The translations under genes were made by a program, and so were the position numbers. Below, piece after piece: positions 1-64,000 of a stretch of 64,000 nucleotides of DNA (its first letter is position 1; every line of letters begins with the position of its first letter). Below the pieces are notes generated by a model that worked only from the letters and a program-made list of their open reading frames with translations, searched no databases and was not told where the DNA came from. This DNA comes from Halohasta salina (GTDB lineage Archaea; Halobacteriota; Halobacteria; Halobacteriales; Haloferacaceae), in assembly GCF_024178165.1 (NCBI RefSeq), contig NZ_JAMZIE010000001.1, positions 682,001 to 746,000 on the forward strand, read 5' to 3'.

Positions 1-531
1 TCCGTCGGCCGTCAGTTCCATCCGCATCTCGACGTGCGGGATGCCGGCCTCCTCGAAGGGCTCGCTGACGACACGGTAGCCGTGTCGACGGTAGAACTCC
101 GCGACGCGCTGTTGGGCGTGGAGGATACAGGCATCGACCCCGCGTTCGCGGGCGATCGTCTCACAGACGGCCATGAGTCGCCCACCCCAGCCAGCGCCGC
201 GAGCCGACTTTCTGACGGCGATCCGCTCGCATTTGAGTGCGTCGCCGACCCGTCGAACCCGTGCGGTGCCGATCGGCCGTCCCTCGTCGACGAGGAGAAC
301 GTGTTCGGCGACGGTCTCGTGGTCGTCCCACTCGATGGCCACGTCGACGCCCTGTTCGTCGACGAAGACGGCGTACCTGATCGCCGCGATGGCGGCCAGC
401 GAGCCGACGCCGCCGTCGGTCGGCGTGCCGTCGACCCGGGCTGCGGCCGCATCGATGCCGCGGTCGGCGACCGTCTGTGCCCGGTCGACCGCGGCGTTCG
501 CCGGCTCGGCGATCCGAACGAGTGTTGTCAT
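1..531 (-). CDS. GNAT-family N-acetyltransferase, ElaA-like (3' end cut by window edge)
   Basis: The frame opens at an ATG at 531 on the minus strand (MTTLVRIAEPAN) and is still open at base 1, giving 177 codons and no stop, so the C-terminus is missing. Residues from about 45 read IRYAVFVDEQGVDV, then a stretch VLLVDEGRPIGTARVRRVG and CERIAVRKSARGAGWGGRLM, which is the acetyl-CoA binding motif A (R/Q-x-x-G-x-G/A) of GNAT enzymes; FYRRHGYRV is the usual C-terminal motif B. The FVDEQG and AVRKSARG pattern is that of the ElaA/YjcF branch, whose substrates are unknown. The first about 40 residues are not typical of the family. It starts 50 bases beyond the stop of the kinase gene, same strand, so it may be co-transcribed with it. 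Confidence 0.85.
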   Translation of the reverse strand, partial: MTTLVRIAEPANAAVDRAQTVADRGIDAAAARVDGTPTDGGVGSLAAIAAIRYAVFVDEQGVDVAIEWDDHETVAEHVLLVDEGRPIGTARVRRVGDALKCERIAVRKSARGAGWGGRLMAVCETIARERGVDACILHAQQRVAEFYRRHGYRVVSEPFEEAGIPHVEMRMELTADG

Positions 532-580
532 CGTCTTCGGCTCCGTGTGCCGGGGACTCGAAGCTATCGACGCCGACCGG

Positions 581-2491
581 CTACTCGTCGGCCGTCGACT
601 TCGGGAGCCGGAGGGTAACCCGCGCGCCGCGTGGCGAGCGGTCGTCGATCATGATCTCGCCGCCGAACAGCGAGGCCGTCCAGTAGACGATCCACAGCGC
701 CAGCCCGCTGCCGTGTTCCAGTTGGGTTTCCCGCTCGGATTCGATCATCACCTGTTCGTGGGTGGGGATGCCCGGTCCGTCGTCGGCGACGACGATGTCG
801 ACCCACTCGCCGTCGGCGGCCGTCTCGCTGTCGACCGTGATCGTCACCGTCGGCTCCGGCCGATCGTTGTGGACGATCGCGTTCTCGATGAGCTCGCCGA
901 GGGCGACTTCGACCCGTTCGTCGGCGGTGATGGTGGCGTCGTCGATCGGCCACGTCCGGATCGTGGCCTCGGGGTGTCGCTCGCGGTAGCTCTCGGCGAC
1001 CGTCGAGACCAACTGTCCGGCGTCGACTGTGGTGTCGGGGTAGTCCTCGTCGAGCAGCGAGCGGACCGCGCTGACCTTGTCGCCGACCGACGCCAGCGCG
1101 TCGGCCTTCGTTTCGATCGCCTCGGCGTGGGTGGCGGCCGGCCCGTCGATCTCGTCGGCAAGGAAGGTCGCCCGGCCGAGGATCACGTTCATCCCGTTGC
1201 GGATGTTGTGCCGCAGCACGCGATTCAGCACGTCGAGCTGCTGTTCGCGGAGTCGTCTGGTCGTCACGTCCGACTGGATGGCGACGAAGTGGGTGATCTC
1301 GCCGTCGGTTTCGATGGGGGCGATCTCCTGCCGAACCTGATAGAGCTCGCCGGACTTGCGGCGGTTGATAATGTCAGCCTCCCAGATCTCGCCATCGAGG
1401 ATGGTCTCCCACAGCTCGGCGTAGAAGCCCGCCGACTGTTTGCCCGATTTGAGGATGGCGGGCGTCCGGCCGACCGCCTCCGTGCGGCTGTAGCCGGTCT
1501 GGGATTCGAACGCCGGGTTGACGTACTGGATGACCCCGTTGTTGTCGGTGATCACGACCGAGTGGCCGGCCTGCTCGACGGCTTTCCGGAACAGCCGGAG
1601 GTTCTGCCGTCGCTCCTTCCGGTCGCTGATGTCCCTGATGTGGACGTGCAGGAGGGTGTCGTCGTCGACCCCGATCCGACTGAGTTTCACCTCCGCCCGG
1701 AAACACTCGCCGTTCGGTCGGCTGAACTGCCACTCGAAGAACGTCTCGCCGTCGACACAGGCGGTATCGACGTGTTCGGCCAGCGCGGTCGCCGAGTCGC
1801 TGCCGTCGGGTTGGGTCGGTGGCACCACGTCGGTCGGCTCCAGCCCGACCAACTGCTCCCGCCGGTCGACGCCGAAGAGATCGAGCGCCGCGTCGTTGCA
1901 CTCGCGGAACCCCTCGCGGTCCATGAGCAACAGCGCATCACGGGAGCCCTCGAAGAGGTTTCGGTACCGCTGTTCGCGGCGCTGGACGGCCGTTTCGGCC
2001 CGCGTTCGGGCGATCTCGTAACCGACGATCCGGGCGAGCAGCTCGACGGTCGTCTCTAAGACCGTCGAGTCGACCCCCGGCCGGGGGGAATCGTCGGCGA
2101 AACAGACGGTGCCGTAGGTCTCGCCGTCGACGGTAACGGGGGCGCCGAGATAACAGCTGAGACCGAACTTCTTGTAGGCGGGGTCGTCGGTCCACCCCTC
2201 GGCTTCGGCGTCGGCGACGACCACCGGTTCGTCGGCGGCGATCGTTTTCCGGCAGTAGGTTTCCTCCAGCGGGTCGACCGCGCCGGCGTAGATCTCGTCG
2301 TGGTCGCCGACGGCGGTTACGATGCGCTGGTTCCGGTCGTCGATGTCGGTGAAGTAGGCGATCGGAAACCCGAGGCGCTCGGCCGCCGTCTCGAGGACCG
2401 ACCGGATCTTCTCGTCGAGCGGGCGGTCGACGTCCGCGGTCGACCGCACCACGGCCGACAGCGTCCGGAACCCGGCTTCGACGTCCTCCAT
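581..2491 (-). CDS. Sensor histidine kinase (GAF-PAS-PAS-HisKA-HATPase), soluble
   Basis: A 636-residue signalling kinase with no membrane segment. An N-terminal GAF domain lies at about residues 30-165 (YFTDIDD, GAPVTVDGETYGTVCFAD). Two PAS domains follow at about 175-290 (LFEGSRDALLLMD, GECFRAEVKLS) and 300-415 (VVITDNNGVIQYVNPAFE, GYSRTEAVGRTP). The phospho-acceptor region is VLRHNIRNGMNVILG, the H-box form common in haloarchaeal kinases. The ATPase domain shows an N box (ELIENAIVHND), a G1 box (VVADDGPGIP) and a late box (GSGLALWIV). A TATA-like TATTTAATA lies about 28 bases before the ATG, so the transcript is probably leaderless. No response regulator is adjacent, so the partner is unknown. 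The GAF and PAS ligands cannot be told. Confidence 0.95.
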   Translation of the reverse strand: MEDVEAGFRTLSAVVRSTADVDRPLDEKIRSVLETAAERLGFPIAYFTDIDDRNQRIVTAVGDHDEIYAGAVDPLEETYCRKTIAADEPVVVADAEAEGWTDDPAYKKFGLSCYLGAPVTVDGETYGTVCFADDSPRPGVDSTVLETTVELLARIVGYEIARTRAETAVQRREQRYRNLFEGSRDALLLMDREGFRECNDAALDLFGVDRREQLVGLEPTDVVPPTQPDGSDSATALAEHVDTACVDGETFFEWQFSRPNGECFRAEVKLSRIGVDDDTLLHVHIRDISDRKERRQNLRLFRKAVEQAGHSVVITDNNGVIQYVNPAFESQTGYSRTEAVGRTPAILKSGKQSAGFYAELWETILDGEIWEADIINRRKSGELYQVRQEIAPIETDGEITHFVAIQSDVTTRRLREQQLDVLNRVLRHNIRNGMNVILGRATFLADEIDGPAATHAEAIETKADALASVGDKVSAVRSLLDEDYPDTTVDAGQLVSTVAESYRERHPEATIRTWPIDDATITADERVEVALGELIENAIVHNDRPEPTVTITVDSETAADGEWVDIVVADDGPGIPTHEQVMIESERETQLEHGSGLALWIVYWTASLFGGEIMIDDRSPRGARVTLRLPKSTADE

Positions 2492-2628
2492 TGGATGCGA
2501 AGGTTGTGTCCGAACGACTATTAAATACCAGTGTCCACAACGGCCGATCCGTCACCATGCGGTCACGATACTCCGGCGATCCTGTCATTTTATACTGACG
2601 CGTGTCGATAGTCGACCCGAGTTATCCT

Positions 2629-3036
2629 ATGGAAATCTCAGATAAGCTCCTTTGTCTGTTCAGTGCTGATATCACCGAGGAAGACGACCGCTACACTGTC
2701 GAGATCCCGAAACGTGAGATCGATACCGGCTCGATCGAGCCCGGCGAGACCTACCGCGTCGCTCTCATCTCCCGGTCGGCCTCCGGGACCGCCGACACGA
2801 GCGAGCCGTCGCCGGCCGGCCGTACGTCGGACGAACCCCAGCCGCCGGTCGAGGCCGGCGAACTCCGCTACGTCGAGATCGAAGACATCGGCAAGCAGGG
2901 CGACGGTATCGCCCGCGTCGAACGCGGCTACGTGATCATCGTCCCCGGTGCCGAAGTCGGCGAGCGCGTCAAAATCGAAGTCTCGGAGGTCAAGTCCAAC
3001 TTCGCAGTCGGCGAGATCATCGAAGACGACCTGTAG
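2629..3036 (+). CDS. TRAM domain protein, probable RNA-binding
   Basis: A 135-residue acidic protein. I take the ATG at 2629 (MEISDKLLCLFSAD) rather than upstream in-frame codons because a TATA-like TTTATA lies at about 2590 and the conserved part starts here. The N-terminal half may be a small beta-rich domain. Residues about 80-135 form a TRAM fold: YVEIEDIGKQGDGIARV, then VIIVPGAEVGERVKIEV and the end FAVGEIIEDDL. TRAM domains bind RNA in tRNA-modifying enzymes, and free-standing small TRAM proteins are widespread in archaea, where some act as RNA chaperones. It is transcribed divergently from the histidine kinase. Confidence 0.9.
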   Translation: MEISDKLLCLFSADITEEDDRYTVEIPKREIDTGSIEPGETYRVALISRSASGTADTSEPSPAGRTSDEPQPPVEAGELRYVEIEDIGKQGDGIARVERGYVIIVPGAEVGERVKIEVSEVKSNFAVGEIIEDDL

Positions 3037-3059
3037 GCGTCGGTCGACCCCCAACCTTC

Positions 3060-4292
3060 TTATTGTACGATCAGTGGTCCGATCAACACACCCATTAGAT
3101 GGACCCGGCGCGCGCCGAACCGCGGTGGAACGAGACCGACGACCGTCGACGCCGCGAAGACGAGGACGCCGAACAACCCGGTGAACGCGAACGAAAGCAG
3201 ACAGAGAAACGTCAACACGACCAGTGAGACGCGGGTGTAGTCCGCCCGGCCGACGGTCAGCAGATAGCGGTCGCCGAGCACTACCACGAGCAGGGTCCCG
3301 CAGGCCGCCCCGAGGATAACTGCCGCAAGCAGAACCGGCACGTCCAGCGGGACGCCCGTCGAGTCGACGGCGACCATCACCCCCGTCCGTGGCGTGCCGA
3401 GCGCTACCAGCGCAAAGAGAGCAAAGACCGTGTTGGCCGTGTTCGCACCGCTCGTCGCCACAATGAACCCGCGGTCGGGGTCGTCGTTCGAAACCGCCGG
3501 CAGCGCCAGCACGGAGGCGATGGCCGCCGAGATCCCGGGCAGATAGCCGACGATCGCGCCCGCGATCGACCCTGCGCCGGCGGTGAGCCCGAGATCACGA
3601 CGGGCCATCGTGAGTTTGGCATCCGCTTGCGGCGGCACCCCGCCGCCGCCCATCGCCTCGATCAGGATCGGCGCGCCGAACAGCCCCGTCAGTAGTGGCG
3701 TGAGCATACTCCCCGCCCCCAGCGGGGCCTCGGGAGTCACGTCGAGGGTCACCCACCCTAGTGCGGCGGCGAGACCGAACGACAGCAGGCCGCCGACGAT
3801 CGCCTCGGTCGACGATTCGGTGACGACGAGCAGACAGACGACACCTCCGAGCACGACCCAGAGGTGGGCCCGGACGAACGGGTAGGCATGGGTCATCGCC
3901 CACGTGATCGGGACCGCCAGCGGCAGGGCGACCGCGACCGCCAGTCCGCTGCCGACCGCCGACAGCCGGAGGGCTTCCCTGCCGCGGCCTTCGAGTACCA
4001 GTCGGTGGCCCGGCAGCGCCGAAATCGCCATCGTGGCGTCTGGTACCCCCAGCGAGAGCATCGGGACGATATCGAGAAACGTGTGGACGACACCTGCGGT
4101 GAGCATCGCTACGCCGACAAAGAGGGGGTCGGCGGGAATCGAGGCCGCGGTCGCCGCCAGCAGGAGTGCGAAGTTGTTGGCGTGGAGGCCGGGGACCAGT
4201 CCGCTGGCCGTACCGAGGGCGACGCCACCGAGGGCGAAGCCGACGAAGGCGAGTAGACCACTGGCGTCGACCACGGCTTGCAGCCACGTCAT
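3060..4292 (-). CDS. TctA-like (DUF112) membrane permease
   Basis: A 410-residue integral membrane protein with roughly ten to twelve hydrophobic helices. The N-terminal stretch GTASGLVPGLHANNFALLL matches the duplicated TctA signature (G-x-x-P-G-x-x/G), and a second copy reads AGAIVGYLPGISAAIASVLALP in the middle of the protein. TctA proteins are the large membrane subunit of tripartite tricarboxylate transporters, but no TctB or periplasmic TctC gene is nearby. Haloarchaeal members of this family usually stand alone, so the substrate and mechanism are open. It converges on the TRAM gene, with 23 bases between the stops. Confidence 0.85.
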   Translation of the reverse strand: MTWLQAVVDASGLLAFVGFALGGVALGTASGLVPGLHANNFALLLAATAASIPADPLFVGVAMLTAGVVHTFLDIVPMLSLGVPDATMAISALPGHRLVLEGRGREALRLSAVGSGLAVAVALPLAVPITWAMTHAYPFVRAHLWVVLGGVVCLLVVTESSTEAIVGGLLSFGLAAALGWVTLDVTPEAPLGAGSMLTPLLTGLFGAPILIEAMGGGGVPPQADAKLTMARRDLGLTAGAGSIAGAIVGYLPGISAAIASVLALPAVSNDDPDRGFIVATSGANTANTVFALFALVALGTPRTGVMVAVDSTGVPLDVPVLLAAVILGAACGTLLVVVLGDRYLLTVGRADYTRVSLVVLTFLCLLSFAFTGLFGVLVFAASTVVGLVPPRFGARRVHLMGVLIGPLIVQ

Positions 4293-4390
4293 CGGCGACG
4301 GTGGTGGCGGCTTCCGGCTTAAGCCTCGGGGAGTGCTGCGGCTCGCCGTATAGCACGCAAAAAATAACGGATCTGTGAGCGGTGCCGAAC

Positions 4391-4738
4391 TTAGCCGAAG
4401 AGGTTGCCGAGGCCCTCGCCGTCGGCTTCCTCGTCTTCGTCGTCGTCGGCTGCTTCTTCGGCTTCGTCGCCGCCGTCGTCAGCCTCGTCGTCAGCCTCGT
4501 CGGCTGCCTCGTCGCCACCAGCGTCGGCTGCTGCGCCGCCAGCGCCGCCTGCGGCGGGCACGGCTGCGGCCGTCTCGATGGCCTCCTCGATGTCGACGTC
4601 TTCGAGGGCGGCAACGAGGGCCTTGACGCGGGACTCCTCGACGTCGACGCCTGCTGCGTCGAGCACTGCGGTGACGTTGTCTTCGCTGATCTCTTCGCCG
4701 GTCTCGTTCAGGATGAGTGCTGCGTAAACGTATTCCAT
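4391..4738 (-). CDS. rpl12: Ribosomal protein P1 (archaeal L12), 50S stalk
   Basis: The 115-residue stalk dimer protein of the large subunit, which recruits translation factors. Residues 1-60 ([24 protein letters not shown]-like helices, [13 protein letters not shown]) are the dimerisation domain that docks on P0. It is followed by an Ala/Gly hinge, a long Asp/Glu run and the factor-binding tail EGLGNLFG. The tail resembles that of P0 encoded just upstream (ALGTLF), the normal situation in archaea. It is the last gene of rpl1-rpl10-rpl12, 21 bases after rpl10. Confidence 0.97.
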
Positions 4739-4759
4739 TGTTGTAATCTCCAGTTGGGG

Positions 4760-5815
4760 TTAGAAGAGCGTTCCGAGAGCGTCGTCGTCCTCGTCGTCTC
4801 CCTCGGCCTCTTCCGTGTCGTCTTCGTCTGCCTGTGCGTCATCTGCGTCCGCTTCGGCATCCTCGGCTGCCTCGGCCTCGTCGGCCTCGTCAGCGTCGTC
4901 AGCGTCAGCAGCGGTGTCGATATCGCGGAGCTCCTCGGGCAGGGCCTCGGGGTCGTCGATCCGGTCGACGAGCGCCCGCACCTGACCGTCGGCCTTGCCG
5001 ACGAGTTCGCCCAGCACATCGGGGCTCTCGACGGCGCCGGAGAGCGCGACCGATTTGGCCTCGCCGGTCGCCTTCGCGATGAGCGAGGGCGCGGTTTCGG
5101 CGGTCGGGTAGACCGCATTGATCGAGAGGTTCCGGGCCGCAGCGGCGGCGGACTGGATGTCCGCGCGGTACTCCTCGACGTCGATCTCGAGTTCGTCGGG
5201 CGCGAACAGCACGCCCTCGGAGTACACCTGCTTGAGGTCGAGGCCGACCTCTTTCGGCTCGATGCCGAGTTCGGTCAGGACGCTCGCGAGCTGCTGGTCG
5301 ACCACTTCGCCCTCCTCGAGGACGGTGCTGTCCGACAGCACCTGAATCGAGCCCTCCTGAATCCGGGCGTCGGCTCCAGCCTGCTGGAGTTCGCCGACGA
5401 ACGGACCGGGGTCGACACCGGTGTCACCCTCGGGGATGACGATGTCGTTGGGCGCGACCTCGCCCGCGTTGATCGGGGCAGGGGTCTTCGAGGCTTCGAG
5501 CTGTTTGAACAGCGCGAAGGGGTTGTCGTTGGTGCCGATCAGGGCAACCTGGCCGGCGACGAAGTCGGTGAGATCTTCGACGCCCTCACCGGCTGCTTCG
5601 AGCGCGCGCACGACGAGCGTGTTGCGGCTCATCCGGACGGCCGCGCTGCCATGCAAGTCACGGCGCATGGCCTGCAGCTGTCGGCTCGGAATGCCTTCGA
5701 CGCCGACGACGCCGACCGACTGGTAGCCCGAGATGAACTCGACGAGCTCGTCGACTTCATCTTGCTTCCACTGCGGGATCGTCTCGGTTTTGCGAACGGA
5801 CTCGCTTCCGCTCAT
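4760..5815 (-). CDS. rpl10: Ribosomal protein uL10 (acidic protein P0), stalk base
   Basis: 351 residues, the expected length for archaeal P0. The N-terminal 23S-binding domain includes [24 protein letters not shown] and [19 protein letters not shown] central archaeal/eukaryotic insertion domain (about 110-190; [26 protein letters not shown]) is present. C-terminal helices that carry the L12 dimers lead into an acidic, Ala-rich tail ending DDDALGTLF. The gene overlaps rpl1 by four bases (ATGA), which implies translational coupling. It holds the stalk together on the 50S subunit. Confidence 0.97.
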
Positions 5816-6453
5816 GCGTTCACCTCGACGGCCGGGCCCATGGTGGTCTTGACGTAGATGGAGTCGAGATTCAGCGGGCCCTTTTCGAGGTCCGCTTCGA
5901 GTCGCCGGATGATGACGTCGATGTTGTCGGCGATCTCCTCGGCCGGCATGTCGTCAGCACCGACGCGGGTGTGGAACGTCCGGCGGTCCCGGGATCGAAC
6001 CTGCACGGTGTTTTTCATCCGGTTGACTGTCTCGACGACGTCGTCGTCGGGCTGGAGCGGGGTCGGCATCTTCCCTCGCGGACCGAGGACGGTCCCGAGG
6101 TAGCGACCGATGTCCTGCATCAGGTCGGCTTCCGCGACGAAGAAGTCCGTCGCATCGGCCAGATCCTTGGCTTCGTCGTCGTCGTCACCCAGTTCTTCGA
6201 GGTCGTCACTCGAAAGCACTTGGTCGGCGACGTCTTCTGCCTGCAGGGCGGTTTCTCCTTCGGCGAACACCACAATCTGGGTGTCTTGGCCGGTTCCCGA
6301 CGGGAGCACAATGCTCTCGTCGACGCGATTCGATGGATCGTTGAGGTCTAGGTCTCGCAGGTTCACCGCGAGGTCGACGGTCTCACGGAAATTCCGTGGT
6401 GGCGACTCGTCGAGCGCGCGAGAAACTGCTTCTACTATCGTATCGTCTGCCAT
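5812..6453 (-). CDS. rpl1: Ribosomal protein uL1
   Basis: A 213-residue L1 protein of the 50S L1 stalk, involved in release of deacylated tRNA from the E site. Signature parts are [29 protein letters not shown] at the N-terminus (cited here only as a location, residues about 18-46), the central domain with [10 protein letters not shown], and the C-terminal [28 protein letters not shown]1 is also a translational repressor of its own operon in archaea. The preceding untranslated leader here holds a hairpin, and the start codon is preceded by a strong Shine-Dalgarno sequence (GGAGGTG), unlike most genes of the window. Confidence 0.97.
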
Positions 6454-6547
6454 TATTCACCTCCGTAGTACGCAGGATGCTGCTCCTACGGGTCAGTGAC
6501 ACAGGCTACGCCTGTCTCACCGGATGGTAGCGGATCAGCGTTAAAAG
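6454..6547 (-). promoter_or_regulatory. rpl1 operon promoter and structured leader
   Basis: Reading the minus strand, a TATA-like CTTTTAA lies at 6541-6547. A start about 27 bases on would give a leader of roughly 65 bases before the ATG at 6453. The leader begins with a hairpin: GTGA at 6496-6499 and ACAGGC at 6501-6506 pair with GCCTGT at 6510-6515 and TCAC at 6517-6520, with one mismatch. A Shine-Dalgarno sequence GGAGGTG lies just before the start. It is known that Halobacterium transcribes L1-L10-L12 with a leader of about this length that resembles the L1 site in 23S rRNA; that this hairpin binds L1 is inferred. Confidence 0.55.
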
Positions 6548-6707
6548 CCCGTCGAACCCGATTCGACCGCCTGTGGGTGTTTCCCACGGGTTTTGATACG
6601 AACTACCACGAGCGATGGGGACGGACACGGACCCCCCGGAGTGCCGGGCGTTGAGCGAGAGGTCTCGGAGCGAAGCGCTTTATATCTACACTGAATATTC
6701 GTATAAA

Positions 6708-7319
6708 ATGAGTTTGAAGGTCGACATCCGCAAGCTGGAGCTTTTCAATAAGATCTGTCGACAGGGATCGATTCAGGTCGCCGACAGCCTGAGTCAGATG
6801 TCGGGGATGGACGCCGAGATCGAGATGGCGAAGATCAACTTTCTGCACATCGACGACGTCAAGAAACACATCGGCGACCGCAACGCCGTCGGCATTAGCA
6901 TCGAGCTGACCGAGTCGCCGTACGGCAACGTGCTGTTCCTGCTGGATCCGAGCGATAGCAAGGAACTCGCCCAGTCGATGATCCCCGGAGATATGGGTGG
7001 TGACGATTCCAGCGGGTTCAGCAGCATGGAGAAGTCGGCCATCCAAGAGATCGGCAACATCATGACCTCCAGCTACATCGACGGCTGGGCGAACGTCCTC
7101 AACACGACGATCAACATGACGACGCCGACGTTTACCTACGGTTCGACCGCGAAGATCATCGACGAGATGGGTGGGTGGCCCGACAAAGAGATGGTGTTCG
7201 TGCTGGATTCGGAGATCACCACCCACGACACCGACCTCGATCTCACCGTCTACACCTTCCCCCAACTCGACTCGCTGGTCGAACTCGTCCGCCGAATCGA
7301 TGTCGACGCCGAGGTGTAG
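6708..7319 (+). CDS. cheC: CheC-family chemotaxis protein (CheY-P phosphatase type)
   Basis: 203 residues from the ATG at 6708 (MSLKVDIRKLELF); a TATA-like TTTATAT 24 bases upstream supports a leaderless start. The CheC signature S-x3-E-x2-N-x22-P is present exactly once, within SAIQEIGNIMTSS and the Pro of TTPTF. The equivalent site in the first repeat (LFNKICRQGSIQ) is degenerate, so only one of the two active sites of canonical CheC is kept. CheC proteins dephosphorylate CheY-P and interact with CheD during adaptation. No other che genes are adjacent; the neighbours on both sides are ribosomal protein genes on the other strand, although three transducer genes lie elsewhere in the window. 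Confidence 0.88.
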   Translation: MSLKVDIRKLELFNKICRQGSIQVADSLSQMSGMDAEIEMAKINFLHIDDVKKHIGDRNAVGISIELTESPYGNVLFLLDPSDSKELAQSMIPGDMGGDDSSGFSSMEKSAIQEIGNIMTSSYIDGWANVLNTTINMTTPTFTYGSTAKIIDEMGGWPDKEMVFVLDSEITTHDTDLDLTVYTFPQLDSLVELVRRIDVDAEV

Positions 7320-7551
7320 GCCTCGGTTCGCCTGTGTGGTTTTTTAGGTACGGATCAACCAAGCGTCGCCCCTTCGGGTCCGCTTGTACTGTATCGCGGG
7401 CCGAATGATACCGTTACAGGAACCATTGCAGCGGAGCGGCAGGTGTCACTGCAATCGGTGACTCCGTAATACGTGATTCTCAGTGAGAGGGACGACTGTC
7501 GGCTGTTCACACTCACGAACGAGCGAGAGCGGAAAACTCGGTCGCCGAAAA

Positions 7552-8040
7552 TTAGGCGCTGGCGTCGTCGACGAGGACGTCGTCGTACTCGCCGGCGTCG
7601 ACGCGCTCTTTGAACGTGCGCGCGTCCTCGCCGTCGATGGTGACGCCGAGGGTCATGCAGGTGCCGCTGACTTCTTTGGCGGCGTTTTTCACGTCGTAGG
7701 AGAGCAGATCCGTCGACTTCTGCTCGGCGACCTTTTTGAGCTGTTCGACCGAGAGATCCGCCACGAAGTCCTCGTGGGGTTCGCCACTGCCGGTCGAGAA
7801 GCCCGCCTCGTCCTTGATGAGTTCCGAGGTCGGTGGGACACCGACTTCGATCTCGAAGGAGCCGTCGTCGTCGTATTCGACGGTCACCGGGACTTCCATC
7901 CCGTCGAAGGCGTCAGTCTCGGCGTTGATCTCCTGTACGACTGCTTGGACGTCGACCGGCGTCGGTCCGAGCTCCGGACCGAGCGGCGGGCCAGGGTTGG
8001 CCTGGCCACCAGGAACGAGTACTTCGATAGTTCCAGCCAT
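7552..8040 (-). CDS. rpl11: Ribosomal protein uL11
   Basis: 162 residues starting MAGTIEVLVPGGQANPGPPLGPELG at the ATG at 8040 (motif positions 1-25; key elements are GGQANPGPPLGP). I reject the longer open frame to 8190 because the L11 family starts here and a TATA-like TTAAAAG (8063-8070) sits about 27 bases upstream. The N-terminal domain binds factor and thiostrepton-type sites; the C-terminal domain binds the GTPase centre of 23S rRNA (CMTLGVTIDGEDARTFKE). It has its own promoter and is separated from rpl1 by cheC. Confidence 0.96.
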   Translation of the reverse strand: MAGTIEVLVPGGQANPGPPLGPELGPTPVDVQAVVQEINAETDAFDGMEVPVTVEYDDDGSFEIEVGVPPTSELIKDEAGFSTGSGEPHEDFVADLSVEQLKKVAEQKSTDLLSYDVKNAAKEVSGTCMTLGVTIDGEDARTFKERVDAGEYDDVLVDDASA

Positions 8041-8062
8041 ATCCAGTTGAAACCGGTCTCGG

Positions 8063-8070
8063 CTTTTAAC
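8063..8070 (-). promoter_or_regulatory. TATA box of rpl11
   Basis: On the minus strand the sequence reads GTTAAAAG, about 27 bases ahead of the ATG at 8040, so the mRNA would be leaderless or nearly so. This contrasts with the roughly 65-base leader of the rpl1 operon. Confidence 0.55.
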
Positions 8071-8209
8071 GGTTGTTCTTTGGGAGCCGCCACGCCAGAC
8101 AGTGACACAGCCGTGCTGCCGACGAACGGGCCTGTGACCCGACACACCAGCCAGCCAACAATATTGCACACCAAAGACAATATTAACCACGGCTACGTAG
8201 TCCGACTCG

Positions 8210-10081
8210 ATGAGCCACGAATTCGAGCTACCGGAGTTGGGAAGCGACGCGACCGATGGGACGCTCGTCGACTGTCACGTCGACCCCGGGGATACGGTCG
8301 AAGAGGGCGAGACGGTCCTGGAGGTCGAGACGTCGAAATCGGTCTCGGAGGTCTCGGCCCCGGTCGACGGGCAGGTAGCCGAGATCCACGCCGAAACCGG
8401 CGACACCGTGGAAGTCGGCGAGCTTGTCATGAGCTTCGATACTGATGCTGCCGACAGCGCAGCCAGTGACGACGAGTCAGCCGACGACGCGGACGCCAGC
8501 GCCAGCGACGATGGGCCGACGCCCGCGGTCACGCGCGTTGACGATACTGACGCCGACGGAGACGACGACGCGGATGCCAGCGAGGACGCCGGTGCTGACG
8601 ACGCCGACGACGGACCGACGCCAGCGGTTACCCGGGTCAGCGACGACGAGCCCGCCGCCGATCTCTCGACCGGCGAACTCGACGGCGTCCCCGAGTCGAC
8701 CGAGGTACTGGTGATCGGCGCGGGGCCGGGCGGCTACGTCGCGGCGATCCGGGCGGCCCAGTTGGGCCTCGACGTCACGCTCGTCGAGAAGGACGCCTAC
8801 GGCGGGACCTGTCTCAACACGGGCTGTATCCCCTCGAAGGCGCTGATCCACGGCGCGGAGATCGCCCACGAGGCGACCCACGCCGAACCCCTCGGCATTA
8901 CGGCCGAGGTCGACGTCGACGTCGGCCAACTGGTCGAGTGGAAGGACGGCGTCGTCGACCAACTGACCGGCGGTGTCGAGGGGCTCTGCAAAGCAAACGG
9001 CGTCACGCTCGTCGACGGCGAGGCGACGTTCGTCGACGACCACCGCGCGAAGGTCGCCACCGACGACGGCGAGACGGCCGTCGACTTCGAGTATTCGATC
9101 GTTGCGACCGGCAGCCGTCCCCTCGAACTGCCGGGCTTCGAGCCCGACGGCGAGCGCGTGCTGGACTCCAGTGACGTCCTCGACTTCGAGGAGGCACCCG
9201 ACGAACTGCTCGTGATCGGCGCGGGCTACATCGGGATGGAGCTGTCGATGGCGCTGGCCAAACTCGGCACCGAGATCACCGCCATCGAGATGCTCGACGA
9301 CGTGCTACCGATGTATGACGACGAGATCTCGAAGGTGGTCCGCGAGCGAGCGACCGACCTCGGCATCGAGTTCCGGTTCGGCGAGGCCGCCACCGACTGG
9401 AGCGAAACCGCAAACGGCGTCGTCGTCACCACCGAGACGAAAGACGGGGAGGAGACCGACCTCGCGGCCGACGCCGTGGCGGTCGTCGCGGGTCGACAGC
9501 CCGTCGTCGACACGGTCAATCTCGACGCGGTCGGGATCGAACCCACCGAGGACGGATTCATCGAGACCGACGCGCAGGGGCGGACCGACCGCGACCACAT
9601 CTTCGCGATCGGCGACGTGGCGGGCGAGCCGATGTTGGCCCACAAGGCCAGCTACGAGGGCGAGGTCGCCGCCGCGGCTATCGCGGGCGAACCCGCCTCG
9701 CTCGACGCGGCAGCGATCCCCGCGGCCGTCTTCACCGACCCCGAGATCGCTTCGGTCGGCTTGACCAGCGACGAGGCCGAAGAGGCGGGCTACAACCCCG
9801 TCGTCGGCCGGATGCCGCTGGGGGCCAACGGCCGGGCGCTCACGATGGACGCGGCCGACGGCTTCGTCCGCGTCGTCGCCGACGCCGCCAGCGAGCGCGT
9901 TCTCGGTGCGCAGATTGTCGCCCCGAACGCCTCGGAGCTGATCGGCGAGGTAACTGTCGCCCTCGAAGCCAGGATGGATCTCGAAGCCTTCGCCGGAACG
10001 GTCCACACCCACCCGACGCTCTCGGAGGCGGTCATGGAGGCCGCTGCGGACGCCCGCGGCGAGGCGATCCACACCCACTAA
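8210..10081 (+). CDS. lpdA: Dihydrolipoamide dehydrogenase (E3) with N-terminal lipoyl domain
   Basis: 623 residues, about 150 longer than a plain E3. Residues 1-78 are a lipoyl domain with the acceptor Lys43 in VETSKSVSEV. Residues 79-164 are a flexible Asp/Ala linker in which DDGPTPAVTRV occurs twice (100-110 and 133-143). The flavoprotein begins at VLVIGAGPGGYVAA (FAD), with the redox disulphide Cys201 and Cys206 in GGTCLNTGC, a second dinucleotide fold LLVIGAGYIGMELS for NAD, and the C-terminal catalytic pair in HTHPTLSEAVMEAA. It reoxidises lipoyl groups of 2-oxoacid dehydrogenase or glycine cleavage complexes. No E1 or E2 gene is adjacent, but lipoate ligase genes lie 1 kb downstream. 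A TATA-like ATATTA about 28 bases upstream supports the start. Confidence 0.95.
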   Translation: MSHEFELPELGSDATDGTLVDCHVDPGDTVEEGETVLEVETSKSVSEVSAPVDGQVAEIHAETGDTVEVGELVMSFDTDAADSAASDDESADDADASASDDGPTPAVTRVDDTDADGDDDADASEDAGADDADDGPTPAVTRVSDDEPAADLSTGELDGVPESTEVLVIGAGPGGYVAAIRAAQLGLDVTLVEKDAYGGTCLNTGCIPSKALIHGAEIAHEATHAEPLGITAEVDVDVGQLVEWKDGVVDQLTGGVEGLCKANGVTLVDGEATFVDDHRAKVATDDGETAVDFEYSIVATGSRPLELPGFEPDGERVLDSSDVLDFEEAPDELLVIGAGYIGMELSMALAKLGTEITAIEMLDDVLPMYDDEISKVVRERATDLGIEFRFGEAATDWSETANGVVVTTETKDGEETDLAADAVAVVAGRQPVVDTVNLDAVGIEPTEDGFIETDAQGRTDRDHIFAIGDVAGEPMLAHKASYEGEVAAAAIAGEPASLDAAAIPAAVFTDPEIASVGLTSDEAEEAGYNPVVGRMPLGANGRALTMDAADGFVRVVADAASERVLGAQIVAPNASELIGEVTVALEARMDLEAFAGTVHTHPTLSEAVMEAAADARGEAIHTH

Positions 10082-10088
10082 TCGACGG

Positions 10089-10535
10089 TCACGACTGGCC
10101 GACAGCACGGCCCGACCGCTCTTCGATTTTGAGGGCCCACACGTTGGGGTTCTCCTGGAGTTCGTACTCCCCGAGGAGATCCGATTGGTAGGCGTTGTCG
10201 GCCATCGCCTCGCGGGCGTCGTCCCACTCGTCGACCACGATCCGGTCAAGTGGGCCCGCGACGATCACGCTCCGCCACGAGCCGTCGGGGTCGACGTCGA
10301 AGGTCGTGAAACTCGCCTCGGTGGCCGCTTCGGCGTACGTCTCCTTCCGGAGTTCGGTGCTGGCGTCGAGAAAGAGGAAGTACAGCCGGTCGCCGTCGTA
10401 GCCGAACGACAGCGGAACGCCGTACGGCACGCCCTCGGCACTCATCGAGAGCACCCCCATGCCGTTGTCGATCAGTACGTCGTCGATCTCGGCGTCGTCC
10501 ATTTCACTGCCCAACAGGGACTGAAAGCCTGACAT
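10089..10535 (-). CDS. Pyridoxamine 5'-phosphate oxidase-like flavin-binding protein
   Basis: About 148 residues of the split-barrel FMN-binding fold. The pattern IDDVLIDNGMGVLSMSAEGVPYGVPLSFGYDGDRLYFLFLD (located about residues 15-55) is typical of the family, as is the later SVIVAGPLDRI strand. Such proteins bind FMN, F420 or haem, and many haloarchaeal ones are uncharacterised. The start is uncertain: ATGs at 10550, 10535 and 10502 are all in frame. I chose 10535 because a TATA-like TTTTA sits about 35 bases upstream, while 10502 would still retain the whole domain. It converges on the E3 gene with a 7-base gap. Confidence 0.82.
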   Translation of the reverse strand: MSGFQSLLGSEMDDAEIDDVLIDNGMGVLSMSAEGVPYGVPLSFGYDGDRLYFLFLDASTELRKETYAEAATEASFTTFDVDPDGSWRSVIVAGPLDRIVVDEWDDAREAMADNAYQSDLLGEYELQENPNVWALKIEERSGRAVGQS

Positions 10536-10696
10536 ATGCGGTACGAACACACACGGCAGACATAAAAGTCGGGCCGTCTCCCATCGTCTCGGAACGGCTC
10601 GGCTACTCCTGTCCCGTTCGTGTCCGTCACCCTGTGTCGACCCGCCGCCGATTCACAAAGTATTTCATAGTATAGTGCAGAGTGCCCAATACAGTC

Positions 10697-11089
10697 ATGA
10701 ACGAGTTCTCACTCACGACGTCGAACCCGGACGGCTACGACACCGAAAGCGTCATCGGCGACTTCGCGCTCGCCATCGATCCGATGGACGAGACGGGGCC
10801 GAACCCGAACGCGGTGCTCGTCGCCGACTACGCCTCGTGTTTCCTCCCGGCCGTACGGATGGGGGCCCAGCAGCACGGCTACGACGACCTCGGCGAGATG
10901 GCAATCGAGGCGACCGCAGCGGTCGACGACCACGACGACCTCCAGTCGATCGCGTTCACGCTCAAAGTGGAGTCGGCCGTCGACGATCCCGACGAACTGG
11001 TCGCTCTCGGCGAGGAACTCTGTCACGTCCACGCGGCGCTCCGCGATGGGCTGGCCGCCGATGTCACCGTCGAAGACGAGGCGTTTTGA
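10697..11089 (+). CDS. OsmC/Ohr-family peroxide-reducing protein
   Basis: 130 residues from the ATG at 10697 (MNEFSLTTSNPDG). The two family cysteines are visible: the first in ADYASCFLPAVRMGAQQHG and the second in GEELCHVHAALRDG. OsmC and Ohr proteins reduce organic hydroperoxides with these thiols, and in bacteria Ohr is re-reduced by lipoylated proteins with dihydrolipoamide dehydrogenase. Here the gene lies between an E3 with its own lipoyl domain and a lipoate ligase, so a lipoyl-dependent peroxide reduction route is a reasonable inference. Confidence 0.88.
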   Translation: MNEFSLTTSNPDGYDTESVIGDFALAIDPMDETGPNPNAVLVADYASCFLPAVRMGAQQHGYDDLGEMAIEATAAVDDHDDLQSIAFTLKVESAVDDPDELVALGEELCHVHAALRDGLAADVTVEDEAF

Positions 11090-11141
11090 ACCGTAAAGGG
11101 CGCGATTAAAGGGCGCAGGGGCCCTTCGGACAGGTAGCCGC

Positions 11142-11411
11142 ATGCACAACAGCGCGACAGTCAACGTCCCCGACGGAAAGCTCCTCGAAGTCGGCCTCAG
11201 CTACGACGATCGGATCACCGACGTCCGGCTGACCGGCGACTTCTTCCTCGAACCGCCCGAGAGCCGCAGGGCGCTCGAAGCCGCTCTCGAAGGCCAGCCG
11301 GTCGACGTTGCCCACGAAACGCTCGTCGAGGCAATCGAGGCCGTCGACGCCCGACTCATCGGCTTCGATGCCGGGCATCTGGCCGACGCGACACTGGAGG
11401 CCCTCGAATGA
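11142..11411 (+). CDS. lplB: Lipoate-protein ligase accessory (C-terminal domain) subunit
   Basis: 89 residues (MHNSATVNVPDGKLLEVGLSYD, FFLEPPESRRALEAALEGQ). It resembles the C-terminal domain that bacterial LplA carries in the same chain. In Thermoplasma this domain is a separate protein required with the catalytic subunit for lipoylation. Its stop overlaps the start of the catalytic subunit by four bases (ATGA, 11408-11411), so the two are translationally coupled. The accessory gene comes first. Confidence 0.8.
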   Translation: MHNSATVNVPDGKLLEVGLSYDDRITDVRLTGDFFLEPPESRRALEAALEGQPVDVAHETLVEAIEAVDARLIGFDAGHLADATLEALE

Positions 11412-12154
11412 CCGCCCGGATCGTCGACGCCGGCACCTACAGCGAGCCGGTCCAGCAGGCTCTCGAAGGCGTCCTGACCGACCGGCTCGACGCGGGCGAA
11501 CTCGAACCCACGCTCCGGTTCTGGTACCGGGACGCCCCGGCGGTCGCCCTCGGGCGGTTTCAAGCCTACGCCGACGAGGTGGCCGTCGACTACGTCGCGG
11601 AACACGACATCGACGTGGTACGTCGGCTCACTGGCGGCGGGGCGATGTACGTCCAGCCGGGGGCGGTGATCACCTACTCGTTGTACCTCCCCCACGAACA
11701 GGTTTCGGCGGACATCGAGGCCAGCTACGCCGAACTCGACCAGTGGGCGATCGACGCCCTGCGAAGTGTCGGCCTCGACGTCAGCCACGAACCGCTGAAC
11801 GACATCAGTCACCCCGAGGGGAAGATCGGCGGCTCGGCCCAGTTGCGGACCGACAACGCCGTGCTCCACCACACGACGATGAGCTACGACCTCGATATTC
11901 CCGAGATGCTTCGGGTGCTCCGGATCGGCGAGGAGAAGGTCTCGGACAAGGCGATCAAATCCGCCGAAAAGCGCGTCGCCCGGATGACCGACCACGTCGA
12001 CGCGAGCCGACCCGACGTGATCGAGGCCCTCAAGTCGACGTTCGCCGACCGCTTCGACGCCGAGGCCGGCGAGTTGTCGTCGGATGTCGTCGCGGAGGCA
12101 CGCGAACGTGCGGCCGACCGGTTCGGCACCGACGCCTGGAACCGCCAACTGTGA
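11408..12154 (+). CDS. lplA: Lipoate-protein ligase A, catalytic subunit
   Basis: 248 residues of the BPL/LPL fold. Diagnostic motifs are VRRLTGGGAMYVQPG (lipoyl-AMP binding, the RR-x-GGG motif), the NDI segment and HPEGKIGGSAQLR with the conserved catalytic Lys, followed by HHTTMSYDLDI. It activates lipoate with ATP and transfers it to lysines of lipoyl domains. The nearest candidate acceptor is Lys43 of the E3 fusion 3 kb upstream, besides E2 and GcvH proteins encoded elsewhere. It lacks the C-terminal accessory domain, which is supplied by the overlapping upstream gene. Confidence 0.92.
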   Translation: MTARIVDAGTYSEPVQQALEGVLTDRLDAGELEPTLRFWYRDAPAVALGRFQAYADEVAVDYVAEHDIDVVRRLTGGGAMYVQPGAVITYSLYLPHEQVSADIEASYAELDQWAIDALRSVGLDVSHEPLNDISHPEGKIGGSAQLRTDNAVLHHTTMSYDLDIPEMLRVLRIGEEKVSDKAIKSAEKRVARMTDHVDASRPDVIEALKSTFADRFDAEAGELSSDVVAEARERAADRFGTDAWNRQL

Positions 12155-12172
12155 CCGCTTCCTGACCCATTC

Positions 12173-12577
12173 ATGGACGACACCACGCGGGACGAACTGC
12201 TGAAGCGCGTCAACCGGCAGAGCGCGACGATCGGAGCCAAGACGCCCGAGACGATCACAATCAACGGCGAGCCGGTCGACCTTCAGGAGTTCATCATCGA
12301 GACCCGCGAGCTGCCGGAGATCCCGCCGGGAACGCGGGAGCTTGTCTCGACGGCGAAACGCCGGCTCCGAAACGAACGAACCGAGCGGGTCGACCGGCTG
12401 AAGAACGATGATCTCGACGCGGAGACGGCCAAGGAACTCGCCGATGAGATCGTCGGCCTCGACCGCGCGCGGAACGCCCTCGACTCGCTGTACCGACCCG
12501 ACTACGGCTCGGAGGTCCGGAGCGCCGAAATCGACGACTACAAGCGATGGCTCGGCTTCCTCGAATCGGTCCAGTAG
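12173..12577 (+). CDS. Conserved haloarchaeal protein of unknown function (DUF5788-like)
   Basis: 134 residues, soluble and charged. The N-terminal pattern DELLKRVNRQSATIGAKTPETITINGEPVDL followed by ELPEIPPGTRELVSTAKRRLRNER (located at residues about 7-70) recalls the DUF5788 proteins that are common in Halobacteria. No catalytic motif is visible. A helical C-terminal half ends DYKRWLGFLESVQ. It follows lplA by 18 bases on the same strand, so it may share its transcript, but the association with lipoylation is unproven. Confidence 0.75.
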   Translation: MDDTTRDELLKRVNRQSATIGAKTPETITINGEPVDLQEFIIETRELPEIPPGTRELVSTAKRRLRNERTERVDRLKNDDLDAETAKELADEIVGLDRARNALDSLYRPDYGSEVRSAEIDDYKRWLGFLESVQ

Positions 12578-12639
12578 CTGCCGAATACGAACCGTTTTAG
12601 TTGGTTGCAATATTCACAATACTATGGAGTATACTGTCG

Positions 12640-12903
12640 ATGGCCGGTAGCACCGAAACGACATCCGAGCCACGGCCGGGCCGACATCCCGCCGGCGTCG
12701 TCGCCGGCACGTTCGGCGTGATCGTCCTGCTGGCGGCGATCGCTTACGCGGTGATCGTGACCGTCGTCGACTGGGTAACCGTCGGCTGGCTGGCGTATCC
12801 GGCCGCCGACGTGGCACCCTTCGTCGTCATCACGGGCGCGATTCTGACGATCCCGATCGTGATCCCGACCGTGCTGGTGTCGCTCAAACTCGCTCAAAAG
12901 TGA
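12640..12903 (+). CDS. Small membrane protein, two transmembrane helices
   Basis: 87 residues from the ATG at 12640 (MAGSTETTSEPRPG). Hydrophobic segments are VVAGTFGVIVLLAAIAYAVIV and FVVITGAILTIPIVIPTVLV, separated by a short loop with VDWVTVGWLAYP. No family is recognised. An upstream in-frame ATG at 12601 is possible but would add a hydrophobic run before a hydrophilic N-terminus. It converges on the lipoprotein gene, nine bases away. Confidence 0.6.
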   Translation: MAGSTETTSEPRPGRHPAGVVAGTFGVIVLLAAIAYAVIVTVVDWVTVGWLAYPAADVAPFVVITGAILTIPIVIPTVLVSLKLAQK

Positions 12904-12912
12904 CACGCCCGG

Positions 12913-13377
12913 TCAGTCGCTGACCGACAGCCCGAACCGGACTCTCGTTTCCTCGACGGTGAGATGCACCGTCTCCTCGGCAACCGACGTACCATTGGGA
13001 CCTGCCGGATAGAGGCCGATCCATTCGGTGTCGACCCGCTCGGAGCCCACGTTGGCTTCGAGAAAGTAGAGCCCCGGTGTCGACAGCCAGCCTTCCAAAA
13101 GATGGTCGTCCTCGGCAGGGAGTTCGAAGCGGTCATCGCGGACGACCGTCGACTCAGCGTCCGGAGCCGGCGTCTCGTTGTACTGTTGGGGGTCGTCGGA
13201 GTCCTCGCTGACCTTCGTGGCCTGCACGGACACCGTAACCTCGGTCTCGGTTTCGTTGCGGAGCCGAAGTGATCCCGGCACCGGCGGGTCGTTGCCGAAC
13301 GACAAACAGCCGCTTGCGCCCGTCACAACCGCCGCCGCGCCCACTGACAGCGTCCGTCGTGTAAGCCGAGTATCCAT
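12913..13377 (-). CDS. Tat-exported lipoprotein, unknown function
   Basis: 154 residues. The N-terminus MDTRLTRRTLSVGAAAVV carries a twin-arginine motif and ends in a lipobox TGASGC at about residue 24, the standard haloarchaeal lipoprotein export route. The mature part is beta-rich (SLRLRNETETEVTVSVQATKV; WIGLYPAGPNGTSV), compatible with an Ig-like or binding domain on the outer face of the membrane. No specific family is recognised. Confidence 0.82.
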   Translation of the reverse strand: MDTRLTRRTLSVGAAAVVTGASGCLSFGNDPPVPGSLRLRNETETEVTVSVQATKVSEDSDDPQQYNETPAPDAESTVVRDDRFELPAEDDHLLEGWLSTPGLYFLEANVGSERVDTEWIGLYPAGPNGTSVAEETVHLTVEETRVRFGLSVSD

Positions 13378-13464
13378 AGCGAATTGGTTGGATTCCCGGT
13401 GATAATTCTTCGGGCTCGGAACACGGTGGCAGACGGGTCGACACGTCGGCTGCGACGGGAATGA

Positions 13465-14421
13465 TCAGTCGGAGAGATCCTCGGCTGTGGACTCGCTGGC
13501 GGGCGGCTCTCGGTCCTGCCGGTCCGAGGCAGTGTAGTAGATGCCGACGAGGACGATCACGCCCCCGAGGATGGTAAACCGGGTCGGGAGTTCCGCAAGG
13601 ACGACGAACGCGAGAACTGTCGCGCCGATCGGCTCGCCGAGCAGCGAGACCGAGACGACACTTGATTCGAGATGCGCCAGCGCCCAGTTGATGACCGTGT
13701 GGCCGAACAGCCCCGGGCCGAGCGCGAGGCCAGCAAAGATGAGCCATTCGCGGGGCGGATACCCCGACAGCGGGTGGCCCTGTGCGAGGACGATCGCCAG
13801 CAAGGCGAGCGCACAGACGCTGTAGACGACGACCACGTACGGGACGAGCGCGACACGCTGGCGAAGCGACCGCCCGGCGAGGACGTAGCCGGCGGCCATC
13901 ACGGCTCCGAGCAGCGCCAGCGCGTTCCCGTAGAGGGGGTCGGGGCCGACCAGCACGCCGCCCAGCAAGTCGCCGAGCGACATGGTTGCGATGCCGACGA
14001 CGGCGACGACGATCCCCAGCGCCATCCGACTCGTGACACGCTCGCGAAGCAGGAGCCAAGCACCGAACGCGACGAAGACGGGCTGGGACTGGACGAGGGT
14101 GACACTCGCGGCGACGCTGGTCCACGCGAGGCTCTCGAACCACGCGGCGAAATGCACTGCGAGCGCGAGGCCTGCGAGCGTCGCGAAGCCGAGATCACGA
14201 GCGGTGATCCGCCGGAACTCCTCGCGGTAGTTCCAGCCGGCAACCGGGAGCAACGGCAGAGTCGTAAACAGGACGCGATACAAGGCCGCGACGGCGGGCG
14301 GTTCGCTGCTCAGCCGGACGAGGATCGCCCCGGCGCTGATCGCACAGATGGCGACCACGAGGCCAGCCATCGGCGGTACGATCGGCTCGGTCGACTGTTG
14401 CTGCCCGGAGTCGGTCGTCAC
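13465..14421 (-). CDS. EamA/DMT-family transporter
   Basis: 318 residues starting with GTG at 14421. Ten hydrophobic helices arranged as two EamA repeats: the first shows ISAGAILVRLSSEPPAVAALYRVL and FAAWFESLAWTSVAASVTLVQ, the second WLIFAGLALGPGLFGHTVINW and SLLGEPIGATVLAFVVLAELPT. DMT proteins export or import metabolites such as amino acids and nucleotides; the substrate cannot be inferred. A stand-alone gene, with the peptidase gene next on the same strand upstream in the map. Confidence 0.9.
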   Translation of the reverse strand: MTTDSGQQQSTEPIVPPMAGLVVAICAISAGAILVRLSSEPPAVAALYRVLFTTLPLLPVAGWNYREEFRRITARDLGFATLAGLALAVHFAAWFESLAWTSVAASVTLVQSQPVFVAFGAWLLLRERVTSRMALGIVVAVVGIATMSLGDLLGGVLVGPDPLYGNALALLGAVMAAGYVLAGRSLRQRVALVPYVVVVYSVCALALLAIVLAQGHPLSGYPPREWLIFAGLALGPGLFGHTVINWALAHLESSVVSVSLLGEPIGATVLAFVVLAELPTRFTILGGVIVLVGIYYTASDRQDREPPASESTAEDLSD

Positions 14422-14502
14422 AGTCCTTCTCTCCGGGGCCTACTCCCGTCGACCGTTTGTAGATTCGGGTTGCGGTGGGATGGGTACCGTGACAGAGCCC
14501 AC

Positions 14503-15567
14503 TCAGAACTCGACGGCAAACGAGTCGACGTCGCCCGCTGCCTCGGCGATCGCCCCGAGCAGCGCGGCCACGTCGTCGAGGTCGTCGGTGTCGACCACCT
14601 CGACCGGCGTGTGCATGTAGCGGTTCGGGATGCCGATGTTGAGTGCCGGGATCCCGCTCCGAGAGGTGTAAAACCCGTCGGCGTCGGTGCCGGTTCGGGT
14701 GCCGGTGGCCTGTAGCTGGATGTTGATATCGGCTGTCTCGGCGGCTTCACGGGCGAGGTCGACCACGTTCGGGTGGTTGGCGCTCCCGCGGGAGACGACC
14801 GGTCCGTCGCCGAGTTCGACCGGGCCTTTGTGTTTGCCCGCGACGTCGGGGTTGTCGGTGGCGTGGGTGACGTCGACCGCGATGGCGGCGTCGGGATCGA
14901 GATCGAAGCCGACCATCTGTGCGCCCTTGATCCCGACCTCCTCTTGGACCGTGCTCACCGCGTACACCGTGGCGTCGACGTCGTTTTCGACCGCTCGGCG
15001 GAGTCCCTCGGCGGCGCTCCACGTGCCGACGCGGTTGTCCATCCCGCGGGCCGACAGTCGGCTGCCGCTGAGTTCGAACAGTTCTGTCGAGAACGTGATC
15101 GGGTCGCCGACTTCGACCAGTTCTTCGGCCTCCTCGCCATCGGTCGCGCCGATGTCGACGAACTGCTCGCTGATGTCGCTGTACTCCTCGCTGCCGGTCT
15201 CTCGCAGATGGATCGCCGTCTGGCCGACGACACCCTGTACGGGGCCGTCGGCGGTGTGGACGGTGACGTGTTGGCCCTGCGAGATCGTCCGATCGGAGCC
15301 GCCGATGCGGCTCAGCCGCAGGAACCCGTCCTCGAGGACGTCCCGAACGATGAAGCCGATCTCGTCGGCGTGACCCGAGAAGGCGATCTCGGGGCCCTCG
15401 CCCGATCCCTGGTGGACCGCCACGGCGTTGCCGTAGTCGTCGGTCCGGACCTCGTCGGCGAACTCGCTTACGTAGTCGATCCAGACGCGCTGGCCGTCGG
15501 CCTCGTAGCCCGAGGGACTCGGCGTCGACAGCAGCGCCGTCAGAAACTCCCGTCGTCTCTCGTCCAT
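14503..15567 (-). CDS. M42-family metalloaminopeptidase
   Basis: 354 residues from the ATG at 15567 (MDERRREFLTALLSTPSPSG). I reject the longer frame to 15777, which runs antisense through the neighbouring gene. Metal ligands and catalytic residues typical of M42 are visible: SGHADEIGFIV, MDNRVGTWSA, the Glu-Glu pair in VQEEVGIKGA, the Asp in AIAVDVTHA and the late His in GIPNRYMHTPVEV. These di-metal enzymes (tetrahedral aminopeptidases) trim peptides released by the proteasome in archaea. Confidence 0.93.
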   Translation of the reverse strand: MDERRREFLTALLSTPSPSGYEADGQRVWIDYVSEFADEVRTDDYGNAVAVHQGSGEGPEIAFSGHADEIGFIVRDVLEDGFLRLSRIGGSDRTISQGQHVTVHTADGPVQGVVGQTAIHLRETGSEEYSDISEQFVDIGATDGEEAEELVEVGDPITFSTELFELSGSRLSARGMDNRVGTWSAAEGLRRAVENDVDATVYAVSTVQEEVGIKGAQMVGFDLDPDAAIAVDVTHATDNPDVAGKHKGPVELGDGPVVSRGSANHPNVVDLAREAAETADINIQLQATGTRTGTDADGFYTSRSGIPALNIGIPNRYMHTPVEVVDTDDLDDVAALLGAIAEAAGDVDSFAVEF

Positions 15568-15655
15568 ATCTGTGGGAACCGACAGCACACCTATCAACCT
15601 AGCGTTTGCGGTCGGCCGCCACAACCGATTTAGGCCGGGTTTCCGTGTCGACCCC

Positions 15656-15907
15656 ATGGGAAACATCACCCTCCTCGAACTCCACGTTTCGGACGGCGAC
15701 ATCCAACTCGGCCCCACATCGCTCCGCGGGTCGACGACGACCGACGACAAGTCCTCCAGCGACACGGCGGCGGACACGGGAAGCGGCAGGTCCCGCGGAC
15801 GGCTGGTCGTGGCCGCCGTCGTGGTCGTGTTGCTGGTCGTGGCGGCGACGAAACTCCTCGGCGAGGACGCCGCCGACGAACTGGCGGCCCTCGACGAGGA
15901 GAGCTGA
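15656..15907 (+). CDS. Small single-pass membrane protein
   Basis: 83 residues from the ATG at 15656 (MGNITLLELHVSDGDIQLGP). A Ser/Thr/Asp-rich linker leads to one strong hydrophobic helix, GRLVVAAVVVVLLVVAATKLL, and a short acidic tail ending LDEES. The N-terminal soluble part resembles small haloarchaeal conserved proteins, but I do not recognise the family. It is divergent from the M42 gene (89 bases between starts) and 43 bases ahead of the zincin gene. Confidence 0.65.
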   Translation: MGNITLLELHVSDGDIQLGPTSLRGSTTTDDKSSSDTAADTGSGRSRGRLVVAAVVVVLLVVAATKLLGEDAADELAALDEES

Positions 15908-15950
15908 CCACCCGCACAAGGATTTTACTCGCTGACATCCACCACTCGGC

Positions 15951-16898
15951 ATGGATCTCTTTCGGAGCGCCCAGGCGGTGGCCGACGCCGGCGGCGACGG
16001 CATCGTCGACTGGACGGCGGTCGCCGCCGCTGCCAAAGCCGCCACGCCCCGCGGCGACCTCGAGTTGACGGCCGACGAACGGGCGGGCTACCGGACCGAC
16101 GTGCGTGCGGCCCGCGACCGGCTTCGATCGGTCGGCGGCGTCGACTTCGATCTCCCGGCGACCATCGAAATCCAGCACCGCCATCACTGGATCGACGCCA
16201 ACATTGCTACCTTTCGCCGGGTCGTTGAGCCGCTGGAGGAGCAGTCGGCGCTGCTACCCGGCGTCTCGCGGGCGATCAACACTGGGACGATGGCGATCAC
16301 CCTCGGTTTTCTTGGGCGGAACGTCCTCGGCCAGTACGATCCCTTGCTGTTGGCCGACACCGACGACCACTCGCTGTACTTTGTTAGGCCCAATATACGG
16401 CGTGTGGCCCGTCAGTTAGACGTCGACTACCCGCGGTTCCGTCGGTGGATCGCCTTCCATGAGGTCGCCCACGCCGCCGAGTTCGGCGCGGCCCCGTGGC
16501 TGCCGGGCTATCTCGAAGCTCGGATGCAGGAGACGGTGACCGATCTCACTGAGGGACAGCTCAACCGCGAGGCGTACCACGAACTCAACACGGCGATGAC
16601 TGCCGTCGAGGGGTACGCCGAGCTACTGATGGATCGGGCCTTCGACACCGAGTACGCCGATCTCCGGGCGAAGATCGACGCCAGACGGAAGGGTGGCGGC
16701 CCGGTCGTCCAACTGTTTCGGCGGCTGCTCGGTCTGGGGCTCAAACGCCAGCAGTACGAACGGGGGGCGGCTTTCTTCGAAGCGGTCGCCGACGCCCGGA
16801 GCGTGGCTGCCGCAAGTGCGGTCTGGGACGCCCCCGAGAACCTCCCGACGGATGCGGAACTCGACACACCGGGACGGTGGCTTCAACGGGTCGACTAG
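15951..16898 (+). CDS. Zincin-like metallopeptidase, DUF2342 / F420-associated type
   Basis: 315 residues. The metalloprotease motif is HEVAHAAEF with His170, Glu171 and His174; a possible third ligand is the Glu in AVEGYAELLMD about 50 residues later. The layout, including the N-terminal DWTAVAAAAK block and the segment WLPGYLEARMQE, matches the DUF2342 family, whose members occur beside coenzyme F420 biosynthesis genes in actinobacteria and haloarchaea; none of those genes is present here. There is no signal peptide. Whether it cleaves peptides has not been shown for the family as far as I know. Confidence 0.85.
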   Translation: MDLFRSAQAVADAGGDGIVDWTAVAAAAKAATPRGDLELTADERAGYRTDVRAARDRLRSVGGVDFDLPATIEIQHRHHWIDANIATFRRVVEPLEEQSALLPGVSRAINTGTMAITLGFLGRNVLGQYDPLLLADTDDHSLYFVRPNIRRVARQLDVDYPRFRRWIAFHEVAHAAEFGAAPWLPGYLEARMQETVTDLTEGQLNREAYHELNTAMTAVEGYAELLMDRAFDTEYADLRAKIDARRKGGGPVVQLFRRLLGLGLKRQQYERGAAFFEAVADARSVAAASAVWDAPENLPTDAELDTPGRWLQRVD

Positions 16899-17119
16899 CG
16901 CATCGACGACCGGAACTCCTCGAGGTTGCGGAGCACGAACCACAGGAGCACGATTCCGACCCCGAGGCCGCTGACGAAGGCCGCTGCCAACTGGAGCGGC
17001 GTGGGATCGATGTGGAGCGACATCAGGGCGGTTGAGCCCGCGACAAGCAACACGAACCCGATCCTGAGCCGGCGGTTTGCGAGTGCCTTCTCGTCGGCCG
17101 TGAGGCTCGACCCGACCAT
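16895..17119 (-). CDS. Small two-helix membrane protein
   Basis: 74 residues from the ATG at 17119, which overlaps the TGA of the upstream gene by one base (TGATG), so it is translationally coupled to the NTF2-like gene. Two hydrophobic helices: IGFVLLVAGSTALMSL and LAAAFVSGLGVGIVLLWFVL. The extreme 3' end overlaps the zincin gene by four bases on the other strand. No family recognised. Confidence 0.7.
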   Translation of the reverse strand: MVGSSLTADEKALANRRLRIGFVLLVAGSTALMSLHIDPTPLQLAAAFVSGLGVGIVLLWFVLRNLEEFRSSMR

Positions 17120-17541
17120 CAGCCCTCCCACGAGAACAGGTCGTCTTCGGCCGTCTGGAGCTCCTCGTTGGGAGCCGACACGTGCAGCGTGACGAACTGC
17201 CACTCGTCGCCGTCGCGCCGCCGGAGAACCCCTGTCCACCGGCTCTCGAAGTCGTAGTCGGTGTCGGTCGGGATATCACGCCACGCAAGGGAGACCTGAT
17301 CGTCGAACCACGCGATGTCGCCGTCGACGGTGACCGACAGGTCGTTGCTCTCGACGCTCCAGTCTTCGGTCGTCGCCGTCTGCTCGGAGAGGCCGTTTGC
17401 GACGTCGGCGTAGCCGACCAGCCGCTCGCTGAGCCCGACTTTGATCGTGTTCGGTGCCTCCGCAAAGAACGACGCGAGGGTGTCGCCACCTTCGAGGGCG
17501 TCGTAGTAGGCCTCGACCGTCTCGGCTACATCCCGTCCCAT
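17119..17541 (-). CDS. NTF2/SnoaL-like protein
   Basis: 140 residues with the cone-shaped NTF2-like pattern: an N-terminal helix VAETVEAYYDALEGGD, then SFFAEAPNTIKVGLSERLVGY and the strands DIAWFDDQVSLAW, SRWTGVLRRRDGDEWQFVTLHVS. Members serve as small enzymes or ligand-binding scaffolds, and the role cannot be inferred. First gene of a two-gene unit with the small membrane protein downstream. Confidence 0.82.
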   Translation of the reverse strand: MGRDVAETVEAYYDALEGGDTLASFFAEAPNTIKVGLSERLVGYADVANGLSEQTATTEDWSVESNDLSVTVDGDIAWFDDQVSLAWRDIPTDTDYDFESRWTGVLRRRDGDEWQFVTLHVSAPNEELQTAEDDLFSWEG

Positions 17542-17618
17542 AGGTGGCCGTCGACCGCAGGGGGCTTCAAATCAGTGCTTCGCCTCCGTCGGCGCTCAAC
17601 GCCGTCGGTAGGGACCGA

Positions 17619-18323
17619 CTACTTTTGTACGCTCCAGTAGGAAACCGACGCCAGTTTGTCGCCCAGCGGCGTCTTTCCGATGGCCGTATCGAGCGTACGG
17701 AACGGTCGGGCGACCGACCGGGGAAGCTGGCGGTAGAACCCATACGGGAGGACGAAATCGTGGGCTTCGGATTCGAGTTCGAGCTCCGAATCCGCAAGCA
17801 GGCTCTCGACGTCGGTCCGGGAGTAGAGCCGCGACCCCATCGGCAACAGCCAGTTGTAGATCACGCGCGTGCTGCCGAGATTGAACGTATCGAAGAAAAT
17901 CTGGCCCTTTGTGACCCGGCGGAGTTCTCGCAGGAAGGTCACCGGCCGGTCGGCGAGATGGAAAAACCGCATGGCGAAGACGGCATCGAAGTGGTCGTCG
18001 GGAAACGGGAGCCGAGCGGCGTCGCCGCGCATGAACTCGACGTGGTCGTCGACGCCGGCGCGTTTTGCTTTCTCGCGGCCCTGAGCGAGCATCGCCGCCG
18101 AGATGTCCAGTCCGACGATGTCGGCCCCCGCTTGGGCCATCATTACCGTAAACCGACCGGTCCCGCAGGCAACCTCCAAGACGGTCTTGTCTTCGAGAGG
18201 GCCCAGCGCCGACCGAACCGCTGCCTTCTCGCGCCGATCGATGAACGCTCCACCCTCCGAAAACCGCTTGTCGTCGTACTCCTCGGCGACATCGTCGGCC
18301 TGGTACCACTCCTTGCCTTTCAC
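17619..18323 (-). CDS. Class I SAM-dependent methyltransferase
   Basis: 234 residues from a GTG at 18323 (VKGKEWYQADDVAEEYD). I prefer this to upstream in-frame codons because a TATA-like GTTTTA lies about 28 bases ahead of it. The SAM motif I is VLEVACGTGRFTVMMAQ, followed by VGLDISAAML, the motif VEFMRGDAARLPFPDDHFDAVF and FLRELRRVTKGQIFF. This is the Methyltransf_11/UbiE-like group; substrates in haloarchaea include quinones and lipids but nothing here decides it. Confidence 0.9.
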   Translation of the reverse strand: MKGKEWYQADDVAEEYDDKRFSEGGAFIDRREKAAVRSALGPLEDKTVLEVACGTGRFTVMMAQAGADIVGLDISAAMLAQGREKAKRAGVDDHVEFMRGDAARLPFPDDHFDAVFAMRFFHLADRPVTFLRELRRVTKGQIFFDTFNLGSTRVIYNWLLPMGSRLYSRTDVESLLADSELELESEAHDFVLPYGFYRQLPRSVARPFRTLDTAIGKTPLGDKLASVSYWSVQK

Positions 18324-18436
18324 AGTGGCCGAACCTGCACGCTGGAGCACTAAAACCGTACTGGATACTGTCGACCGTTCGGAACTGGACAAATACCGAG
18401 GCACTCACCCACAGACCGCCCGGAGGTTGAGGTGTT

Positions 18437-18487
18437 ATACTAGTATCCCCTTATACAATATCTACTGACTTGTGATGTATGTAGATA
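18437..18487. promoter_or_regulatory. Palindromes ahead of the winged-helix regulator gene
   Basis: Two symmetric elements precede the gene at 18522: the perfect ten-base palindrome ATACTAGTAT at 18437-18446, and an inverted repeat TATCTAC (18459-18465) with GTAGATA (18481-18487) across 15 bases. Their position suggests operators, possibly for autoregulation; this is inference. Confidence 0.4.
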
Positions 18488-18521
18488 ACCTTTACCAGTA
18501 CGTCAGTCTTGAAGCGGTAGT

Positions 18522-18794
18522 ATGAGCACTAGTCCGGTCGAGGCCAGCAGTCGTATCGAGCTGTCGGAGACGGAGTTTCGGGACCGACTCCGCGAACTAC
18601 CGCCGAGTGCGAAACTGGTTGCCAAGGTCCTCGAAACCGACCAGCCACTCTCGCAGGGCCAACTCGCCGACGAATCGCTGCTTCCCGACCGCACGGTGCG
18701 GTACGCGCTCAACCGGCTCGAGGAGTCCGATCTGATCGGCTCGCGGTACAGCTTCAAGGACGCCCGCAAACAGGTCTACTACCTCAACACGTAG
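18522..18794 (+). CDS. Winged-helix transcriptional regulator (paralogue A)
   Basis: 90 residues. A short polar N-terminus is followed by one compact wHTH domain: RLRELPPSAKLVAKVLETDQ, LSQGQLADESLL, recognition helix DRTVRYALNRLEES and a wing GSRYSFKDARKQVYYL. It is clearly paralogous to the protein encoded at 53829-54107, with nearly the same spacing throughout and shared LPPS-KLVAK, RTVR, RLE, DARKQ blocks. This MarR/TrmB-like domain likely binds DNA as a dimer. There is no effector domain, so any signal must act through the DNA-binding domain itself or a partner. Confidence 0.85.
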   Translation: MSTSPVEASSRIELSETEFRDRLRELPPSAKLVAKVLETDQPLSQGQLADESLLPDRTVRYALNRLEESDLIGSRYSFKDARKQVYYLNT

Positions 18795-18860
18795 CCAGCC
18801 GCCGTAGTCGACGCGGGCAGCAATCCGCCCTTTTATGTGGTCGCTCTCGAATCCACCTGT

Positions 18861-19784
18861 ATGCAGCTTTCGGTCGTCGTGCCGACACTCAACGGCCGGG
18901 ACCAGCTGTCGGCCTGCCTCGACCGGCTGACGGCTGCGGCCCCCGAGGCCGAACTCGTCGTCGTCAACGGTCCCTCGGCCGATGGGACGACCGGAATGGT
19001 CCGCGACCGCGAGGACGTCGACGTGCTGGTCGAAGTGTCGGCCCGGACGGTCAACGTCGCCCGGAACGCGGGGATCGAAGTCGCTTCCGGCGACGTGATC
19101 GCCTTCGTCAGCGACGACCTCCGGATCGAAGACGGCTGGCGACGAGCGATCGTCGACGGGCTCACCGAGGCCCCGGTGGTGACGGGGCCGACCCACCGGA
19201 CGGTCCCCGGCGGGGTGACGACCGAATCGGCCGAAACGAGGGCGATCGCCGCCCGCGATGTGACCTACTTTTCGGGCAGTAACGTGGCCTTCGAGGCCGA
19301 CGTATTGGACGACCTCGATGGGTTCGACGAATACCTCGAAACGGGCGGGGCACGCGACGCGGCCCACCGGCTTGCAGGAATGGATCTCGGCGTCACGTGG
19401 CAGCCCGAGATGAGCGTCCGGTGTGAGTACGAGGCCGACGGCGGCCGGACCCACCGCGACTGGGGCTGGAAGTATCGGGCGCTGTCCTACCGGCTGGTCA
19501 AAAACTACGGCCTCCGGCCCACGGTGATCCGCCGGACGGCCGCCCACGCGGTGCGTGACGCGCTGTCGGCCGCCCGCGATGTCGTTGGCGGCGACGCCCA
19601 GCCGACCGAGTGGTTCGGCACGGGTCGGGACGTGTTGTCGGGCATCGCGACCGGGAGTTCGGACGGCTTCGTCGCCCGTCGACGGGACCGAGCGGAGTCC
19701 CGAAACCCACACGGGATCTCGAAACGCGCCGACCGCGCGGTCGCCCGCTACGACTGGCGCGGCACCGAGTCGACCCCCGAGTAG
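18861..19784 (+). CDS. Family 2 glycosyltransferase
   Basis: 307 residues from the ATG at 18861 (MQLSVVVPTLNGRDQLSACL). The GT-A fold elements are present: the N-terminal VVVPTLNGRD, the block RTVNVARNAGIEVASGDVIAFVSDDL with the metal-binding SDD, and the acceptor region ENLETGGARD-like GGARDAAHRLA. There is no membrane segment. Enzymes of this kind act in protein N-glycosylation (Agl) or exopolysaccharide synthesis in haloarchaea; no other Agl gene is nearby. Confidence 0.9.
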   Translation: MQLSVVVPTLNGRDQLSACLDRLTAAAPEAELVVVNGPSADGTTGMVRDREDVDVLVEVSARTVNVARNAGIEVASGDVIAFVSDDLRIEDGWRRAIVDGLTEAPVVTGPTHRTVPGGVTTESAETRAIAARDVTYFSGSNVAFEADVLDDLDGFDEYLETGGARDAAHRLAGMDLGVTWQPEMSVRCEYEADGGRTHRDWGWKYRALSYRLVKNYGLRPTVIRRTAAHAVRDALSAARDVVGGDAQPTEWFGTGRDVLSGIATGSSDGFVARRRDRAESRNPHGISKRADRAVARYDWRGTESTPE

Positions 19785-19794
19785 GCGGTGCCTA

Positions 19795-20613
19795 CTACGG
19801 AGCGAACCCCGGAATCAGCCGGACCGGATTCTTGTTGAACACCCGTTGCATCGCGTCCTCGGAGACGTCGAGGGTGAGAATCTCCATGAGCGCCACGTTG
19901 GGATGGATCTCGGGCGTGCCGCTGCCGAAGAGGATCCGGTCGGGGTACTCCAAGAGGCCGCGTTCGAGCAGTTCCCGCGAGCGAACCGCCCACGTGTCCA
20001 GATACAGCCGGTCGTAGGCGTCGAGCAGATCGAGCGACTGGGTCATCCGGTCGTGATCGTGGGGGTAGCCGCCGAACCCCGCCAAAATCACGGGAAACCC
20101 CTCACCGATGAGCTCTCCCTCGGCGGCCCGCGGCGGAAACCCCGGCCGGCAGTAGACGACCACCGGCAGGTCGACGGCGGCCAGCTCGGCGACCACTTCT
20201 TCGTCGGGGAGCCCGTCGACGGCGGGGTCGAGGACGAAGCCGTGAAACCGGTCGTCGTAGGCGTACTGCTCGACGTCGCCCGGTCGGATGTGGTAGTTCT
20301 CGCGGTTGGGCCGCCAGTTGCGGACCGCCGCCATCGGTCCCCCTGTGGGGTCGAGCGCGCCGTTGAGCCGGGCAAAGGCGAGGAACGGCCGGTCGACGCT
20401 GAGTCGGGCGATGGCGTTGTTAGCCCGGAGGTACCCCTCCTCGCGGGGCCGGGGCGAAGGCGAGACTGCCGCCCGGACGATGCCTGCCTGATGGCACTCC
20501 CGCTCCAACTCGTCGGGGCCGGTATCCCGCCCGTAGGTCGTCACTGCCCGCTCGTCGTGGTCGAGGTGGGCGTGTGCGTCGACCACGCGAAACCCGTGTT
20601 CGAGCTCCAGCAT
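19795..20613 (-). CDS. Amidohydrolase-family metal-dependent hydrolase
   Basis: 272 residues from the ATG at 20613 (MLELEHGFRVVDAHAHLDHD); the open frame continues upstream but the family starts here. The metal-binding DAHAHLDHDE motif is followed by ARLNGALDPTGG, the strand-end GFVLDPAVDGLPDEEVV, the VVVYCRPGFPP His/Cys region, a GFGGYPHDHDRM segment and LFGSGTPEIHPNVAL near the C-terminus. This is the COG2159 (ACMSD-like) pattern. The middle His of the usual HxGxP is replaced (YCRPGF), so the metal set may differ. Confidence 0.85.
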   Translation of the reverse strand: MLELEHGFRVVDAHAHLDHDERAVTTYGRDTGPDELERECHQAGIVRAAVSPSPRPREEGYLRANNAIARLSVDRPFLAFARLNGALDPTGGPMAAVRNWRPNRENYHIRPGDVEQYAYDDRFHGFVLDPAVDGLPDEEVVAELAAVDLPVVVYCRPGFPPRAAEGELIGEGFPVILAGFGGYPHDHDRMTQSLDLLDAYDRLYLDTWAVRSRELLERGLLEYPDRILFGSGTPEIHPNVALMEILTLDVSEDAMQRVFNKNPVRLIPGFAP

Positions 20614-20750
20614 TGGTCGACCGTCAGACGCGCGGCATATAGTTGTTTCATCCTGTTGGATTGATCGATCAACACGCTGGCCGATACAGCCACAGACGGC
20701 CGGTCGACGGCGGCTCTTTCGGGTGGTTTGTTCCGGTAGCGATAGCAAAA

Positions 20751-20758
20751 TTTATATA
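20751..20758 (+). promoter_or_regulatory. TATA box of the thermosome gene
   Basis: TTTATATA preceded by a purine/A-rich element (GCAAAA, BRE-like) about 40 bases before the ATG at 20795. Start of transcription about 27 bases on would leave a leader of about 14 bases containing GAGGT, a possible weak Shine-Dalgarno sequence. Haloarchaeal thermosome genes are heat inducible through such promoters. Confidence 0.6.
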
Positions 20759-20794
20759 GAACTGCAAACCATCTGGTACTGAGGTTACTCATCT

Positions 20795-22363
20795 ATGGCA
20801 GCACGACAACAGCAGCCGCTGTTCATCCTCTCGGAAGACAACGAACGGACGAAAGGACAGGACGCCCAGGACTCGAACATCCGGGCCGGAAAGGCAGTCG
20901 CCAACTCGGTACGGACGACACTGGGCCCGAAAGGGATGGACAAGATGCTCGTCACCTCTTCGGGTGACGTGACGATCACCAACGACGGGGCGACCATTCT
21001 CAACGAGATGGATATCGAACACCCCGCCGCCCAGATGATCGTCGAGGTCGCCGAGACCCAGGAGGTCGAGGTCGGCGACGGGACGACGACCGCCGCGGTC
21101 TTGGCCGGCGAACTGCTCTCGGAGGCCGAGGAGCTGCTGGAGTCGGATCTCCACCCGACGGCCATCGTCGAAGGCTACCACGAGGCCGCCCGACTCGCCG
21201 GCGAGGCGATCGACGAGCAGGTCCTCGATATCGACCTCGACGACGACATCCTCGAAGCGGTCGCCGAATCAAGCATGACCGGCAAGGGGACCGGCGACGT
21301 CACCGCCGAAGTGCTCGCCGAGCGGGTCGTCGGGGCGGTCCGACAGGTCGCCGGCGACGATCGAGTCGACCGCGAGGACGTCCGGATCCACACCCAGACC
21401 GGCGCGGCCACCAGCGCGACCGAACTGGTCGACGGCGTCGTGCTCAGCGAGGAGCCCGCCAACGCCAACATGCCGCGACAGCTCGCCGACGCCAGCGCGG
21501 TCATCCTCGAAACCGCCCTCGAAGTCCGGACCGGCGAGGCCGACGCCGAGTACTCGATCACCAACGTCGACCAGCTCGACGACGCCATCGCCGCCGAGGA
21601 CCGCGAGCTTCGCGGGTACGCCGAGACGCTGAAGGAAGCCGGCGTCGACGTCGTCTTCAACACGAAGGATATCGACGACCGTGTCGCCGGCTACCTTGCC
21701 GACGCCGGCATACTGGCCTTCGAGAACGTCTCCTCGAAGAAGTCGAAGGCGCTGGCGAAAGCCACCGGCGCGAAACACCTCGGCACCCTCGAGGACATCG
21801 AGGCCGACGACCTCGGGACGGTCGCCTCGGTGTCGATCGAGCAGTACGGCGACGAGGAGGTCGCCTTCGTCGACGGCGGCAGCGAGACCGACTACGTCAC
21901 GCTGTTCGTCCGCGGCAGCACCGACCACGTGATCGACGAGATCGAGCGCGCGCTCAACGACGCCATCGACGTCACCATCGCCGCCCTCGACGCCGGCGGC
22001 GTCGTCGGCGGCGCGGGCGCGAGCGAGATCGCCATCGCCGACCACATCCGGAGCCACGCTGCGGGTGTCGAGGGGCGCAAACAGCTCGCCATCGACGCCT
22101 TCGCCGACGCGGTCGACGCCCTTCCACGGACGCTCGCGGAGAACACCGGGATGGACGCCATCGACGCACTGGTCGACCTCCGTGGTCGCCACGATTCGGA
22201 CGGCATCGCCGGCATCGTCTCGACCGGCCGCAGCGGCGAGGTCGGCGACCCCGTCGAGGCGGGCATCCTCGACCCCGCGGCGGTCAAACACGAGGCCATC
22301 GAGTCGGCCACCGAGGCCGCGACGATGATCCTCCGCATCGACGACGTCATCACCTCCGAGTAG
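20795..22363 (+). CDS. ths: Thermosome (group II chaperonin) subunit
   Basis: 522 residues; ATP-dependent folding of cytosolic proteins in a double-ring complex with a built-in lid. Equatorial nucleotide motifs are [25 protein letters not shown], the [15 protein letters not shown] loop and [18 protein letters not shown]. The apical and lid region is present (about 200-370). The C-terminus stops at [12 protein letters not shown], without the Gly-Gly-Met tail that many haloarchaeal subunits carry, and the chain is shorter than a typical 550-residue alpha subunit. This suggests the divergent third-type subunit, but the paralogues are outside the window so assignment to a subunit class is uncertain. 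Confidence 0.96.
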
Positions 22364-22469
22364 CCGACCCCGCGGTCCCAACTGGACTTTTTTGACGACG
22401 CAAACCTCGCTAGCCAACACTCCGTCGACCGAGAGCTAAACCGCCATCCGGCTCACGGGAGGGTGTATG

Positions 22470-22491
22470 AGTAGTCGGCGACTACTTATAT
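22470..22491 (+). promoter_or_regulatory. 17-base palindrome abutting a TATA box upstream of mqo
   Basis: AGTAGTCGGCGACTACT at 22470-22486 is a perfect palindrome with eight-base arms. It runs straight into a TATA-like CTTATAT (22485-22491). Such placement is typical of a repressor or activator site. A start 27 bases on would give an untranslated leader of about 90 bases before the ATG at 22605. Confidence 0.5.
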
Positions 22492-22604
22492 CGAACTGGA
22501 GTTTGTGGTGTGGTGGCGCGCGTCAGTCGAGATAGTAGCTCCTTTGTAGGTCGACTGCAATATCTTCACGAAGACAGTTACTGATCCCGAGGGAGACACC
22601 ACAC

Positions 22605-23978
22605 ATGCCGAAAGAATACGACCTAGTTATCGTTGGCGGCGGGATAAGCGGCGCATCGCTCTTGTATACGGTTGCGACGTTCACCGATATCGAACGGGTG
22701 GCGTTGATCGAGAAGGAAGACGAAATCGCGGCGATCAACTCCCATCACACGAACAACTCACAGACGCTCCACTTCGGGGATATCGAGACCAACTACACCC
22801 TCGAGAAGGCCGAGAAGGTCAAGGAGGGCGCGGAGATGGTCGCGGGCTATCTCGAAGCCAAGGACCCCGACCGAGAGATGCACGCAAAGCGGAGCAAGAT
22901 GGTACTGGCGGTCGGCGACGACGAGGTCGACAAGCTCGAAGCCCGCTACCACGACGAAGGGTTCGGCGACCTGTTCCCCAAACTGGAGGCCATCGGCCGC
23001 GATGAGATCGCCGACATCGAGCCCAAGGTCGTCGAGGGTCGCGATCCGTCCAAGGAGCTACTGGCCCTCCAGACGCCCGACGGCTACACTGTCGACTACG
23101 GCGAACTCGCCAAGGCGTTCGTCGAGCAGGTCGAGGAACACGAGGGGGTCGACGTCTTCCGCGGGACGAAAGTCGAGCGGGTCAACGAGACCGACGACGA
23201 GTACCTCGTCGAGACCGACGAGGCCGGCTGGTTTGCCGCCGACACCACGGTCGTCGCCGCGGGCTCCCACAGCCTCCAGATCGCCAAACGGATGGGGTAC
23301 GGCGAGGATCTGTCCTTGCTACCGGTCGCCGGCAGCTTCTTCCTCGCCGACGAGGGGCTGCTCAACGGCAAGGTCTACACCCTGCAGATGAAGAAATTGC
23401 CGTTTGCCGCCGTGCACGGCGACGCCGAGGTCCACGACGGGAACCTGACCCGATTCGGCCCGACGGCGAAGGTCGTCCCCGGACTCGAACGCGGCGAGCT
23501 GTCGTCGGTGGCGGACTTCTTCGACGTCTTCGGGATGAATCTCGATTCGTTCCTGAGCTACGCCAACATCCTGGCCGACCGGATCCTTTTCCCCTTCGTC
23601 ATCGAGAACCTCCTGTACGACATCCCCGTCGTCGGCCGGAAGACGTTCCTGCCGCACGTCCAGAAGGTCGTCCCGACGGTCGAGGAAGGCGACATCTCCC
23701 GCGCGAAGGGGTTCGGCGGGATCCGCCCACAGATCGTCGACACCGCGGCCAAATCACTCGATATGGGTGAAGCGAAGATTACCGGCGACGACATCATCTT
23801 CAACATCACCCCCTCGCCCGGTGCGTCGACCTGCCTGAAGAACGCGATGCGGGACACCCAGCAGGTCATCGAGTTCCTCGACGACGACTACGAGTTCGAC
23901 GAGGAAGGGTTCCGCCGGGCGACCATCGACAACTTCCCACGCGAGGCCGAAGCCGAGCCGGCCCCGGCCGACGACTGA
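22605..23978 (+). CDS. mqo: Malate:quinone oxidoreductase, FAD-dependent
   Basis: 457 residues. The Rossmann FAD motif is VIVGGGISGASLLYTVA, followed by ALIEKEDEIA. The stretch NNSQTLHFGDIETNYTLEKAEKVKEGAEM (about residues 49-77) matches the Mqo signature region as found in epsilonproteobacterial enzymes (SQT-x-H-x-GDIETNY-x-LEKA). Later parts include DYGELAKAFVEQ, the FAD strand TTVVAAGSHSLQ and ITPSPGASTCLKNAMRD. It oxidises malate to oxaloacetate and passes electrons to menaquinone at the inner face of the membrane. It would bypass or back up the NAD-linked malate dehydrogenase. Confidence 0.88.
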   Translation: MPKEYDLVIVGGGISGASLLYTVATFTDIERVALIEKEDEIAAINSHHTNNSQTLHFGDIETNYTLEKAEKVKEGAEMVAGYLEAKDPDREMHAKRSKMVLAVGDDEVDKLEARYHDEGFGDLFPKLEAIGRDEIADIEPKVVEGRDPSKELLALQTPDGYTVDYGELAKAFVEQVEEHEGVDVFRGTKVERVNETDDEYLVETDEAGWFAADTTVVAAGSHSLQIAKRMGYGEDLSLLPVAGSFFLADEGLLNGKVYTLQMKKLPFAAVHGDAEVHDGNLTRFGPTAKVVPGLERGELSSVADFFDVFGMNLDSFLSYANILADRILFPFVIENLLYDIPVVGRKTFLPHVQKVVPTVEEGDISRAKGFGGIRPQIVDTAAKSLDMGEAKITGDDIIFNITPSPGASTCLKNAMRDTQQVIEFLDDDYEFDEEGFRRATIDNFPREAEAEPAPADD

Positions 23979-24004
23979 GTCGTCGACCACGGCACCGCTT
24001 TCTG

Positions 24005-24493
24005 TTATATACTGCCGACAACGACCGGCAGGACGACCGCGAGACCGACGAGTCCGGCCCCGAAGCCCATCCGCGCGAGGGTCGGCCCGCGGTGGGGCGA
24101 TGGCTCCAGAAACGCGTGGTCGGGGGCCTCGGGGTCGTAGTAGACCGTCGTCGACGCGCCGGGCTCGTAGCCTGCGAGCGCGGCTTCGACGGCCGACTCG
24201 CTGTGGAACAGCTTGGTGTACCGGCTCGCACCGGGGTAAAGCCGGTCGCCGTGCCGCCGTCGGGTCGGTGTCAGATACTCGTATTCGACCCGTGGGACGT
24301 AGACGACTTGGCTACCGTCTTCGATCCGGTCGACGCCCGTCGACTCGATGGTGCCGCTGGCGGTCTGGGCCCGGCGGACCGCTCCGCGCTGGTGGCGGTA
24401 CTGACGGGCTCCATCCCACAGCAGTGCGATCCCGGCGAGTGCGAGAACCCCGCTCACGACACCGAGAACGGTTGTTTCGGAGACGCCGACCAT
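24005..24493 (-). CDS. DUF3592 membrane protein
   Basis: 162 residues with a hydrophobic helix near each end (LGVVSGVLALAGIALLWDG; GLVGLAVVLPVVVGSI). The soluble part between carries ASGTIESTGV, VVYVPRVEYEYLTPTRRR and YEPGASTTVYYDPEAPDHAFL, which are the standard DUF3592 features (VxYxY and a VYYDPxxP strand). The function is unknown for the family. It is convergent with mqo, 26 bases apart. Confidence 0.85.
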   Translation of the reverse strand: MVGVSETTVLGVVSGVLALAGIALLWDGARQYRHQRGAVRRAQTASGTIESTGVDRIEDGSQVVYVPRVEYEYLTPTRRRHGDRLYPGASRYTKLFHSESAVEAALAGYEPGASTTVYYDPEAPDHAFLEPSPHRGPTLARMGFGAGLVGLAVVLPVVVGSI

Positions 24494-24556
24494 ACAGTAC
24501 GGTGTCGACCCACGGGCAAATAGCTACGCCACTGGGCCGGGTCGGCGGCCCGTCCG

Positions 24557-25342
24557 TTACTGGTCGACCGCCGCGAGCCGGTCGCCGAGCACCGACCGGA
24601 TCGCTCCGGTGTCGCCGCCGAGCCGGAGGAGTTGGACCCCGTCGTCGACTGCCTGCCGGGCGTCGGCCGGGTCGTTGTGGATCCGGCCGACCGGGACGTC
24701 CGCTTCCAGACAGGCCTCCCGAGTGCGGTCGATGGCGGTCTGCAGTTGCTCGGGATGCTTGCCGAGCGGCTCGCCGTCCGACATCGACATCGAGAGGTCT
24801 GCGGGACCGATGAAGGCGAACCCGAGCTGTGGGACCGAACAGATCTCCTCGATGTTGTCGACCGCCTGCGTGTTTTCGATCATCGTCCCGACGAGGACGT
24901 GGCTGTCCTCGCCGCCGATGTGGCTGTCGACGTAGCCCGCCCACTCGCTGGTGCGACCGACGCCGACGCCGCGGTCGCCGACGCCGCCGTCGTAGGCGAA
25001 GTGGGCGGCCGCGACCGCCGGGCGGAGTTGGGCGGCCGTTTCGATACGAGGGATGAGGATCGTCCGCACCCCGGCGTCGAGGACCTTCCTGACGAGTGCG
25101 GGCTCGGGTTTCGGGATCCGAACGAGCAGTTCGATCCCGCCGGTCTCGGCGGCCCGCGTCAACTCCTCGAAGACGGTGCTATCGTAGGGGCTCGGCCCGC
25201 CGTGTTCGAAATCCAGCCAGACGAAATCGAAGCCGACCGCGCCGAGGGTCTCGATCACCGTCGGCGAGAACGTCGCACACGCCGCCCCGAAGAGGGTCTC
25301 GCCGGCTTCCAGCGCCTGCCGGAGGCCGTTTTCGACCCTCAT
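24557..25342 (-). CDS. HpcH/HpaI-family 2-oxo-3-deoxy-acid aldolase
   Basis: 261 residues of the class II, metal-dependent aldolase group. Motifs are WLDFEHGG, LLVRIPKPEP, the metal-ligand block LIPRIETAAQLRPAV, GVGRTSEWAGY and the second metal ligand Asp in FIGPADLSMSM. Such enzymes cleave 2-oxo-3-deoxy sugar acids or 4-hydroxy-2-oxo diacids to pyruvate plus an aldehyde. The start overlaps the stop of the upstream dehydrogenase by four bases, so the pair is translationally coupled and likely works in one catabolic route. Confidence 0.9.
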   Translation of the reverse strand: MRVENGLRQALEAGETLFGAACATFSPTVIETLGAVGFDFVWLDFEHGGPSPYDSTVFEELTRAAETGGIELLVRIPKPEPALVRKVLDAGVRTILIPRIETAAQLRPAVAAAHFAYDGGVGDRGVGVGRTSEWAGYVDSHIGGEDSHVLVGTMIENTQAVDNIEEICSVPQLGFAFIGPADLSMSMSDGEPLGKHPEQLQTAIDRTREACLEADVPVGRIHNDPADARQAVDDGVQLLRLGGDTGAIRSVLGDRLAAVDQ

Positions 25343-26316
25343 CGGCTCGCCTCCCGGCCCAGCCCGTCGTGGTTGACCGTCGACGCCGGCAACTCGCCCT
25401 CGTAGACGGCCCGCACGTTGGCTGCCGCACCGCGGCTCATGCGTTCGAGGGCGTCGTAGGTGACGCCAGCGATGTGGGGCGTCATAATGACCTCGCTGTG
25501 CTCGTAGATCGGATGGTTCGCGCCGGGTGGCTCGTCCTCGAAGTTGTCGATTCCGGCCCCGGCGATGGTGTCGGTGTCGAGCGCCTCAAGCAGGGCGTCC
25601 TTGTCGACGACCCCGCCACGAGAGGTGTTGATCAGGATACCGTGTTCGCCCAGCGCCTCGAACTGTTCGGTCGAGACGGCGTGGTACGTCCCGTCGACCA
25701 GCGGGACGTGGAGGCTGACGGCGTCGGAGACCGCAAACAGGTCGGTGAGTTCGTGGACGCGCTCGGCGCCCGTCGGGAGGTCTGCCTCGGGGGAGTGTGG
25801 ATCGTAGATGGCGAGATCGAGACCGATGCCCTGAGCGATCGTTGCCGTCTCGTGAGCGATGGAGCCGAACCCCATCAATCCGAGCGTATTGCCCTGCAGT
25901 TCGTAGCCGACGAACTCGGAGCGATCCCAGCCGCCGGCCCGAACATGGCGGTCGGCCGCCGCGAGGTTCCGCCGGACCGCGAACTGGAGGGCGATAGCGT
26001 GTTCGGCGACCGACCGCGAGTTGACGCCGGGGGTGTTGCAGACGACGATACCGTTCTCGGAGGCCGCCTCGATGTCGACGTTGTCGAGGCCGCTGCCGTG
26101 TTTGGCGATCACTTTCAGGTTGTCCGCGCGCTCGATCACCTCGCGGTCGAGGGCGGCGACCCTGACGATCGCCGCGTCGTAGCGGGCGATATCGTCGAGA
26201 GCGGCGGCGACGCTCTCGTAGGCGTCCATACCGGTACACTCGGCAAAGTCGGTTATCGATTCGGGTCCCGCAGGGTCGATCTGTGGAGGGAGCAGTATCT
26301 GCCACGGGGCTGACAT
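25339..26316 (-). CDS. D-isomer-specific 2-hydroxyacid dehydrogenase
   Basis: 325 residues of the PGDH/lactate dehydrogenase group. NAD site: GNTLGLMGFGSIAHETA. Catalytic residues: Arg in NTSRGGVVDKDAL, Glu in GIDNFEDEPPG and His in MTPHIAGVTYDA. There is no ACT domain, so it is not a regulated full-length SerA. Together with the overlapping HpaI-type aldolase this suggests oxidation or reduction of a hydroxy-acid or sugar-acid intermediate. The third base pair of the glycine motif is Ser-Ile-Ala rather than Ile-Gly, which is uncommon but tolerated. Confidence 0.9.
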   Translation of the reverse strand: MSAPWQILLPPQIDPAGPESITDFAECTGMDAYESVAAALDDIARYDAAIVRVAALDREVIERADNLKVIAKHGSGLDNVDIEAASENGIVVCNTPGVNSRSVAEHAIALQFAVRRNLAAADRHVRAGGWDRSEFVGYELQGNTLGLMGFGSIAHETATIAQGIGLDLAIYDPHSPEADLPTGAERVHELTDLFAVSDAVSLHVPLVDGTYHAVSTEQFEALGEHGILINTSRGGVVDKDALLEALDTDTIAGAGIDNFEDEPPGANHPIYEHSEVIMTPHIAGVTYDALERMSRGAAANVRAVYEGELPASTVNHDGLGREASR

Positions 26317-26694
26317 AGGACTCTATTTGTGACGATCAGTGAAAAGTATACGACCCGAAACCGGGGGTTTCAGTCCTTCTATCTGTGAATTTCGCCTGTT
26401 TCGATATATCAGATCGGGCTACTCGCTCGACGAGCGCGTCGGCGTGGGGTCGGCGGTCGAACGTCGCGGGGAGCAGGTTCGGGTGTAAACACGAAGCCCG
26501 AGGCGTCGCCGTTGACAATACCCGTCGACAGCAGAAAAAAACCGAACGAACAGGAATATCCGTCGCAAGTATTGCACCATCACAGTATAACCTACAATTC
26601 GCAAAATTTGTAGTGCAAATTCGCACGCTATTTCTAATTATTTTTATTTTAGATAAAGACTTTTACTGCTTGTCAATCCTTCACGAGACAACGA
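26317..26694. other. 378-base intergenic region with AT-rich promoter zone
   Basis: No gene is convincing here. The half nearest the dehydrogenase (about 26390-26530) has coding-like GC composition on the minus strand but stop codons and no start support, so it may be a decayed remnant. The half nearest the transducer gene (26570-26690) is unusually AT-rich for the window, with TTATTTTTATTTTAGATAA at 26638-26656 as a possible TATA region about 45 bases ahead of the ATG at 26695. Confidence 0.5.
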
Positions 26695-28191
26695 ATGTCG
26701 ACGGAACAATCGAACGTCGGGCAGAGCGAGCAGGCGGGTATCGAAGACGGACTGATAGCCAATGCACAGGGGGCGGTGGGTGTGGTTCACGCCACCTCGG
26801 AGTCGGTCGACGAGCGGCTCGATCTGATCCGCGAGGCCGCCAGCGCGCAGGTCGAGGACATGGAGTCAGTTGCCGAGGACGTGACCGACCTCAGCGCCAC
26901 CATCGAGGAGGTCGCCGCCAGTGCCGACGAGGTCAGCGAGACGACCGAGCGGGCGGCAACGGCCGCATCCGACGGTCGAGAAGCCACCGGTGAGGCGACC
27001 GAGGCGATGGAGGCGGCCTCGACGGCCACCCAACAGGTCGCCGCCCGGGTCGAGACGCTCGAAGCCGAGATCGACCGCATCAACGAGGTGGTCGACGTGA
27101 TCGACGACATCGCCCAGCAGACCAACCTCTTGGCGCTGAACGCCTCGATCGAGGCCGCCCGCGCCGGCGAGGAGGGCGACGGGTTCGCGGTGGTCGCCGA
27201 GGAGGTCAAGAGCCTCGCCGAAGAGTCCCAGTCCCGCACCGAGGAGATCGAGACCGCCGTCGACGAGATCCAGTCGGTGACCGACGAGTTGACCGGCGCG
27301 CTCGACGAGGCGGTCGACGCCGTCGAAGCCGGGGCCGACGAAGTCGACACCGCCGAATCACAGTTGGATATCGTCGACGACGAGATGGCGTCGGCGGCCG
27401 CCGGCGTCGAGGAGGTCTCGGAGGCAGTCTCGGAAGGCGCGGAGGCCAGCACGCGGGTGGCGAACGTCACCCGGAACACCGCCGATGCAGCACGGGAGAT
27501 CGAAAGTTCGGTCTCCGAGATCCACGACGAGCGGGCCCAGACGACGGCCCTCCTCGGCGAGATCGACGACGCACTGTCGACCGCGCGCCAACACCGCGAC
27601 CGCCGGCTCCGGGCGGCCGACAGGGTGCCGACCGGGCTCGACGACTTCGACCGCGACGGCGGGCTTCCGGCGGGCTCGCGGGACGTGATCCTCGCCGACA
27701 CCGACGGCTCGACGACCGACCGCGCCGTCGACGAGGCGGTCGCCGGCTTTGCTGCGGCAGCCGTCGACGCCGGCTGGGCGGTCTCGCTGTCGCCGACCGC
27801 CTCGATGGACCGGTCGACGCTCGCCTCGGTCCTCAAACGGGAGGCCGGGGTCACCCTCGACGACGCGCTGGCGAGCAACCGACTGTTCGTCCTCGATCTC
27901 TTCGGTTCGTGGCGGCCCGAGGAGAACGTGATCGACGTCACCGAACACGGTCTCTCGCGGGCCAACAGTCAGGTCGACGCCAAGCGGGACCGGCCCTGTG
28001 TGGTGATCGGTAACATCGCAGGCGAACTCGATCTGATGGGCGAGGCGGCGGTTCGGGAGAACACCTACGACAACGACGGCGAGACGTTGAGCGACGACGA
28101 TCTGGTGGTGAACGTGGTCGACGAATCGGCGGTACCCAACCAGCTCCAGTCGTTCTACGTCGGCGCGGCCGACACCATCTGCCACCTGTAG
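26695..28191 (+). CDS. Soluble methyl-accepting transducer fused to degenerate KaiC/RecA-like domain
   Basis: 498 residues with no membrane helix. Residues about 40-300 form the coiled-coil signalling domain; its hairpin tip reads [38 protein letters not shown], located about residues 142-179, the CheA/CheW contact. From about 311 the chain changes to RVPTGLDDFDRDGGLPAGSRDVIL, which mirrors the KaiC/RadA opening (TG-x-x-x-LD-x-x-x-GG-G-P-x-GS). The position of Walker A is ADTDGSTTDRA, lacking the GKT, so ATP binding is doubtful. LFVLDLFGSW sits where Walker B would be. It probably senses a cytoplasmic cue or docks another protein. No UspA or che gene other than its neighbours gives a clue. 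Confidence 0.88.
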   Translation: MSTEQSNVGQSEQAGIEDGLIANAQGAVGVVHATSESVDERLDLIREAASAQVEDMESVAEDVTDLSATIEEVAASADEVSETTERAATAASDGREATGEATEAMEAASTATQQVAARVETLEAEIDRINEVVDVIDDIAQQTNLLALNASIEAARAGEEGDGFAVVAEEVKSLAEESQSRTEEIETAVDEIQSVTDELTGALDEAVDAVEAGADEVDTAESQLDIVDDEMASAAAGVEEVSEAVSEGAEASTRVANVTRNTADAAREIESSVSEIHDERAQTTALLGEIDDALSTARQHRDRRLRAADRVPTGLDDFDRDGGLPAGSRDVILADTDGSTTDRAVDEAVAGFAAAAVDAGWAVSLSPTASMDRSTLASVLKREAGVTLDDALASNRLFVLDLFGSWRPEENVIDVTEHGLSRANSQVDAKRDRPCVVIGNIAGELDLMGEAAVRENTYDNDGETLSDDDLVVNVVDESAVPNQLQSFYVGAADTICHL

Positions 28192-28270
28192 CGTGTTCGG
28201 CCGGCACAGCGCGTGCCGATTTCTGGGAGTCGACGGTGATTATAAATCAGCCCCTGCCGAAGCCGGATAT

Positions 28271-28717
28271 ATGACTGTACTCGCGCCGTTCGACGGCTCG
28301 GAACTGGCCGAAACCGCACTCCAGCGTGCCGAAACGTTCGCCGACAGCCGCGACGAATCGGTCGTCGCACTGACGGTGTTTCCCGATGACCCGGCGTTCG
28401 CCGTCGAGCGCGGCTGGGTCGACTCCCCCGACTCCTACGAGCCAGAAACGCTCTGCGAGCGGTTCGAACACCGGGTCGACGAACTCGTCGACGCGACCTA
28501 CCGGTGTGAGACCCCCGACAGCAGCGACGTCCTGACCGCGACGGCGACCGACGACATCACGCGGACGATCCGGCAGGTCGCCGCCGAACTCGACGTGTCG
28601 GTGATCTTCATCGGGACCGAAAACGCCGGCCGGATCTCGACGCCGGTCACGAGCGTCGGCAGCCCGCTGTCGAAGGACCCCCAGTACGACGTCCACATCG
28701 TTCGCCACACCGAGTAA
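28271..28717 (+). CDS. Universal stress protein, UspA family (first of pair)
   Basis: 148 residues from the ATG at 28271 (MTVLAPFDGSELAETALQRA). The UspA fold is recognisable from VLAPFDGSELAETAL, ELDVSVIFIGTENAG and the end SKDPQYDVHIV. The nucleotide loop G-x2-G-x9-G-S/T is only partly conserved (GTENAGRISTPVTSVGS), so ATP binding is possible but not assured. It lies between the transducer fusion and a second, only distantly similar UspA. Confidence 0.85.
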   Translation: MTVLAPFDGSELAETALQRAETFADSRDESVVALTVFPDDPAFAVERGWVDSPDSYEPETLCERFEHRVDELVDATYRCETPDSSDVLTATATDDITRTIRQVAAELDVSVIFIGTENAGRISTPVTSVGSPLSKDPQYDVHIVRHTE

Positions 28718-28789
28718 CCCACAGCGAGCCCGTTGTCACTGCGTGAGAACCGGTCGACTGATTTAGTAGCCACTGCCTACCTTCCGAAC

Positions 28790-29221
28790 ATGCAGTATCT
28801 CGTGGCCACCGACGGCTCGGCAGTCAGCGACAGGGCGATCGAACACGCCGCCATCGAGGCGACCGCGTGGGACGCCCCCCTGAAGATCATCCACGTGTTG
28901 ACGCCCGAACCAAAACTGGTCGACGGGAGCCTCGTCATCCCCGGCAGTGAGGCGTCTCTCGAGTACGGACGCCGAACGCTCTCGGAGGCCGAACGGCTGG
29001 CGGCGACCGCCGCCGAGAAACGCGAAGCGACCATCGAGACGTCGACGGAGTTGCTGGCCGGCCAGCCGGCCGACCGGATCACCGCCCACGCCGCCGAAAA
29101 CGGGTTCGACGCGATCTACGTCGGCCACCACGGCGACTCGGAGGCCTCCAGCGACCGGGTCGGCAGCGTCGCCAAAAGCGTCCTCGATAAGTCGACCGTC
29201 CCCGTGACGGTAATCAAGTAA
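28790..29221 (+). CDS. Universal stress protein, UspA family (second of pair)
   Basis: 143 residues from the ATG at 28790 (MQYLVATDGSAVSDRAIEHA). The fold shows YLVATDGSAVS, LKIIHVLTPE and GFDAIYVGHHGDSEASSDRVGSVAKSVL, ending VPVTVI. The usual GRRG is GHHG with D-S-E-A-S-S following, and GSVAKSVLDKS fits the ATP-type loop well. It is more canonical than its upstream neighbour. Confidence 0.9.
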   Translation: MQYLVATDGSAVSDRAIEHAAIEATAWDAPLKIIHVLTPEPKLVDGSLVIPGSEASLEYGRRTLSEAERLAATAAEKREATIETSTELLAGQPADRITAHAAENGFDAIYVGHHGDSEASSDRVGSVAKSVLDKSTVPVTVIK

Positions 29222-29297
29222 TCCCCCCACCCCGGTCGACGCCGGCACCCTCCCGTGATAAATAAGGTTTTTACATGATATTCACGAAGATTGTACA

Positions 29298-30176
29298 ATG
29301 TCAACTACCGACGGGAGCGAGACGGTCGAAGTCGACAAACAGTCCCTCGTCGAGATACGGGATCTGGTCGCGGAACTCGAACAGAGCGGCCAGACCGTCG
29401 GCGAGATGATCGAGGCTAACAGCGAGGTCATTCAGGGGTACGAGCCCAAACTGGAGCGGATCACCGACGAGGTGTCGAACCTCACGGCGACGATCGAGCA
29501 GATCGCCGCCACGGTCGATCAGGTCGACGAGCAGGCCGAGCAGGCGACGACGCTGGCTCAGGACGGCGCGCAGTCGACTGCGCAAGCCGTCGAGGCGGTC
29601 AACGACGTCGCCGAGGCCTCCCAGACGGTCTCCGAGGAGGTGACGAACCTCAAACGGAAGGCCACCGAGATCGACGAGATCGTCGAGGTGATCAACGGGA
29701 TCGCCGAGCAGACCAACCTCTTGGCGCTCAACGCCTCGATCGAGGCCGCCCGCGCCGGCGAGAGCGGCGACGGCTTCGCGGTGGTCGCCGACGAGGTGAA
29801 AACGTTGGCCGGCGAGTCACAGGAGAACGCCGAGACGATCGAGGAGATGATCACCGCGATCCAGCGGTCGACCGAAAACACCGTCGAGAGCCTCGATACG
29901 ATGAACGACCGCATCGACACCGGCATCACCGACATCGAGAACGCGGCGAACTCGCTTTCGACCATCGCCGAGCAGATCGAGGGGGTCTCCGACAGCCTCG
30001 ATCAGGTCGCACAGGCGACCGACGATCAGGCCGACAGTACACAGGAGGTCGCCACGCTCGTCGACGAGACCGTCGAGGGGCTCGCCGACGTCATCAACGC
30101 CATCGAAAACACCCAGTCGGCCGCGACCGATCATCAGGAGACGATCGCACAGCTCCGGCGCGAGGTCGAAGAGTAG
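29298..30176 (+). CDS. Minimal cytoplasmic methyl-accepting transducer
   Basis: 292 residues, entirely soluble coiled coil. The signalling tip is [38 protein letters not shown], about residues 134-171. Only about 50 residues precede the coil ([21 protein letters not shown]), too little for a known sensor domain, so it may receive its input from another protein. Two runs of alternate helices flank the tip. It lies in the same strand and cluster as the fused transducer and the UspA pair. Confidence 0.92.
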
Positions 30177-30214
30177 ACCGATCGAGCGAACCGAACGATC
30201 CGGCGCTTCGCGGC

Positions 30215-31213
30215 TCAATCGAGCCGCATCGCCGCATCCCGGTCGACAAGTGGGTCGGCGTTGGCTGTCGGCAGCGTGACGACGTCCTCCGACCGGAGGG
30301 TGTACTCCCGGCCGTCGACGCCGAAGATCTCGCCGACGTTCTTCGTGATTCTGAGAGTCGTGCGATCCTCGTCGTCGGTGTCGGCCGCCGAATCACCGTT
30401 GGCTTCGGCAGCCCCTCCAGCGGTTGCTGTCGTGGCTGGCTGCTCGGTCGACGGCGCGTCCGCCGGGACTTCGGTGGTCGTTCCGCCGTCGGTCGAGGGT
30501 TCGATCACCGCCTCGGGCTCCGGTTCGGCTTCGGGTGGTGGGATCTCGTTCGGCGTACGGTCGGTCGGCGCTTCGGTCGACGCCTCGGGCGCGGCGTCGG
30601 CCGGCGTCGTGTCGGTCGGAGCCGCCGGATCGTCGACCGTCCCGGCGTCGGTCGGGGCGGGCTGCTCCTCGCGGTCGGCCGCCGGCTCCGAGCCGCCGCC
30701 CATCGCGTCGGCGAGCACCCCGTCGGCCGCGCCGTCGGCCGGCTCCGACTCGTCGACCCGCTCGGTCGGTGACGGTGGCGCGGCCGGCTCCCCCGCCGGC
30801 TCGGGGTCGGTGGTACTCGGGTCGGATTCGCCCGACAACACGTCGAGGACGCTCCGTTTGTTCCGCTCGATCCGGTCGACCAGATCGTCGAACAGTCGTC
30901 GCTCCTCGGAGGTCATCCCCTCGTCGTCGACCGGCATGTCGGCAGCCGCGAAGGAGGCGAGTTTGACCACCTTGCCGACCCGGCGCTCGTAGACCGCCTC
31001 GGCGACCTCCGTGGCGGTGTCGAGTTCGTCGGAGAGCTGCCGGACTTCGTCGTCCGAGAAGGGATCGTCGACCTGCTGGGCGCGGCGATCCCGGCTGGCT
31101 TTGAGGTCCTGAAGATAGGCCGCGACGTCTTCGTAGAAGGAATCGCGCAGCTGCTGGAGGCTGTCCTTGCGGCGTTCCTTCGATTGGACTGTCCGAAGCT
31201 CGTCGAGTTTCAT
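30215..31213 (-). CDS. gins: GINS complex subunit (Gins51 type)
   Basis: 332 residues. The A domain is N-terminal ([62 protein letters not shown]) and the small beta-rich B domain is C-terminal ([29 protein letters not shown]), the A-B order of Gins51/Sld5-type proteins. Between them lies an about 140-residue Pro/Thr/Ala/Glu-rich disordered linker, much longer than in crenarchaeal homologues. GINS joins MCM and GAN at the replication fork. The gene overlaps priS by four bases, the usual arrangement in archaea. Confidence 0.93.
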
Positions 31214-32364
31214 ACTTTTTCGGCCTCGCCGCGCGCCATGAGGAAGACGCCGACGTGTTCTGCTACTGTGTGTGTACCCGGCTCCAACTTAGTTATGTCG
31301 CCGTCGAGTTCGACCCGCCGTGGCTCGTCGATGTCGATCTCGACCGAGCCCCCGCGAAACGGCTCGGGGACCGCGTCGACCAGCGGGTCGAAGGCGTCGA
31401 GCGCCTCGCGGTCGATCGGCGTAACGACGAGCCCGCTGCCGCCGTGGAGCGACTTCGGGAGGCGAATGAGTCGGTGGGTGTCGGTGGTCACCGGCTCGTC
31501 GATCGGGGCGGATTCGGCGTCGGCGACTCGCTGGGCGAGACTATCGGCCAACAGCCGGATCCCCGGCCCGCCGGCCTCCATGTTGCCGGCTGCGATCGCC
31601 TCGCGGTTCGCCGAGACGGCCCCGAGGATCGTCTCGGCGCGGCCTTCGCCGATGCCGTCGATCGCGGTCAGCCGTTCGAGGGCTGCCGACTCGTCGAGGC
31701 CGTCGAGGTCGTCGACGAACGCCACCAGCGCCGCGTGGACCCGCCGGCCCCAGCCACCCTCGGTGCGGAGCACGCGCCGGGTCGTCCCGCCGGCCGAGAC
31801 CGTCCGGATCAGCCCGTCGGTGTCGAGGTTTTCGGCCAGCACGTAGTCGACGATCTCCCGGCGAGCGTCGCTATCGAGGTCCTGTATCTCCGGGTCTCGC
31901 ACGTGGACGTGATACCCTCGGCCGCCCGAGAAGACGACGCTGACGTCGTCGAAGCCGAAATCCGCCTCGACGAACGCTAACAATCGGTGGAGGGCGTCCT
32001 TGCAGGCGGCCAGCATCTCCGCGTAGGTGGCCTCGCTGGGGTCGACGCTCGGCAGGTGGTCGGCGTCGAGATCGAAGACGAGATCCGCCCCTCGCCATCC
32101 CTTCTGGGACATCGTGCTCGCCGAGGGGTCGGTGTAGCGGGCGGCCGAAAAGTAGACGTGCCGCGGTGACTCGCGGGCCAGAAAGTCGTCGACGTCGCCG
32201 AGATCGAGCTGGGACTGGTGGCGAACCATCGTCGTCCCCGTGCCGGGCGTCCACGGGATGTGGCCCCACTCGCGTTCGTTGGCCGCCGGCGGGAGGGCGA
32301 CCGTCGACTGGCGGTAGTAGTCGCCGAACCGCTCGCGGAGGTACTCCCGGGTGGCGTCGTCCAT
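31210..32364 (-). CDS. priS: DNA primase small (catalytic) subunit PriS
   Basis: 384 residues from the ATG at 32364 ([20 protein letters not shown]). The active site is visible: [12 protein letters not shown], the catalytic pair in [13 protein letters not shown], and the nucleotide-binding [29 protein letters not shown] is the C-terminal catalytic motif (S-x-H). It makes RNA/DNA primers with PriL. The longer open frame to 32568 is not supported. It is first in the priS-gins unit. Confidence 0.97.
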
Positions 32365-32542
32365 TCGACTTTTCGTTATGGGGAGGCTACTTAAGTCGTT
32401 GCCGTTCGATCGGCAGGCAGAACCAGCCGGCTTGGTCGTGGCAACCGGCTGGTGACTACCGGTCCGTAGCCGAAAACAGCGTGCCGACCAACCCGACTCA
32501 ACACTTACGGACCGAATGGCCGAGGGTCGACCTGTGGTTCCC

Positions 32543-33052
32543 ATGACCGTCGAAACCCTCCACGACAAGTTCGTTTACGAGCTCCAGCAGGCGTACTACA
32601 TCGAAACCCAACTGGTCGACGTCCTCGAAGAGATGGATCAGACCACTGCCGACGAAGAACTCAGCAACGGCTTCCAGCGCCACCAGCGGGAGACCGCCGA
32701 GCAGGCTCGACGGCTTGAAGACGTCTTCGAAGCCCTCGACGAGCGGCCCGACGCATGGCAGTGTCACGCCCTCGATGGCCTCGTCGAGGACCATTCGGAG
32801 TTCCTCGAGGACGCCGCCGCGGACGACGACCTGATCGACCTTTACAACGTCGGCGCGGGGGTGAAAGTCGAGCGACTGGAGATCAGCGTGTATGAAGGAC
32901 TGCTCAACCACGCCACCGAACTCGAGTTGCCGAACGAGGTCACCGAACCGCTCGACGAGACCCTCGACGAAGAGGAGGCCACGCTCACGGAACTCGAAGG
33001 CGCGATGAGCGGGTCGACCATCCAACAGCTGTTCGGTCGGCTGACCGGGTAA
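32543..33052 (+). CDS. Ferritin-like DUF892 (YciE/YciF-type) protein
   Basis: 169 residues from the ATG at 32543 ([21 protein letters not shown]). All-helical with the DUF892 pattern: the first helix carries E-x-x-Q-A-YYIE, later [20 protein letters not shown] with Glu and His as potential di-iron ligands, then [18 protein letters not shown] and [19 protein letters not shown]. Members bind two metal ions in a four-helix bundle and are stress induced. It is divergent from priS. Confidence 0.9.
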
Positions 33053-33132
33053 CACGGCCCGAAACGCCGTCGACACCCAGCAGCCGACGCCTGCTGGCGG
33101 CCGACAGCCGTGTCTCAACTCGTGGCCCGTTT

Positions 33133-33142
33133 ACATGCATGT
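33133..33142. promoter_or_regulatory. Palindrome ACATGCATGT upstream of the RND exporter
   Basis: A perfect ten-base palindrome 48 bases before the ATG at 33190, just ahead of the T-rich TTCTTTTG. Exporters of this kind are often repressed locally. No regulator gene is adjacent. Confidence 0.35.
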
Positions 33143-33189
33143 GGGCATTCTTTTGTTTCCGCGCGCAAAACTGACCTGCAGTACTGCCG

Positions 33190-35703
33190 ATGGATTACCA
33201 GTGGCTGATAGACCGTGTCGACGGGATCATCGTCAACCGGTCGAAGACTGTCATTCTCGCGTTCCTGCTCCTGACGGTCGTGTTCATCGGCGGACTCGGA
33301 TCGATCTCTACCGAGAGCGGCCAACAGCAGTTCATCGAGGATCTCCCCTCGTTTCAGGCGATCGAGGACATCAACGAGGACTTCGGCAGCAGTTTCTCCC
33401 AAGAGACCACGAGCACGACGCTGATACAGGAGTCGACCAACGTGCTCTCGAAGGGGGCGCTGATCGACATGCTGGAAACCAGACAGCGGATAGCCGATTC
33501 CGGGGCCTTGCGTGTCACCGGGACGTCGACGGTGGCCGAAACCGTCGCGACGACGCTTGATCCCGACGCGTCGACGCCCGAGGCCCAACTCCGAGCAGTT
33601 CAGCGGGCATCGCCGACCCAGATCGACAAGGCGGTCCGGACGGCCGCCGAGCGGAATCCCGGCTTTAGCTCCCAGTTGAGCGAGGACTTCAACCGCCAGT
33701 CGGCCTCGGCGTCGTCGACACGGGCGAGTGTCACCCATCGCGCCGGTCCCGGTGAGGGGTCGTCGGCCGGTCCGGGCGGCGCATCCGAGTACCCCCCGAA
33801 CAAGGAAGAACGGATCGAGCGACTGGTGGCCGACGACAGTTCGACGATCTGGGTGCAGGGAACGCCGCCGGACACCACCGGCATCACGACCAGCGTGGTG
33901 TTGCCTTCGGCGCTCGTCTTGATTATGCTGTTCCTCGCGGTCGCCTACCGCGACCTCGTCGACGTCCTCATCGGGCTGCTGGCGATCGTGATGACGCTGC
34001 TCTGGACGTTCGGCTTCATCGGACTGGTGGGGATCCCCTTCGCCGTGCTGTTGATCGCGGTGCCGCCGATCCTCATCGCCATCGGGATCGACTTCGGGAT
34101 CCACTCGATCAACCGGTACCGCGAGGAACGGGTCACGGGGAAGGGGATCTCCGAGTCGATGATGCTGACGACCGATCAGGTGAGTGTCGCCTTCTTTATC
34201 GTCGTCGGCACCTCCGCGATCGGCTTCCTCTCGAACGTCGTCAGCGCCTTCCCCCCGACACGGGATTTCGGCATCGTCGCTGCCGCCGGAATCGTCTTTA
34301 CCTTCCTCATCTTCGGGATCTTCGTCCCCGCCCTGAAGGTGACCGTCGACCGGGCCCGCGAGAAATATCCGATCCCAACCATCTCCCAGACTCCGTTCGG
34401 CTCCGACGCCTCGGCGCTGGGTCGTGGGCTGGCGGCCGGGATCGGCGTGGCTAAACGCGCGCCGGTAGCGTTCCTGCTGGTCGCACTAGTGCTCACCGCC
34501 GGCGGGGCGGTGTATGCGACCGGTGTCGGAACGGGATTCAGCCCCGACGACTTCAACCCCGACGCCGAAACCCCCGAGTACCTCCAGTACCTCCCCGAGT
34601 CGATCCGACCCCCCGAGGAGTTCGAGTACGTCCGACTCAACGACTATCTCGACGAGAACTTCCAGCAGGACGGCCAAGTCCTGATGTACGTCGAGACGCC
34701 GATGGAACGGGGGTCGGCGCTCGAATCGATCCACCGGGCCGGCGAGGACCCGCCGTCGACGTTCCGGTCGACGGGCCGTCAGGCCGACACCCAGAGCATC
34801 ATCACGCTAATCGAGTCGCGGGCGGAAGCCGACCCCGAGTTCCGGCGGTTGGTCGAGCGGAACGACCGCAACAACAACGGGATCCCCGACCGGAACCTCG
34901 AGTTGATCTACGACGAACTCGAATCCGCCGACGGCATCGACACCAGCCGGTTCCTCGACGAAAGCCGGCGGAGCACGCAGGTGATCTACACCGTCGACGG
35001 CGACGCCGGCGACGAGGAAGTCACCGACGACGCCTATGCCGTCGCCGGCGACCTTCGAGGGGAAGCCCAGCCGACCGGCAGCGGCGTCATCTTTGACGAG
35101 GCGATCTCGCTGGTCTTCGAGTCGGTCATCCAGAGTCTCGTGTTGACGCTGGTCGGCGCGGCGCTGTTCTTGATCGTCGCCTACTGGATCATCGAGGGTG
35201 CGCCCTCGCTGGGCGTGGTCAACATCGTGCCGATTGGGGTGACGGTGGTGGCGCTTGTGGCCTCGATGCGCGCACTCGACATCAGCTTCAACGCGATCAA
35301 CGGGACGATTCTGGCGATCGCCGTCGGGATCGGGATCGACTACTCGGTTCACATCGTCCACCGCTTTGCCGACGAGTACGCCGAACGCGACCTCTATTCG
35401 GCCCTCCAGCGGACCGTCATCGGCACCGGCGGCGCGCTGACCGGCAGCATGCTGACGACCGTCTTCGGGATCGGCGTCCTCGTGTTGGCGCTCAACCCCG
35501 CCCTCGGCGCGTTCGGCGCGCTGATCTCGCTGAGCGTGCTGTACGCCTATCTCGCCTCGCTGTTCGTCCTGCCGTCGGTGCTTGTCGTCTGGGCCCGGCT
35601 GGCCGGCGACGACGACGCCACACTGCCAGTTGTCGGCGCACTCGGTGGTACAGACGGCGATGCAAGCGGCGACTCGACGACCACCCCACGGCGTGAGGAC
35701 TGA
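33190..35703 (+). CDS. RND/MMPL-superfamily membrane exporter
   Basis: 837 residues. One helix near the N-terminus (TVILAFLLLTVVFIGG) is followed by an outer loop domain, then a five-helix bundle (about 235-400; VLPSALVLIMLFLAVAYRDLVDVL, FGIHSINRYREE), a second loop domain and a second bundle of five helices (about 645-820; IAVGIGIDYSVHIVHRFADEY). The duplicated GID(F/Y)-x-H motifs are the proton-relay equivalents of MMPL/SSD proteins. It probably exports lipids or hydrophobic compounds. A ten-base palindrome (33133-33142) lies just upstream. Confidence 0.92.
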   Translation: MDYQWLIDRVDGIIVNRSKTVILAFLLLTVVFIGGLGSISTESGQQQFIEDLPSFQAIEDINEDFGSSFSQETTSTTLIQESTNVLSKGALIDMLETRQRIADSGALRVTGTSTVAETVATTLDPDASTPEAQLRAVQRASPTQIDKAVRTAAERNPGFSSQLSEDFNRQSASASSTRASVTHRAGPGEGSSAGPGGASEYPPNKEERIERLVADDSSTIWVQGTPPDTTGITTSVVLPSALVLIMLFLAVAYRDLVDVLIGLLAIVMTLLWTFGFIGLVGIPFAVLLIAVPPILIAIGIDFGIHSINRYREERVTGKGISESMMLTTDQVSVAFFIVVGTSAIGFLSNVVSAFPPTRDFGIVAAAGIVFTFLIFGIFVPALKVTVDRAREKYPIPTISQTPFGSDASALGRGLAAGIGVAKRAPVAFLLVALVLTAGGAVYATGVGTGFSPDDFNPDAETPEYLQYLPESIRPPEEFEYVRLNDYLDENFQQDGQVLMYVETPMERGSALESIHRAGEDPPSTFRSTGRQADTQSIITLIESRAEADPEFRRLVERNDRNNNGIPDRNLELIYDELESADGIDTSRFLDESRRSTQVIYTVDGDAGDEEVTDDAYAVAGDLRGEAQPTGSGVIFDEAISLVFESVIQSLVLTLVGAALFLIVAYWIIEGAPSLGVVNIVPIGVTVVALVASMRALDISFNAINGTILAIAVGIGIDYSVHIVHRFADEYAERDLYSALQRTVIGTGGALTGSMLTTVFGIGVLVLALNPALGAFGALISLSVLYAYLASLFVLPSVLVVWARLAGDDDATLPVVGALGGTDGDASGDSTTTPRRED

Positions 35704-35745
35704 CTGGAGCGTAAGACTAACCATCCTGGGATGGGATCTCAGGGT

Positions 35746-36060
35746 ATGGACTGGCCACACGATCCCGACGGCGAACAGGGCAGCGAGGGCCGCCGCCAGT
35801 ACGGGCACGCCGTGATCGCAAAGAAAGTCGACGAAGACGACGACTTCCCGCTGGAGCGAGCAGCGTTCGTCGAGGAGTACGGCGACGACCCGATCCGGAT
35901 CGACCACGAGACGGTCGTGCCGCTCCGGGAGATCTTCGATCACGTCGACCAGTCGAGCTTCGAGACGATCGTCGACATGCATCAGGCGGTCGGCACGGCG
36001 ATGCGGGACAACGACCTGTGGTTCTACGAGGGTGCCGACGCGTTCAGCCGCACGCGCTAA
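35746..36060 (+). CDS. Small conserved haloarchaeal protein (DUF5785-like)
   Basis: 104 residues from the ATG at 35746 (MDWPHDPDGEQGSEGRRQYGH); the open frame starts 15 bases earlier but the conserved block begins here. Conserved features are AVIAKKVDEDDDFPLERAAFVEEYGDDPIRI, located about residues 22-52, and ETIVDMHQAVGTAMRD. It matches what I recall of the DUF5785 family, of unknown function. No catalytic motif. Confidence 0.7.
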   Translation: MDWPHDPDGEQGSEGRRQYGHAVIAKKVDEDDDFPLERAAFVEEYGDDPIRIDHETVVPLREIFDHVDQSSFETIVDMHQAVGTAMRDNDLWFYEGADAFSRTR

Positions 36061-36125
36061 GCCTCACCGGTTAGCCCGGCACGATATTAATGGTTCTGCA
36101 TGGGTCTTTTAGCCGATCGAGCCGA

Positions 36126-36137
36126 ATACGTACGTAT
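36126..36137. promoter_or_regulatory. 12-base palindrome overlapping the CBS gene start
   Basis: ATACGTACGTAT, a perfect twelve-base palindrome ending on the start codon at 36136. A TATA-like TCTTTTA lies at about 36105-36112, so with a leaderless transcript the palindrome would cover the transcription start, the classical site for a blocking repressor. Inferred only from position and symmetry. Confidence 0.45.
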
Positions 36138-36690
36138 GCACAATGGTATCACTGTACGTGACCTAATGAATCGCGAGTTCGTCGGCGTCAGCGAGTCCGA
36201 CAGCCTCGCCGAGGCCGCCGAGCTAATGCGTGCGGAAGGCGCCACCGCGGTCGTCGTCCTCCGTGGGTCGGAGCCGATCGGGACGCTCTCGCCGGCGGGG
36301 GCGATGGCCGCGATGCTCGATGCCGACCCCGAGTCGACCACCGTCGGCGAGGTCATGGCCCCGCCGGTGCCGACCACCGACCCCTCGACGCCGCTGTCGG
36401 TTGCGGCCCAGCAACTAGTCTCACAGGGGGTCTCCCACCTGCTGGTCGTCGACGAGGGGGCGGCGGTGGGGCTGGTGACCGACCGAGAGGTGTTGGCGGC
36501 CAGCGGGACCACCCCCGCCGACGAGGCTCCGGCCCCGGCCGCCGAGGCCTCGACCGAACGGACCGCCGAGCCGGAGCCGGCACCCGCCGACGAGTCGGTC
36601 CAGAGCATCTGTGAGGTCTGTGGCTCGCTGGCCCCGGAGCTGTCGACGGTCAACGGGCAGGCCGTCTGTGCGGACTGTCGGGCCCACTGA
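36136..36690 (+). CDS. CBS-pair protein with C-terminal zinc ribbon
   Basis: 184 residues from the ATG at 36136 (MHNGITVRDLMNREFVGV). Two CBS motifs: residues about 8-60 (SDSLAEAAELMRAEGATAVVVL) and 75-120 (STPLSVAAQQLVSQGVSHLLVVDEGAAVGLVTDREVL). A Pro/Ala/Glu linker leads to a C-terminal zinc ribbon CEVCGS with CADC. CBS pairs bind adenine nucleotides and zinc ribbons dock on nucleic acids or proteins. The stop overlaps the start of the next gene by one base (TGATG). Confidence 0.9.
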   Translation: MHNGITVRDLMNREFVGVSESDSLAEAAELMRAEGATAVVVLRGSEPIGTLSPAGAMAAMLDADPESTTVGEVMAPPVPTTDPSTPLSVAAQQLVSQGVSHLLVVDEGAAVGLVTDREVLAASGTTPADEAPAPAAEASTERTAEPEPAPADESVQSICEVCGSLAPELSTVNGQAVCADCRAH

Positions 36691-37172
36691 TGGAGATCAC
36701 ACAGCCGACGACCGCAGCCGTCGAGCCGCTCGTCGACTGTAGGATGGAGTTGGCGGCCGACCAACAGCAGTACGGCTCCCGGCTGTCGACCGAGGCCAAC
36801 CGGCAGGCGGTCTCGGAGACGATCGCCCGCCACATCGTCACCGGCGGGCTGTTGGTTGCCCGCGAGGACGAAGCGATCCGCGGGTTCGTCATGTACCACG
36901 TCGAGGACGGCCGCTACCAGCAGGACGAGACCACCGGCATCATTGTCACCCTCTACGTCCGGTCGGAGTTCAGGGACGACGGCATCGGCAGCGAACTGCT
37001 GGCAGCCGCCGAGGAGCAGTTGGCCGCCGAGGGCGTCGACACAGTCACGCTGGAGGTGCTGGCGGCCAACGACGACGCCCGGCGGTTCTACTCGCGGCAG
37101 GGGTACCGGACCCATCGGCTCGAACTCGCAAAACGGATCGAAAACGATACACACTCAAAGGACGAGGGGTAA
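36690..37172 (+). CDS. GNAT-family N-acetyltransferase
   Basis: 160 residues. Typical GNAT order: GGLLVAREDEAIRGFVMYHVED, then IVTLYVRSEFRDDGIGSELLAAAEEQL as motif A with R-D-D-G-I-G, and TLEVLAANDDARRFYSRQGYRTHRLEL as motif B. The product is coupled to the CBS/zinc ribbon protein by a one-base overlap, suggesting regulation of or partnership with it. It may be a ribosomal-protein-type acetyltransferase, but no specific family is proven. Confidence 0.88.
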   Translation: MEITQPTTAAVEPLVDCRMELAADQQQYGSRLSTEANRQAVSETIARHIVTGGLLVAREDEAIRGFVMYHVEDGRYQQDETTGIIVTLYVRSEFRDDGIGSELLAAAEEQLAAEGVDTVTLEVLAANDDARRFYSRQGYRTHRLELAKRIENDTHSKDEG

Positions 37173-37185
37173 TCGACGGCTGCGC

Positions 37186-37259
37186 GCTAGGAGAGCATGG
37201 GCGGTTCATGCACTCGACTTGTAATCGAGACTTCCAGGGTTCAAATCCCTGTCCTAGCT
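37186..37259 (+). tRNA. tRNA-Thr (anticodon TGT)
   Basis: A cloverleaf fits exactly: acceptor GCTAGGA pairs with TCCTAGC; D stem GCAT/ATGC; anticodon stem CTCGA/TCGAG around loop CTTGTAA, giving TGT; T arm CAGGG/CCCTG with TTCAAAT. No intron, and CCA is not encoded. The 3' end overlaps the stop of the Mrp gene on the opposite strand by six bases (37254-37259). Confidence 0.97.
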
Positions 37260-38333
37260 TTCCTCGTTTCTCGCCGGTGCTGATTTCGGCTGGGTCGCCG
37301 ATACGTGTCGACGCCGAATCACGCCGACGTTGTTGGCGACGTTTGCGGTCAGTGTTCGGAACGCATCGGCGGTCTCACCCTCGTCGAGAATGACCGGCTC
37401 GCCGCCGTCGCCGCCGGCTCGCACGGCTGGATCGAGCGGGAGCGCGCCGAGGAAGGGGAGGTCCTCATTGTCGGCCAGTTCCGCACCGCCACCGCTGCCG
37501 AAGATGTCATGTTGGCCGCCGCAGTCGGGACACCGGAACGCCGACATGTTTTCGGCGATTCCCAACACTGGCGTTTCGTGCTGGCCGAACATCCGGAGTC
37601 CTTTGACGGCGTCGTCGAGGGCGACCTGTTGGGGCGTGGTGACGATCACCGCGCCAGTGAGGGGCAACGTCTGGAGCACCGTCAGTTGGGTGTCGCCGGT
37701 TCCCGGCGGCAGATCGAGGACGAGATAGTCGAGTTCCCCCCAGTCGACGTCGTCGACCAACTGAGTCAGAATCTTGTGGACCATCGGGCCGCGCCAGATC
37801 ACGGGGTCGTCCTCGCCGACGAGGAAGTCCATACTCATCAGTTTCATCCCGTAGCGCTCCGGCGGAATGAGCGTCTTGTCCTCGGTGGCCTCGGGTCCCT
37901 CGTCGCTTTTGACCATCCGGGGGACGTTTGGGCCGTAGATATCGGCGTCGAAGAGGCCGACCCGGGCGCCGAGTTGGGAGAGGCCGGCGGCGAGGTTGAC
38001 CGCGACCGTCGACTTGCCGACGCCGCCCTTCCCGGAGGCGACGGCGATGATGTTCTGGACGTTGGGCAGCACCTCGTCGTCCGACCCCAGCGAGTTGGGG
38101 AGGCCGGCGCTGATCGAGAGGTCGACGTCGGAGGCCTCTTCCGCGAAGACCTCCCGCACGTCGTTGGCGATCTCCGATTCGTGGGGGGCGTAGGGGGCAC
38201 CGAGGGCCAGCGAGACGTTGACCTCGTCGTCGCTGGCGTCGACCGCGTTAACGAGTCCCAGCGAGACGATATCGTCGCCGAGATCCGGGTCCTCGACCGT
38301 CGACAGCAGTTCAAACACGGCGTCGTCGTTCAT
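37254..38333 (-). CDS. mrp: Mrp/NBP35-family iron-sulfur carrier ATPase
   Basis: 359 residues from the ATG at 38333 (MNDDAVFELLSTVEDPDLGDD). An N-terminal MIP18/DUF59-like domain (about 1-85; VEDPDLGDDIVSLGLVN) precedes the P-loop: IIAVASGKGGVGKSTVAVN (deviant Walker A), LFDADIYGPNVPRM and LVLDLPPGTGDTQLT. The CPDCGG pair of cysteines near the end, together with the position of the first domain, mark an Fe-S carrier. It assembles or delivers [4Fe-4S] clusters. Its last codons lie over the 3' end of the tRNA-Thr gene. Confidence 0.95.
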   Translation of the reverse strand: MNDDAVFELLSTVEDPDLGDDIVSLGLVNAVDASDDEVNVSLALGAPYAPHESEIANDVREVFAEEASDVDLSISAGLPNSLGSDDEVLPNVQNIIAVASGKGGVGKSTVAVNLAAGLSQLGARVGLFDADIYGPNVPRMVKSDEGPEATEDKTLIPPERYGMKLMSMDFLVGEDDPVIWRGPMVHKILTQLVDDVDWGELDYLVLDLPPGTGDTQLTVLQTLPLTGAVIVTTPQQVALDDAVKGLRMFGQHETPVLGIAENMSAFRCPDCGGQHDIFGSGGGAELADNEDLPFLGALPLDPAVRAGGDGGEPVILDEGETADAFRTLTANVANNVGVIRRRHVSATQPKSAPARNEES

Positions 38334-38397
38334 AACTGTCACTCGGCGCGACCGCTGAATAAGGATTTGGTCCGCGTACGTCCACCGAGCGACGGGG

Positions 38398-38901
38398 TTA
38401 CTCGATCGTGGCCGTCGCGTTGGCGGTCTGGCGTTCGTTCACTCGCAGTTCGACCGTATATTCGCCCGGTTCTTCGGGGTTGTCGACGGCGGGATACACG
38501 ACGGTGACGACGTCACCCGACTGGAGCGTATACCCCGACTCAAGAGTGATATCGAAGGAGTACGCGTTGTTGTTGACGCCGCTGATGTGGGTTTCGTTGA
38601 ACGTGTGTTCGGCGGTTCCGTCCCCGTCGGAGTCGACGCCGATCTCGATCTCGTCGTGTTGGGCCGCGCTGACGACGAACTGCTCTCTGGGATAGGTGGC
38701 TCCGATTTCGCTCAGTTCCTCTCCGGCAGTCGTCTCGTCGACCGTGATCCCGAGCGATTGAGTTACCTCGGTCGCACCGGCGGTGTCGTTTTCGATCGAC
38801 GTCCCGTTGCCCGCATCCGATCCGTCCCCCGCGGGCAGTCCGCTACAGCCCGCAAGGGCAACGATCAGCACGAGCCCGATCGTCTGGAGAAGCTTGTTCA
38901 C
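38398..38901 (-). CDS. Sec-type lipoprotein, unknown function
   Basis: 167 residues. The signal MNKLLQTIGLVLIVALAGCSG has a lipobox ALAGC at residues 15-19 and no twin arginine, so export is by Sec, unlike the Tat lipoproteins elsewhere in the window. The mature part has a low-complexity Gly/Asp/Thr stretch and a beta-rich domain (QLVVSAAQHDEIEIGV-like FVVSAAQHDEIEIGVDSDGDG; EYTVELRVNERQ). No family recognised. Confidence 0.8.
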   Translation of the reverse strand: MNKLLQTIGLVLIVALAGCSGLPAGDGSDAGNGTSIENDTAGATEVTQSLGITVDETTAGEELSEIGATYPREQFVVSAAQHDEIEIGVDSDGDGTAEHTFNETHISGVNNNAYSFDITLESGYTLQSGDVVTVVYPAVDNPEEPGEYTVELRVNERQTANATATIE

Positions 38902-38987
38902 AGGAACGCGTGACTATCTGTCGGTGAATACCTTATGGGACGGAGACAGAACTATCGGTAGGACGGCGGTGGCGAGTGTTATTGACG

Positions 38988-39746
38988 TTATCGGCCGTCG
39001 ACGACCGTCCCGGCCTGTTCGCCGTTTAAGAAGTCGCCAACCGAGTCGGGGCCGAAGATGTGGGCCGGCGCGCCGAGCGCGAGGAGTTCCCGGACCTTCC
39101 CGGCCATCCCGCCGCTGACGTCGGTCGACTCGCTGTCGCCGAGCACCGACGCAACGTCCTCGAAGGATCGGATCTCGTCGATCACCGCGTCGTTTTCGTC
39201 GAGCACGCCCGGCACGGTCGAACAGAGTCCGACACGAGTGGCCTCCAGCGAGTCGGCGAGGCTGGTGACGATCTCGTCGCCACTGAGAACCGTCACCCCT
39301 TCGCCCGCGTGGGCGATCACGTCGCCATGCAACACCGGAACGAACCCCTCCGCGAGCAGCCCGGCGGTAGCGTCGACCGGCAACGAGAGCACTCCCTCGT
39401 GGTCGCGGGCGGCGACGGAGAGTGGATGGACCGGGACGGCGGCCACGTCCCGCGTTTGGAGGCGGTCGACCACCTCGGCGTTGAGCCGCTTCATCGCGCC
39501 GTGGATCGCGGTCACCGCCGCAGCCTCGTCGCTCCCGTCAGTCGTCGACACCCCGTGTTCGGCGGCGTGGACGTGGCCGAAACTCCCCCCGCCGTGGACG
39601 ACGACGAGCCGCCCGGCGTCGGCGTCGACTGCTGCCGCGACGGCGTCGACGACGCCATCGAGCGACGCGTCGTCGACCGTCTCGGGCGAATCCTTGTCGG
39701 TGATGACGCTGCCGCCGAGTTTGAGGACCACGAGATCGTCGGTCAT
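38988..39746 (-). CDS. ipk: Isopentenyl phosphate kinase
   Basis: 252 residues of the amino acid kinase fold. KLGGSVITDKD is the ATP-binding start, VVVHGGGSFGHVHA the substrate-binding loop with the diagnostic His, VPVLHGDVIAHAGEGVTVLSGDEI and DVSGGMAGKVRELLALG the later parts. It phosphorylates isopentenyl phosphate to IPP in the archaeal variant of the mevalonate pathway, which feeds lipid and carotenoid synthesis. The start overlaps the stop of mvk by four bases. Confidence 0.96.
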   Translation of the reverse strand: MTDDLVVLKLGGSVITDKDSPETVDDASLDGVVDAVAAAVDADAGRLVVVHGGGSFGHVHAAEHGVSTTDGSDEAAAVTAIHGAMKRLNAEVVDRLQTRDVAAVPVHPLSVAARDHEGVLSLPVDATAGLLAEGFVPVLHGDVIAHAGEGVTVLSGDEIVTSLADSLEATRVGLCSTVPGVLDENDAVIDEIRSFEDVASVLGDSESTDVSGGMAGKVRELLALGAPAHIFGPDSVGDFLNGEQAGTVVDGR

Positions 39747-40762
39747 TCGTCCTCCTCGACACGGACGCCCTCGGTCGCCAGTTCGGCACGGAAACTGTCC
39801 TCACAGCCCGGCGTGTACCGGAGGCTGGTCCGGGTTTCGTCGGTGCGGTCGAGGGCGACGATACAGCCGCCGCCGCCCGCGCCGGTCAGTTTCGCGCCCT
39901 CAGCGCCGGCCTCACGGGCGGCCCACACCATCGTATCCAGCGACCGTGAGGAGACGCCCAGCGCAGACAGCAGTCCGTGGTTGATGTTCATCAGATCGCC
40001 CAACTCGGCGATCAGGTCGTCGCTCGGTGCGGCGTTCGGATCGGCCTCGCGGAGCAACTCCTCGCCCGTCGAGACGATGTCGCCGATAGCCCCGACCGTA
40101 TCGGCCGCGAAGTCGTAGCGATCCCGGAGCGCACGGACGTCGGCGACCAGTTTGCCAGTGTCGCCCGCGCCGCCGTCGAAGCCGACGACAAAGGGGAGGG
40201 TCGGCGTCGACAGCGTGGTACAGTCGTCGCCCTCGACCCGGACCGCCCCGCCCATCGCCGAACAGAAGGTGTCGGCGCGAGAGGCTTGGCCGTCCTGGAC
40301 TTCGTACTCGGCCCGGTAGGCACGGTCGGCGATCTCCCGGCGGTCGAGCGGTTCGCCCAGCGCGCGGGTGGCGGCGTCGATGCCGGCGACGACGACGGCC
40401 GCCGACGAGCCCAGCCCCGCGCCGAGGGGGATCTCGCTTTCGACGGTAATATCGAACCCTGCCTCGGGGGCATCGGCGGCCTCCCGTGCCTGCCGGACGG
40501 CGGCGTCGACGTACCCCATCGCGGCGTCCAGCAGGGGTTGGGGGACGTCGACGTCCGGTCGGTCGTCGGTCGAGCCGGCGTACTCGACGACGAACCCGTT
40601 CAGCGAGAGGTCCGCCGCCTCGACGCGGACGTGGTCGTCGTCGCGCGGTTCGGCGGTGACTGTCGCCCGCTTTTCGATCGCACACGGGACCGCCGGCTCG
40701 CCGTAGACCACCGCGTGTTCGCCGAAGAGGTAGACCTTCCCCGGCGCACTGACGGTCGTCAT
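39743..40762 (-). CDS. mvk: Mevalonate kinase
   Basis: 339 residues of the GHMP kinase family. Motif 1 is GKVYLFGEHAVVYGEPAVPCAI, motif 2 IPLGAGLGSSAAVVVAG, motif 3 AKLTGAGGGGCIVAL. It makes mevalonate 5-phosphate. A TATA-like ATATAAAAA on the minus strand lies about 60 bases upstream of the ATG, so a leader of about 35 bases is expected. Overlapping ipk completes a coupled kinase pair. Confidence 0.96.
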   Translation of the reverse strand: MTTVSAPGKVYLFGEHAVVYGEPAVPCAIEKRATVTAEPRDDDHVRVEAADLSLNGFVVEYAGSTDDRPDVDVPQPLLDAAMGYVDAAVRQAREAADAPEAGFDITVESEIPLGAGLGSSAAVVVAGIDAATRALGEPLDRREIADRAYRAEYEVQDGQASRADTFCSAMGGAVRVEGDDCTTLSTPTLPFVVGFDGGAGDTGKLVADVRALRDRYDFAADTVGAIGDIVSTGEELLREADPNAAPSDDLIAELGDLMNINHGLLSALGVSSRSLDTMVWAAREAGAEGAKLTGAGGGGCIVALDRTDETRTSLRYTPGCEDSFRAELATEGVRVEEDE

Positions 40763-40938
40763 CGTCCCCTCGCGGCGGCTCGCATTCGGCTCCGACTCAT
40801 GTCGTAGGGTTGTATGGCGAGGGTTTTTATATGTCCCTATAGATAACTCGGAACGCGAGACGCCAGCCGCTCGGCGGATGGTCTCCGCGATCGAGGTGTG
40901 GCACGCGCCCTCCTCGAGGGAATTGGGAATGGACGTGT

Positions 40939-40957
40939 GGTCCGCCCCGTGCGGACC
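40939..40957 (-). terminator. Hairpin just past the HemAT stop
   Basis: Seven-base stem GGTCCGC (40939-40945) and GCGGACC (40951-40957) around CCCGT, six bases beyond the stop codon of the transducer gene at 40963. On the minus strand an AAAAAT tract precedes rather than follows it, and archaea mainly terminate on T-tracts without hairpins, so it may instead protect the 3' end of the mRNA. Confidence 0.35.
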
Positions 40958-40962
40958 GATTT

Positions 40963-42513
40963 TTACTGTTCGGTGAGCCGCGTGACCGCCCGGGAGATCT
41001 CGTCGATGGTCGCGGCCTGCTGTTCGTTGGCGGCGGCGATCTCCTCGGCCTCCTCGGCGACGGTCTCGGCCTCCGCGACGAGTTGGTCGAGCATGCTGGC
41101 GACCTCCTCGGAGCTCGCGGCCTGCTCGTCGGTCGCATCCGAGACTTCCCGGATCCCGTGGGCCGTCTCCTCGACGGCGTCGGTGATGTCGTCGAGCAAC
41201 TCCATCGCCTCGTCGACGCGCTCGACGCCGCGTTCGATCTGTTCGGTCGTCGCATCGAGGCTCTCGACGGTCTGTTCGGTGTCGCTTTCGATAGCCGCAA
41301 CGAGATCTTCGATCTCTTGGGCGCGCTCCTGTGAGTCGCTGGCGAGCGATTTCACCTCGTCGGCGACCACCGCGAACCCCTCGCCGGCCTCGCCGGCACG
41401 GGCGGCCTCGATCGAGGCGTTGAGCGCGAGGATGTTGGTCTGCTCGGCGATGTCGTTGATCACCTCGACGACCGCGTTGATCTCGCCGACCCGCTGCTGG
41501 AGTTCGTCGACGTCGGTCGAAACCTCGTCGACGGCCGCGCCGACGTCGTCCATCACGCCCATCGCGTCGTCGGCAGCCGTCTGGCCGTCCTCGGCCAACT
41601 CTTGGGCGCGCTGGCTGTTCTGTTCGACCTCGGTGGCACTGGAGGCGATCTCCTCGACGGTCGCGCTCATGTTGGAAACCTCGCCGGCGATCGACTGCAC
41701 GCGATCGGACTGTTCGGTGGCCAGCGTCGAGATCTCCTGTGAGGAGTCCGCAACGTCGTCGGAGGAGCGCTGGAGCTCTTCCATCGGCGCTTCGAGGTCA
41801 TCTTCGACCTCGCGGGCCAACTGCTCGCGGCGTTCGACCTCCGATTCGAGTTGCTGGCCGTAGGAGTGGAGATAGGTGTCGGCGACGACCTGCATATCGA
41901 GGTTGATAACCCGGAGCACCGACGTGATATCGGCCCGGAGTTTTTCTACCTCCTCGGCGACGATCTCGTCGACGGCCGCCAGCGCCCCCTCGCCGGTCCC
42001 GCCGTCGGTGGCGGCCCCACCGATCCGATCCCGGAGCCGGTCGCCGAGGCGTTCGGTCGTTCGGTCGGCCAACAGCGGCAGAATGAGGTCGTAGTAGACC
42101 CCGTACTGGCCGATATACTGCTTCATCGGCATCTGGATGATGTCGTGGAGCTTGCCGATGCGGGCGCGGTTTTTGAAGTACTGCTGGTCGTACTCGCCGC
42201 TGGCCAGCGTGGCGAAGTAGGCCTTCTGGGTCTGCTTGAGCGCCTCGACGTTCTTCTCCGAGCGGCTGATGACCTCGACCGTCTCGTCGTACTGGGTGAG
42301 GTTCTCGTAGAACTGCTCGGCGATCTCTTCGGTGTGGGCCTCGAACAGCGGTGCCAGCGCCGCCAGTCGCTCGGCGTCGCTCTCGTCGAAGTTCACGAAC
42401 TCCTTGCGCCACGCGATCTCTTCGGGGTCGAGCCCGATCTCGCGAACGAGCGAGTCGGCGTCGACCTGATCGTTGAATCCCCCTTGGCCGAATACCGCCG
42501 CGTAATCGGTCAT
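40963..42513 (-). CDS. hemAT: HemAT: globin-coupled aerotaxis transducer
   Basis: 516 residues, soluble. Residues about 20-185 are a sensor globin: the proximal His is His123 in RIGKLHDIIQMP (the same number as in studied HemATs) and the distal Tyr is likely Tyr69 in QFYENL. A coiled-coil methyl-accepting domain follows (about 220-516) with tip [34 protein letters not shown], about residues 362-396. Oxygen binding to haem alters CheA activity and lets the cell move with respect to oxygen. The third transducer of the window and the only one with a recognisable sensor. Confidence 0.96.
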   Translation of the reverse strand: MTDYAAVFGQGGFNDQVDADSLVREIGLDPEEIAWRKEFVNFDESDAERLAALAPLFEAHTEEIAEQFYENLTQYDETVEVISRSEKNVEALKQTQKAYFATLASGEYDQQYFKNRARIGKLHDIIQMPMKQYIGQYGVYYDLILPLLADRTTERLGDRLRDRIGGAATDGGTGEGALAAVDEIVAEEVEKLRADITSVLRVINLDMQVVADTYLHSYGQQLESEVERREQLAREVEDDLEAPMEELQRSSDDVADSSQEISTLATEQSDRVQSIAGEVSNMSATVEEIASSATEVEQNSQRAQELAEDGQTAADDAMGVMDDVGAAVDEVSTDVDELQQRVGEINAVVEVINDIAEQTNILALNASIEAARAGEAGEGFAVVADEVKSLASDSQERAQEIEDLVAAIESDTEQTVESLDATTEQIERGVERVDEAMELLDDITDAVEETAHGIREVSDATDEQAASSEEVASMLDQLVAEAETVAEEAEEIAAANEQQAATIDEISRAVTRLTEQ

Positions 42514-42587
42514 ATCGTGATAGAGCCCGACACGGATATTTATATGTGTAGTGTGGAAACTCAGGATTGATATTTGGCTCCCGCCGA

Positions 42588-43496
42588 TCAGAACGGTGGC
42601 TCACGGATCTCGACACCGCTGTCGGATCGGCGCACCAGTGCCGAAACCCCTGTGGGCGTCTCGACGAACACCGCCTCGCCGCCCGGCGTGTCGACGGTCT
42701 CCTGAAGCACGTTCTGACAGTGGACGCCGCCCTTCGTCGTCGGTTCGTCGTGGCGGGTGTGGCCGACGACCTGCGGCGGCGCGTCGACCGAGAGATGGTC
42801 GAAGTGAAGCCACACCAGCCCTGCCTCGGGCCCTTTGAGGTGGTTCCGGCCGACGCCAAGCACCTGCGGGTAGTCGGTGACGATCCGGCCCTGTGTCGCC
42901 ACGTCGGCATCGGTTCCGATCGCCTTCCGCAGGTCGGCCGCGGCCGCGACGAGTGACTCGTTGACCGCACTGACGTCGTAGGGCTCGTCGGCTCCGGCGT
43001 GGGCGTAGGTGACCGCGTATCCCTCGTAGGCAGCGACGACGTGGCCGTCGACGATCGCCTCGCAGAGCCGCCGCCGGGCGTCGTCGTCGAGCTGTCCCGA
43101 GTACCACTCGTCGAAGCCGAACTGGTCGGGCGACAGGGCCAGCGCCTCGTGGTTGCCGAGTGTGAGTCGCACGCGGCCAGGCGGGGCCTCCTCTATGAGC
43201 CGGGCGACCAGCGCGAGGACACCCTCGTTGGCCGGGCCGCGGTCGACGAGGTCGCCGTTGAACACGAGGACGTAGTTCTCGTCGGCCCAGTGGAGTCGAC
43301 CGTCGTCGCCCTCGGTCACGACCGGCGCGAACTCGGGGTGGTCGGCGAGGGTCAACAGCGCGCTCCGGGCGGCTTCGAGATAGCCGTGGATATCGCTGAT
43401 CGAGACGATCGTCGGCGGGTCGGCAGCCTCATCGGCGAGGGCGTCGACGCCGTCCCGAAGCGAGTCGTCCAGCGGTGGATCCGGTAGCTGAAACAT
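42588..43496 (-). CDS. Calcineurin-like metallophosphoesterase (PPP-type)
   Basis: 302 residues from the ATG at 43496 (MFQLPDPPLDDSLRDGVDAL). Di-metal motifs are SDIHGYL, FNGDLVDRGP, LTLGNHEAL, TYAHAGADEP and VGHTRHDEPTTK. This is the bis(5'-nucleosyl)tetraphosphatase / Ser-Thr phosphatase-like branch. The substrate is unknown. The open frame upstream of 43496 crosses into the divergent RNA-ligase-like gene and is not taken as coding. Confidence 0.92.
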   Translation of the reverse strand: MFQLPDPPLDDSLRDGVDALADEAADPPTIVSISDIHGYLEAARSALLTLADHPEFAPVVTEGDDGRLHWADENYVLVFNGDLVDRGPANEGVLALVARLIEEAPPGRVRLTLGNHEALALSPDQFGFDEWYSGQLDDDARRRLCEAIVDGHVVAAYEGYAVTYAHAGADEPYDVSAVNESLVAAAADLRKAIGTDADVATQGRIVTDYPQVLGVGRNHLKGPEAGLVWLHFDHLSVDAPPQVVGHTRHDEPTTKGGVHCQNVLQETVDTPGGEAVFVETPTGVSALVRRSDSGVEIREPPF

Positions 43497-43566
43497 TGGT
43501 GTGTACTGACGCGCGCACAACACATAATGGTCCGCGATGCGACCGGTCAGGTAGTCCAACCACACG

Positions 43567-44397
43567 ATGCACCCGTTTCCATCCGTTCCCCACATCGACG
43601 ATGCCCCCACCGAACTTCTGGAGTCCGGTCACCTGTGGCTGCTCGAAGCGGTGGCCGGCGCGCCGCTTCGGTTTCGGCTCTTGGAGTCGGGACTGATCGA
43701 GTTCGGCGACGCCAATCGGGTCTACGAGACCCCCGACGACCTTCCGCCGCAGTACGGCCACGCGGTACGGCACGTCCAAGACACGCTGGACCGCGAGGCG
43801 CTCCGGGCGGCCGTCGACGACGTCGAGGCGATCACCTTCTTCGGGCAGGCGACCCAGTACCGCGGGGTCGACTACGATTGGGAACGGATGCCCTCGTTTC
43901 TCGGCACCGACATCTGGGCGGCCGACACCGAGCGGTTCCGCCCACCCGATGCGGTCGACGGGATCTTCGACCGGCTCGGCCTCGATGCGGTCACTCCGAT
44001 CGCACAGGAGGTTCGCGCCCGCGATTTCGACCCCGCCAGCTACAAAATTCCGGAGTCGGCGTGGTACGACGGCCCGGCCGCGGGCGTCGTGATCCGCGAC
44101 AAGTCGGGCCACCGCGGGCGGCTCCCGAACCCCGACGTCGACGACGAGCCCACGGCTCCGGACGACGTGACCGCGGTCGACCTCGCCGATCGCTATGGCA
44201 GCGACGAGCGACTGGCCCGGCTTCGGGAGCGCCTGCGCACCGAGGGCCAGTCAGTCACCGTCGACGCCCTTCTGGAGCGTATCCTCGAGTCGGCGCTCCG
44301 CGAACTCGATCCGCGGCTGTTCGAGACGGGGGTCGACCGTGGAGCGGTTCGCTCCGAACTGGCGGGCCGCGTCCAGCGGTTTCTGAACGATCAATAA
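43567..44397 (+). CDS. RNA ligase-like protein with altered motif I
   Basis: 276 residues resembling the RNA ligase family found in haloarchaea: GHLWLLEAV at the start of the nucleotidyltransferase fold, AVRHVQDTLDRE, the motif AITFFGQATQYRGVDYDWERMPSFLGTDIW and the C-terminal ESAWYDGPAAGVVIRDKSGHRGRL. Usual motif I is K-x-D-G with the AMP-accepting Lys; here the corresponding residues 28-31 are Ala-Val-Ala-Gly. Motif IV has Ala-Gly-Val-Val-Ile-Arg and motif V Arg-Gly-Arg, without lysine. It may be a non-catalytic relative, an RNA-binding protein or a ligase with an unusual mechanism. Family assignment is from memory of the pattern. Confidence 0.75.
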   Translation: MHPFPSVPHIDDAPTELLESGHLWLLEAVAGAPLRFRLLESGLIEFGDANRVYETPDDLPPQYGHAVRHVQDTLDREALRAAVDDVEAITFFGQATQYRGVDYDWERMPSFLGTDIWAADTERFRPPDAVDGIFDRLGLDAVTPIAQEVRARDFDPASYKIPESAWYDGPAAGVVIRDKSGHRGRLPNPDVDDEPTAPDDVTAVDLADRYGSDERLARLRERLRTEGQSVTVDALLERILESALRELDPRLFETGVDRGAVRSELAGRVQRFLNDQ

Positions 44398-44494
44398 TGA
44401 GTAATGCGGCGTTCTGTTGGCTCCGACCCGACGTGGGACGTCGATACACCCCAAGAGACTTTTTATGCCGCATGCCCTATGTACCGATACTTGA

Positions 44495-45574
44495 ATGACG
44501 GGACACGAATCTCGACCTCCCGGTGCGGACCACGCAGCCGATCTCGAATGGTGCCACGAGACGGTTCAGGGGGTCTCTCGGACGTTCGCGCTGACTATCG
44601 ACGTGTTGGAGGAGCCGATGGCGGACCACATCTGTCTGGGCTATCTGCTCTGTCGGGTTGCCGACACTATCGAGGACGCGGGCCACATCCCGCCGGAGCC
44701 GCAGGCCGCTCTCCTGCGGCGCTACGACGCCGCGCTCGATCCCGACTCCGAGGCCGACATCGAGGCGTTTAGAGCCGCCGTCGACGAGTGGCTTCCACCC
44801 GCAGACGAGCGGTCGGCCGACTGGACGGTGGTCGCCGAAGCCCCGCGCGTCGTGGCGACCTTCGAAGAACTGCCCGCCGACGTCCAGGCGGCGATCGTTC
44901 CGCCGGTCCGTGAGTTGGTCGACGGGATGGCGATGTTCGTCGACCGACACGCCACCGAAGGCGGCCTCCGGATCGACACTCGCGACGAACTCGAAGAGTA
45001 CTGTTACTACGCCGCCGGCACCGTGGGCAACCTCATCACGAACCTCCTGACCCGCGGGGATCTCGCCGCCGAGCGCCGCCAGCGACTGTACGATACGGCC
45101 GTCGAGTTCGGGCTGCTGTTGCAGCTCGTGAATATCTCGAAGGACGTCTACGACGACTACACCGAGGAGAACAACGTCTACCTGCCCGCCGAGTGGCTGG
45201 CCGACGAGGGGATCGATCAGGAGGCTGTCGTCGACCCCGACAACCGGGACGACGCCGCCAAGGTCGTCAGCCGGACCGCCAGTCACGCCCAGTCGTTCCT
45301 CGGCGACGCCGAGGGGTATCTCAAGGCGATGCCGCTGCGGCACGGCAACACCCTTGCGGCGTGGGGTGTCCCCTTCCTGCTGGCGGTCGGTACCCTCCGA
45401 GAGCTCACTGCCAACCCTGAAGACGCGCTGACCGAACGCGGTGTGAAGGTCTCCAGACAGGAGGTCTTCGCGGTGATGAGCGCGATGCGAAACGAGGGCA
45501 AAGAGTCGCTGAGCGAGCTCCGGAAGACAATCTCCCAGCGGCCCTACCATCTGGTCGCACAGAACGCCGACTAA
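44495..45574 (+). CDS. Squalene synthase (phytoene/squalene synthase family)
   Basis: 359 residues. The first aspartate motif is LLCRVADTIEDAGH and the second NISKDVYDDYTEENNVYLP; YYAAGTVGNLITNLL lies between them, and TASHAQSFLGDAEGYLKAMP follows. It condenses two farnesyl diphosphates; the haloarchaeal members make squalene for membrane lipids rather than phytoene, which is the better call because the motif-2 region resembles squalene synthases. A TATA-like CTTTTTATG lies about 33 bases before the ATG, so the leader is short. Confidence 0.88.
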   Translation: MTGHESRPPGADHAADLEWCHETVQGVSRTFALTIDVLEEPMADHICLGYLLCRVADTIEDAGHIPPEPQAALLRRYDAALDPDSEADIEAFRAAVDEWLPPADERSADWTVVAEAPRVVATFEELPADVQAAIVPPVRELVDGMAMFVDRHATEGGLRIDTRDELEEYCYYAAGTVGNLITNLLTRGDLAAERRQRLYDTAVEFGLLLQLVNISKDVYDDYTEENNVYLPAEWLADEGIDQEAVVDPDNRDDAAKVVSRTASHAQSFLGDAEGYLKAMPLRHGNTLAAWGVPFLLAVGTLRELTANPEDALTERGVKVSRQEVFAVMSAMRNEGKESLSELRKTISQRPYHLVAQNAD

Positions 45575-45604
45575 CTCCCGTTTTCGGCACCCTTCGCGGT
45601 TCGA

Positions 45605-46882
45605 TTACGACTCCTCGACCGCGTCGACCGTCGTTTGACACGCCGCGGGGACGCTCCGAGCCTGTAGCGTCGCGGCCGTATACGCGGCGATCACGTCGTC
45701 GAGCCGGGTGACGCGAACGTCGCCGTCGAACCGCGTGAGGCGGTCGTCGGCGTGACGCACCGAGCGGGCCGCCTCGGCGAGCAGCGGACGCGCGAGGTCG
45801 ACCCGCGGGCTTTCCTCGAGGGCTGTCGTGATCGCGTCGACCGCCGTCGCCCGCCGGTCGCCGACCGCGGCGGCCGTTTCGGGGCGGTCGAGTCCCCCGT
45901 TGAGGCGGTCGCCGAGTCGGTCGGCAGCCCGTAGTGCCGTGAGCGCCTCGGTCGCCGCCAGCAACCCGCTGGCCGGGCCGATGGGATCGTCGGCCCGTTC
46001 GATGTTCGAGTCGGCGCCGTCGTGGATCTCGTCCCACAGTCGCCAGCGAAGGCGGTCGTCGCCGTCGGGTTCCGGCGGCAGGTCCTTTCGGCGGCGCTGC
46101 AGATCCGTCCGCAGCGTCTCGGTGGCCGTCGACAGCCTGTCGGCGACCGACCCCGCCCCGTCGGGCAGCGTCGACCGAACCCGGTCGTAGACGTGTTGGG
46201 CGTCCGAAAGCTCCGCCCGCGCCGACTCGACGTACTCGCCCCACTCGGCGACGGCCAGCAGGCGGCTCGATTCCGTGCGGGCCGGCGTCCGTCGGTCGTC
46301 GAGCGCCGAGTCGAGAAGCCGCTCGGCGCGCCCGTAGCCCAGCGCCGCCTCGATCGGGTCGACGCCGAGATACGCGAACTCGGTGCGGAACGATCCGGCC
46401 TCGTCGAGGATCCCACGGTGTTCGGTCCGGAGATCCGACTCCGTCAGGTCGCCGTCGGCGAAACTCCAGCCGGCGGCCGCATATCGGGCCTCCGACCGCG
46501 CCCAGCGGAGTTCGTCGAGCGCAGTCAGGCGGCTCGGTGCGGTTCGGGCCGCCGCGACGCGCTCGGTTGCCTCGCCGGCCGCGTCGGTGAGCCGTTGACG
46601 GATGTGTCCGTTCGGCACGCTCTCGGCCCCGAACGGGATCGGGAGTGCCGCCAGCAGGTCGTCGACACGCTGGGCCGACGCCCGAAGGTGGGACTGCTCG
46701 ATTTTGACCGGCAACTCGTCGGCGACGATCGGGTCGGCATCCTCCGGAGCGAGTCGACGAAGCTCGGTCGCACGGATCGACTCGCTGCCGTCGTCGATCG
46801 TCTCAGGGGTTCCACAGCCTGCCAGCAGCACCGCCCCCGCGGCCGCCAGCACCCCGCGGCGCGTCGTCGACGGCCGGCTCAT
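45605..46882 (-). CDS. Tat lipoprotein, large helical domain, unknown function
   Basis: 425 residues from the ATG at 46882 (MSRPSTTRRGVLAAAGAVLLAGCG), a twin-arginine signal with a lipobox LLAGC near residue 22. The mature part is rich in helices, Arg, Asp and Ala, with little hydrophobic content (ELRWARSEARYAAAGWSFADGD; ALTALRAADRLGDRLNGG). I recognise no domain. The start overlaps the stop of the preceding lipoprotein gene by four bases (ATGA), so the two are made together and may form an extracellular complex. Confidence 0.82.
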   Translation of the reverse strand: MSRPSTTRRGVLAAAGAVLLAGCGTPETIDDGSESIRATELRRLAPEDADPIVADELPVKIEQSHLRASAQRVDDLLAALPIPFGAESVPNGHIRQRLTDAAGEATERVAAARTAPSRLTALDELRWARSEARYAAAGWSFADGDLTESDLRTEHRGILDEAGSFRTEFAYLGVDPIEAALGYGRAERLLDSALDDRRTPARTESSRLLAVAEWGEYVESARAELSDAQHVYDRVRSTLPDGAGSVADRLSTATETLRTDLQRRRKDLPPEPDGDDRLRWRLWDEIHDGADSNIERADDPIGPASGLLAATEALTALRAADRLGDRLNGGLDRPETAAAVGDRRATAVDAITTALEESPRVDLARPLLAEAARSVRHADDRLTRFDGDVRVTRLDDVIAAYTAATLQARSVPAACQTTVDAVEES

Positions 46883-47559
46883 GGCTGCTCGCTCCCGTTC
46901 GATCGGTTCGTGCGGTTCTCTTCGGCCTGCGGCTGTCTCGGACGGCACGCACTGCTACTGGTGCTCGATCCGAACCGGTTGATCTCGTCGGCATCGAGGG
47001 CGACCGGCAGCCGGATGAGCCGCGACTCGAAGACCCGTCTGTCGGCGGTACACTGCTCGTCGTACGGTCGCAGCAGCCGGCCGTAGTCGGTCTCGATGCC
47101 GGTGTCCCACGCGATGTAACACAGCGAGAGCCGGAAGCACTGGCGTACCTGCTTGGTTTCGAGGTAGAGCGTTTCGCGTTCGAAATCGGTCGACGAGCGG
47201 AACGACGCGAGGTCGCTGCTGGGAGCCTCGCGGTGGCTGTCGACCGACTCGTCGACGACGAGCCGGTCGGCCGTCGCCGTGTCGTCGACCACTTTCGTGC
47301 TGGGACGGTGGTCGTCCGGTCGGCGGGAGCTGTCGGCCTCGTCGCCGTCGTCGGCGAGTCGGATCGGCGGCCGGTCGGCGTCGGCCCGGCGGAACAGGAC
47401 CGCCGGATCAGTCGCCGCCTGCTCGGGGATCGTTCGCCCCGGCCCCTCGGTAGCCGACCCCGACCGGCTCGTACTGCTCTCGGAGCCGAGACAGCCAGCC
47501 ACTCCACCGGTGGCGACTGCGGTGACCGCGAGAAACTGCCTGCGCGTGTGAGAACTCAT
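46879..47559 (-). CDS. Tat lipoprotein, first gene of the lipoprotein pair
   Basis: 226 residues from the ATG at 47559 (MSSHTRRQFLAVTAVATGGVAGC); a twin-arginine motif TRRQFL and lipobox GVAGC. A long Ser/Asp/Arg-rich segment without hydrophobic stretches precedes the more ordered LYLETKQVRQCFRLSLCYIAWD and RVFESRLIRLPVAL. Two pairs of cysteines in the mature part (VRQCFRLSLCY, EQCT, SACRP) may form disulphides outside the cell. The family is not recognised. Confidence 0.82.
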   Translation of the reverse strand: MSSHTRRQFLAVTAVATGGVAGCLGSESSTSRSGSATEGPGRTIPEQAATDPAVLFRRADADRPPIRLADDGDEADSSRRPDDHRPSTKVVDDTATADRLVVDESVDSHREAPSSDLASFRSSTDFERETLYLETKQVRQCFRLSLCYIAWDTGIETDYGRLLRPYDEQCTADRRVFESRLIRLPVALDADEINRFGSSTSSSACRPRQPQAEENRTNRSNGSEQP

Positions 47560-47690
47560 CAGAACAGCGATATCTAAAAGCGGCATTTAAAAATCGGTTC
47601 GGGAGATGTAAACACCCGTTTCAGTCATTCCGCGCGGTCGAAAGCAGACGAATCCACGCGTTTTTATCCGTGGTAGCGGAAGGGGTGGCT

Positions 47691-47906
47691 ATGAGCTTCG
47701 AAAAGGACGACGAGGCCGTGCTGCACGACAAGCACAGCGAGTACGACGGCGAGACCGGGACGATCACGCAGGTCGTCGAGAACATGTTCGGCGACGCAAC
47801 GTACACGATCAGCTTCGAGGGGGGCCAAGAGACTGGCGTTCCGGAAGACGATCTCGAAGCCGTCGACGGCAACGCTGACGACGACTCCGACGCCGACGAG
47901 GAGTAG
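47691..47906 (+). CDS. Small SH3-like acidic protein (DUF1918-like)
   Basis: 71 residues from the ATG at 47691 (MSFEKDDEAVLHDKHSEYDGE). The pattern DKHSEYDGETGTITQVVENMFGDATYTISFEGGQETGVPEDDLE, about residues 13-57, is a small beta-barrel found in haloarchaea (KOW/Tudor-like, DUF1918 family by recall). The tail is an Asp/Glu run. Function unknown; nucleic-acid binding is possible but unproven. Confidence 0.75.
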   Translation: MSFEKDDEAVLHDKHSEYDGETGTITQVVENMFGDATYTISFEGGQETGVPEDDLEAVDGNADDDSDADEE

Positions 47907-47951
47907 TCCCGACCCGAGCGGTTTTTCCCTTCGGTCACCAAGAGACCACTC

Positions 47952-48380
47952 ATGCCGAGAGTGCCGTTTCATTACATCGATCTCCGGACCTTCTGTTATG
48001 CGACTGAGGACGAAAAGCGGGTCGAGGAGGCGATCCGCGCGTTCCTCCCCGAGGAGTTCGCCCTCGATCGCATGGAAAACACCGGCCACCACGGCGACCG
48101 GATCGTGGTCCTCTCGGCGCGCGTCGAGAACGCCGACGAGATGCGACACGTCCTCGACCGGTTGGCCGAACTCGACGCCATCGATCGAGTGCTCGATGAG
48201 TTGGACGAGCGGGTCGACGACAACTGCTCGTTTTTCATGCGACTCGACAAACAGGCCGCCTTTCAGGACGAGATCCGACTCGGCGACGGGATCACCCTGC
48301 GGGCGAAAGTCGAAGCCTACCCCGCGAAACACGAGGCCGCGGTCGAAAACGCCCGCGAGGCGTTGGCGAAGAACACCTAG
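47952..48380 (+). CDS. RNA-binding protein, COG1325 exosome-subunit family
   Basis: 142 residues (MPRVPFHYIDLRTFCYATED, RVENADEMRHVLDRLAELDAID, FMRLDKQAAFQDEIRLGDGITLRAKVEAYP). Matches the archaeal COG1325 family, an RNA-binding protein with a dsRBD-like or ferredoxin-like fold annotated as exosome associated. In several archaea it lies near RNase P or exosome genes, which are not nearby here. It is convergent with the thioredoxin-like gene, six bases apart. Confidence 0.85.
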   Translation: MPRVPFHYIDLRTFCYATEDEKRVEEAIRAFLPEEFALDRMENTGHHGDRIVVLSARVENADEMRHVLDRLAELDAIDRVLDELDERVDDNCSFFMRLDKQAAFQDEIRLGDGITLRAKVEAYPAKHEAAVENAREALAKNT

Positions 48381-48386
48381 GGCGTC

Positions 48387-48950
48387 TTACTCGTCGACCC
48401 ACTTGATCGAACAGCCACGCGACGGCAGGTCGTCGTGGGCGACGTCCTCGCCGGCCAGCACCGACTCGATCGCCGCCCGAGCGTAGAACTCGGTGGGCTC
48501 GTCGTCGGGGTTCAACGCGTCGTCTAGTCGGCCGTGGTAGGCCAGTTGCCACTCGTGGTCGACGCGCCGGAAGAGGAACGGATCGGGCGTACAGACCGCG
48601 CCGTAGGCACGGGCGACGTCTTGGCTCTCGTCGTAGAGATAGGCGTCGTAGTCGATGGTGCCCTCCTCGACGAGGTCGACCATGCTGTCGAAGTCGTCGT
48701 CGGGGTATTCGGGGTTCGCGTTGGGGTTAATGCCGACGACCGCCGCGTCGTCGAACTCGTCGGCCAGTTCGTTGAGGAACTCGAACTTGGCCTGTGCGTA
48801 GGGGCAGTGGTTGCACGTAAAGACGACCAATAGGGCGTCGTTGTCGGCGAACGAATCGGGCGTGTAGCTCTCACCGTCCGTGCCGGTCAGTTCGAAGTCG
48901 GGTGCGGCGTCGCCGCGGTCGAGTTCGGAGTCGGATTCTTTGAGTACCAT
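48387..48950 (-). CDS. Thioredoxin-fold peroxiredoxin/ResA-like protein
   Basis: 187 residues from the ATG at 48950 (MVLKESDSELDRGDAAPDFEL). The AhpC-TSA/redoxin fold is seen in APDFELTGTDGESYTPDSF, then LLVVFTCNHCPYAQAKFEFLNEL with the CxxC active site and YGAVCTPDPFLFRRVD, with a third Cys. No signal peptide. The CNHCPY motif marks the family often called thioredoxin-family protein in haloarchaea and cyanobacteria. Probable thiol oxidoreductase or peroxide sensor; electron donor unknown. Confidence 0.88.
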   Translation of the reverse strand: MVLKESDSELDRGDAAPDFELTGTDGESYTPDSFADNDALLVVFTCNHCPYAQAKFEFLNELADEFDDAAVVGINPNANPEYPDDDFDSMVDLVEEGTIDYDAYLYDESQDVARAYGAVCTPDPFLFRRVDHEWQLAYHGRLDDALNPDDEPTEFYARAAIESVLAGEDVAHDDLPSRGCSIKWVDE

Positions 48951-49142
48951 ACGCGCCCTACGGGAGCGAAGATCAAATGCGTGGGTGATTCCGGCTGGTT
49001 TCAGACACGGAAACCGTGAGCCAGTCTTATGCGACGGTCGGTTCGTGGGTCCACACATGACGCCTGTTCGATCGGTTCGCGGTTCGTCGACCGCTATCGG
49101 TGGAGCCGACCGGCTCGCTCCCACTCGCCGGAGGTGGCTCCG

Positions 49143-50063
49143 GTGAGAACTGACCGCCCGGTGTCGTGGTGGCTGCTACGGGTCGTCGTCGTGGGGATAG
49201 TCGCCGGTGGGATCGTCGGCGTGGCGGCCGGCACCGCCGACGCGAGCGATCCGCCGATCCAGATCGAGACCAACGTGACCCCCGAAGAACCGGTTGTCGG
49301 CGAGGATGTCAGTATCGAGGCGACGATCTCGAACCTCGAACACGACGAGGGCCGGAACGTCGACGTCCGCTACGTCTACCTCCGTGAGGCCGGCACGCTG
49401 AACGACTACGACCGGTTCCGGCGGGTGGGGACCGTTGGCTCCGGCGGCTCGCTGTCGATCCCGCTGTCGGTGACGTTCGACGATCCCGGCCAAAAGCGGC
49501 TGGAAGTCGAGATCACGACACAGTATTCGGACGAAGACGGCGAGATCTACACCTACCGCCAGCCGGTGTTCGTCGACGTCCAGGAGTCCGAACTCCACGG
49601 CGAGGTCCGGCTCACCAGCGTCGAGGCCGTCGGTGGCAGCGCGGTGACGATCGAGGGCGACGCCGCCAACATCGGCAACACCGACGTCGAGTCGGTGCTG
49701 CTGAGCGTGCCCGACACCGGCAACGTCTCGCCACGATCGCCGAACGGCGAGTACTTCGTCGGCGGGGTCGACGCCAGCGAGTTCGCTACCTTCGATCTGA
49801 CCGCTGACGCCGACCCAGAGGCGGAGTCGGTCCCGGTCGAGATCACCTACATCGTCGACGGCGAGCGCATGACGAAAACCCAGCAGGTCGACCTCGGATC
49901 GGCGAACCGCTCGGCCCCGGCCCCGTCGACACAGGCGGCCGCAAGCCACTCGCCGCCGGCCGCCGGCCCGCCGGCGTCGGGCCCGCCACTGGTGCCGATC
50001 GGGATCGCCGTCGGGCTGCTGGTGGTCGGTGGGATCGGGATCGCGCTGTGGCGACGCCAATGA
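49143..50063 (+). CDS. Membrane-anchored extracellular beta-domain protein, ABC-associated
   Basis: 306 residues if it starts at the GTG at 49143 (VRTDRPVSWWLLRVVVVGIVAGG), which gives a clean signal peptide ending TADA; an ATG at 49029 is the alternative. The mature part has repeats of Ig-like CARDB-type strands (QIETNVTPEEPVVGEDVSIEATISNLE; VEITTQYSDEDGEI), a Ser/Pro/Ala linker and a C-terminal membrane helix IAVGLLVVGGIGIALW. Its stop overlaps the next gene by four bases (ATGA), so it belongs to the ABC transporter operon and probably binds the substrate or transmits a signal outside the cell. Confidence 0.8.
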   Translation: MRTDRPVSWWLLRVVVVGIVAGGIVGVAAGTADASDPPIQIETNVTPEEPVVGEDVSIEATISNLEHDEGRNVDVRYVYLREAGTLNDYDRFRRVGTVGSGGSLSIPLSVTFDDPGQKRLEVEITTQYSDEDGEIYTYRQPVFVDVQESELHGEVRLTSVEAVGGSAVTIEGDAANIGNTDVESVLLSVPDTGNVSPRSPNGEYFVGGVDASEFATFDLTADADPEAESVPVEITYIVDGERMTKTQQVDLGSANRSAPAPSTQAAASHSPPAAGPPASGPPLVPIGIAVGLLVVGGIGIALWRRQ

Positions 50064-50722
50064 CGGTCATCGAACTCGACGACGTGGTCAAACGCTACCG
50101 GACCGGCGCCGAGGAGATCACCGCCCTCGACGGCGTCGACTTCCGGGCCGACCGCGGGGAGTTGGTGACGATCATCGGCCCCTCGGGGTCGGGGAAGTCG
50201 ACGCTGCTCAACATGATCGGCCTGCTCGATACGCCGACCGCGGGGGGCGTCCGGCTCGACGGTCGGGAGGTGACCGACTTCAGCGAGGCCGAACTGACCG
50301 CCGAGCGGCGCTCGGGGATCGGCTTCGTCTTTCAGAAGTTCCACTTGCTGCCGATGCTCACTGCCACCGAGAACGTCGAACTCCCGTCGATGTGGGACAC
50401 CGGCGTCGACAGACGCGACCGCGCGGTCGACCTGCTCGAACGCGTGGGGCTGGGCGATCGGCTCGACCACCGACCTTCTGAGCTTTCCGGCGGCCAGTCC
50501 CAGCGCGTGGCCATCGCCCGGTCGCTGATCAACGAACCCGAGATCCTGCTGGCCGACGAGCCGACCGGGAACCTCGATCAAGACACCGGCGCGACGATCC
50601 TCGACGAACTCACACGACTCAAAGAAGCCGAGGAGATCGCCATCGTCGCGGTCACCCACGACGAACAGTTGGTCGACTATGCCGACCGGGTCGTCCGGCT
50701 CGTCGACGGGGTGATCCAATGA
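50060..50722 (+). CDS. ABC transporter ATP-binding protein, LolD/MacB type
   Basis: 220 residues from the ATG at 50060 (MTVIELDDVVKRY). Walker A is IIGPSGSGKSTLLN, the ABC signature ELSGGQSQRVAIARS, Walker B EILLADEPTGNLD. The short length and TGNLD pattern are those of the LolD/FtsE/MacB group, which drives mechanotransmission rather than simple transport. The next gene overlaps by four bases (ATGA). Confidence 0.96.
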   Translation: MTVIELDDVVKRYRTGAEEITALDGVDFRADRGELVTIIGPSGSGKSTLLNMIGLLDTPTAGGVRLDGREVTDFSEAELTAERRSGIGFVFQKFHLLPMLTATENVELPSMWDTGVDRRDRAVDLLERVGLGDRLDHRPSELSGGQSQRVAIARSLINEPEILLADEPTGNLDQDTGATILDELTRLKEAEEIAIVAVTHDEQLVDYADRVVRLVDGVIQ

Positions 50723-51864
50723 GTATCGCCGATCTACTGTGGCGCGTCCCGAGCGTTCAGATGGCCTGGCGGAACCTCGGCCGGAACCGCGTGCGGACGG
50801 CGCTGGCGACGCTGGGGATCGTCATCGGCGTCGTCGCCATCGCCTCGCTGGGGATCGCCGGGGTCGCCCTCCAGCAGCAGGCGACCGCGGATCTCGGGGA
50901 TCTGAGCAACGAGGTGACCGTCACGCCGGGCGAGGACGCCGCCGAAGAGGGGATCACCGACGAACAGGTCGCCACCATCCGCACGATCGCCTCGGGGTCG
51001 ACGGTCGTGCCGGAGAAGACCAACGTCACGGCGATCGAATCGCGGAACGGTAGAGAGGTGCAGGTCCGGGTGACTGGTGTGACGCGGGCGAGTGCACTCT
51101 ACGGGTTAGCTAGCGGCGACGCCCCCGATCGGCTCCGGTCGGGTGCGCTGCTGTCGAACACGACCGCGACGAACCTCGGGCTCGAACGCGGCGATCCGAT
51201 CGAGTACGACAGCCGGCTCTACCGGATCGAGGGGCTGATCACGTCGACCGAGGGGTTCGGCTCGGCGACCGGCGGTCGACTGGTGGTCCCGGTGTCGGCG
51301 ATGAACGACCAGCAGTACTACGATTCGGTCACGATATTTACCGACGGCAGGGAGGCGACCGCCCTCACCGACGATCTCGAAGCCCGGTTCAACGAGGGCG
51401 GCGACGAGCAGGTCGATGTTCGGAACTTCGCGGACGTCCAACAGCGGGTCGGCTCCTTCTTCCGGACGCTCAACCTCGCGTTGCTCGGCATCGGCTCGAT
51501 CTCGCTTGTGGTCGCCAGCGTCGCTATTCTGAACGTGATGTTGATGAGCACGATCGAGCGCCGCGGCGAGATCGGCGTCCTGCGCGCGGTCGGTATCCGG
51601 CGCGGAGAGGTCCTTCGGATGATCCTGACCGAGGCACTGTTCCTCGGGATCCTCGGCGGGATCCTCGGCGCGGCCGTCTCGCTGGGGGTCGGACTGGTGT
51701 TGTTCCACCTGTTGACCGACGATCCGCTGCTCGTATTCCAGTGGCGGAGCGCCCAGTACGTCGTCTACGGCTTCGGCTTCGCGGTGCTCGCAAGCGGGCT
51801 CAGCGGGCTGTATCCGGCGTGGAAGGCCGCCACCAACCGGCCGGTCGACGCTCTCCGCGGCTGA
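50719..51864 (+). CDS. ABC transporter permease, MacB/FtsX type
   Basis: 381 residues. One N-terminal helix (TALATLGIVIGVVAIASLGIAG), a large outer domain (about 45-240; VTPGEDAAEEG, SRNGREVQVRVTGVT), then three C-terminal helices in the FtsX arrangement (LGIGSISLVVASVAILNVMLMS; FLGILGGILGAAVSLGVG; FGFAVLASGLSGLYPAW). The RRGEIGVLRAVGIRRGEVLRM loop contacts the ATPase. With the ATPase and the anchored extracellular protein it forms a three-part complex that probably moves a lipoprotein, peptide or lipid. Confidence 0.95.
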   Translation: MSIADLLWRVPSVQMAWRNLGRNRVRTALATLGIVIGVVAIASLGIAGVALQQQATADLGDLSNEVTVTPGEDAAEEGITDEQVATIRTIASGSTVVPEKTNVTAIESRNGREVQVRVTGVTRASALYGLASGDAPDRLRSGALLSNTTATNLGLERGDPIEYDSRLYRIEGLITSTEGFGSATGGRLVVPVSAMNDQQYYDSVTIFTDGREATALTDDLEARFNEGGDEQVDVRNFADVQQRVGSFFRTLNLALLGIGSISLVVASVAILNVMLMSTIERRGEIGVLRAVGIRRGEVLRMILTEALFLGILGGILGAAVSLGVGLVLFHLLTDDPLLVFQWRSAQYVVYGFGFAVLASGLSGLYPAWKAATNRPVDALRG

Positions 51865-51916
51865 CTGCCCTCCGCGGTTGACTGCCTTCCACGGCTGACT
51901 GGTGGACGCCAGCCGG

Positions 51917-52732
51917 CTATCGCTGCCGGTCGGCCACGTTCGGCTCCGACTCGACGGCCGGCACGTCGACCAGCGTGTGGCCACACTGTCGACAGTAGCG
52001 GTCGTCGTCGGAAACGGCCGCGCCGCACCGCGAGCAGTCGGCGCCGGTCGCAGTCGAGGCCTCGCGGAGCCGGGTCGCCTGCCACGGGATGAGCACGAAG
52101 CCGACCAGCACCGCAATAACCGTTATCCAGCGTCCGAGCACCGTTACCGGGATAATGTCACCGAAGCCGACAGTCGAGACGGCGATGACCGTGTAGTAGA
52201 AGGCGTCGCCGAAGTTCGAGATCTCGGGGTTGGCCCCCACCTCGGCCGAGTAGACGAAGCCGGTCGCAATGAAGAATATCAGGAAGATCGTCACCGAGAG
52301 TTCGGTGCGGCGGATCGTTCGGATGGGTAGCGATTTGCCGAACAGTTGCTGTTCGTCGACCAGCAAGCGGAGGAACCGAAAGATACGCAGCGTGTAGAGC
52401 CCACGGAGAAAGACCGCGCCCGGTCCCGGAAACAAGAACAGTGGGAGGATCGCCACGAGGTCGACGACGGTGTAGGGATCGGTGATCTCGGCCCATCTGT
52501 CGGGGGCGGACTCGACGCGGACGACGTACTCGCCGAGGAAGACGACCGCGAGGGCGACTTCGAGGTTCCAGATAACTGCGGGGTAGGGTGCGGGGAACTC
52601 GTAGGTCGACAGAATGTACAGTAGGATGAACGCGGTGTTGAGGACGTACAACAGCGCGTTCGTCGCTCTGCCCGCTGGCGTCTGGCGGTCCCGGAGGAGA
52701 AAGCCGATTCGGTCGACGATAGCAGGAGACAT
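51917..52732 (-). CDS. Voltage-gated K+ channel-like protein with zinc ribbon
   Basis: 271 residues from the ATG at 52732 (MSPAIVDRIGFLLRDRQ). Six membrane segments: LLYVLNTAFILLYIL, VALAVVFLGEYVVR, TVVDLVAILPLFLF, an S4-like LYTLRIFRFLRLL with repeated Arg, a linker and the pore loop with STVGFGDIIP (TVGFG replacing TVGYG) between the last two. After the last helix a cytoplasmic double CxxC ribbon: CSRCGA and CRQCGH. Four copies are needed for a channel. The zinc ribbon at the end of a Kch-type channel is unusual and could bind a partner. Confidence 0.9.
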   Translation of the reverse strand: MSPAIVDRIGFLLRDRQTPAGRATNALLYVLNTAFILLYILSTYEFPAPYPAVIWNLEVALAVVFLGEYVVRVESAPDRWAEITDPYTVVDLVAILPLFLFPGPGAVFLRGLYTLRIFRFLRLLVDEQQLFGKSLPIRTIRRTELSVTIFLIFFIATGFVYSAEVGANPEISNFGDAFYYTVIAVSTVGFGDIIPVTVLGRWITVIAVLVGFVLIPWQATRLREASTATGADCSRCGAAVSDDDRYCRQCGHTLVDVPAVESEPNVADRQR

Positions 52733-52783
52733 GGCGGCGGTATCACGTAGTTGGAGACCGCACACAAAACCGTACCTACGTCG

Positions 52784-53689
52784 CTACGAGACCAGCCGGA
52801 TCAGCACGAACAGCGAGGCCAGCGAAGCCACCGTCGTCGCAAAGACGTTGACCGAGGCGAACTCGCTGTCGCCGCCGAGTTCGCTGGCGAAGACGTACGT
52901 CGACACCGCCGTCGGCGTCCCCAGCATGATGATCGATGCGGTGAACGCCGCGGGATCCACGTCGAGCGCCGAGAACGCCGCCCACGCGATGGCGGGCATC
53001 ACGACGAGTTTCAAGCCGATCACCGAACCGGTCGACCGCCAGTCGAAGGCCGCGTCGACCTGTAGCGTCGCGCCGACACAGACCAGCGCCAGCGGTAGCG
53101 CCAGCCCGGCCAACACGTCGAGGACAGCCACCGCAGGGGCGGGGATAGCGATGCCGAGGGAGCCGACCACGATGCCGGCGACCAGCGCGATCAGGACCGG
53201 ATTTTTCCCGAGTTCGAGCAACTGCGAGCGAAGTTGGGTGTCGGCTCCGGTGGCCGAGACCAGCACCAGCACGGTGATCGGGACCTGCGTCAGCGAGCCG
53301 ATCCCGAGGACGACGCTGGCGATGGCGGTTACCTCGGCGTCGAACGTCGCGGCCACCAGCGGGAGGCCGAGGTAGCCGAGGTTCGAGTGGTACGACTGGA
53401 CGGTAGCGACGCTGCGGCGAGCCGGAGTGCCGCGGTGGCTGTTGAGGAGCCACGCGAGGGCCGCCGTCGACCCGAGGACCCCGACCACGCCGACGAACAG
53501 TCCCGGCGTCAGCAGGGCGGCGATATCCTGGTCGTAAGTCGCCGTAAACACGAGCGCCGGCAGCGCCCCGTAGTAGGCCACCGTATTGAGTCGGGCGGTT
53601 CGGCGACGGCTCAACAGCCCGGTCGACCGGAGGCCGGTCCCCACCAGCAGCAGGACCAGTAGCCCGAACAGCCGGAGTAACACCTCCAT
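52784..53689 (-). CDS. AEC-family (auxin efflux carrier-like) transporter
   Basis: 301 residues with about ten helices in two inverted halves (LNTVAYYGALPALVFTATYDQDIAALL; LPLVAATFDAEVTAIASVVL; second half ALPLALVCVGATLQVDAAFD; LGTPTAVSTYVFASELGGDS). The AEC signature PTA in the late helix is present. Families of this kind move organic acids such as malate or malonate; the substrate is not decidable. It follows the channel gene on the same strand after a 51-base gap. Confidence 0.9.
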   Translation of the reverse strand: MEVLLRLFGLLVLLLVGTGLRSTGLLSRRRTARLNTVAYYGALPALVFTATYDQDIAALLTPGLFVGVVGVLGSTAALAWLLNSHRGTPARRSVATVQSYHSNLGYLGLPLVAATFDAEVTAIASVVLGIGSLTQVPITVLVLVSATGADTQLRSQLLELGKNPVLIALVAGIVVGSLGIAIPAPAVAVLDVLAGLALPLALVCVGATLQVDAAFDWRSTGSVIGLKLVVMPAIAWAAFSALDVDPAAFTASIIMLGTPTAVSTYVFASELGGDSEFASVNVFATTVASLASLFVLIRLVS

Positions 53690-53745
53690 ACCGGTGGTGC
53701 GTAGATGGCGGATATGACACTCACGGTTCGCTGAAGATTGCTGGC

Positions 53746-53801
53746 GGTAGCTACCTCCTCAAATATGTCTAATAGTAATATTTAAGAGAAAAGTATTATT
53801 A
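53746..53801. promoter_or_regulatory. Palindrome and inverted repeat ahead of regulator B
   Basis: GGTAGCTACC (53746-53755) is a perfect ten-base palindrome. Further on TAATAGTAATA at 53770-53780 and TATTATTA at 53794-53801 make an imperfect inverted repeat across a TATA-like TATTTAAG. Both lie upstream of the wHTH gene at 53829 and may be operators; inference from position. Confidence 0.35.
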
Positions 53802-53828
53802 CAGAAAATCCCGTACCGACAGCTACCG

Positions 53829-54107
53829 ATGAGCGTTCACGACGATCCGACCGCAAGCGCGGAACCGGCGACAGGTGACGGAGCCGATCGATGGGCAGCC
53901 ATCCGCGGACTCCCGCCGAGTTCAAAACTCGTCGCCAAGACGCTGGACCACCACGACTCGCTCACCCAGAGCGAACTCGCCGAGGAGACGCTGCTGTCGA
54001 CCCGAACCGTCCGAGAGGCGGTCTCCCGACTCGAAGCCGCCGACGCCGTCGACTCCAGAGTGTCGTTCCGGGACGCACGCAAACAGCTCTATAGCCTCAC
54101 GATCTGA
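53829..54107 (+). CDS. Winged-helix transcriptional regulator (paralogue B)
   Basis: 92 residues; a disordered N-terminus is followed by one wHTH domain IRGLPPSSKLVAKTLDHHD, LTQSELAEETLL, helix TRTVREAVSRLEAAD, wing DSRVSFRDARKQLYSL. It shares spacing and half of its residues with the protein at 18522-18794. The two are separated by 35 kb, so they are old paralogues rather than a recent local duplication. There is no effector domain. Confidence 0.85.
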   Translation: MSVHDDPTASAEPATGDGADRWAAIRGLPPSSKLVAKTLDHHDSLTQSELAEETLLSTRTVREAVSRLEAADAVDSRVSFRDARKQLYSLTI

Positions 54108-54119
54108 CCCCGTCGACGA

Positions 54120-54170
54120 GTAGTGACTACCGTGAGTAGTCAGTGATACCGAGATTAGTCAGTGACTACC
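54120..54170. repeat. Cluster of three AGTCA/TGACT-type symmetric repeats
   Basis: In the 144-base convergent gap there are GTAGTGACTAC (54120-54130, five-base arms), GTAGTCAGTGATAC (54136-54149, imperfect) and TAGTCAGTGACTA (54156-54168, perfect six-base arms with a central G). The same GTAGTC/GACTAC half-site makes up the palindrome upstream of mqo. Both genes end in this gap, so these are not simple promoter operators. Confidence 0.45.
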
Positions 54171-54251
54171 AGTCTGATGTTCCGTCCTACGGCCGGGTAG
54201 CCACTGCATACTACCGTGGGAGGACGGTCGACGCCCGCTCCGGAATGGGGT

Positions 54252-54677
54252 TTATTCCACGGTCACGAGATAGACCGCGAGCACGGCAAATCCGATGCCG
54301 GCGATCTTGCGTGCGGTGACGGACTCGCCGAGGAAGGCCATCCCGAAGATCGAACTCGTCACCAGAAAGAGACCGAAAACGGGCGTGACGACGCTGACAG
54401 GGCCGAGCGACAGCGCCCGGTAGTAGGCCAGAATGCCGGCGGCCAGACAGATGCCGGCGGCAACCGCATACGGGAGCTTCGAACTGCCGAGATGTGGCGT
54501 GACACGCTGGTCGGTGCCGACGACGACCGCCAGCGCGCCGACGACCAGAATCGAGTTCGAGATGATCGTCGCCACGTCGCTCGGGATCGCCTCCGAACCG
54601 GTGGTCGCTACCCGCATCAACAGCGGGACGAACGTGTAGGCGACCAATGCGCCGAGCGCCCACGGGAGATAGCTCAT
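54252..54677 (-). CDS. EamA-domain small membrane protein
   Basis: 141 residues with five hydrophobic helices and one EamA repeat (LGALVAYTFVPLLMRVAT, YAVAAGICLAAGILAYYRAL, SIFGMAFLGESVTARKIAGIGFAVLAVYL). Half the length of the usual DMT protein; single-repeat members are thought to act as homodimers. Substrate unknown. Confidence 0.85.
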   Translation of the reverse strand: MSYLPWALGALVAYTFVPLLMRVATTGSEAIPSDVATIISNSILVVGALAVVVGTDQRVTPHLGSSKLPYAVAAGICLAAGILAYYRALSLGPVSVVTPVFGLFLVTSSIFGMAFLGESVTARKIAGIGFAVLAVYLVTVE

Positions 54678-54795
54678 ACCGGCCGTCGACCCCCGGCGAA
54701 GTTATCGGTTCTGAACTGGTCGACCCGGTGGGTCGTGCGACCAGTTCTCAGGGGAGTGTCGCAAATAATATGCGGGCGGAACGGACAGGTGAGGT

Positions 54796-55284
54796 ATGGA
54801 CACCAAACGCGAACTGTTGTCGCTGCTGTCGACCGATGCCCGCGAATCGACCGAGGACATCGCCCGACAGCTCGGCGTCGACCCCGAGCGCGTCGAGGCG
54901 TTGCTCGACGAACTCGAAGCCGAGGGCACCGTCCGGGGGTATCAGGCGGTGGTCGACTGGGACAACACCGACGACCAGCACGTCGCCGCCTTCGTCGAAC
55001 TCAACGTCGAACTCAACCGCGAAACGGGCTACGAGGAGATCGCCGACCGGATCGCCCGGTTTTCCGAGGTCGAGTCCCTGCGGTTGGTGTCCGGTGATTA
55101 CGACTTCGCCATCGAAGTCACGGGCGACTCGATGCAGGACGTCTCGCAGTTCATCTCCAATCAGATCGCGCCGATCCCGGAGATCACCCAGACGGTGACT
55201 CACTTCATCATGGAGACCTACAAGGAGGCCGGCATCGACTTCGGGGATCGGGACGGCGACGACCGCCTTTCGGTTTCGCCATGA
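54796..55284 (+). CDS. Lrp/AsnC-family transcriptional regulator
   Basis: 162 residues. An N-terminal HTH (RELLSLLSTDARESTEDIARQLGVDPERVEALLDELEAEG, about residues 4-43) and a C-terminal RAM ligand-binding domain (VAAFVELNVELNRETGYEEIADRIARFSEVESLRLVSGDYDFAIEV, about residues 56-101). The glycine-poor RAM fold senses amino acids. The gene overlaps the aminotransferase gene by four bases, so it probably regulates the aminotransferase or responds to its product. Confidence 0.94.
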   Translation: MDTKRELLSLLSTDARESTEDIARQLGVDPERVEALLDELEAEGTVRGYQAVVDWDNTDDQHVAAFVELNVELNRETGYEEIADRIARFSEVESLRLVSGDYDFAIEVTGDSMQDVSQFISNQIAPIPEITQTVTHFIMETYKEAGIDFGDRDGDDRLSVSP

Positions 55285-56426
55285 CGCTCCAGCCCAACGA
55301 CCGTGTCGCGGGGGTCCCGGAGTCGGGTATTCGAAAGTTCTTCGAGTTGGCCGAGGAGCGCGACGACGTGATCTCCCTTGGCGTCGGCGAGCCCGACTTC
55401 TCGACGCCGTGGGCCGCCCGGAGCGCGGCGATCCACTCGCTGGAGGAGGGCCGGACCTCCTACACCTCGAACCGCGGTATGAGCGACCTACGACGGTTAA
55501 TCAGTGACTACTCACGCCGCTGGGACCACGAGTACGACCCCGAAACGGAGGTCCTCGTCACAACAGGCGCAAGCGAGGCCGTCGACCTCGCGTTGCGGAC
55601 GTTCGTCTCGCCGGGCGACACGGTGGCGATCCACCAACCCAACTACATCTCCTACCAGCCGGGCATCGAGTTCGCCGGCGGCGAGCCGCTGGGCGTCACG
55701 ACGACGGCGGCCGACGACTTCGCGCTGACGCCGGCGGCACTGGCGGAGGCGGGAGCCGAGGAGGCCGACCTGCTCGTCTTCTGTTACCCGAACAATCCCA
55801 CCGGCGCGGTGATGGATGCCGACGAGATCCGCGCGGTCGCCGAGTTCTGCGTCGACAACGACATCGACGTTATCGCCGACGAGATCTACGCGGCGCTGAC
55901 ATACGACGGCGACCACACCTCGATCGCCTCGATGCCGGGGATGCGCGAGCGGACGATCGTGATCAACGGCTTTTCGAAGGCCTACGCGATGACCGGGCTC
56001 CGGTTGGGGTACGCGCTGGGACCGGCCGCGGCGATCGAATCGATGAATCGCGTCCACCAGTACACGATGCTGTCGGCCCCGACGACCGCCCAGTACGCCG
56101 CTATCGAGGCGTTACGGAGCTGCGAGGACGCCGTCGACGAGATGGCCGCCGAGTACAACCGCCGCCGACGGTTCGTCCTCTCCCGGTTCGAGGAGATCGG
56201 CCTCGACTGTTTCACCGCCCGCGGGGCGTTCTACGCGTTCCCCGAGTGTGGCGGCGACGACGAGGCCTTCGCCGAGGACCTCCTGAAAGAGGAAGGCGTC
56301 GCCGTCGTTCCCGGACGCGTCTTCGGCGAGAGCGGGGCGGGACACCTCCGGGTCTCCTACGCGACGAGCATGCGGGAACTCAAAACCGCGATGAACCGGA
56401 TCGAAACGTTCTGTCGGAACCGGTAA
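55281..56426 (+). CDS. PLP-dependent aminotransferase, class I
   Basis: 381 residues of fold type I. ISLGVGEPDFSTPWAARSAA, YTSNRGMSDLRRLISDY, VTTGASEAVDLALRTF, FCYPNNPTGAVMD, DVIADEIYAALTYDGDHTSI and the PLP lysine in INGFSKAYAMTGLRLGY with Arg that binds the substrate carboxylate. It resembles archaeal aspartate/aromatic aminotransferases. The translational coupling to an Lrp-type sensor supports a role in amino acid metabolism. Confidence 0.94.
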   Translation: MTLQPNDRVAGVPESGIRKFFELAEERDDVISLGVGEPDFSTPWAARSAAIHSLEEGRTSYTSNRGMSDLRRLISDYSRRWDHEYDPETEVLVTTGASEAVDLALRTFVSPGDTVAIHQPNYISYQPGIEFAGGEPLGVTTTAADDFALTPAALAEAGAEEADLLVFCYPNNPTGAVMDADEIRAVAEFCVDNDIDVIADEIYAALTYDGDHTSIASMPGMRERTIVINGFSKAYAMTGLRLGYALGPAAAIESMNRVHQYTMLSAPTTAQYAAIEALRSCEDAVDEMAAEYNRRRRFVLSRFEEIGLDCFTARGAFYAFPECGGDDEAFAEDLLKEEGVAVVPGRVFGESGAGHLRVSYATSMRELKTAMNRIETFCRNR

Positions 56427-56458
56427 CGCGGGTCGACGGCGGGTCACACCGGGAGTGA

Positions 56459-56743
56459 CTACTGGCCGGCCGGCGCGGATGTCCGGTAGCGACAGATCTC
56501 GTTGCCGACCTGTCTGACCTCGTGGGTCGACGGGAGCCGGTTGGCGGCTCTGATCTCCCGTTCGATCCAGTCGGCGAGGGTGTACATCGCCTCGGTGCCG
56601 CCCTGTCGGTCGACGTCGACGAGGATCTGCTCGTAGGCGCTCCGTCGACAGTGGGCCTGCTGGCGGTCGATGCCCTGATCGAACCGGTCGAACGTGTCCG
56701 CGATAGCGGTCTCGATCCGCCAGACGGCGTCGGATACACCCAT
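56459..56743 (-). CDS. Small helical protein of unknown function
   Basis: 94 residues, mostly helical (MGVSDAVWRIETAIADTFDRFDQGI, EAMYTLADWIEREIRAANRLPSTHEVRQVGNEIC). No catalytic motif and no recognisable family; resembles small conserved haloarchaeal proteins. The end of the chain is polar. Confidence 0.7.
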   Translation of the reverse strand: MGVSDAVWRIETAIADTFDRFDQGIDRQQAHCRRSAYEQILVDVDRQGGTEAMYTLADWIEREIRAANRLPSTHEVRQVGNEICRYRTSAPAGQ

Positions 56744-56842
56744 ACGTCGTGGTACACTGACTCACAGTAAAACCGTTCTCGCCGGTTGTCGCCCGGCTAC
56801 GAACGGGACAGTTGTCGAAAACGAACGGACGGACCGGACGGT

Positions 56843-57469
56843 CTACTCCAACTCGAAGGTCTCGTCGTCGGCGTTCAGATCGAACTCCTCGTCGCCGTCG
56901 GGGGCCTCGAAGGCCTCGTAGAAGCCGACGAACTCGTCGTGGTCATCGAGCGAACTGACGGTCTCGTCGAGTTCCTCGCGGAGCTCGGCGAGCCGCTCGG
57001 AGAGCTCCTGGTACTCCTCGTTGTTTTCCAGCGACGAGCGACCTTTTTCGGACTCCAATAGCGCCTTTTTCGACGCCAGCGAGTAGAGTTCTTGTACACC
57101 CTCGTCGTAGGAGTTCCGGGAGAGCAGGTCTTCGACGGTCTCGATGAGCGTATCGCGGGTCACCGGCTTGACCAGATAGGTATCGAACCCCATATCGATG
57201 ATGTCGAAATCGGGTTCGACGGCTGTGACCATCGACACCGGACAGTCGATTCCGCGCTCGCGGGCGGCATCGAGTACTTCGTCGCCCGACAGTCCTGGCA
57301 TCCGACGGTCGAGCAGCATCACCGAGATCTCGTCGTCGAGTTTTTCGAGGGCCTCTTCGCCACCGTAGGCGGTCCGGACACGGTAGTCCGCCTTCAGCCA
57401 CGTGGCGTACAGGTCCGCTAGATCTGGTTCGTCCTCGACGACGAGAACGAGTGGGCTGTCGTCGTTCAT
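56843..57469 (-). CDS. HalX-domain response regulator
   Basis: 208 residues. Receiver domain 1-120: LVLVVEDEPDLADLYATWL, phospho-acceptor Asp in MLLDRRMPGLSGDEVLDAA, and later VSMVTAVEPDFDI and YLVKPVTRDTLIETV. The C-terminal 85 residues are the HalX domain (SRNSYDEGVQELYSLASKKALLES; EEYQELSERLAELREELDETVSSLDDHDEFVGFYEAFE, about residues 120-205), found only in haloarchaeal regulators, with unknown target. A typical output partner for haloarchaeal histidine kinases. Confidence 0.95.
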   Translation of the reverse strand: MNDDSPLVLVVEDEPDLADLYATWLKADYRVRTAYGGEEALEKLDDEISVMLLDRRMPGLSGDEVLDAARERGIDCPVSMVTAVEPDFDIIDMGFDTYLVKPVTRDTLIETVEDLLSRNSYDEGVQELYSLASKKALLESEKGRSSLENNEEYQELSERLAELREELDETVSSLDDHDEFVGFYEAFEAPDGDEEFDLNADDETFELE

Positions 57470-57703
57470 GGCTCCCTGAATCCCTCGGCGATCACACTTT
57501 CCTTGTGGTAGGCGAGGCCATATGAAAATACCCCTTTGCTTCGTGACTGGTTCGACATGGAGGGCAGCGAATATGGGACAAACATTGATGGACAGGCTGT
57601 GCTACGTTATACCATCCATCTGGCGGTTATAAATATTCTGATTATAGCGAAGTACCGTCGGGATCATTGCCGGCCGTCGACGAGGGCCCGGCGGTGAACC
57701 GGA

Positions 57704-59194
57704 CTACTCGGGACTGTAGTTCGGTGCCTCGTCGGTGATCATCACGTCGTGTGGGTGGCCCTCGGTTTGGCCCGCCGCCGAGACGCGGACGAACTCCGAC
57801 CGCTGCTTGAACTCGGGGAGCGTTTCGGCACCGACATAGCCCATGCCCGATTGCATCCCGCCGACGAGCTGGTGGAGTTCGGAGGCGAGCGTTCCCTTGT
57901 ACGGGGTCGCGGCCTCGACACCTTCGGGGACGAACTCCTCGCCGTCCTCGTCGTCCTTGAGGTAGCGGTCGCCGCCGCCGGATTTCATCGCGCCGACACT
58001 CCCCATCCCGCGGTACTGTTTGTACTTCTTGCCGTTCATCGTGATCACGCGGCCGGGGGCCTCCTCGGTGCCGGCGAAGTAGGAACCGAGCATCACTGCG
58101 TCCGCGCCCGCGGCGACGGCCTTGATCGCATCCCCGGAGTAACGGATTCCGCCGTCGGCGATGACGGGGACGTCTTCGGGCGCTGCGACATCGGCGACCT
58201 CGGCGACGGCAGTGATCTGTGGCATCCCCGCACCGGTGACCACACGGGTCGTACAGATCGAGCCCGGCCCGATGCCGACCTTGATCCCGTCGGCGAAGTC
58301 GACGACCTCTTCGGCAGCCTCGCGGGTGCCGACGTTGCCGACGACGACGTCTGCGTCGACGAGTTCCTTGATTTCGCGGGCCGATTCGATCACGTTGAGG
58401 TTGTGGGCGTGGGCGCAGTCGATGAACAACACGTCAGCGCCGGCCTCGTCGGCGGCGGTCGCGCGGTCGGTCTCGAAGGGCCCGACAGCGACCCCACAGA
58501 CCAGCCGTCCCTCGTCGTCGCGGGCGGCCTCCTGGTGTTCGCGGCGTTGGAGGATCCCCTGCATCGTGATGAGGCCGACGAGCGTGTCGTCGTCGTCGAC
58601 GATCGGGACGCGCTCGATCTTGTAGTCGTACATGAGTTCGAGCGCCTCGCGTGCCTCGACGTCCTCGCCGGCGGTGATGACCTCGTCGGTCATCGCTTCC
58701 TCGACGGTGTCGGTCTCACCGACTTCGAGGAACGGTCGGATATCAGTGCCCGAAATGATGCCGAGAACGGTGTCGTCGTCGTCGACGACCGGTGCGCCCG
58801 AAACGCCCTCGCGGTTCATCATCGCGTCGACGCCGCTGATCGTCTGTTCGGGGGCGGCGGTGACGACGTCGTCCCGTCGGATCATCAGTTCGTCGGCACG
58901 CTTGACGCGTTTGACCTCCGCGGCCGTCTCGTCGACTTCCATGTTCCGGTGGAGCACGCCCATCCCGCCCTCGCGGGCCATCCCGATGGCGGTGTCGCTT
59001 TCGGTGACCGTGTCCATCGCCGCCGAGAGGATCGGAATCGTCAGCTCGACGTTCCGGGAAACCCGTGTCGAGAGGTCCGCGTCGTCCGGTTCGATCCGGC
59101 TCTCCATCGGCCGAAGCAGCACGTCGTCGAACGTCAACGCCTCCGGCACCTGTAGCTTCTCGGAGAAAGAACCCGCTGAACGGTGATTCGCCAT
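57704..59194 (-). CDS. guaB: IMP dehydrogenase
   Basis: 496 residues from the ATG at 59194 ([27 protein letters not shown]); the open frame to 59263 is not needed. Catalytic Cys in [16 protein letters not shown], the GPG motif, the mobile-flap [18 protein letters not shown], and a CBS pair at about residues 105-220 ([51 protein letters not shown], located around those positions). It makes XMP from IMP in GTP synthesis. A TATA-like GTTTTTG lies about 28 bases upstream of the ATG. Confidence 0.96.
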
Positions 59195-59555
59195 ATAAGC
59201 CGTCATCGGGGATCCGGCAAAAACGTTGCGAGTCGGCACGCCCGTGAGGATCCGACACAGCATACCGACCTACTTATACAGAATCGTGAACAGGTTCGCG
59301 GTTCTCCGGCCGACGTGTGCAGTGTCGTGAATACATTCGCTGATCCGTGTGTACACATCCCACACGAACGATCGTGATATATCTGTGCCTGCCGGCAGAT
59401 CTCACACACATTCGTCGAAATATTGGGCTCAAAACCACATTATATGTGCTTATTTCGTGTTAGGCTATGGCTACTAGGTAAGAATCTGCCGAAACGACTA
59501 CTGTGTTTCGGATACCCACACAACGTTTAAGCGAGTCGGAGCGCTACCTGTAGAT
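59195..59555. other. 361-base intergenic region with hairpins and several TATA-like sites
   Basis: No protein is supported. It contains a 361-base region lower in GC than its neighbours, with TATA-like ACTTATACA (about 59272), TGATATATC (about 59376) and TTATATG (about 59443). Palindromes: TGTGTACACA (59348-59357), ACGATCGT (59368-59375), CTGCCGGCAG (59389-59398). A hairpin can form from GTGA and ATCTG (59374-59385) with CAGAT and TCAC (59396-59405). This could be a small RNA gene or a complex regulatory region for guaB and the downstream genes. Confidence 0.4.
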
Positions 59556-59753
59556 ATGCGCACCCAGTGGAACACCGCATCGCGCACGGCCGGTATCGAG
59601 CAGCAGCGCTCCGGCAGTCGCTTTACACCGCTGCGCAAGCAGTCGGCGGTATCCACACTGGGAAACGGGTTCGGCGTCGTCGGCAACCACGCCGAGCGAG
59701 CCCGTCGGGAGTTGCGACCCTATCGCCGGTTGGCCGCTGGTGACGGCCATTAG
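59556..59753 (+). CDS. Small basic protein of unknown function
   Basis: 65 residues from the ATG at 59556 (MRTQWNTASRTAGIEQQRS; later HAERARRELRPYRRLAAGDGH). Rich in Arg, which is unusual for a haloarchaeal protein. The best support is a TATA-like GTTTAAG about 30 bases upstream and the six-base gap before the next gene on the same strand. Opposite-strand frames at the same place are shorter. Coding is plausible but not certain. Confidence 0.45.
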   Translation: MRTQWNTASRTAGIEQQRSGSRFTPLRKQSAVSTLGNGFGVVGNHAERARRELRPYRRLAAGDGH

Positions 59754-59759
59754 TCGGGT

Positions 59760-60686
59760 ATGAGCGTTTCACAACACCCAGTCGCACTCCAGTTGGAGCG
59801 GCGCGTGGGTGGTGCCACCCGGCTACTGGCGACGGTGATGGCGCTGCCGTTGGTCGACGGGATCTTCGTGGCGCTGTTGTTGGCGGGGACCCTCGATTCG
59901 CCGCTGGGCATGCTCGAAACCGGGCTGCTCATCTTCGGCGGGTCGGCCACCGTGGCCGTGATCCTTGCGGAGATGGACGACAGCCCGCGGGCGCTGGTCG
60001 GCCCGATCCTGCTGATCGGCGCGGTCGTCGTGCCGGTGGCCGCCATCGAGGCCGTCTTCGCGGTGACCATCGAGAGCGTCCTCGATATGGCCGTCTTCGA
60101 GCGGTTCGCCGGGCTAGTGATCCTGACGGTCGCCGCCCAGACCGCTAGCTCGAAACTCGGCGAGTTGTTGCCGAGTCCCGGCGTCATCATCGGGCTGGGA
60201 TTGATCGCTAGCCTCCGGCCGGACGGGCTGGTGATCGACCCGCTTGTCGACCCCGCGTTGATCGGCCGGGCGGCCGCGACCGCCGGCATCGGCGTCGCTT
60301 TCGCGCTCGTGGTGGCGCTTGTCGCTCCCCAATTACGGGGCCGCGTCGACATCGACCGGTTCCGGTTCGGGAGTTCAGTCGCCCTCGGTGTGCTCGCCTT
60401 ACCGATCCTCGGCGTCCTGGAGACCGACGCGCCGATCGCACTGGCGGTGTTGGTGGTCGCTGCGCTGTTCGCCTACGACCCCGAGGCCGCCACCGACCGC
60501 CCCGAGGAGGTCGACGCCGACCGATCGGCCGGGGTAGCCGACGCTGCGGCCCCCCGCGACGAGTCGGTGCTCACCGGCGAGGATCCCGCGGCCACGATGG
60601 CCGTCGACCCCGAGCCGTCGACCGCCAGCGGCGACGTCGGCTACGGCGCGCCCGGCGAGGACAGCTCGCGGGCTCCGTGGCTCTGA
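59760..60686 (+). CDS. Multi-helix membrane protein (DUF5794-like)
   Basis: 308 residues with about seven hydrophobic helices (TRLLATVMALPLVDGIFVALLLAG, ILLIGAVVVPVAAIEAVFAV, LVILTVAAQTASSKLGELLPS, TAGIGVAFALVVALVAP, VALGVLALPILGVL). A long acidic soluble tail follows residue 240 (PEEVDADRSAGVADAA). It matches my memory of the DUF5794 family that sits beside the zinc-ribbon DUF5795 gene in Halobacteria, as here. Function unknown. Confidence 0.75.
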   Translation: MSVSQHPVALQLERRVGGATRLLATVMALPLVDGIFVALLLAGTLDSPLGMLETGLLIFGGSATVAVILAEMDDSPRALVGPILLIGAVVVPVAAIEAVFAVTIESVLDMAVFERFAGLVILTVAAQTASSKLGELLPSPGVIIGLGLIASLRPDGLVIDPLVDPALIGRAAATAGIGVAFALVVALVAPQLRGRVDIDRFRFGSSVALGVLALPILGVLETDAPIALAVLVVAALFAYDPEAATDRPEEVDADRSAGVADAAAPRDESVLTGEDPAATMAVDPEPSTASGDVGYGAPGEDSSRAPWL

Positions 60687-60751
60687 TCGACTCCCGTCGA
60701 CACTGCTGCCGACACAGGAACATCTTAGGTGCCGAGCGTGCAACGCTCTCC

Positions 60752-60976
60752 ATGAGCAACCGTGTTGTCGAAGGGCGGATGGTCACTGCCGAAACGCTCG
60801 CCGAGTTGATCGAGGGCGAGGCACCAATGGAGGCAACCGCGATCGAAGACGCCGACCGCGAGTGTCCCGATTGCGGCGGCAACGTCATCACTGTGGGCTA
60901 CATGCCCAGCGTGACCGCCTTCGTCACCGGCTACAAATGTCAGGACTGCGAATGGCGCGAGAAGGACGACGAGTAG
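60752..60976 (+). CDS. Small zinc-ribbon protein (DUF5795-like)
   Basis: 74 residues from the ATG at 60752 (MSNRVVEGRMVTAETLAELIEGE). A single four-cysteine ribbon: CPDCGGNVITVGYMPSV and YKCQDCEWREKDDE. It follows the membrane protein gene by 65 bases. Probably binds zinc and a nucleic acid or protein; the family is named only as a DUF. Confidence 0.8.
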   Translation: MSNRVVEGRMVTAETLAELIEGEAPMEATAIEDADRECPDCGGNVITVGYMPSVTAFVTGYKCQDCEWREKDDE

Positions 60977-61051
60977 TCGGTTGCGGGGCCGCCGCCCTCG
61001 GGGAGTTGGGATCGAAACCTCTTTACAACCGATCACGCAAATAGAAGGTGA

Positions 61052-61230
61052 GGGGACGTGGCCAAGCCAGGCATGGCGACTGACTCCAGAGGCCACGCGC
61101 CCGGGACGACACTCCAGACTGATATACCGAGCGACCGACTGATCATCGGCTCGCGTTGACGACCCTCTGGAGTTCCGAGGCGCAGACCGGAGATATCAGT
61201 CGATCGGGGGTTCAAATCCCTCCGTCCCCA
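61052..61230 (+). tRNA. tRNA-Trp (anticodon CCA) with a 105-base intron
   Basis: Acceptor GGGGACG (61052-61058) pairs with CGTCCCC (61223-61229), discriminator A at 61230. Anticodon stem ACTGA (61079-61083) pairs with TCAGT (61196-61200) only after removing an intron. The loop is CTCCAGA, anticodon CCA at 61086-61088. The canonical splice after position 37 makes the intron about 61090-61194. T stem GGGGG/CCTCC-like with loop TTCAAAT. Haloarchaeal tRNA-Trp is known to have an intron of about this length that is a box C/D guide RNA. Confidence 0.96.
61090..61194 (+). ncRNA. Intron-encoded box C/D guide RNA for tRNA-Trp Cm34 and Um39
   Basis: Within the intron: box C-like GGACGAC (61104-61110), guide GACTGATAT (61117-61125), box D' CCGA (61127-61130), box C'-like TTGACGA (61156-61162), guide CTCTGGAGT (61165-61173), box D CCGA (61175-61178). 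By the rule that the residue paired to the fifth base upstream of box D/D' is methylated, the first guide selects U39 of the same tRNA and the second selects C34. Both targets are those known for Haloferax pre-tRNA-Trp, so the call is strong. Confidence 0.9.
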
Positions 61231-61468
61231 TCCCGAAATTAGGTGTTTCTTCACCAAACGTAAACCTTCGAGCCGACGGTCTATTTCGTGTGTGATACGG
61301 CAATAAGCCAAGATACAAACGGACAGGCTCAGCTCTCGCTGTTCGGAACGGATTCGAGGTCGACCAGTAGCCCACTGGCAATCGACTGCGACGCTGGATT
61401 CTACGAATCACTACAACCATCGCTGAAGCGTTGCCGCGTTTTTTGTCGGAGGGATCCAGTGATGGCGT

Positions 61469-61921
61469 ATGGTTGCGGCGTCGACACGCTGGTCGATCTA
61501 CGCCGGCAGCGCCGCGTTCATCGCCGGTGCTGTGGCGGTCGGCTCGCTGGGAGCGATCGCCAGAACACTCAGCACGGTGCTGGGGCTCCCGACCGGCGAC
61601 GCGGCGATCTTGCTCCCCGCACCGGGTGCGGTGCTGGGCGGCGTCGTCTGGTGGGCGGTCGTCGAGCGGCGAGCCGCCGTCGACTACCCCTCCGGAGCAG
61701 CCGCAGGGTGCCTGACGGCGGTGCTCACCGTCGGCGTTTGGACCCTGCTCGTGGCACTCGTCTACGGCCCGGGTGTGATTTTCGTCGGCGAAACTCTGCT
61801 CGTGATTGCGATCGCAGTCGTCGTCACCACCCCATTCGGGGCCGTCATGGGGGTTGCGGTGACCGCCGCCCGACGTCTGGGCCGCGTCGACCCCGCCGAT
61901 AGCTCATCCGGCGTGGAGTAG
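61469..61921 (+). CDS. Four-helix membrane protein of unknown function
   Basis: 150 residues from the ATG at 61469 (MVAASTRWSIYAGSAAFIAGAV). Four hydrophobic helices (YAGSAAFIAGAVAVGSLGAIA, LGGVVWWAVVE, AVLTVGVWTLLVALVYGPGVIFV, LLVIAIAVVVTTPFGAVMGVAV). Family not recognised. The stretch upstream to the tRNA (about 240 bases) holds no gene I can support. Confidence 0.7.
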   Translation: MVAASTRWSIYAGSAAFIAGAVAVGSLGAIARTLSTVLGLPTGDAAILLPAPGAVLGGVVWWAVVERRAAVDYPSGAAAGCLTAVLTVGVWTLLVALVYGPGVIFVGETLLVIAIAVVVTTPFGAVMGVAVTAARRLGRVDPADSSSGVE

Positions 61922-61952
61922 CGACAGTCGACCGTACACGACCCACGACGGC

Positions 61953-63869
61953 TCAGGCTTTCCGCGCGACGCGGACGACGGTCCCGCGATGAATGGCGAA
62001 CAGCCGGTCGTCGCGGTTGAGCAGCCGGATGGGGCCGACGGTCACCGACTCGCCGGCGGCCGGCAGCGGCACGTCGACGGCCCGGACTGAATCACTGGTC
62101 ACGTTTTCGAGAACGATTTCCTCGCCGGCGTCGGTCTCGTTCGCGGGGCCGTCGCCCGTGGTGTCGGTCCCGTTTGCCGAGAGATCGTCTCCCGTGTCGG
62201 TGGCGTTCCCGTCGGTGTCAGTGGCGTTGCCACCGGTGTCGGTCGCGTTCGTCGACTCGACCGGTTCGATGTCGACGCCGAAGCCGGTGTCAGTCGCGTT
62301 GATCGCCAGCCGGTGGCCGGCGACGACGGGTTCGGCGCGGGCAGGTCCAGAGGCGAAGACCGGGCGGCTCTCGTTGTCGTGGGCCAGCCGAATCTGGTAG
62401 GCCATCCCACCGCCGGTAGCCTGCCAGCCGATCCGGGTGGCGGTCACTGTCTCCTGCCACCCGAGGCCGCCGAGCCGGACGGTCGACCGGCCGTCGGCGG
62501 CGAGTTCGCCGGTCGTGGTATCGGTCGACCAGATGTGGCGGTCGGTGTTGCGGACGATCACCCCCGAGGTGTTGTAGCCGCCCCGATCGCCGGCCAGCGC
62601 GGCGGGGATCACGCTGAGCTGGCCGTCGGGGACGTTTTCGCCGTAAGTGACCTCGTAGCCCTCGATCTCGATAGGGTCGCCCGGCAGGGGGGCGTCGCCG
62701 GCGGTCGTGAGGTTGACCGGGATCGCCGGCCCGACGACGACCGAGCAGGCGACGACGACGGCCAGCAATCCGACCTGTCGGTGGGTGATCGAGCCGAACT
62801 CGCCGAGCCAGTCGCGGCTGGCTGGGGCGATCGCAGCGCCGAGCGAGCGGTCGCGACTGGCGGCGTCGACCGCCGAAAACAGCGGTCGGTCGCGGGCGAC
62901 GACGCCGTAGGTCACGATCGCCACGAGGCCGAACACCAGCGCCAGCCCGACTGCCCGGTACAGCACGTAGGTCTCCCCGCCACGAAACCAGTAAATCGCC
63001 CACAGCGATCGGGAGACCGCGAACAACAGCACCCCAATCCAGACGTGGATTACCGGCGGCGGCGACTCATCGCGGAGCCGGAGCAGCCCGATCCCGGCCA
63101 CGACACCGAGCAAAAACCCCAGCATGTGGCCCTGAATAGCGATCGTGGCGAACCACGGCGTGCTGTAGCTGGCCTCGGCGACCGCCACCTGCTGGGGGAG
63201 TCGGACCGCCTCGAGGAGGCGTCCGAGGACTCCTTGGCCGACGCCAGCGACGATCGTGAGAATCGGGTAGCGAACGATGGCGAAGCCGGCGAAGGCGAAA
63301 ACGGTCGTCGAAAAGCCGATCACTGGCCCCAGCGCCACCAGCGTGCTAACGACGCCGAACAGCACGACTGCAGCCGGGAAGACGACGAGCGCGCGGCCGA
63401 CCGGATGGCTCCGGAGTCGACCGAGCGCCCCCGAGCGCTGGTGGTCGGTGTAGTGACCCCACCGGAACTCCGCCAGCGAGCCGAACACCAGCGTTCCCAG
63501 CAGATTGCCGGTGAGGTGGCCGACGCCCGCGTGGGCGAAGCCCGCGACGACCATTCCGGTCGGATCGAAGTAGCTCCAGGCGCGGAACGGCAACACGATC
63601 GGGTCGTTGGGGGTCGAGAGACCGGCCTGCAGGCCGTAGTAGACCGCAAGGAGGAGACCGCAGACAGTGAGGGTGCCCCACGGGACGCCGTAGAGCAGCC
63701 GGCCGGTCAGGGGGTCGACCAGCCGGGCGGGTCGGGGGGAAAGCGCCAGCAGCGTGCCGACCGCCAGCAGGCCCCCAGCCAGCAGGAGGAGCCGCTGGAG
63801 CGGCAGGCCGGCGAGCGCCGCCTCAACGGCCGCAGCGAGCAGCGTGGGGCCGCCAGCGAACGGGGTCAT
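61953..63869 (-). CDS. Rhomboid intramembrane serine protease with large outer domain
   Basis: 638 residues, about 300 longer than most haloarchaeal rhomboids. Six or more helices; the HxxxN-like GHLTGNLLGTLVFG, the catalytic Ser in VIGFSTTVFAFAG (G-x-S) and the catalytic His in IQGHMLGFLLGVVAG are all present. After about residue 388 a predicted outside domain follows with several Asn-Ala-Thr and Asn-Gly-Thr sites in a repeat (NATDTGGNATDTDG), typical of N-glycosylated surface proteins. It cleaves membrane-bound substrates; the target is unknown. Confidence 0.9.
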   Translation of the reverse strand: MTPFAGGPTLLAAAVEAALAGLPLQRLLLLAGGLLAVGTLLALSPRPARLVDPLTGRLLYGVPWGTLTVCGLLLAVYYGLQAGLSTPNDPIVLPFRAWSYFDPTGMVVAGFAHAGVGHLTGNLLGTLVFGSLAEFRWGHYTDHQRSGALGRLRSHPVGRALVVFPAAVVLFGVVSTLVALGPVIGFSTTVFAFAGFAIVRYPILTIVAGVGQGVLGRLLEAVRLPQQVAVAEASYSTPWFATIAIQGHMLGFLLGVVAGIGLLRLRDESPPPVIHVWIGVLLFAVSRSLWAIYWFRGGETYVLYRAVGLALVFGLVAIVTYGVVARDRPLFSAVDAASRDRSLGAAIAPASRDWLGEFGSITHRQVGLLAVVVACSVVVGPAIPVNLTTAGDAPLPGDPIEIEGYEVTYGENVPDGQLSVIPAALAGDRGGYNTSGVIVRNTDRHIWSTDTTTGELAADGRSTVRLGGLGWQETVTATRIGWQATGGGMAYQIRLAHDNESRPVFASGPARAEPVVAGHRLAINATDTGFGVDIEPVESTNATDTGGNATDTDGNATDTGDDLSANGTDTTGDGPANETDAGEEIVLENVTSDSVRAVDVPLPAAGESVTVGPIRLLNRDDRLFAIHRGTVVRVARKA

Positions 63870-63898
63870 CTACCGGCGGGCGCGGGGTGTCGACACGG

Positions 63899-64000
63899 CT
63901 ACAGTTTGCTCTCGGCGTCGTCGGCCAACTCCTTCATCCGCTTGCCGACCCGGCCGGCGTTCGAGAACTCGTCTTCGCTCATCGCCGTGGCCAAGGCATT
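63899..64000 (-). CDS. C-terminal fragment of an unidentified gene (cut by window edge)
   Basis: The frame ends at a TAG at 63899-63901 and stays open to base 64000, giving 33 residues: NALATAMSEDEFSNAGRVGKRM then KELADDAESKL. Charged and helical, resembling the end of a haloarchaeal helical-bundle protein. The family is not recognisable from this fragment. Confidence 0.6.
   Translation of the reverse strand, partial: NALATAMSEDEFSNAGRVGKRMKELADDAESKL

Follow-up and report, generated by a model that had tools for sequence, protein, structure and literature searches.

A soluble taxis transducer of Halobacteria with an inactivated KaiC-like domain as its candidate input module

Related receptors and KaiC-like proteins

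The soluble receptor TlpD of Helicobacter has a C-terminal CZB sensor domain that acts from more than 140 Å away on the kinase interface (PMC12871147). In haloarchaea, the cytoplasmic transducers Car/Htr11, Htr13 and Htr15 are soluble Htr proteins, some of them bound by CheW2 (PMC3579733). The protein described here is encoded in a 64,000-nucleotide stretch of the Halohasta salina genome (the window, meaning the whole stretch that was analysed). It shares with TlpD a cytoplasmic MCP hairpin with a (here putative) sensor placed after the second helix, but the sensor of TlpD is a zinc-binding CZB domain and not a KaiC fold. We know of no KaiC-type domain in Car/Htr11, Htr13 or Htr15.

Inactivated KaiC domains (iKaiC, DUF835, MEDS) occur in archaeal signalling proteins and, like the domain in the window, are KaiC-like modules without ATPase motifs (PMC5847659). 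The fusions listed in that paper are with REC, PAS and HalOD1, not with MCPsignal, and the window protein has no match to the Pfam MEDS profile (PF14417); a Haloferax relative reaches E 0.021 and 15.1 bits with that profile, against a cut-off of 29.8. ArlH (FlaH) and CirA/CirD are also KaiC-like and are tied to archaellum function or motility, including in Haloferax (PMC13286277). These proteins are described with ATPase features (PMC13286277, PMC3941300), whereas the fused domain lacks such features and forms one piece of a receptor. Both parts of the window protein are of known kinds and their fusion is apparently undescribed: no earlier report of an MCP-KaiC fusion was found in the searchable literature, which did not include the main 2017 paper on the KaiC hub (10.1128/mBio.01959-17), and absence is to that extent unproven. 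A statement in the first-pass annotation, that some of these KaiC-like proteins are annotated as HTR-like, could not be confirmed.

The reading that we prefer, with a probability of roughly 0.6, is that the protein is a cytoplasmic taxis transducer in which a dead, nucleotide-free KaiC-like domain serves as the input module at the base of the hairpin. If correct, this would define a new sensor class among archaeal taxis receptors. It would also provide a direct physical link between the bacterial-type chemotaxis system and the archaeal KaiC-like network, a proposed signalling hub that is already connected to motility through ArlH and CirA/CirD.

The transducer and its terminal domain

The gene occupies positions 26695 to 28191 of the forward strand (ATG at 26695, stop codon at 28189-28191) and encodes a 498-residue soluble MCP with a C-terminal inactivated KaiC-like domain; the reading frame is the one originally annotated. 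The N-terminal part is indeed a normal soluble methyl-accepting coiled coil with an intact CheA-binding tip, and the coil extends to about residue 307. In the full-length model (pLDDT 82.9, pTM 0.57; a monomer, though a dimeric protein is expected), a helix of residues 10-156, a turn at 157-162 and a second helix of residues 163-307 make up the receptor hairpin (residues 10-307, positions 26722-27615, forward strand). The MCPsignal profile PF00015 matches residues 100-257 with E 1.5e-40 (139.3 bits against a cut-off of 34.6). The CheA/CheW-binding tip, residues 137-176 (27103-27222, forward strand), includes the hairpin turn and is largely invariant, with many fully invariant columns, across 25 aligned fusions. 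A pattern scan for methylatable E/Q pairs gave a single strict match, and residues 67-76 (SATIEEVAAS, 26893-26922, forward strand) are on that basis a candidate methylation site. No transmembrane segment was seen in the window protein, whose highest 19-residue hydropathy is 1.41 (clearly membrane-bound transducers from the same genomes score 2.1-2.8), and the receptor is accordingly predicted to be soluble and cytoplasmic. CheA is encoded by the window genome as well.

The second helix runs directly into the C-terminal domain of the model without a flexible linker, with a confidence of 86-90 at the junction. The domain comprises residues 309-498 (190 residues; 27619-28188, forward strand) and was delimited from the model, from PDB matches to KaiC and ArlH, and from hhalign alignment to the second (CII) half of two-domain KaiC-like proteins. 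A KaiC-like opening had been noticed from about residue 311, correctly: residues 311-329 (VPTGLDDFDRDGGLPAGSR, 27625-27681, forward strand) are conserved among the fusions with a mean top-residue frequency of 0.69. The ATP loop is absent, again as noticed at first, and residues 335-344 (DTDGSTTDRA, 27697-27726, forward strand) lie where the P-loop would be expected. The loss goes further than that first description, which mentioned Walker A; the domain is also without Walker B and without the catalytic glutamates. The strand at the Walker B position, residues 434-440 (PCVVIGN, 27994-28014, forward strand), has GN in place of the acidic residue.

Taken alone, the C-terminal domain has no significant sequence match in Pfam, NCBIfam or the PDB, and it does not exceed the cut-off of the KaiC ATPase profile PF06745. 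Modelled alone, it gives a pLDDT of 90.4 and a pTM of 0.89. The top Foldseek matches of this model are ArlH/FlaH (the best), Sso2452, KaiC and PH0321, and its VIA-align Z scores are 15.0 for PH0321 (3bs4), 14.2 for KaiC 3k0f (matched in its second domain) and 13.8 for ArlH/FlaH 4wia. RAD51/RadA chains score slightly below the KaiC-like structures. A KaiC-type fold of the RecA superfamily is supported by this prediction; the claim draws on the CII sequence link together with structure, because profile comparison with active CI domains matched the first 50 columns only (E 2.7e-4). Structure prediction and structural searching produced no unrelated fold. The original "KaiC/RadA" label stands as far as a RecA/KaiC fold without nucleotide motifs is concerned, and can be narrowed to a KaiC-type, CII-like domain. 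An origin from RadA was rejected, given the lack of ATPase motifs, the better KaiC-type structural matches and the sequence homology to CII. PH0321, the match with the highest Z score, is an uncharacterised KaiC-like protein of Pyrococcus; its structure contains a bound peptide of unknown identity, which hints at peptide binding by domains of this kind.

Among 37 fusions, none has a Walker A motif or the catalytic-glutamate pattern [ST][TS]E[EQ], and GN[IV] occupies the Walker B position in 36; G439 and N440 are invariant in the 25 aligned sequences. The former P-loop is hypervariable, ranging from 4 to 28 residues, whereas strands 3, 4 and 5 are strongly kept, together with their ends that once faced the nucleotide. 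The conserved elements are LFVLD, the GN at the Walker B place, R-x5-ND and NVV. One could imagine from the conserved active-site side that a rebuilt site binds a nucleotide or phosphate compound and so reads the energy state, in keeping with the proposal that KaiC-like proteins are archaeal signalling hubs (PMC5847659). The missing motifs, the GN substitution and the variable length of the former phosphate loop all argue against such a residual nucleotide sensor, which we regard as highly improbable.

Eight species pairs give dN/dS ratios of 0.12-0.31 for the domain, indicating at the sequence level a domain that is under purifying selection and is repurposed rather than decaying. In one fusion, from Halovenus carboxidivorans (L058, 6095-7663), the reading frame is broken between the two parts of the protein, close to the former P-loop, so that the gene is split into two ORFs; the adjacent kinase gene is intact. 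This split gene fits a decaying, non-functional C-terminal tail, an explanation that has next to no probability in view of the dN/dS values and of the conservation of the domain, as one clade, in 14 genera of the sample, which represent four families.

A more serious alternative is that the dead KaiC domain is purely architectural and takes no part in signalling: it would only dimerise, space or localise the array of soluble receptors, for instance at a cell pole. Oligomerisation is a property of KaiC-type domains, this one is placed where the hairpin has its base, and the variable N-terminal residues offer no alternative anchor. Conservation at the strand ends on the old active-site side (LFVLD..FG.W....NV and GNIAGE..MGE.A.RE..Y.ND) nevertheless exceeds what a spacer needs, and the linkage to a sensor kinase in one clade of fusions (see below) suggests signalling. 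We therefore consider a purely architectural role unlikely, while some of the conserved residues may be kept for dimerisation and not for sensing.

Origin and distribution of the fusion

Relatives of the domain in 118 related genomes include transducer fusions at 47-87% identity and proteins of about 500 residues with two KaiC-like halves at 24-32%. In the two-domain proteins, the CI halves contain Walker A, the catalytic glutamate motif and Walker B in 19 of 19 cases; Walker A and Walker B are each found in 0 of the 19 CII halves. By hhalign the fusion domain aligns with CII end to end (E 1.3e-37, 222 columns), and the comparison of the CII and CI profiles gives E 7e-7 over 56 columns. In a tree, 35 fusion domains form one clade that is sister to the 19 CII domains with support of 100. 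The C-terminal tail of CII is retained in Haloarcula fusions (DGREYLTLTASPRGTVG, compare DGLQYVTLRKSPCGFVG) and is gone from the clade of the window protein. These sequence relationships point to a single origin, in which a CII-type domain joined a transducer once.

Because the CII relatives lack Walker A and Walker B and the fusion domains stand as one clade against them, the ATPase site had most probably become inactive before the domain was fused to a transducer. The first-pass annotation described a domain that had lost its Walker A; the absence was real, and the place of the loss was not this gene, as the motif is already missing from the related CII domains. Local decay was rejected, given that an intact Walker A was found in none of the 37 fusion homologues and given the state of CII. 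A two-domain protein is found in the same genome (G000:C21:37561), and its CII is likewise homologous to the fused domain end to end and without Walker A or B. The two-domain proteins differ from the fusion in having a CI ATPase that is intact and in lacking a transducer. The copy in the window genome stands alone, away from taxis genes, and several genomes with two-domain matches have no CheA.

In an even sample of the class, 45 of 391 genomes (14 genera, four families) contain a strong match to the domain; the MCP fusion was checked individually for 37 proteins and inferred from frame length for the remainder. Among the named carriers are Halohasta, Halonotius, Halorubrum, Haloarcula, Halomicroarcula, Halosimplex, Halorientalis, Halovenus, Halorhabdus, Halobellus and Haloferax. 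This architecture is old and widespread in haloarchaea, and since it is conserved across so many genera the arrangement is not due to chance. The initial suggestion of a sensor or docking module in a cytoplasmic taxis receptor remains plausible; what has changed is that the protein is no single oddity. CheA is present in 45/45 fusion genomes, compared with 314/391 overall (Fisher p 4e-5, uncorrected for relatedness), and archaellin genes occur in all 12 carriers tested. Plasmid and phage records gave no match. The genome that carries one Halonotius-type fusion (L101) is from a different family, suggesting horizontal transfer; the nearest kinase is elsewhere in that genome.

Neighbouring genes and the possible input

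In one clade of fusions (clade ii: Haloarcula, Haloferax, Halorientalis and others), a gene for a PAS-HATPase histidine kinase adjoins the fusion in 21 of 23 loci, in most cases overlapping the fusion stop codon by 1 or 4 bases. The co-directional adjacent kinases cluster in a tree, with one long-branched outsider among them, and another two linked kinases, in a divergent (L104) and a convergent (L115) layout, belong to a nearby kinase clade. No kinase neighbour was found at the examined loci of the window's own clade. An orthologue elsewhere in the window genome was sought and rejected: the nearest kinase is 42% identical and falls outside the main adjacent-kinase clade.

The kinase linkage, in all three orientations, could also mean that information flows the other way, with the transducer reporting to or scaffolding the PAS histidine kinase so that a two-component pathway is served and taxis is secondary. 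That would sit poorly with the lack of a kinase neighbour in the window's clade, with the presence of CheA in every carrier and with the largely invariant CheA tip, and it seems to us rather improbable.

The preferred reading, that of an input module, draws on the architecture, the predicted fold, the motif loss, the single origin, the conservation and the co-occurrence with CheA and archaellins. A partner protein or a non-nucleotide ligand would bind the dead KaiC-like domain and shift it, and the shift would reach the tip through the second helix, which is continuous. The altered tip would then change CheA activity and, through it, the archaellum switch. In clade ii the adjacent PAS histidine kinase is the likely input partner; the idea of a partner rests on that clade because the window's clade has no kinase neighbour. 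Overall, the input is probably a protein partner, with a small ligand at somewhat less than even odds. Cultured carriers such as Haloferax denitrificans and Haloarcula vallismortis make the function testable, with the adjacent kinase as a candidate partner. A far more speculative variant is that a six-membered ring of KaiC type is formed or capped by the six dead domains of a transducer trimer-of-dimers, perhaps with participation of the two-domain KaiC-like ATPase of the same cell, so that the taxis array would directly read the state of a KaiC-like hub; we give it little credence.

No conserved neighbour was found in the window's clade; genes for stress proteins come after the fusion in Halohasta and its near relatives only. 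In the window, two universal stress protein (Usp) genes (PF00582; 28271-28717 and 28790-29221, forward strand) lie directly downstream of the fusion. ORFs of similar size follow the fusion in Halohasta litorea (two) and in a related MAG (one). A second soluble transducer of 292 residues, bare of any sensor domain, is encoded 1.1 kb downstream (29298-30176, forward strand) and is absent from the corresponding place in Halohasta litorea. Beyond it, on the reverse strand, a gene for a protein with a Gins51 C-terminal domain (30215-31213) overlaps by 4 bases an ORF resembling the small primase subunit (31210-32568).
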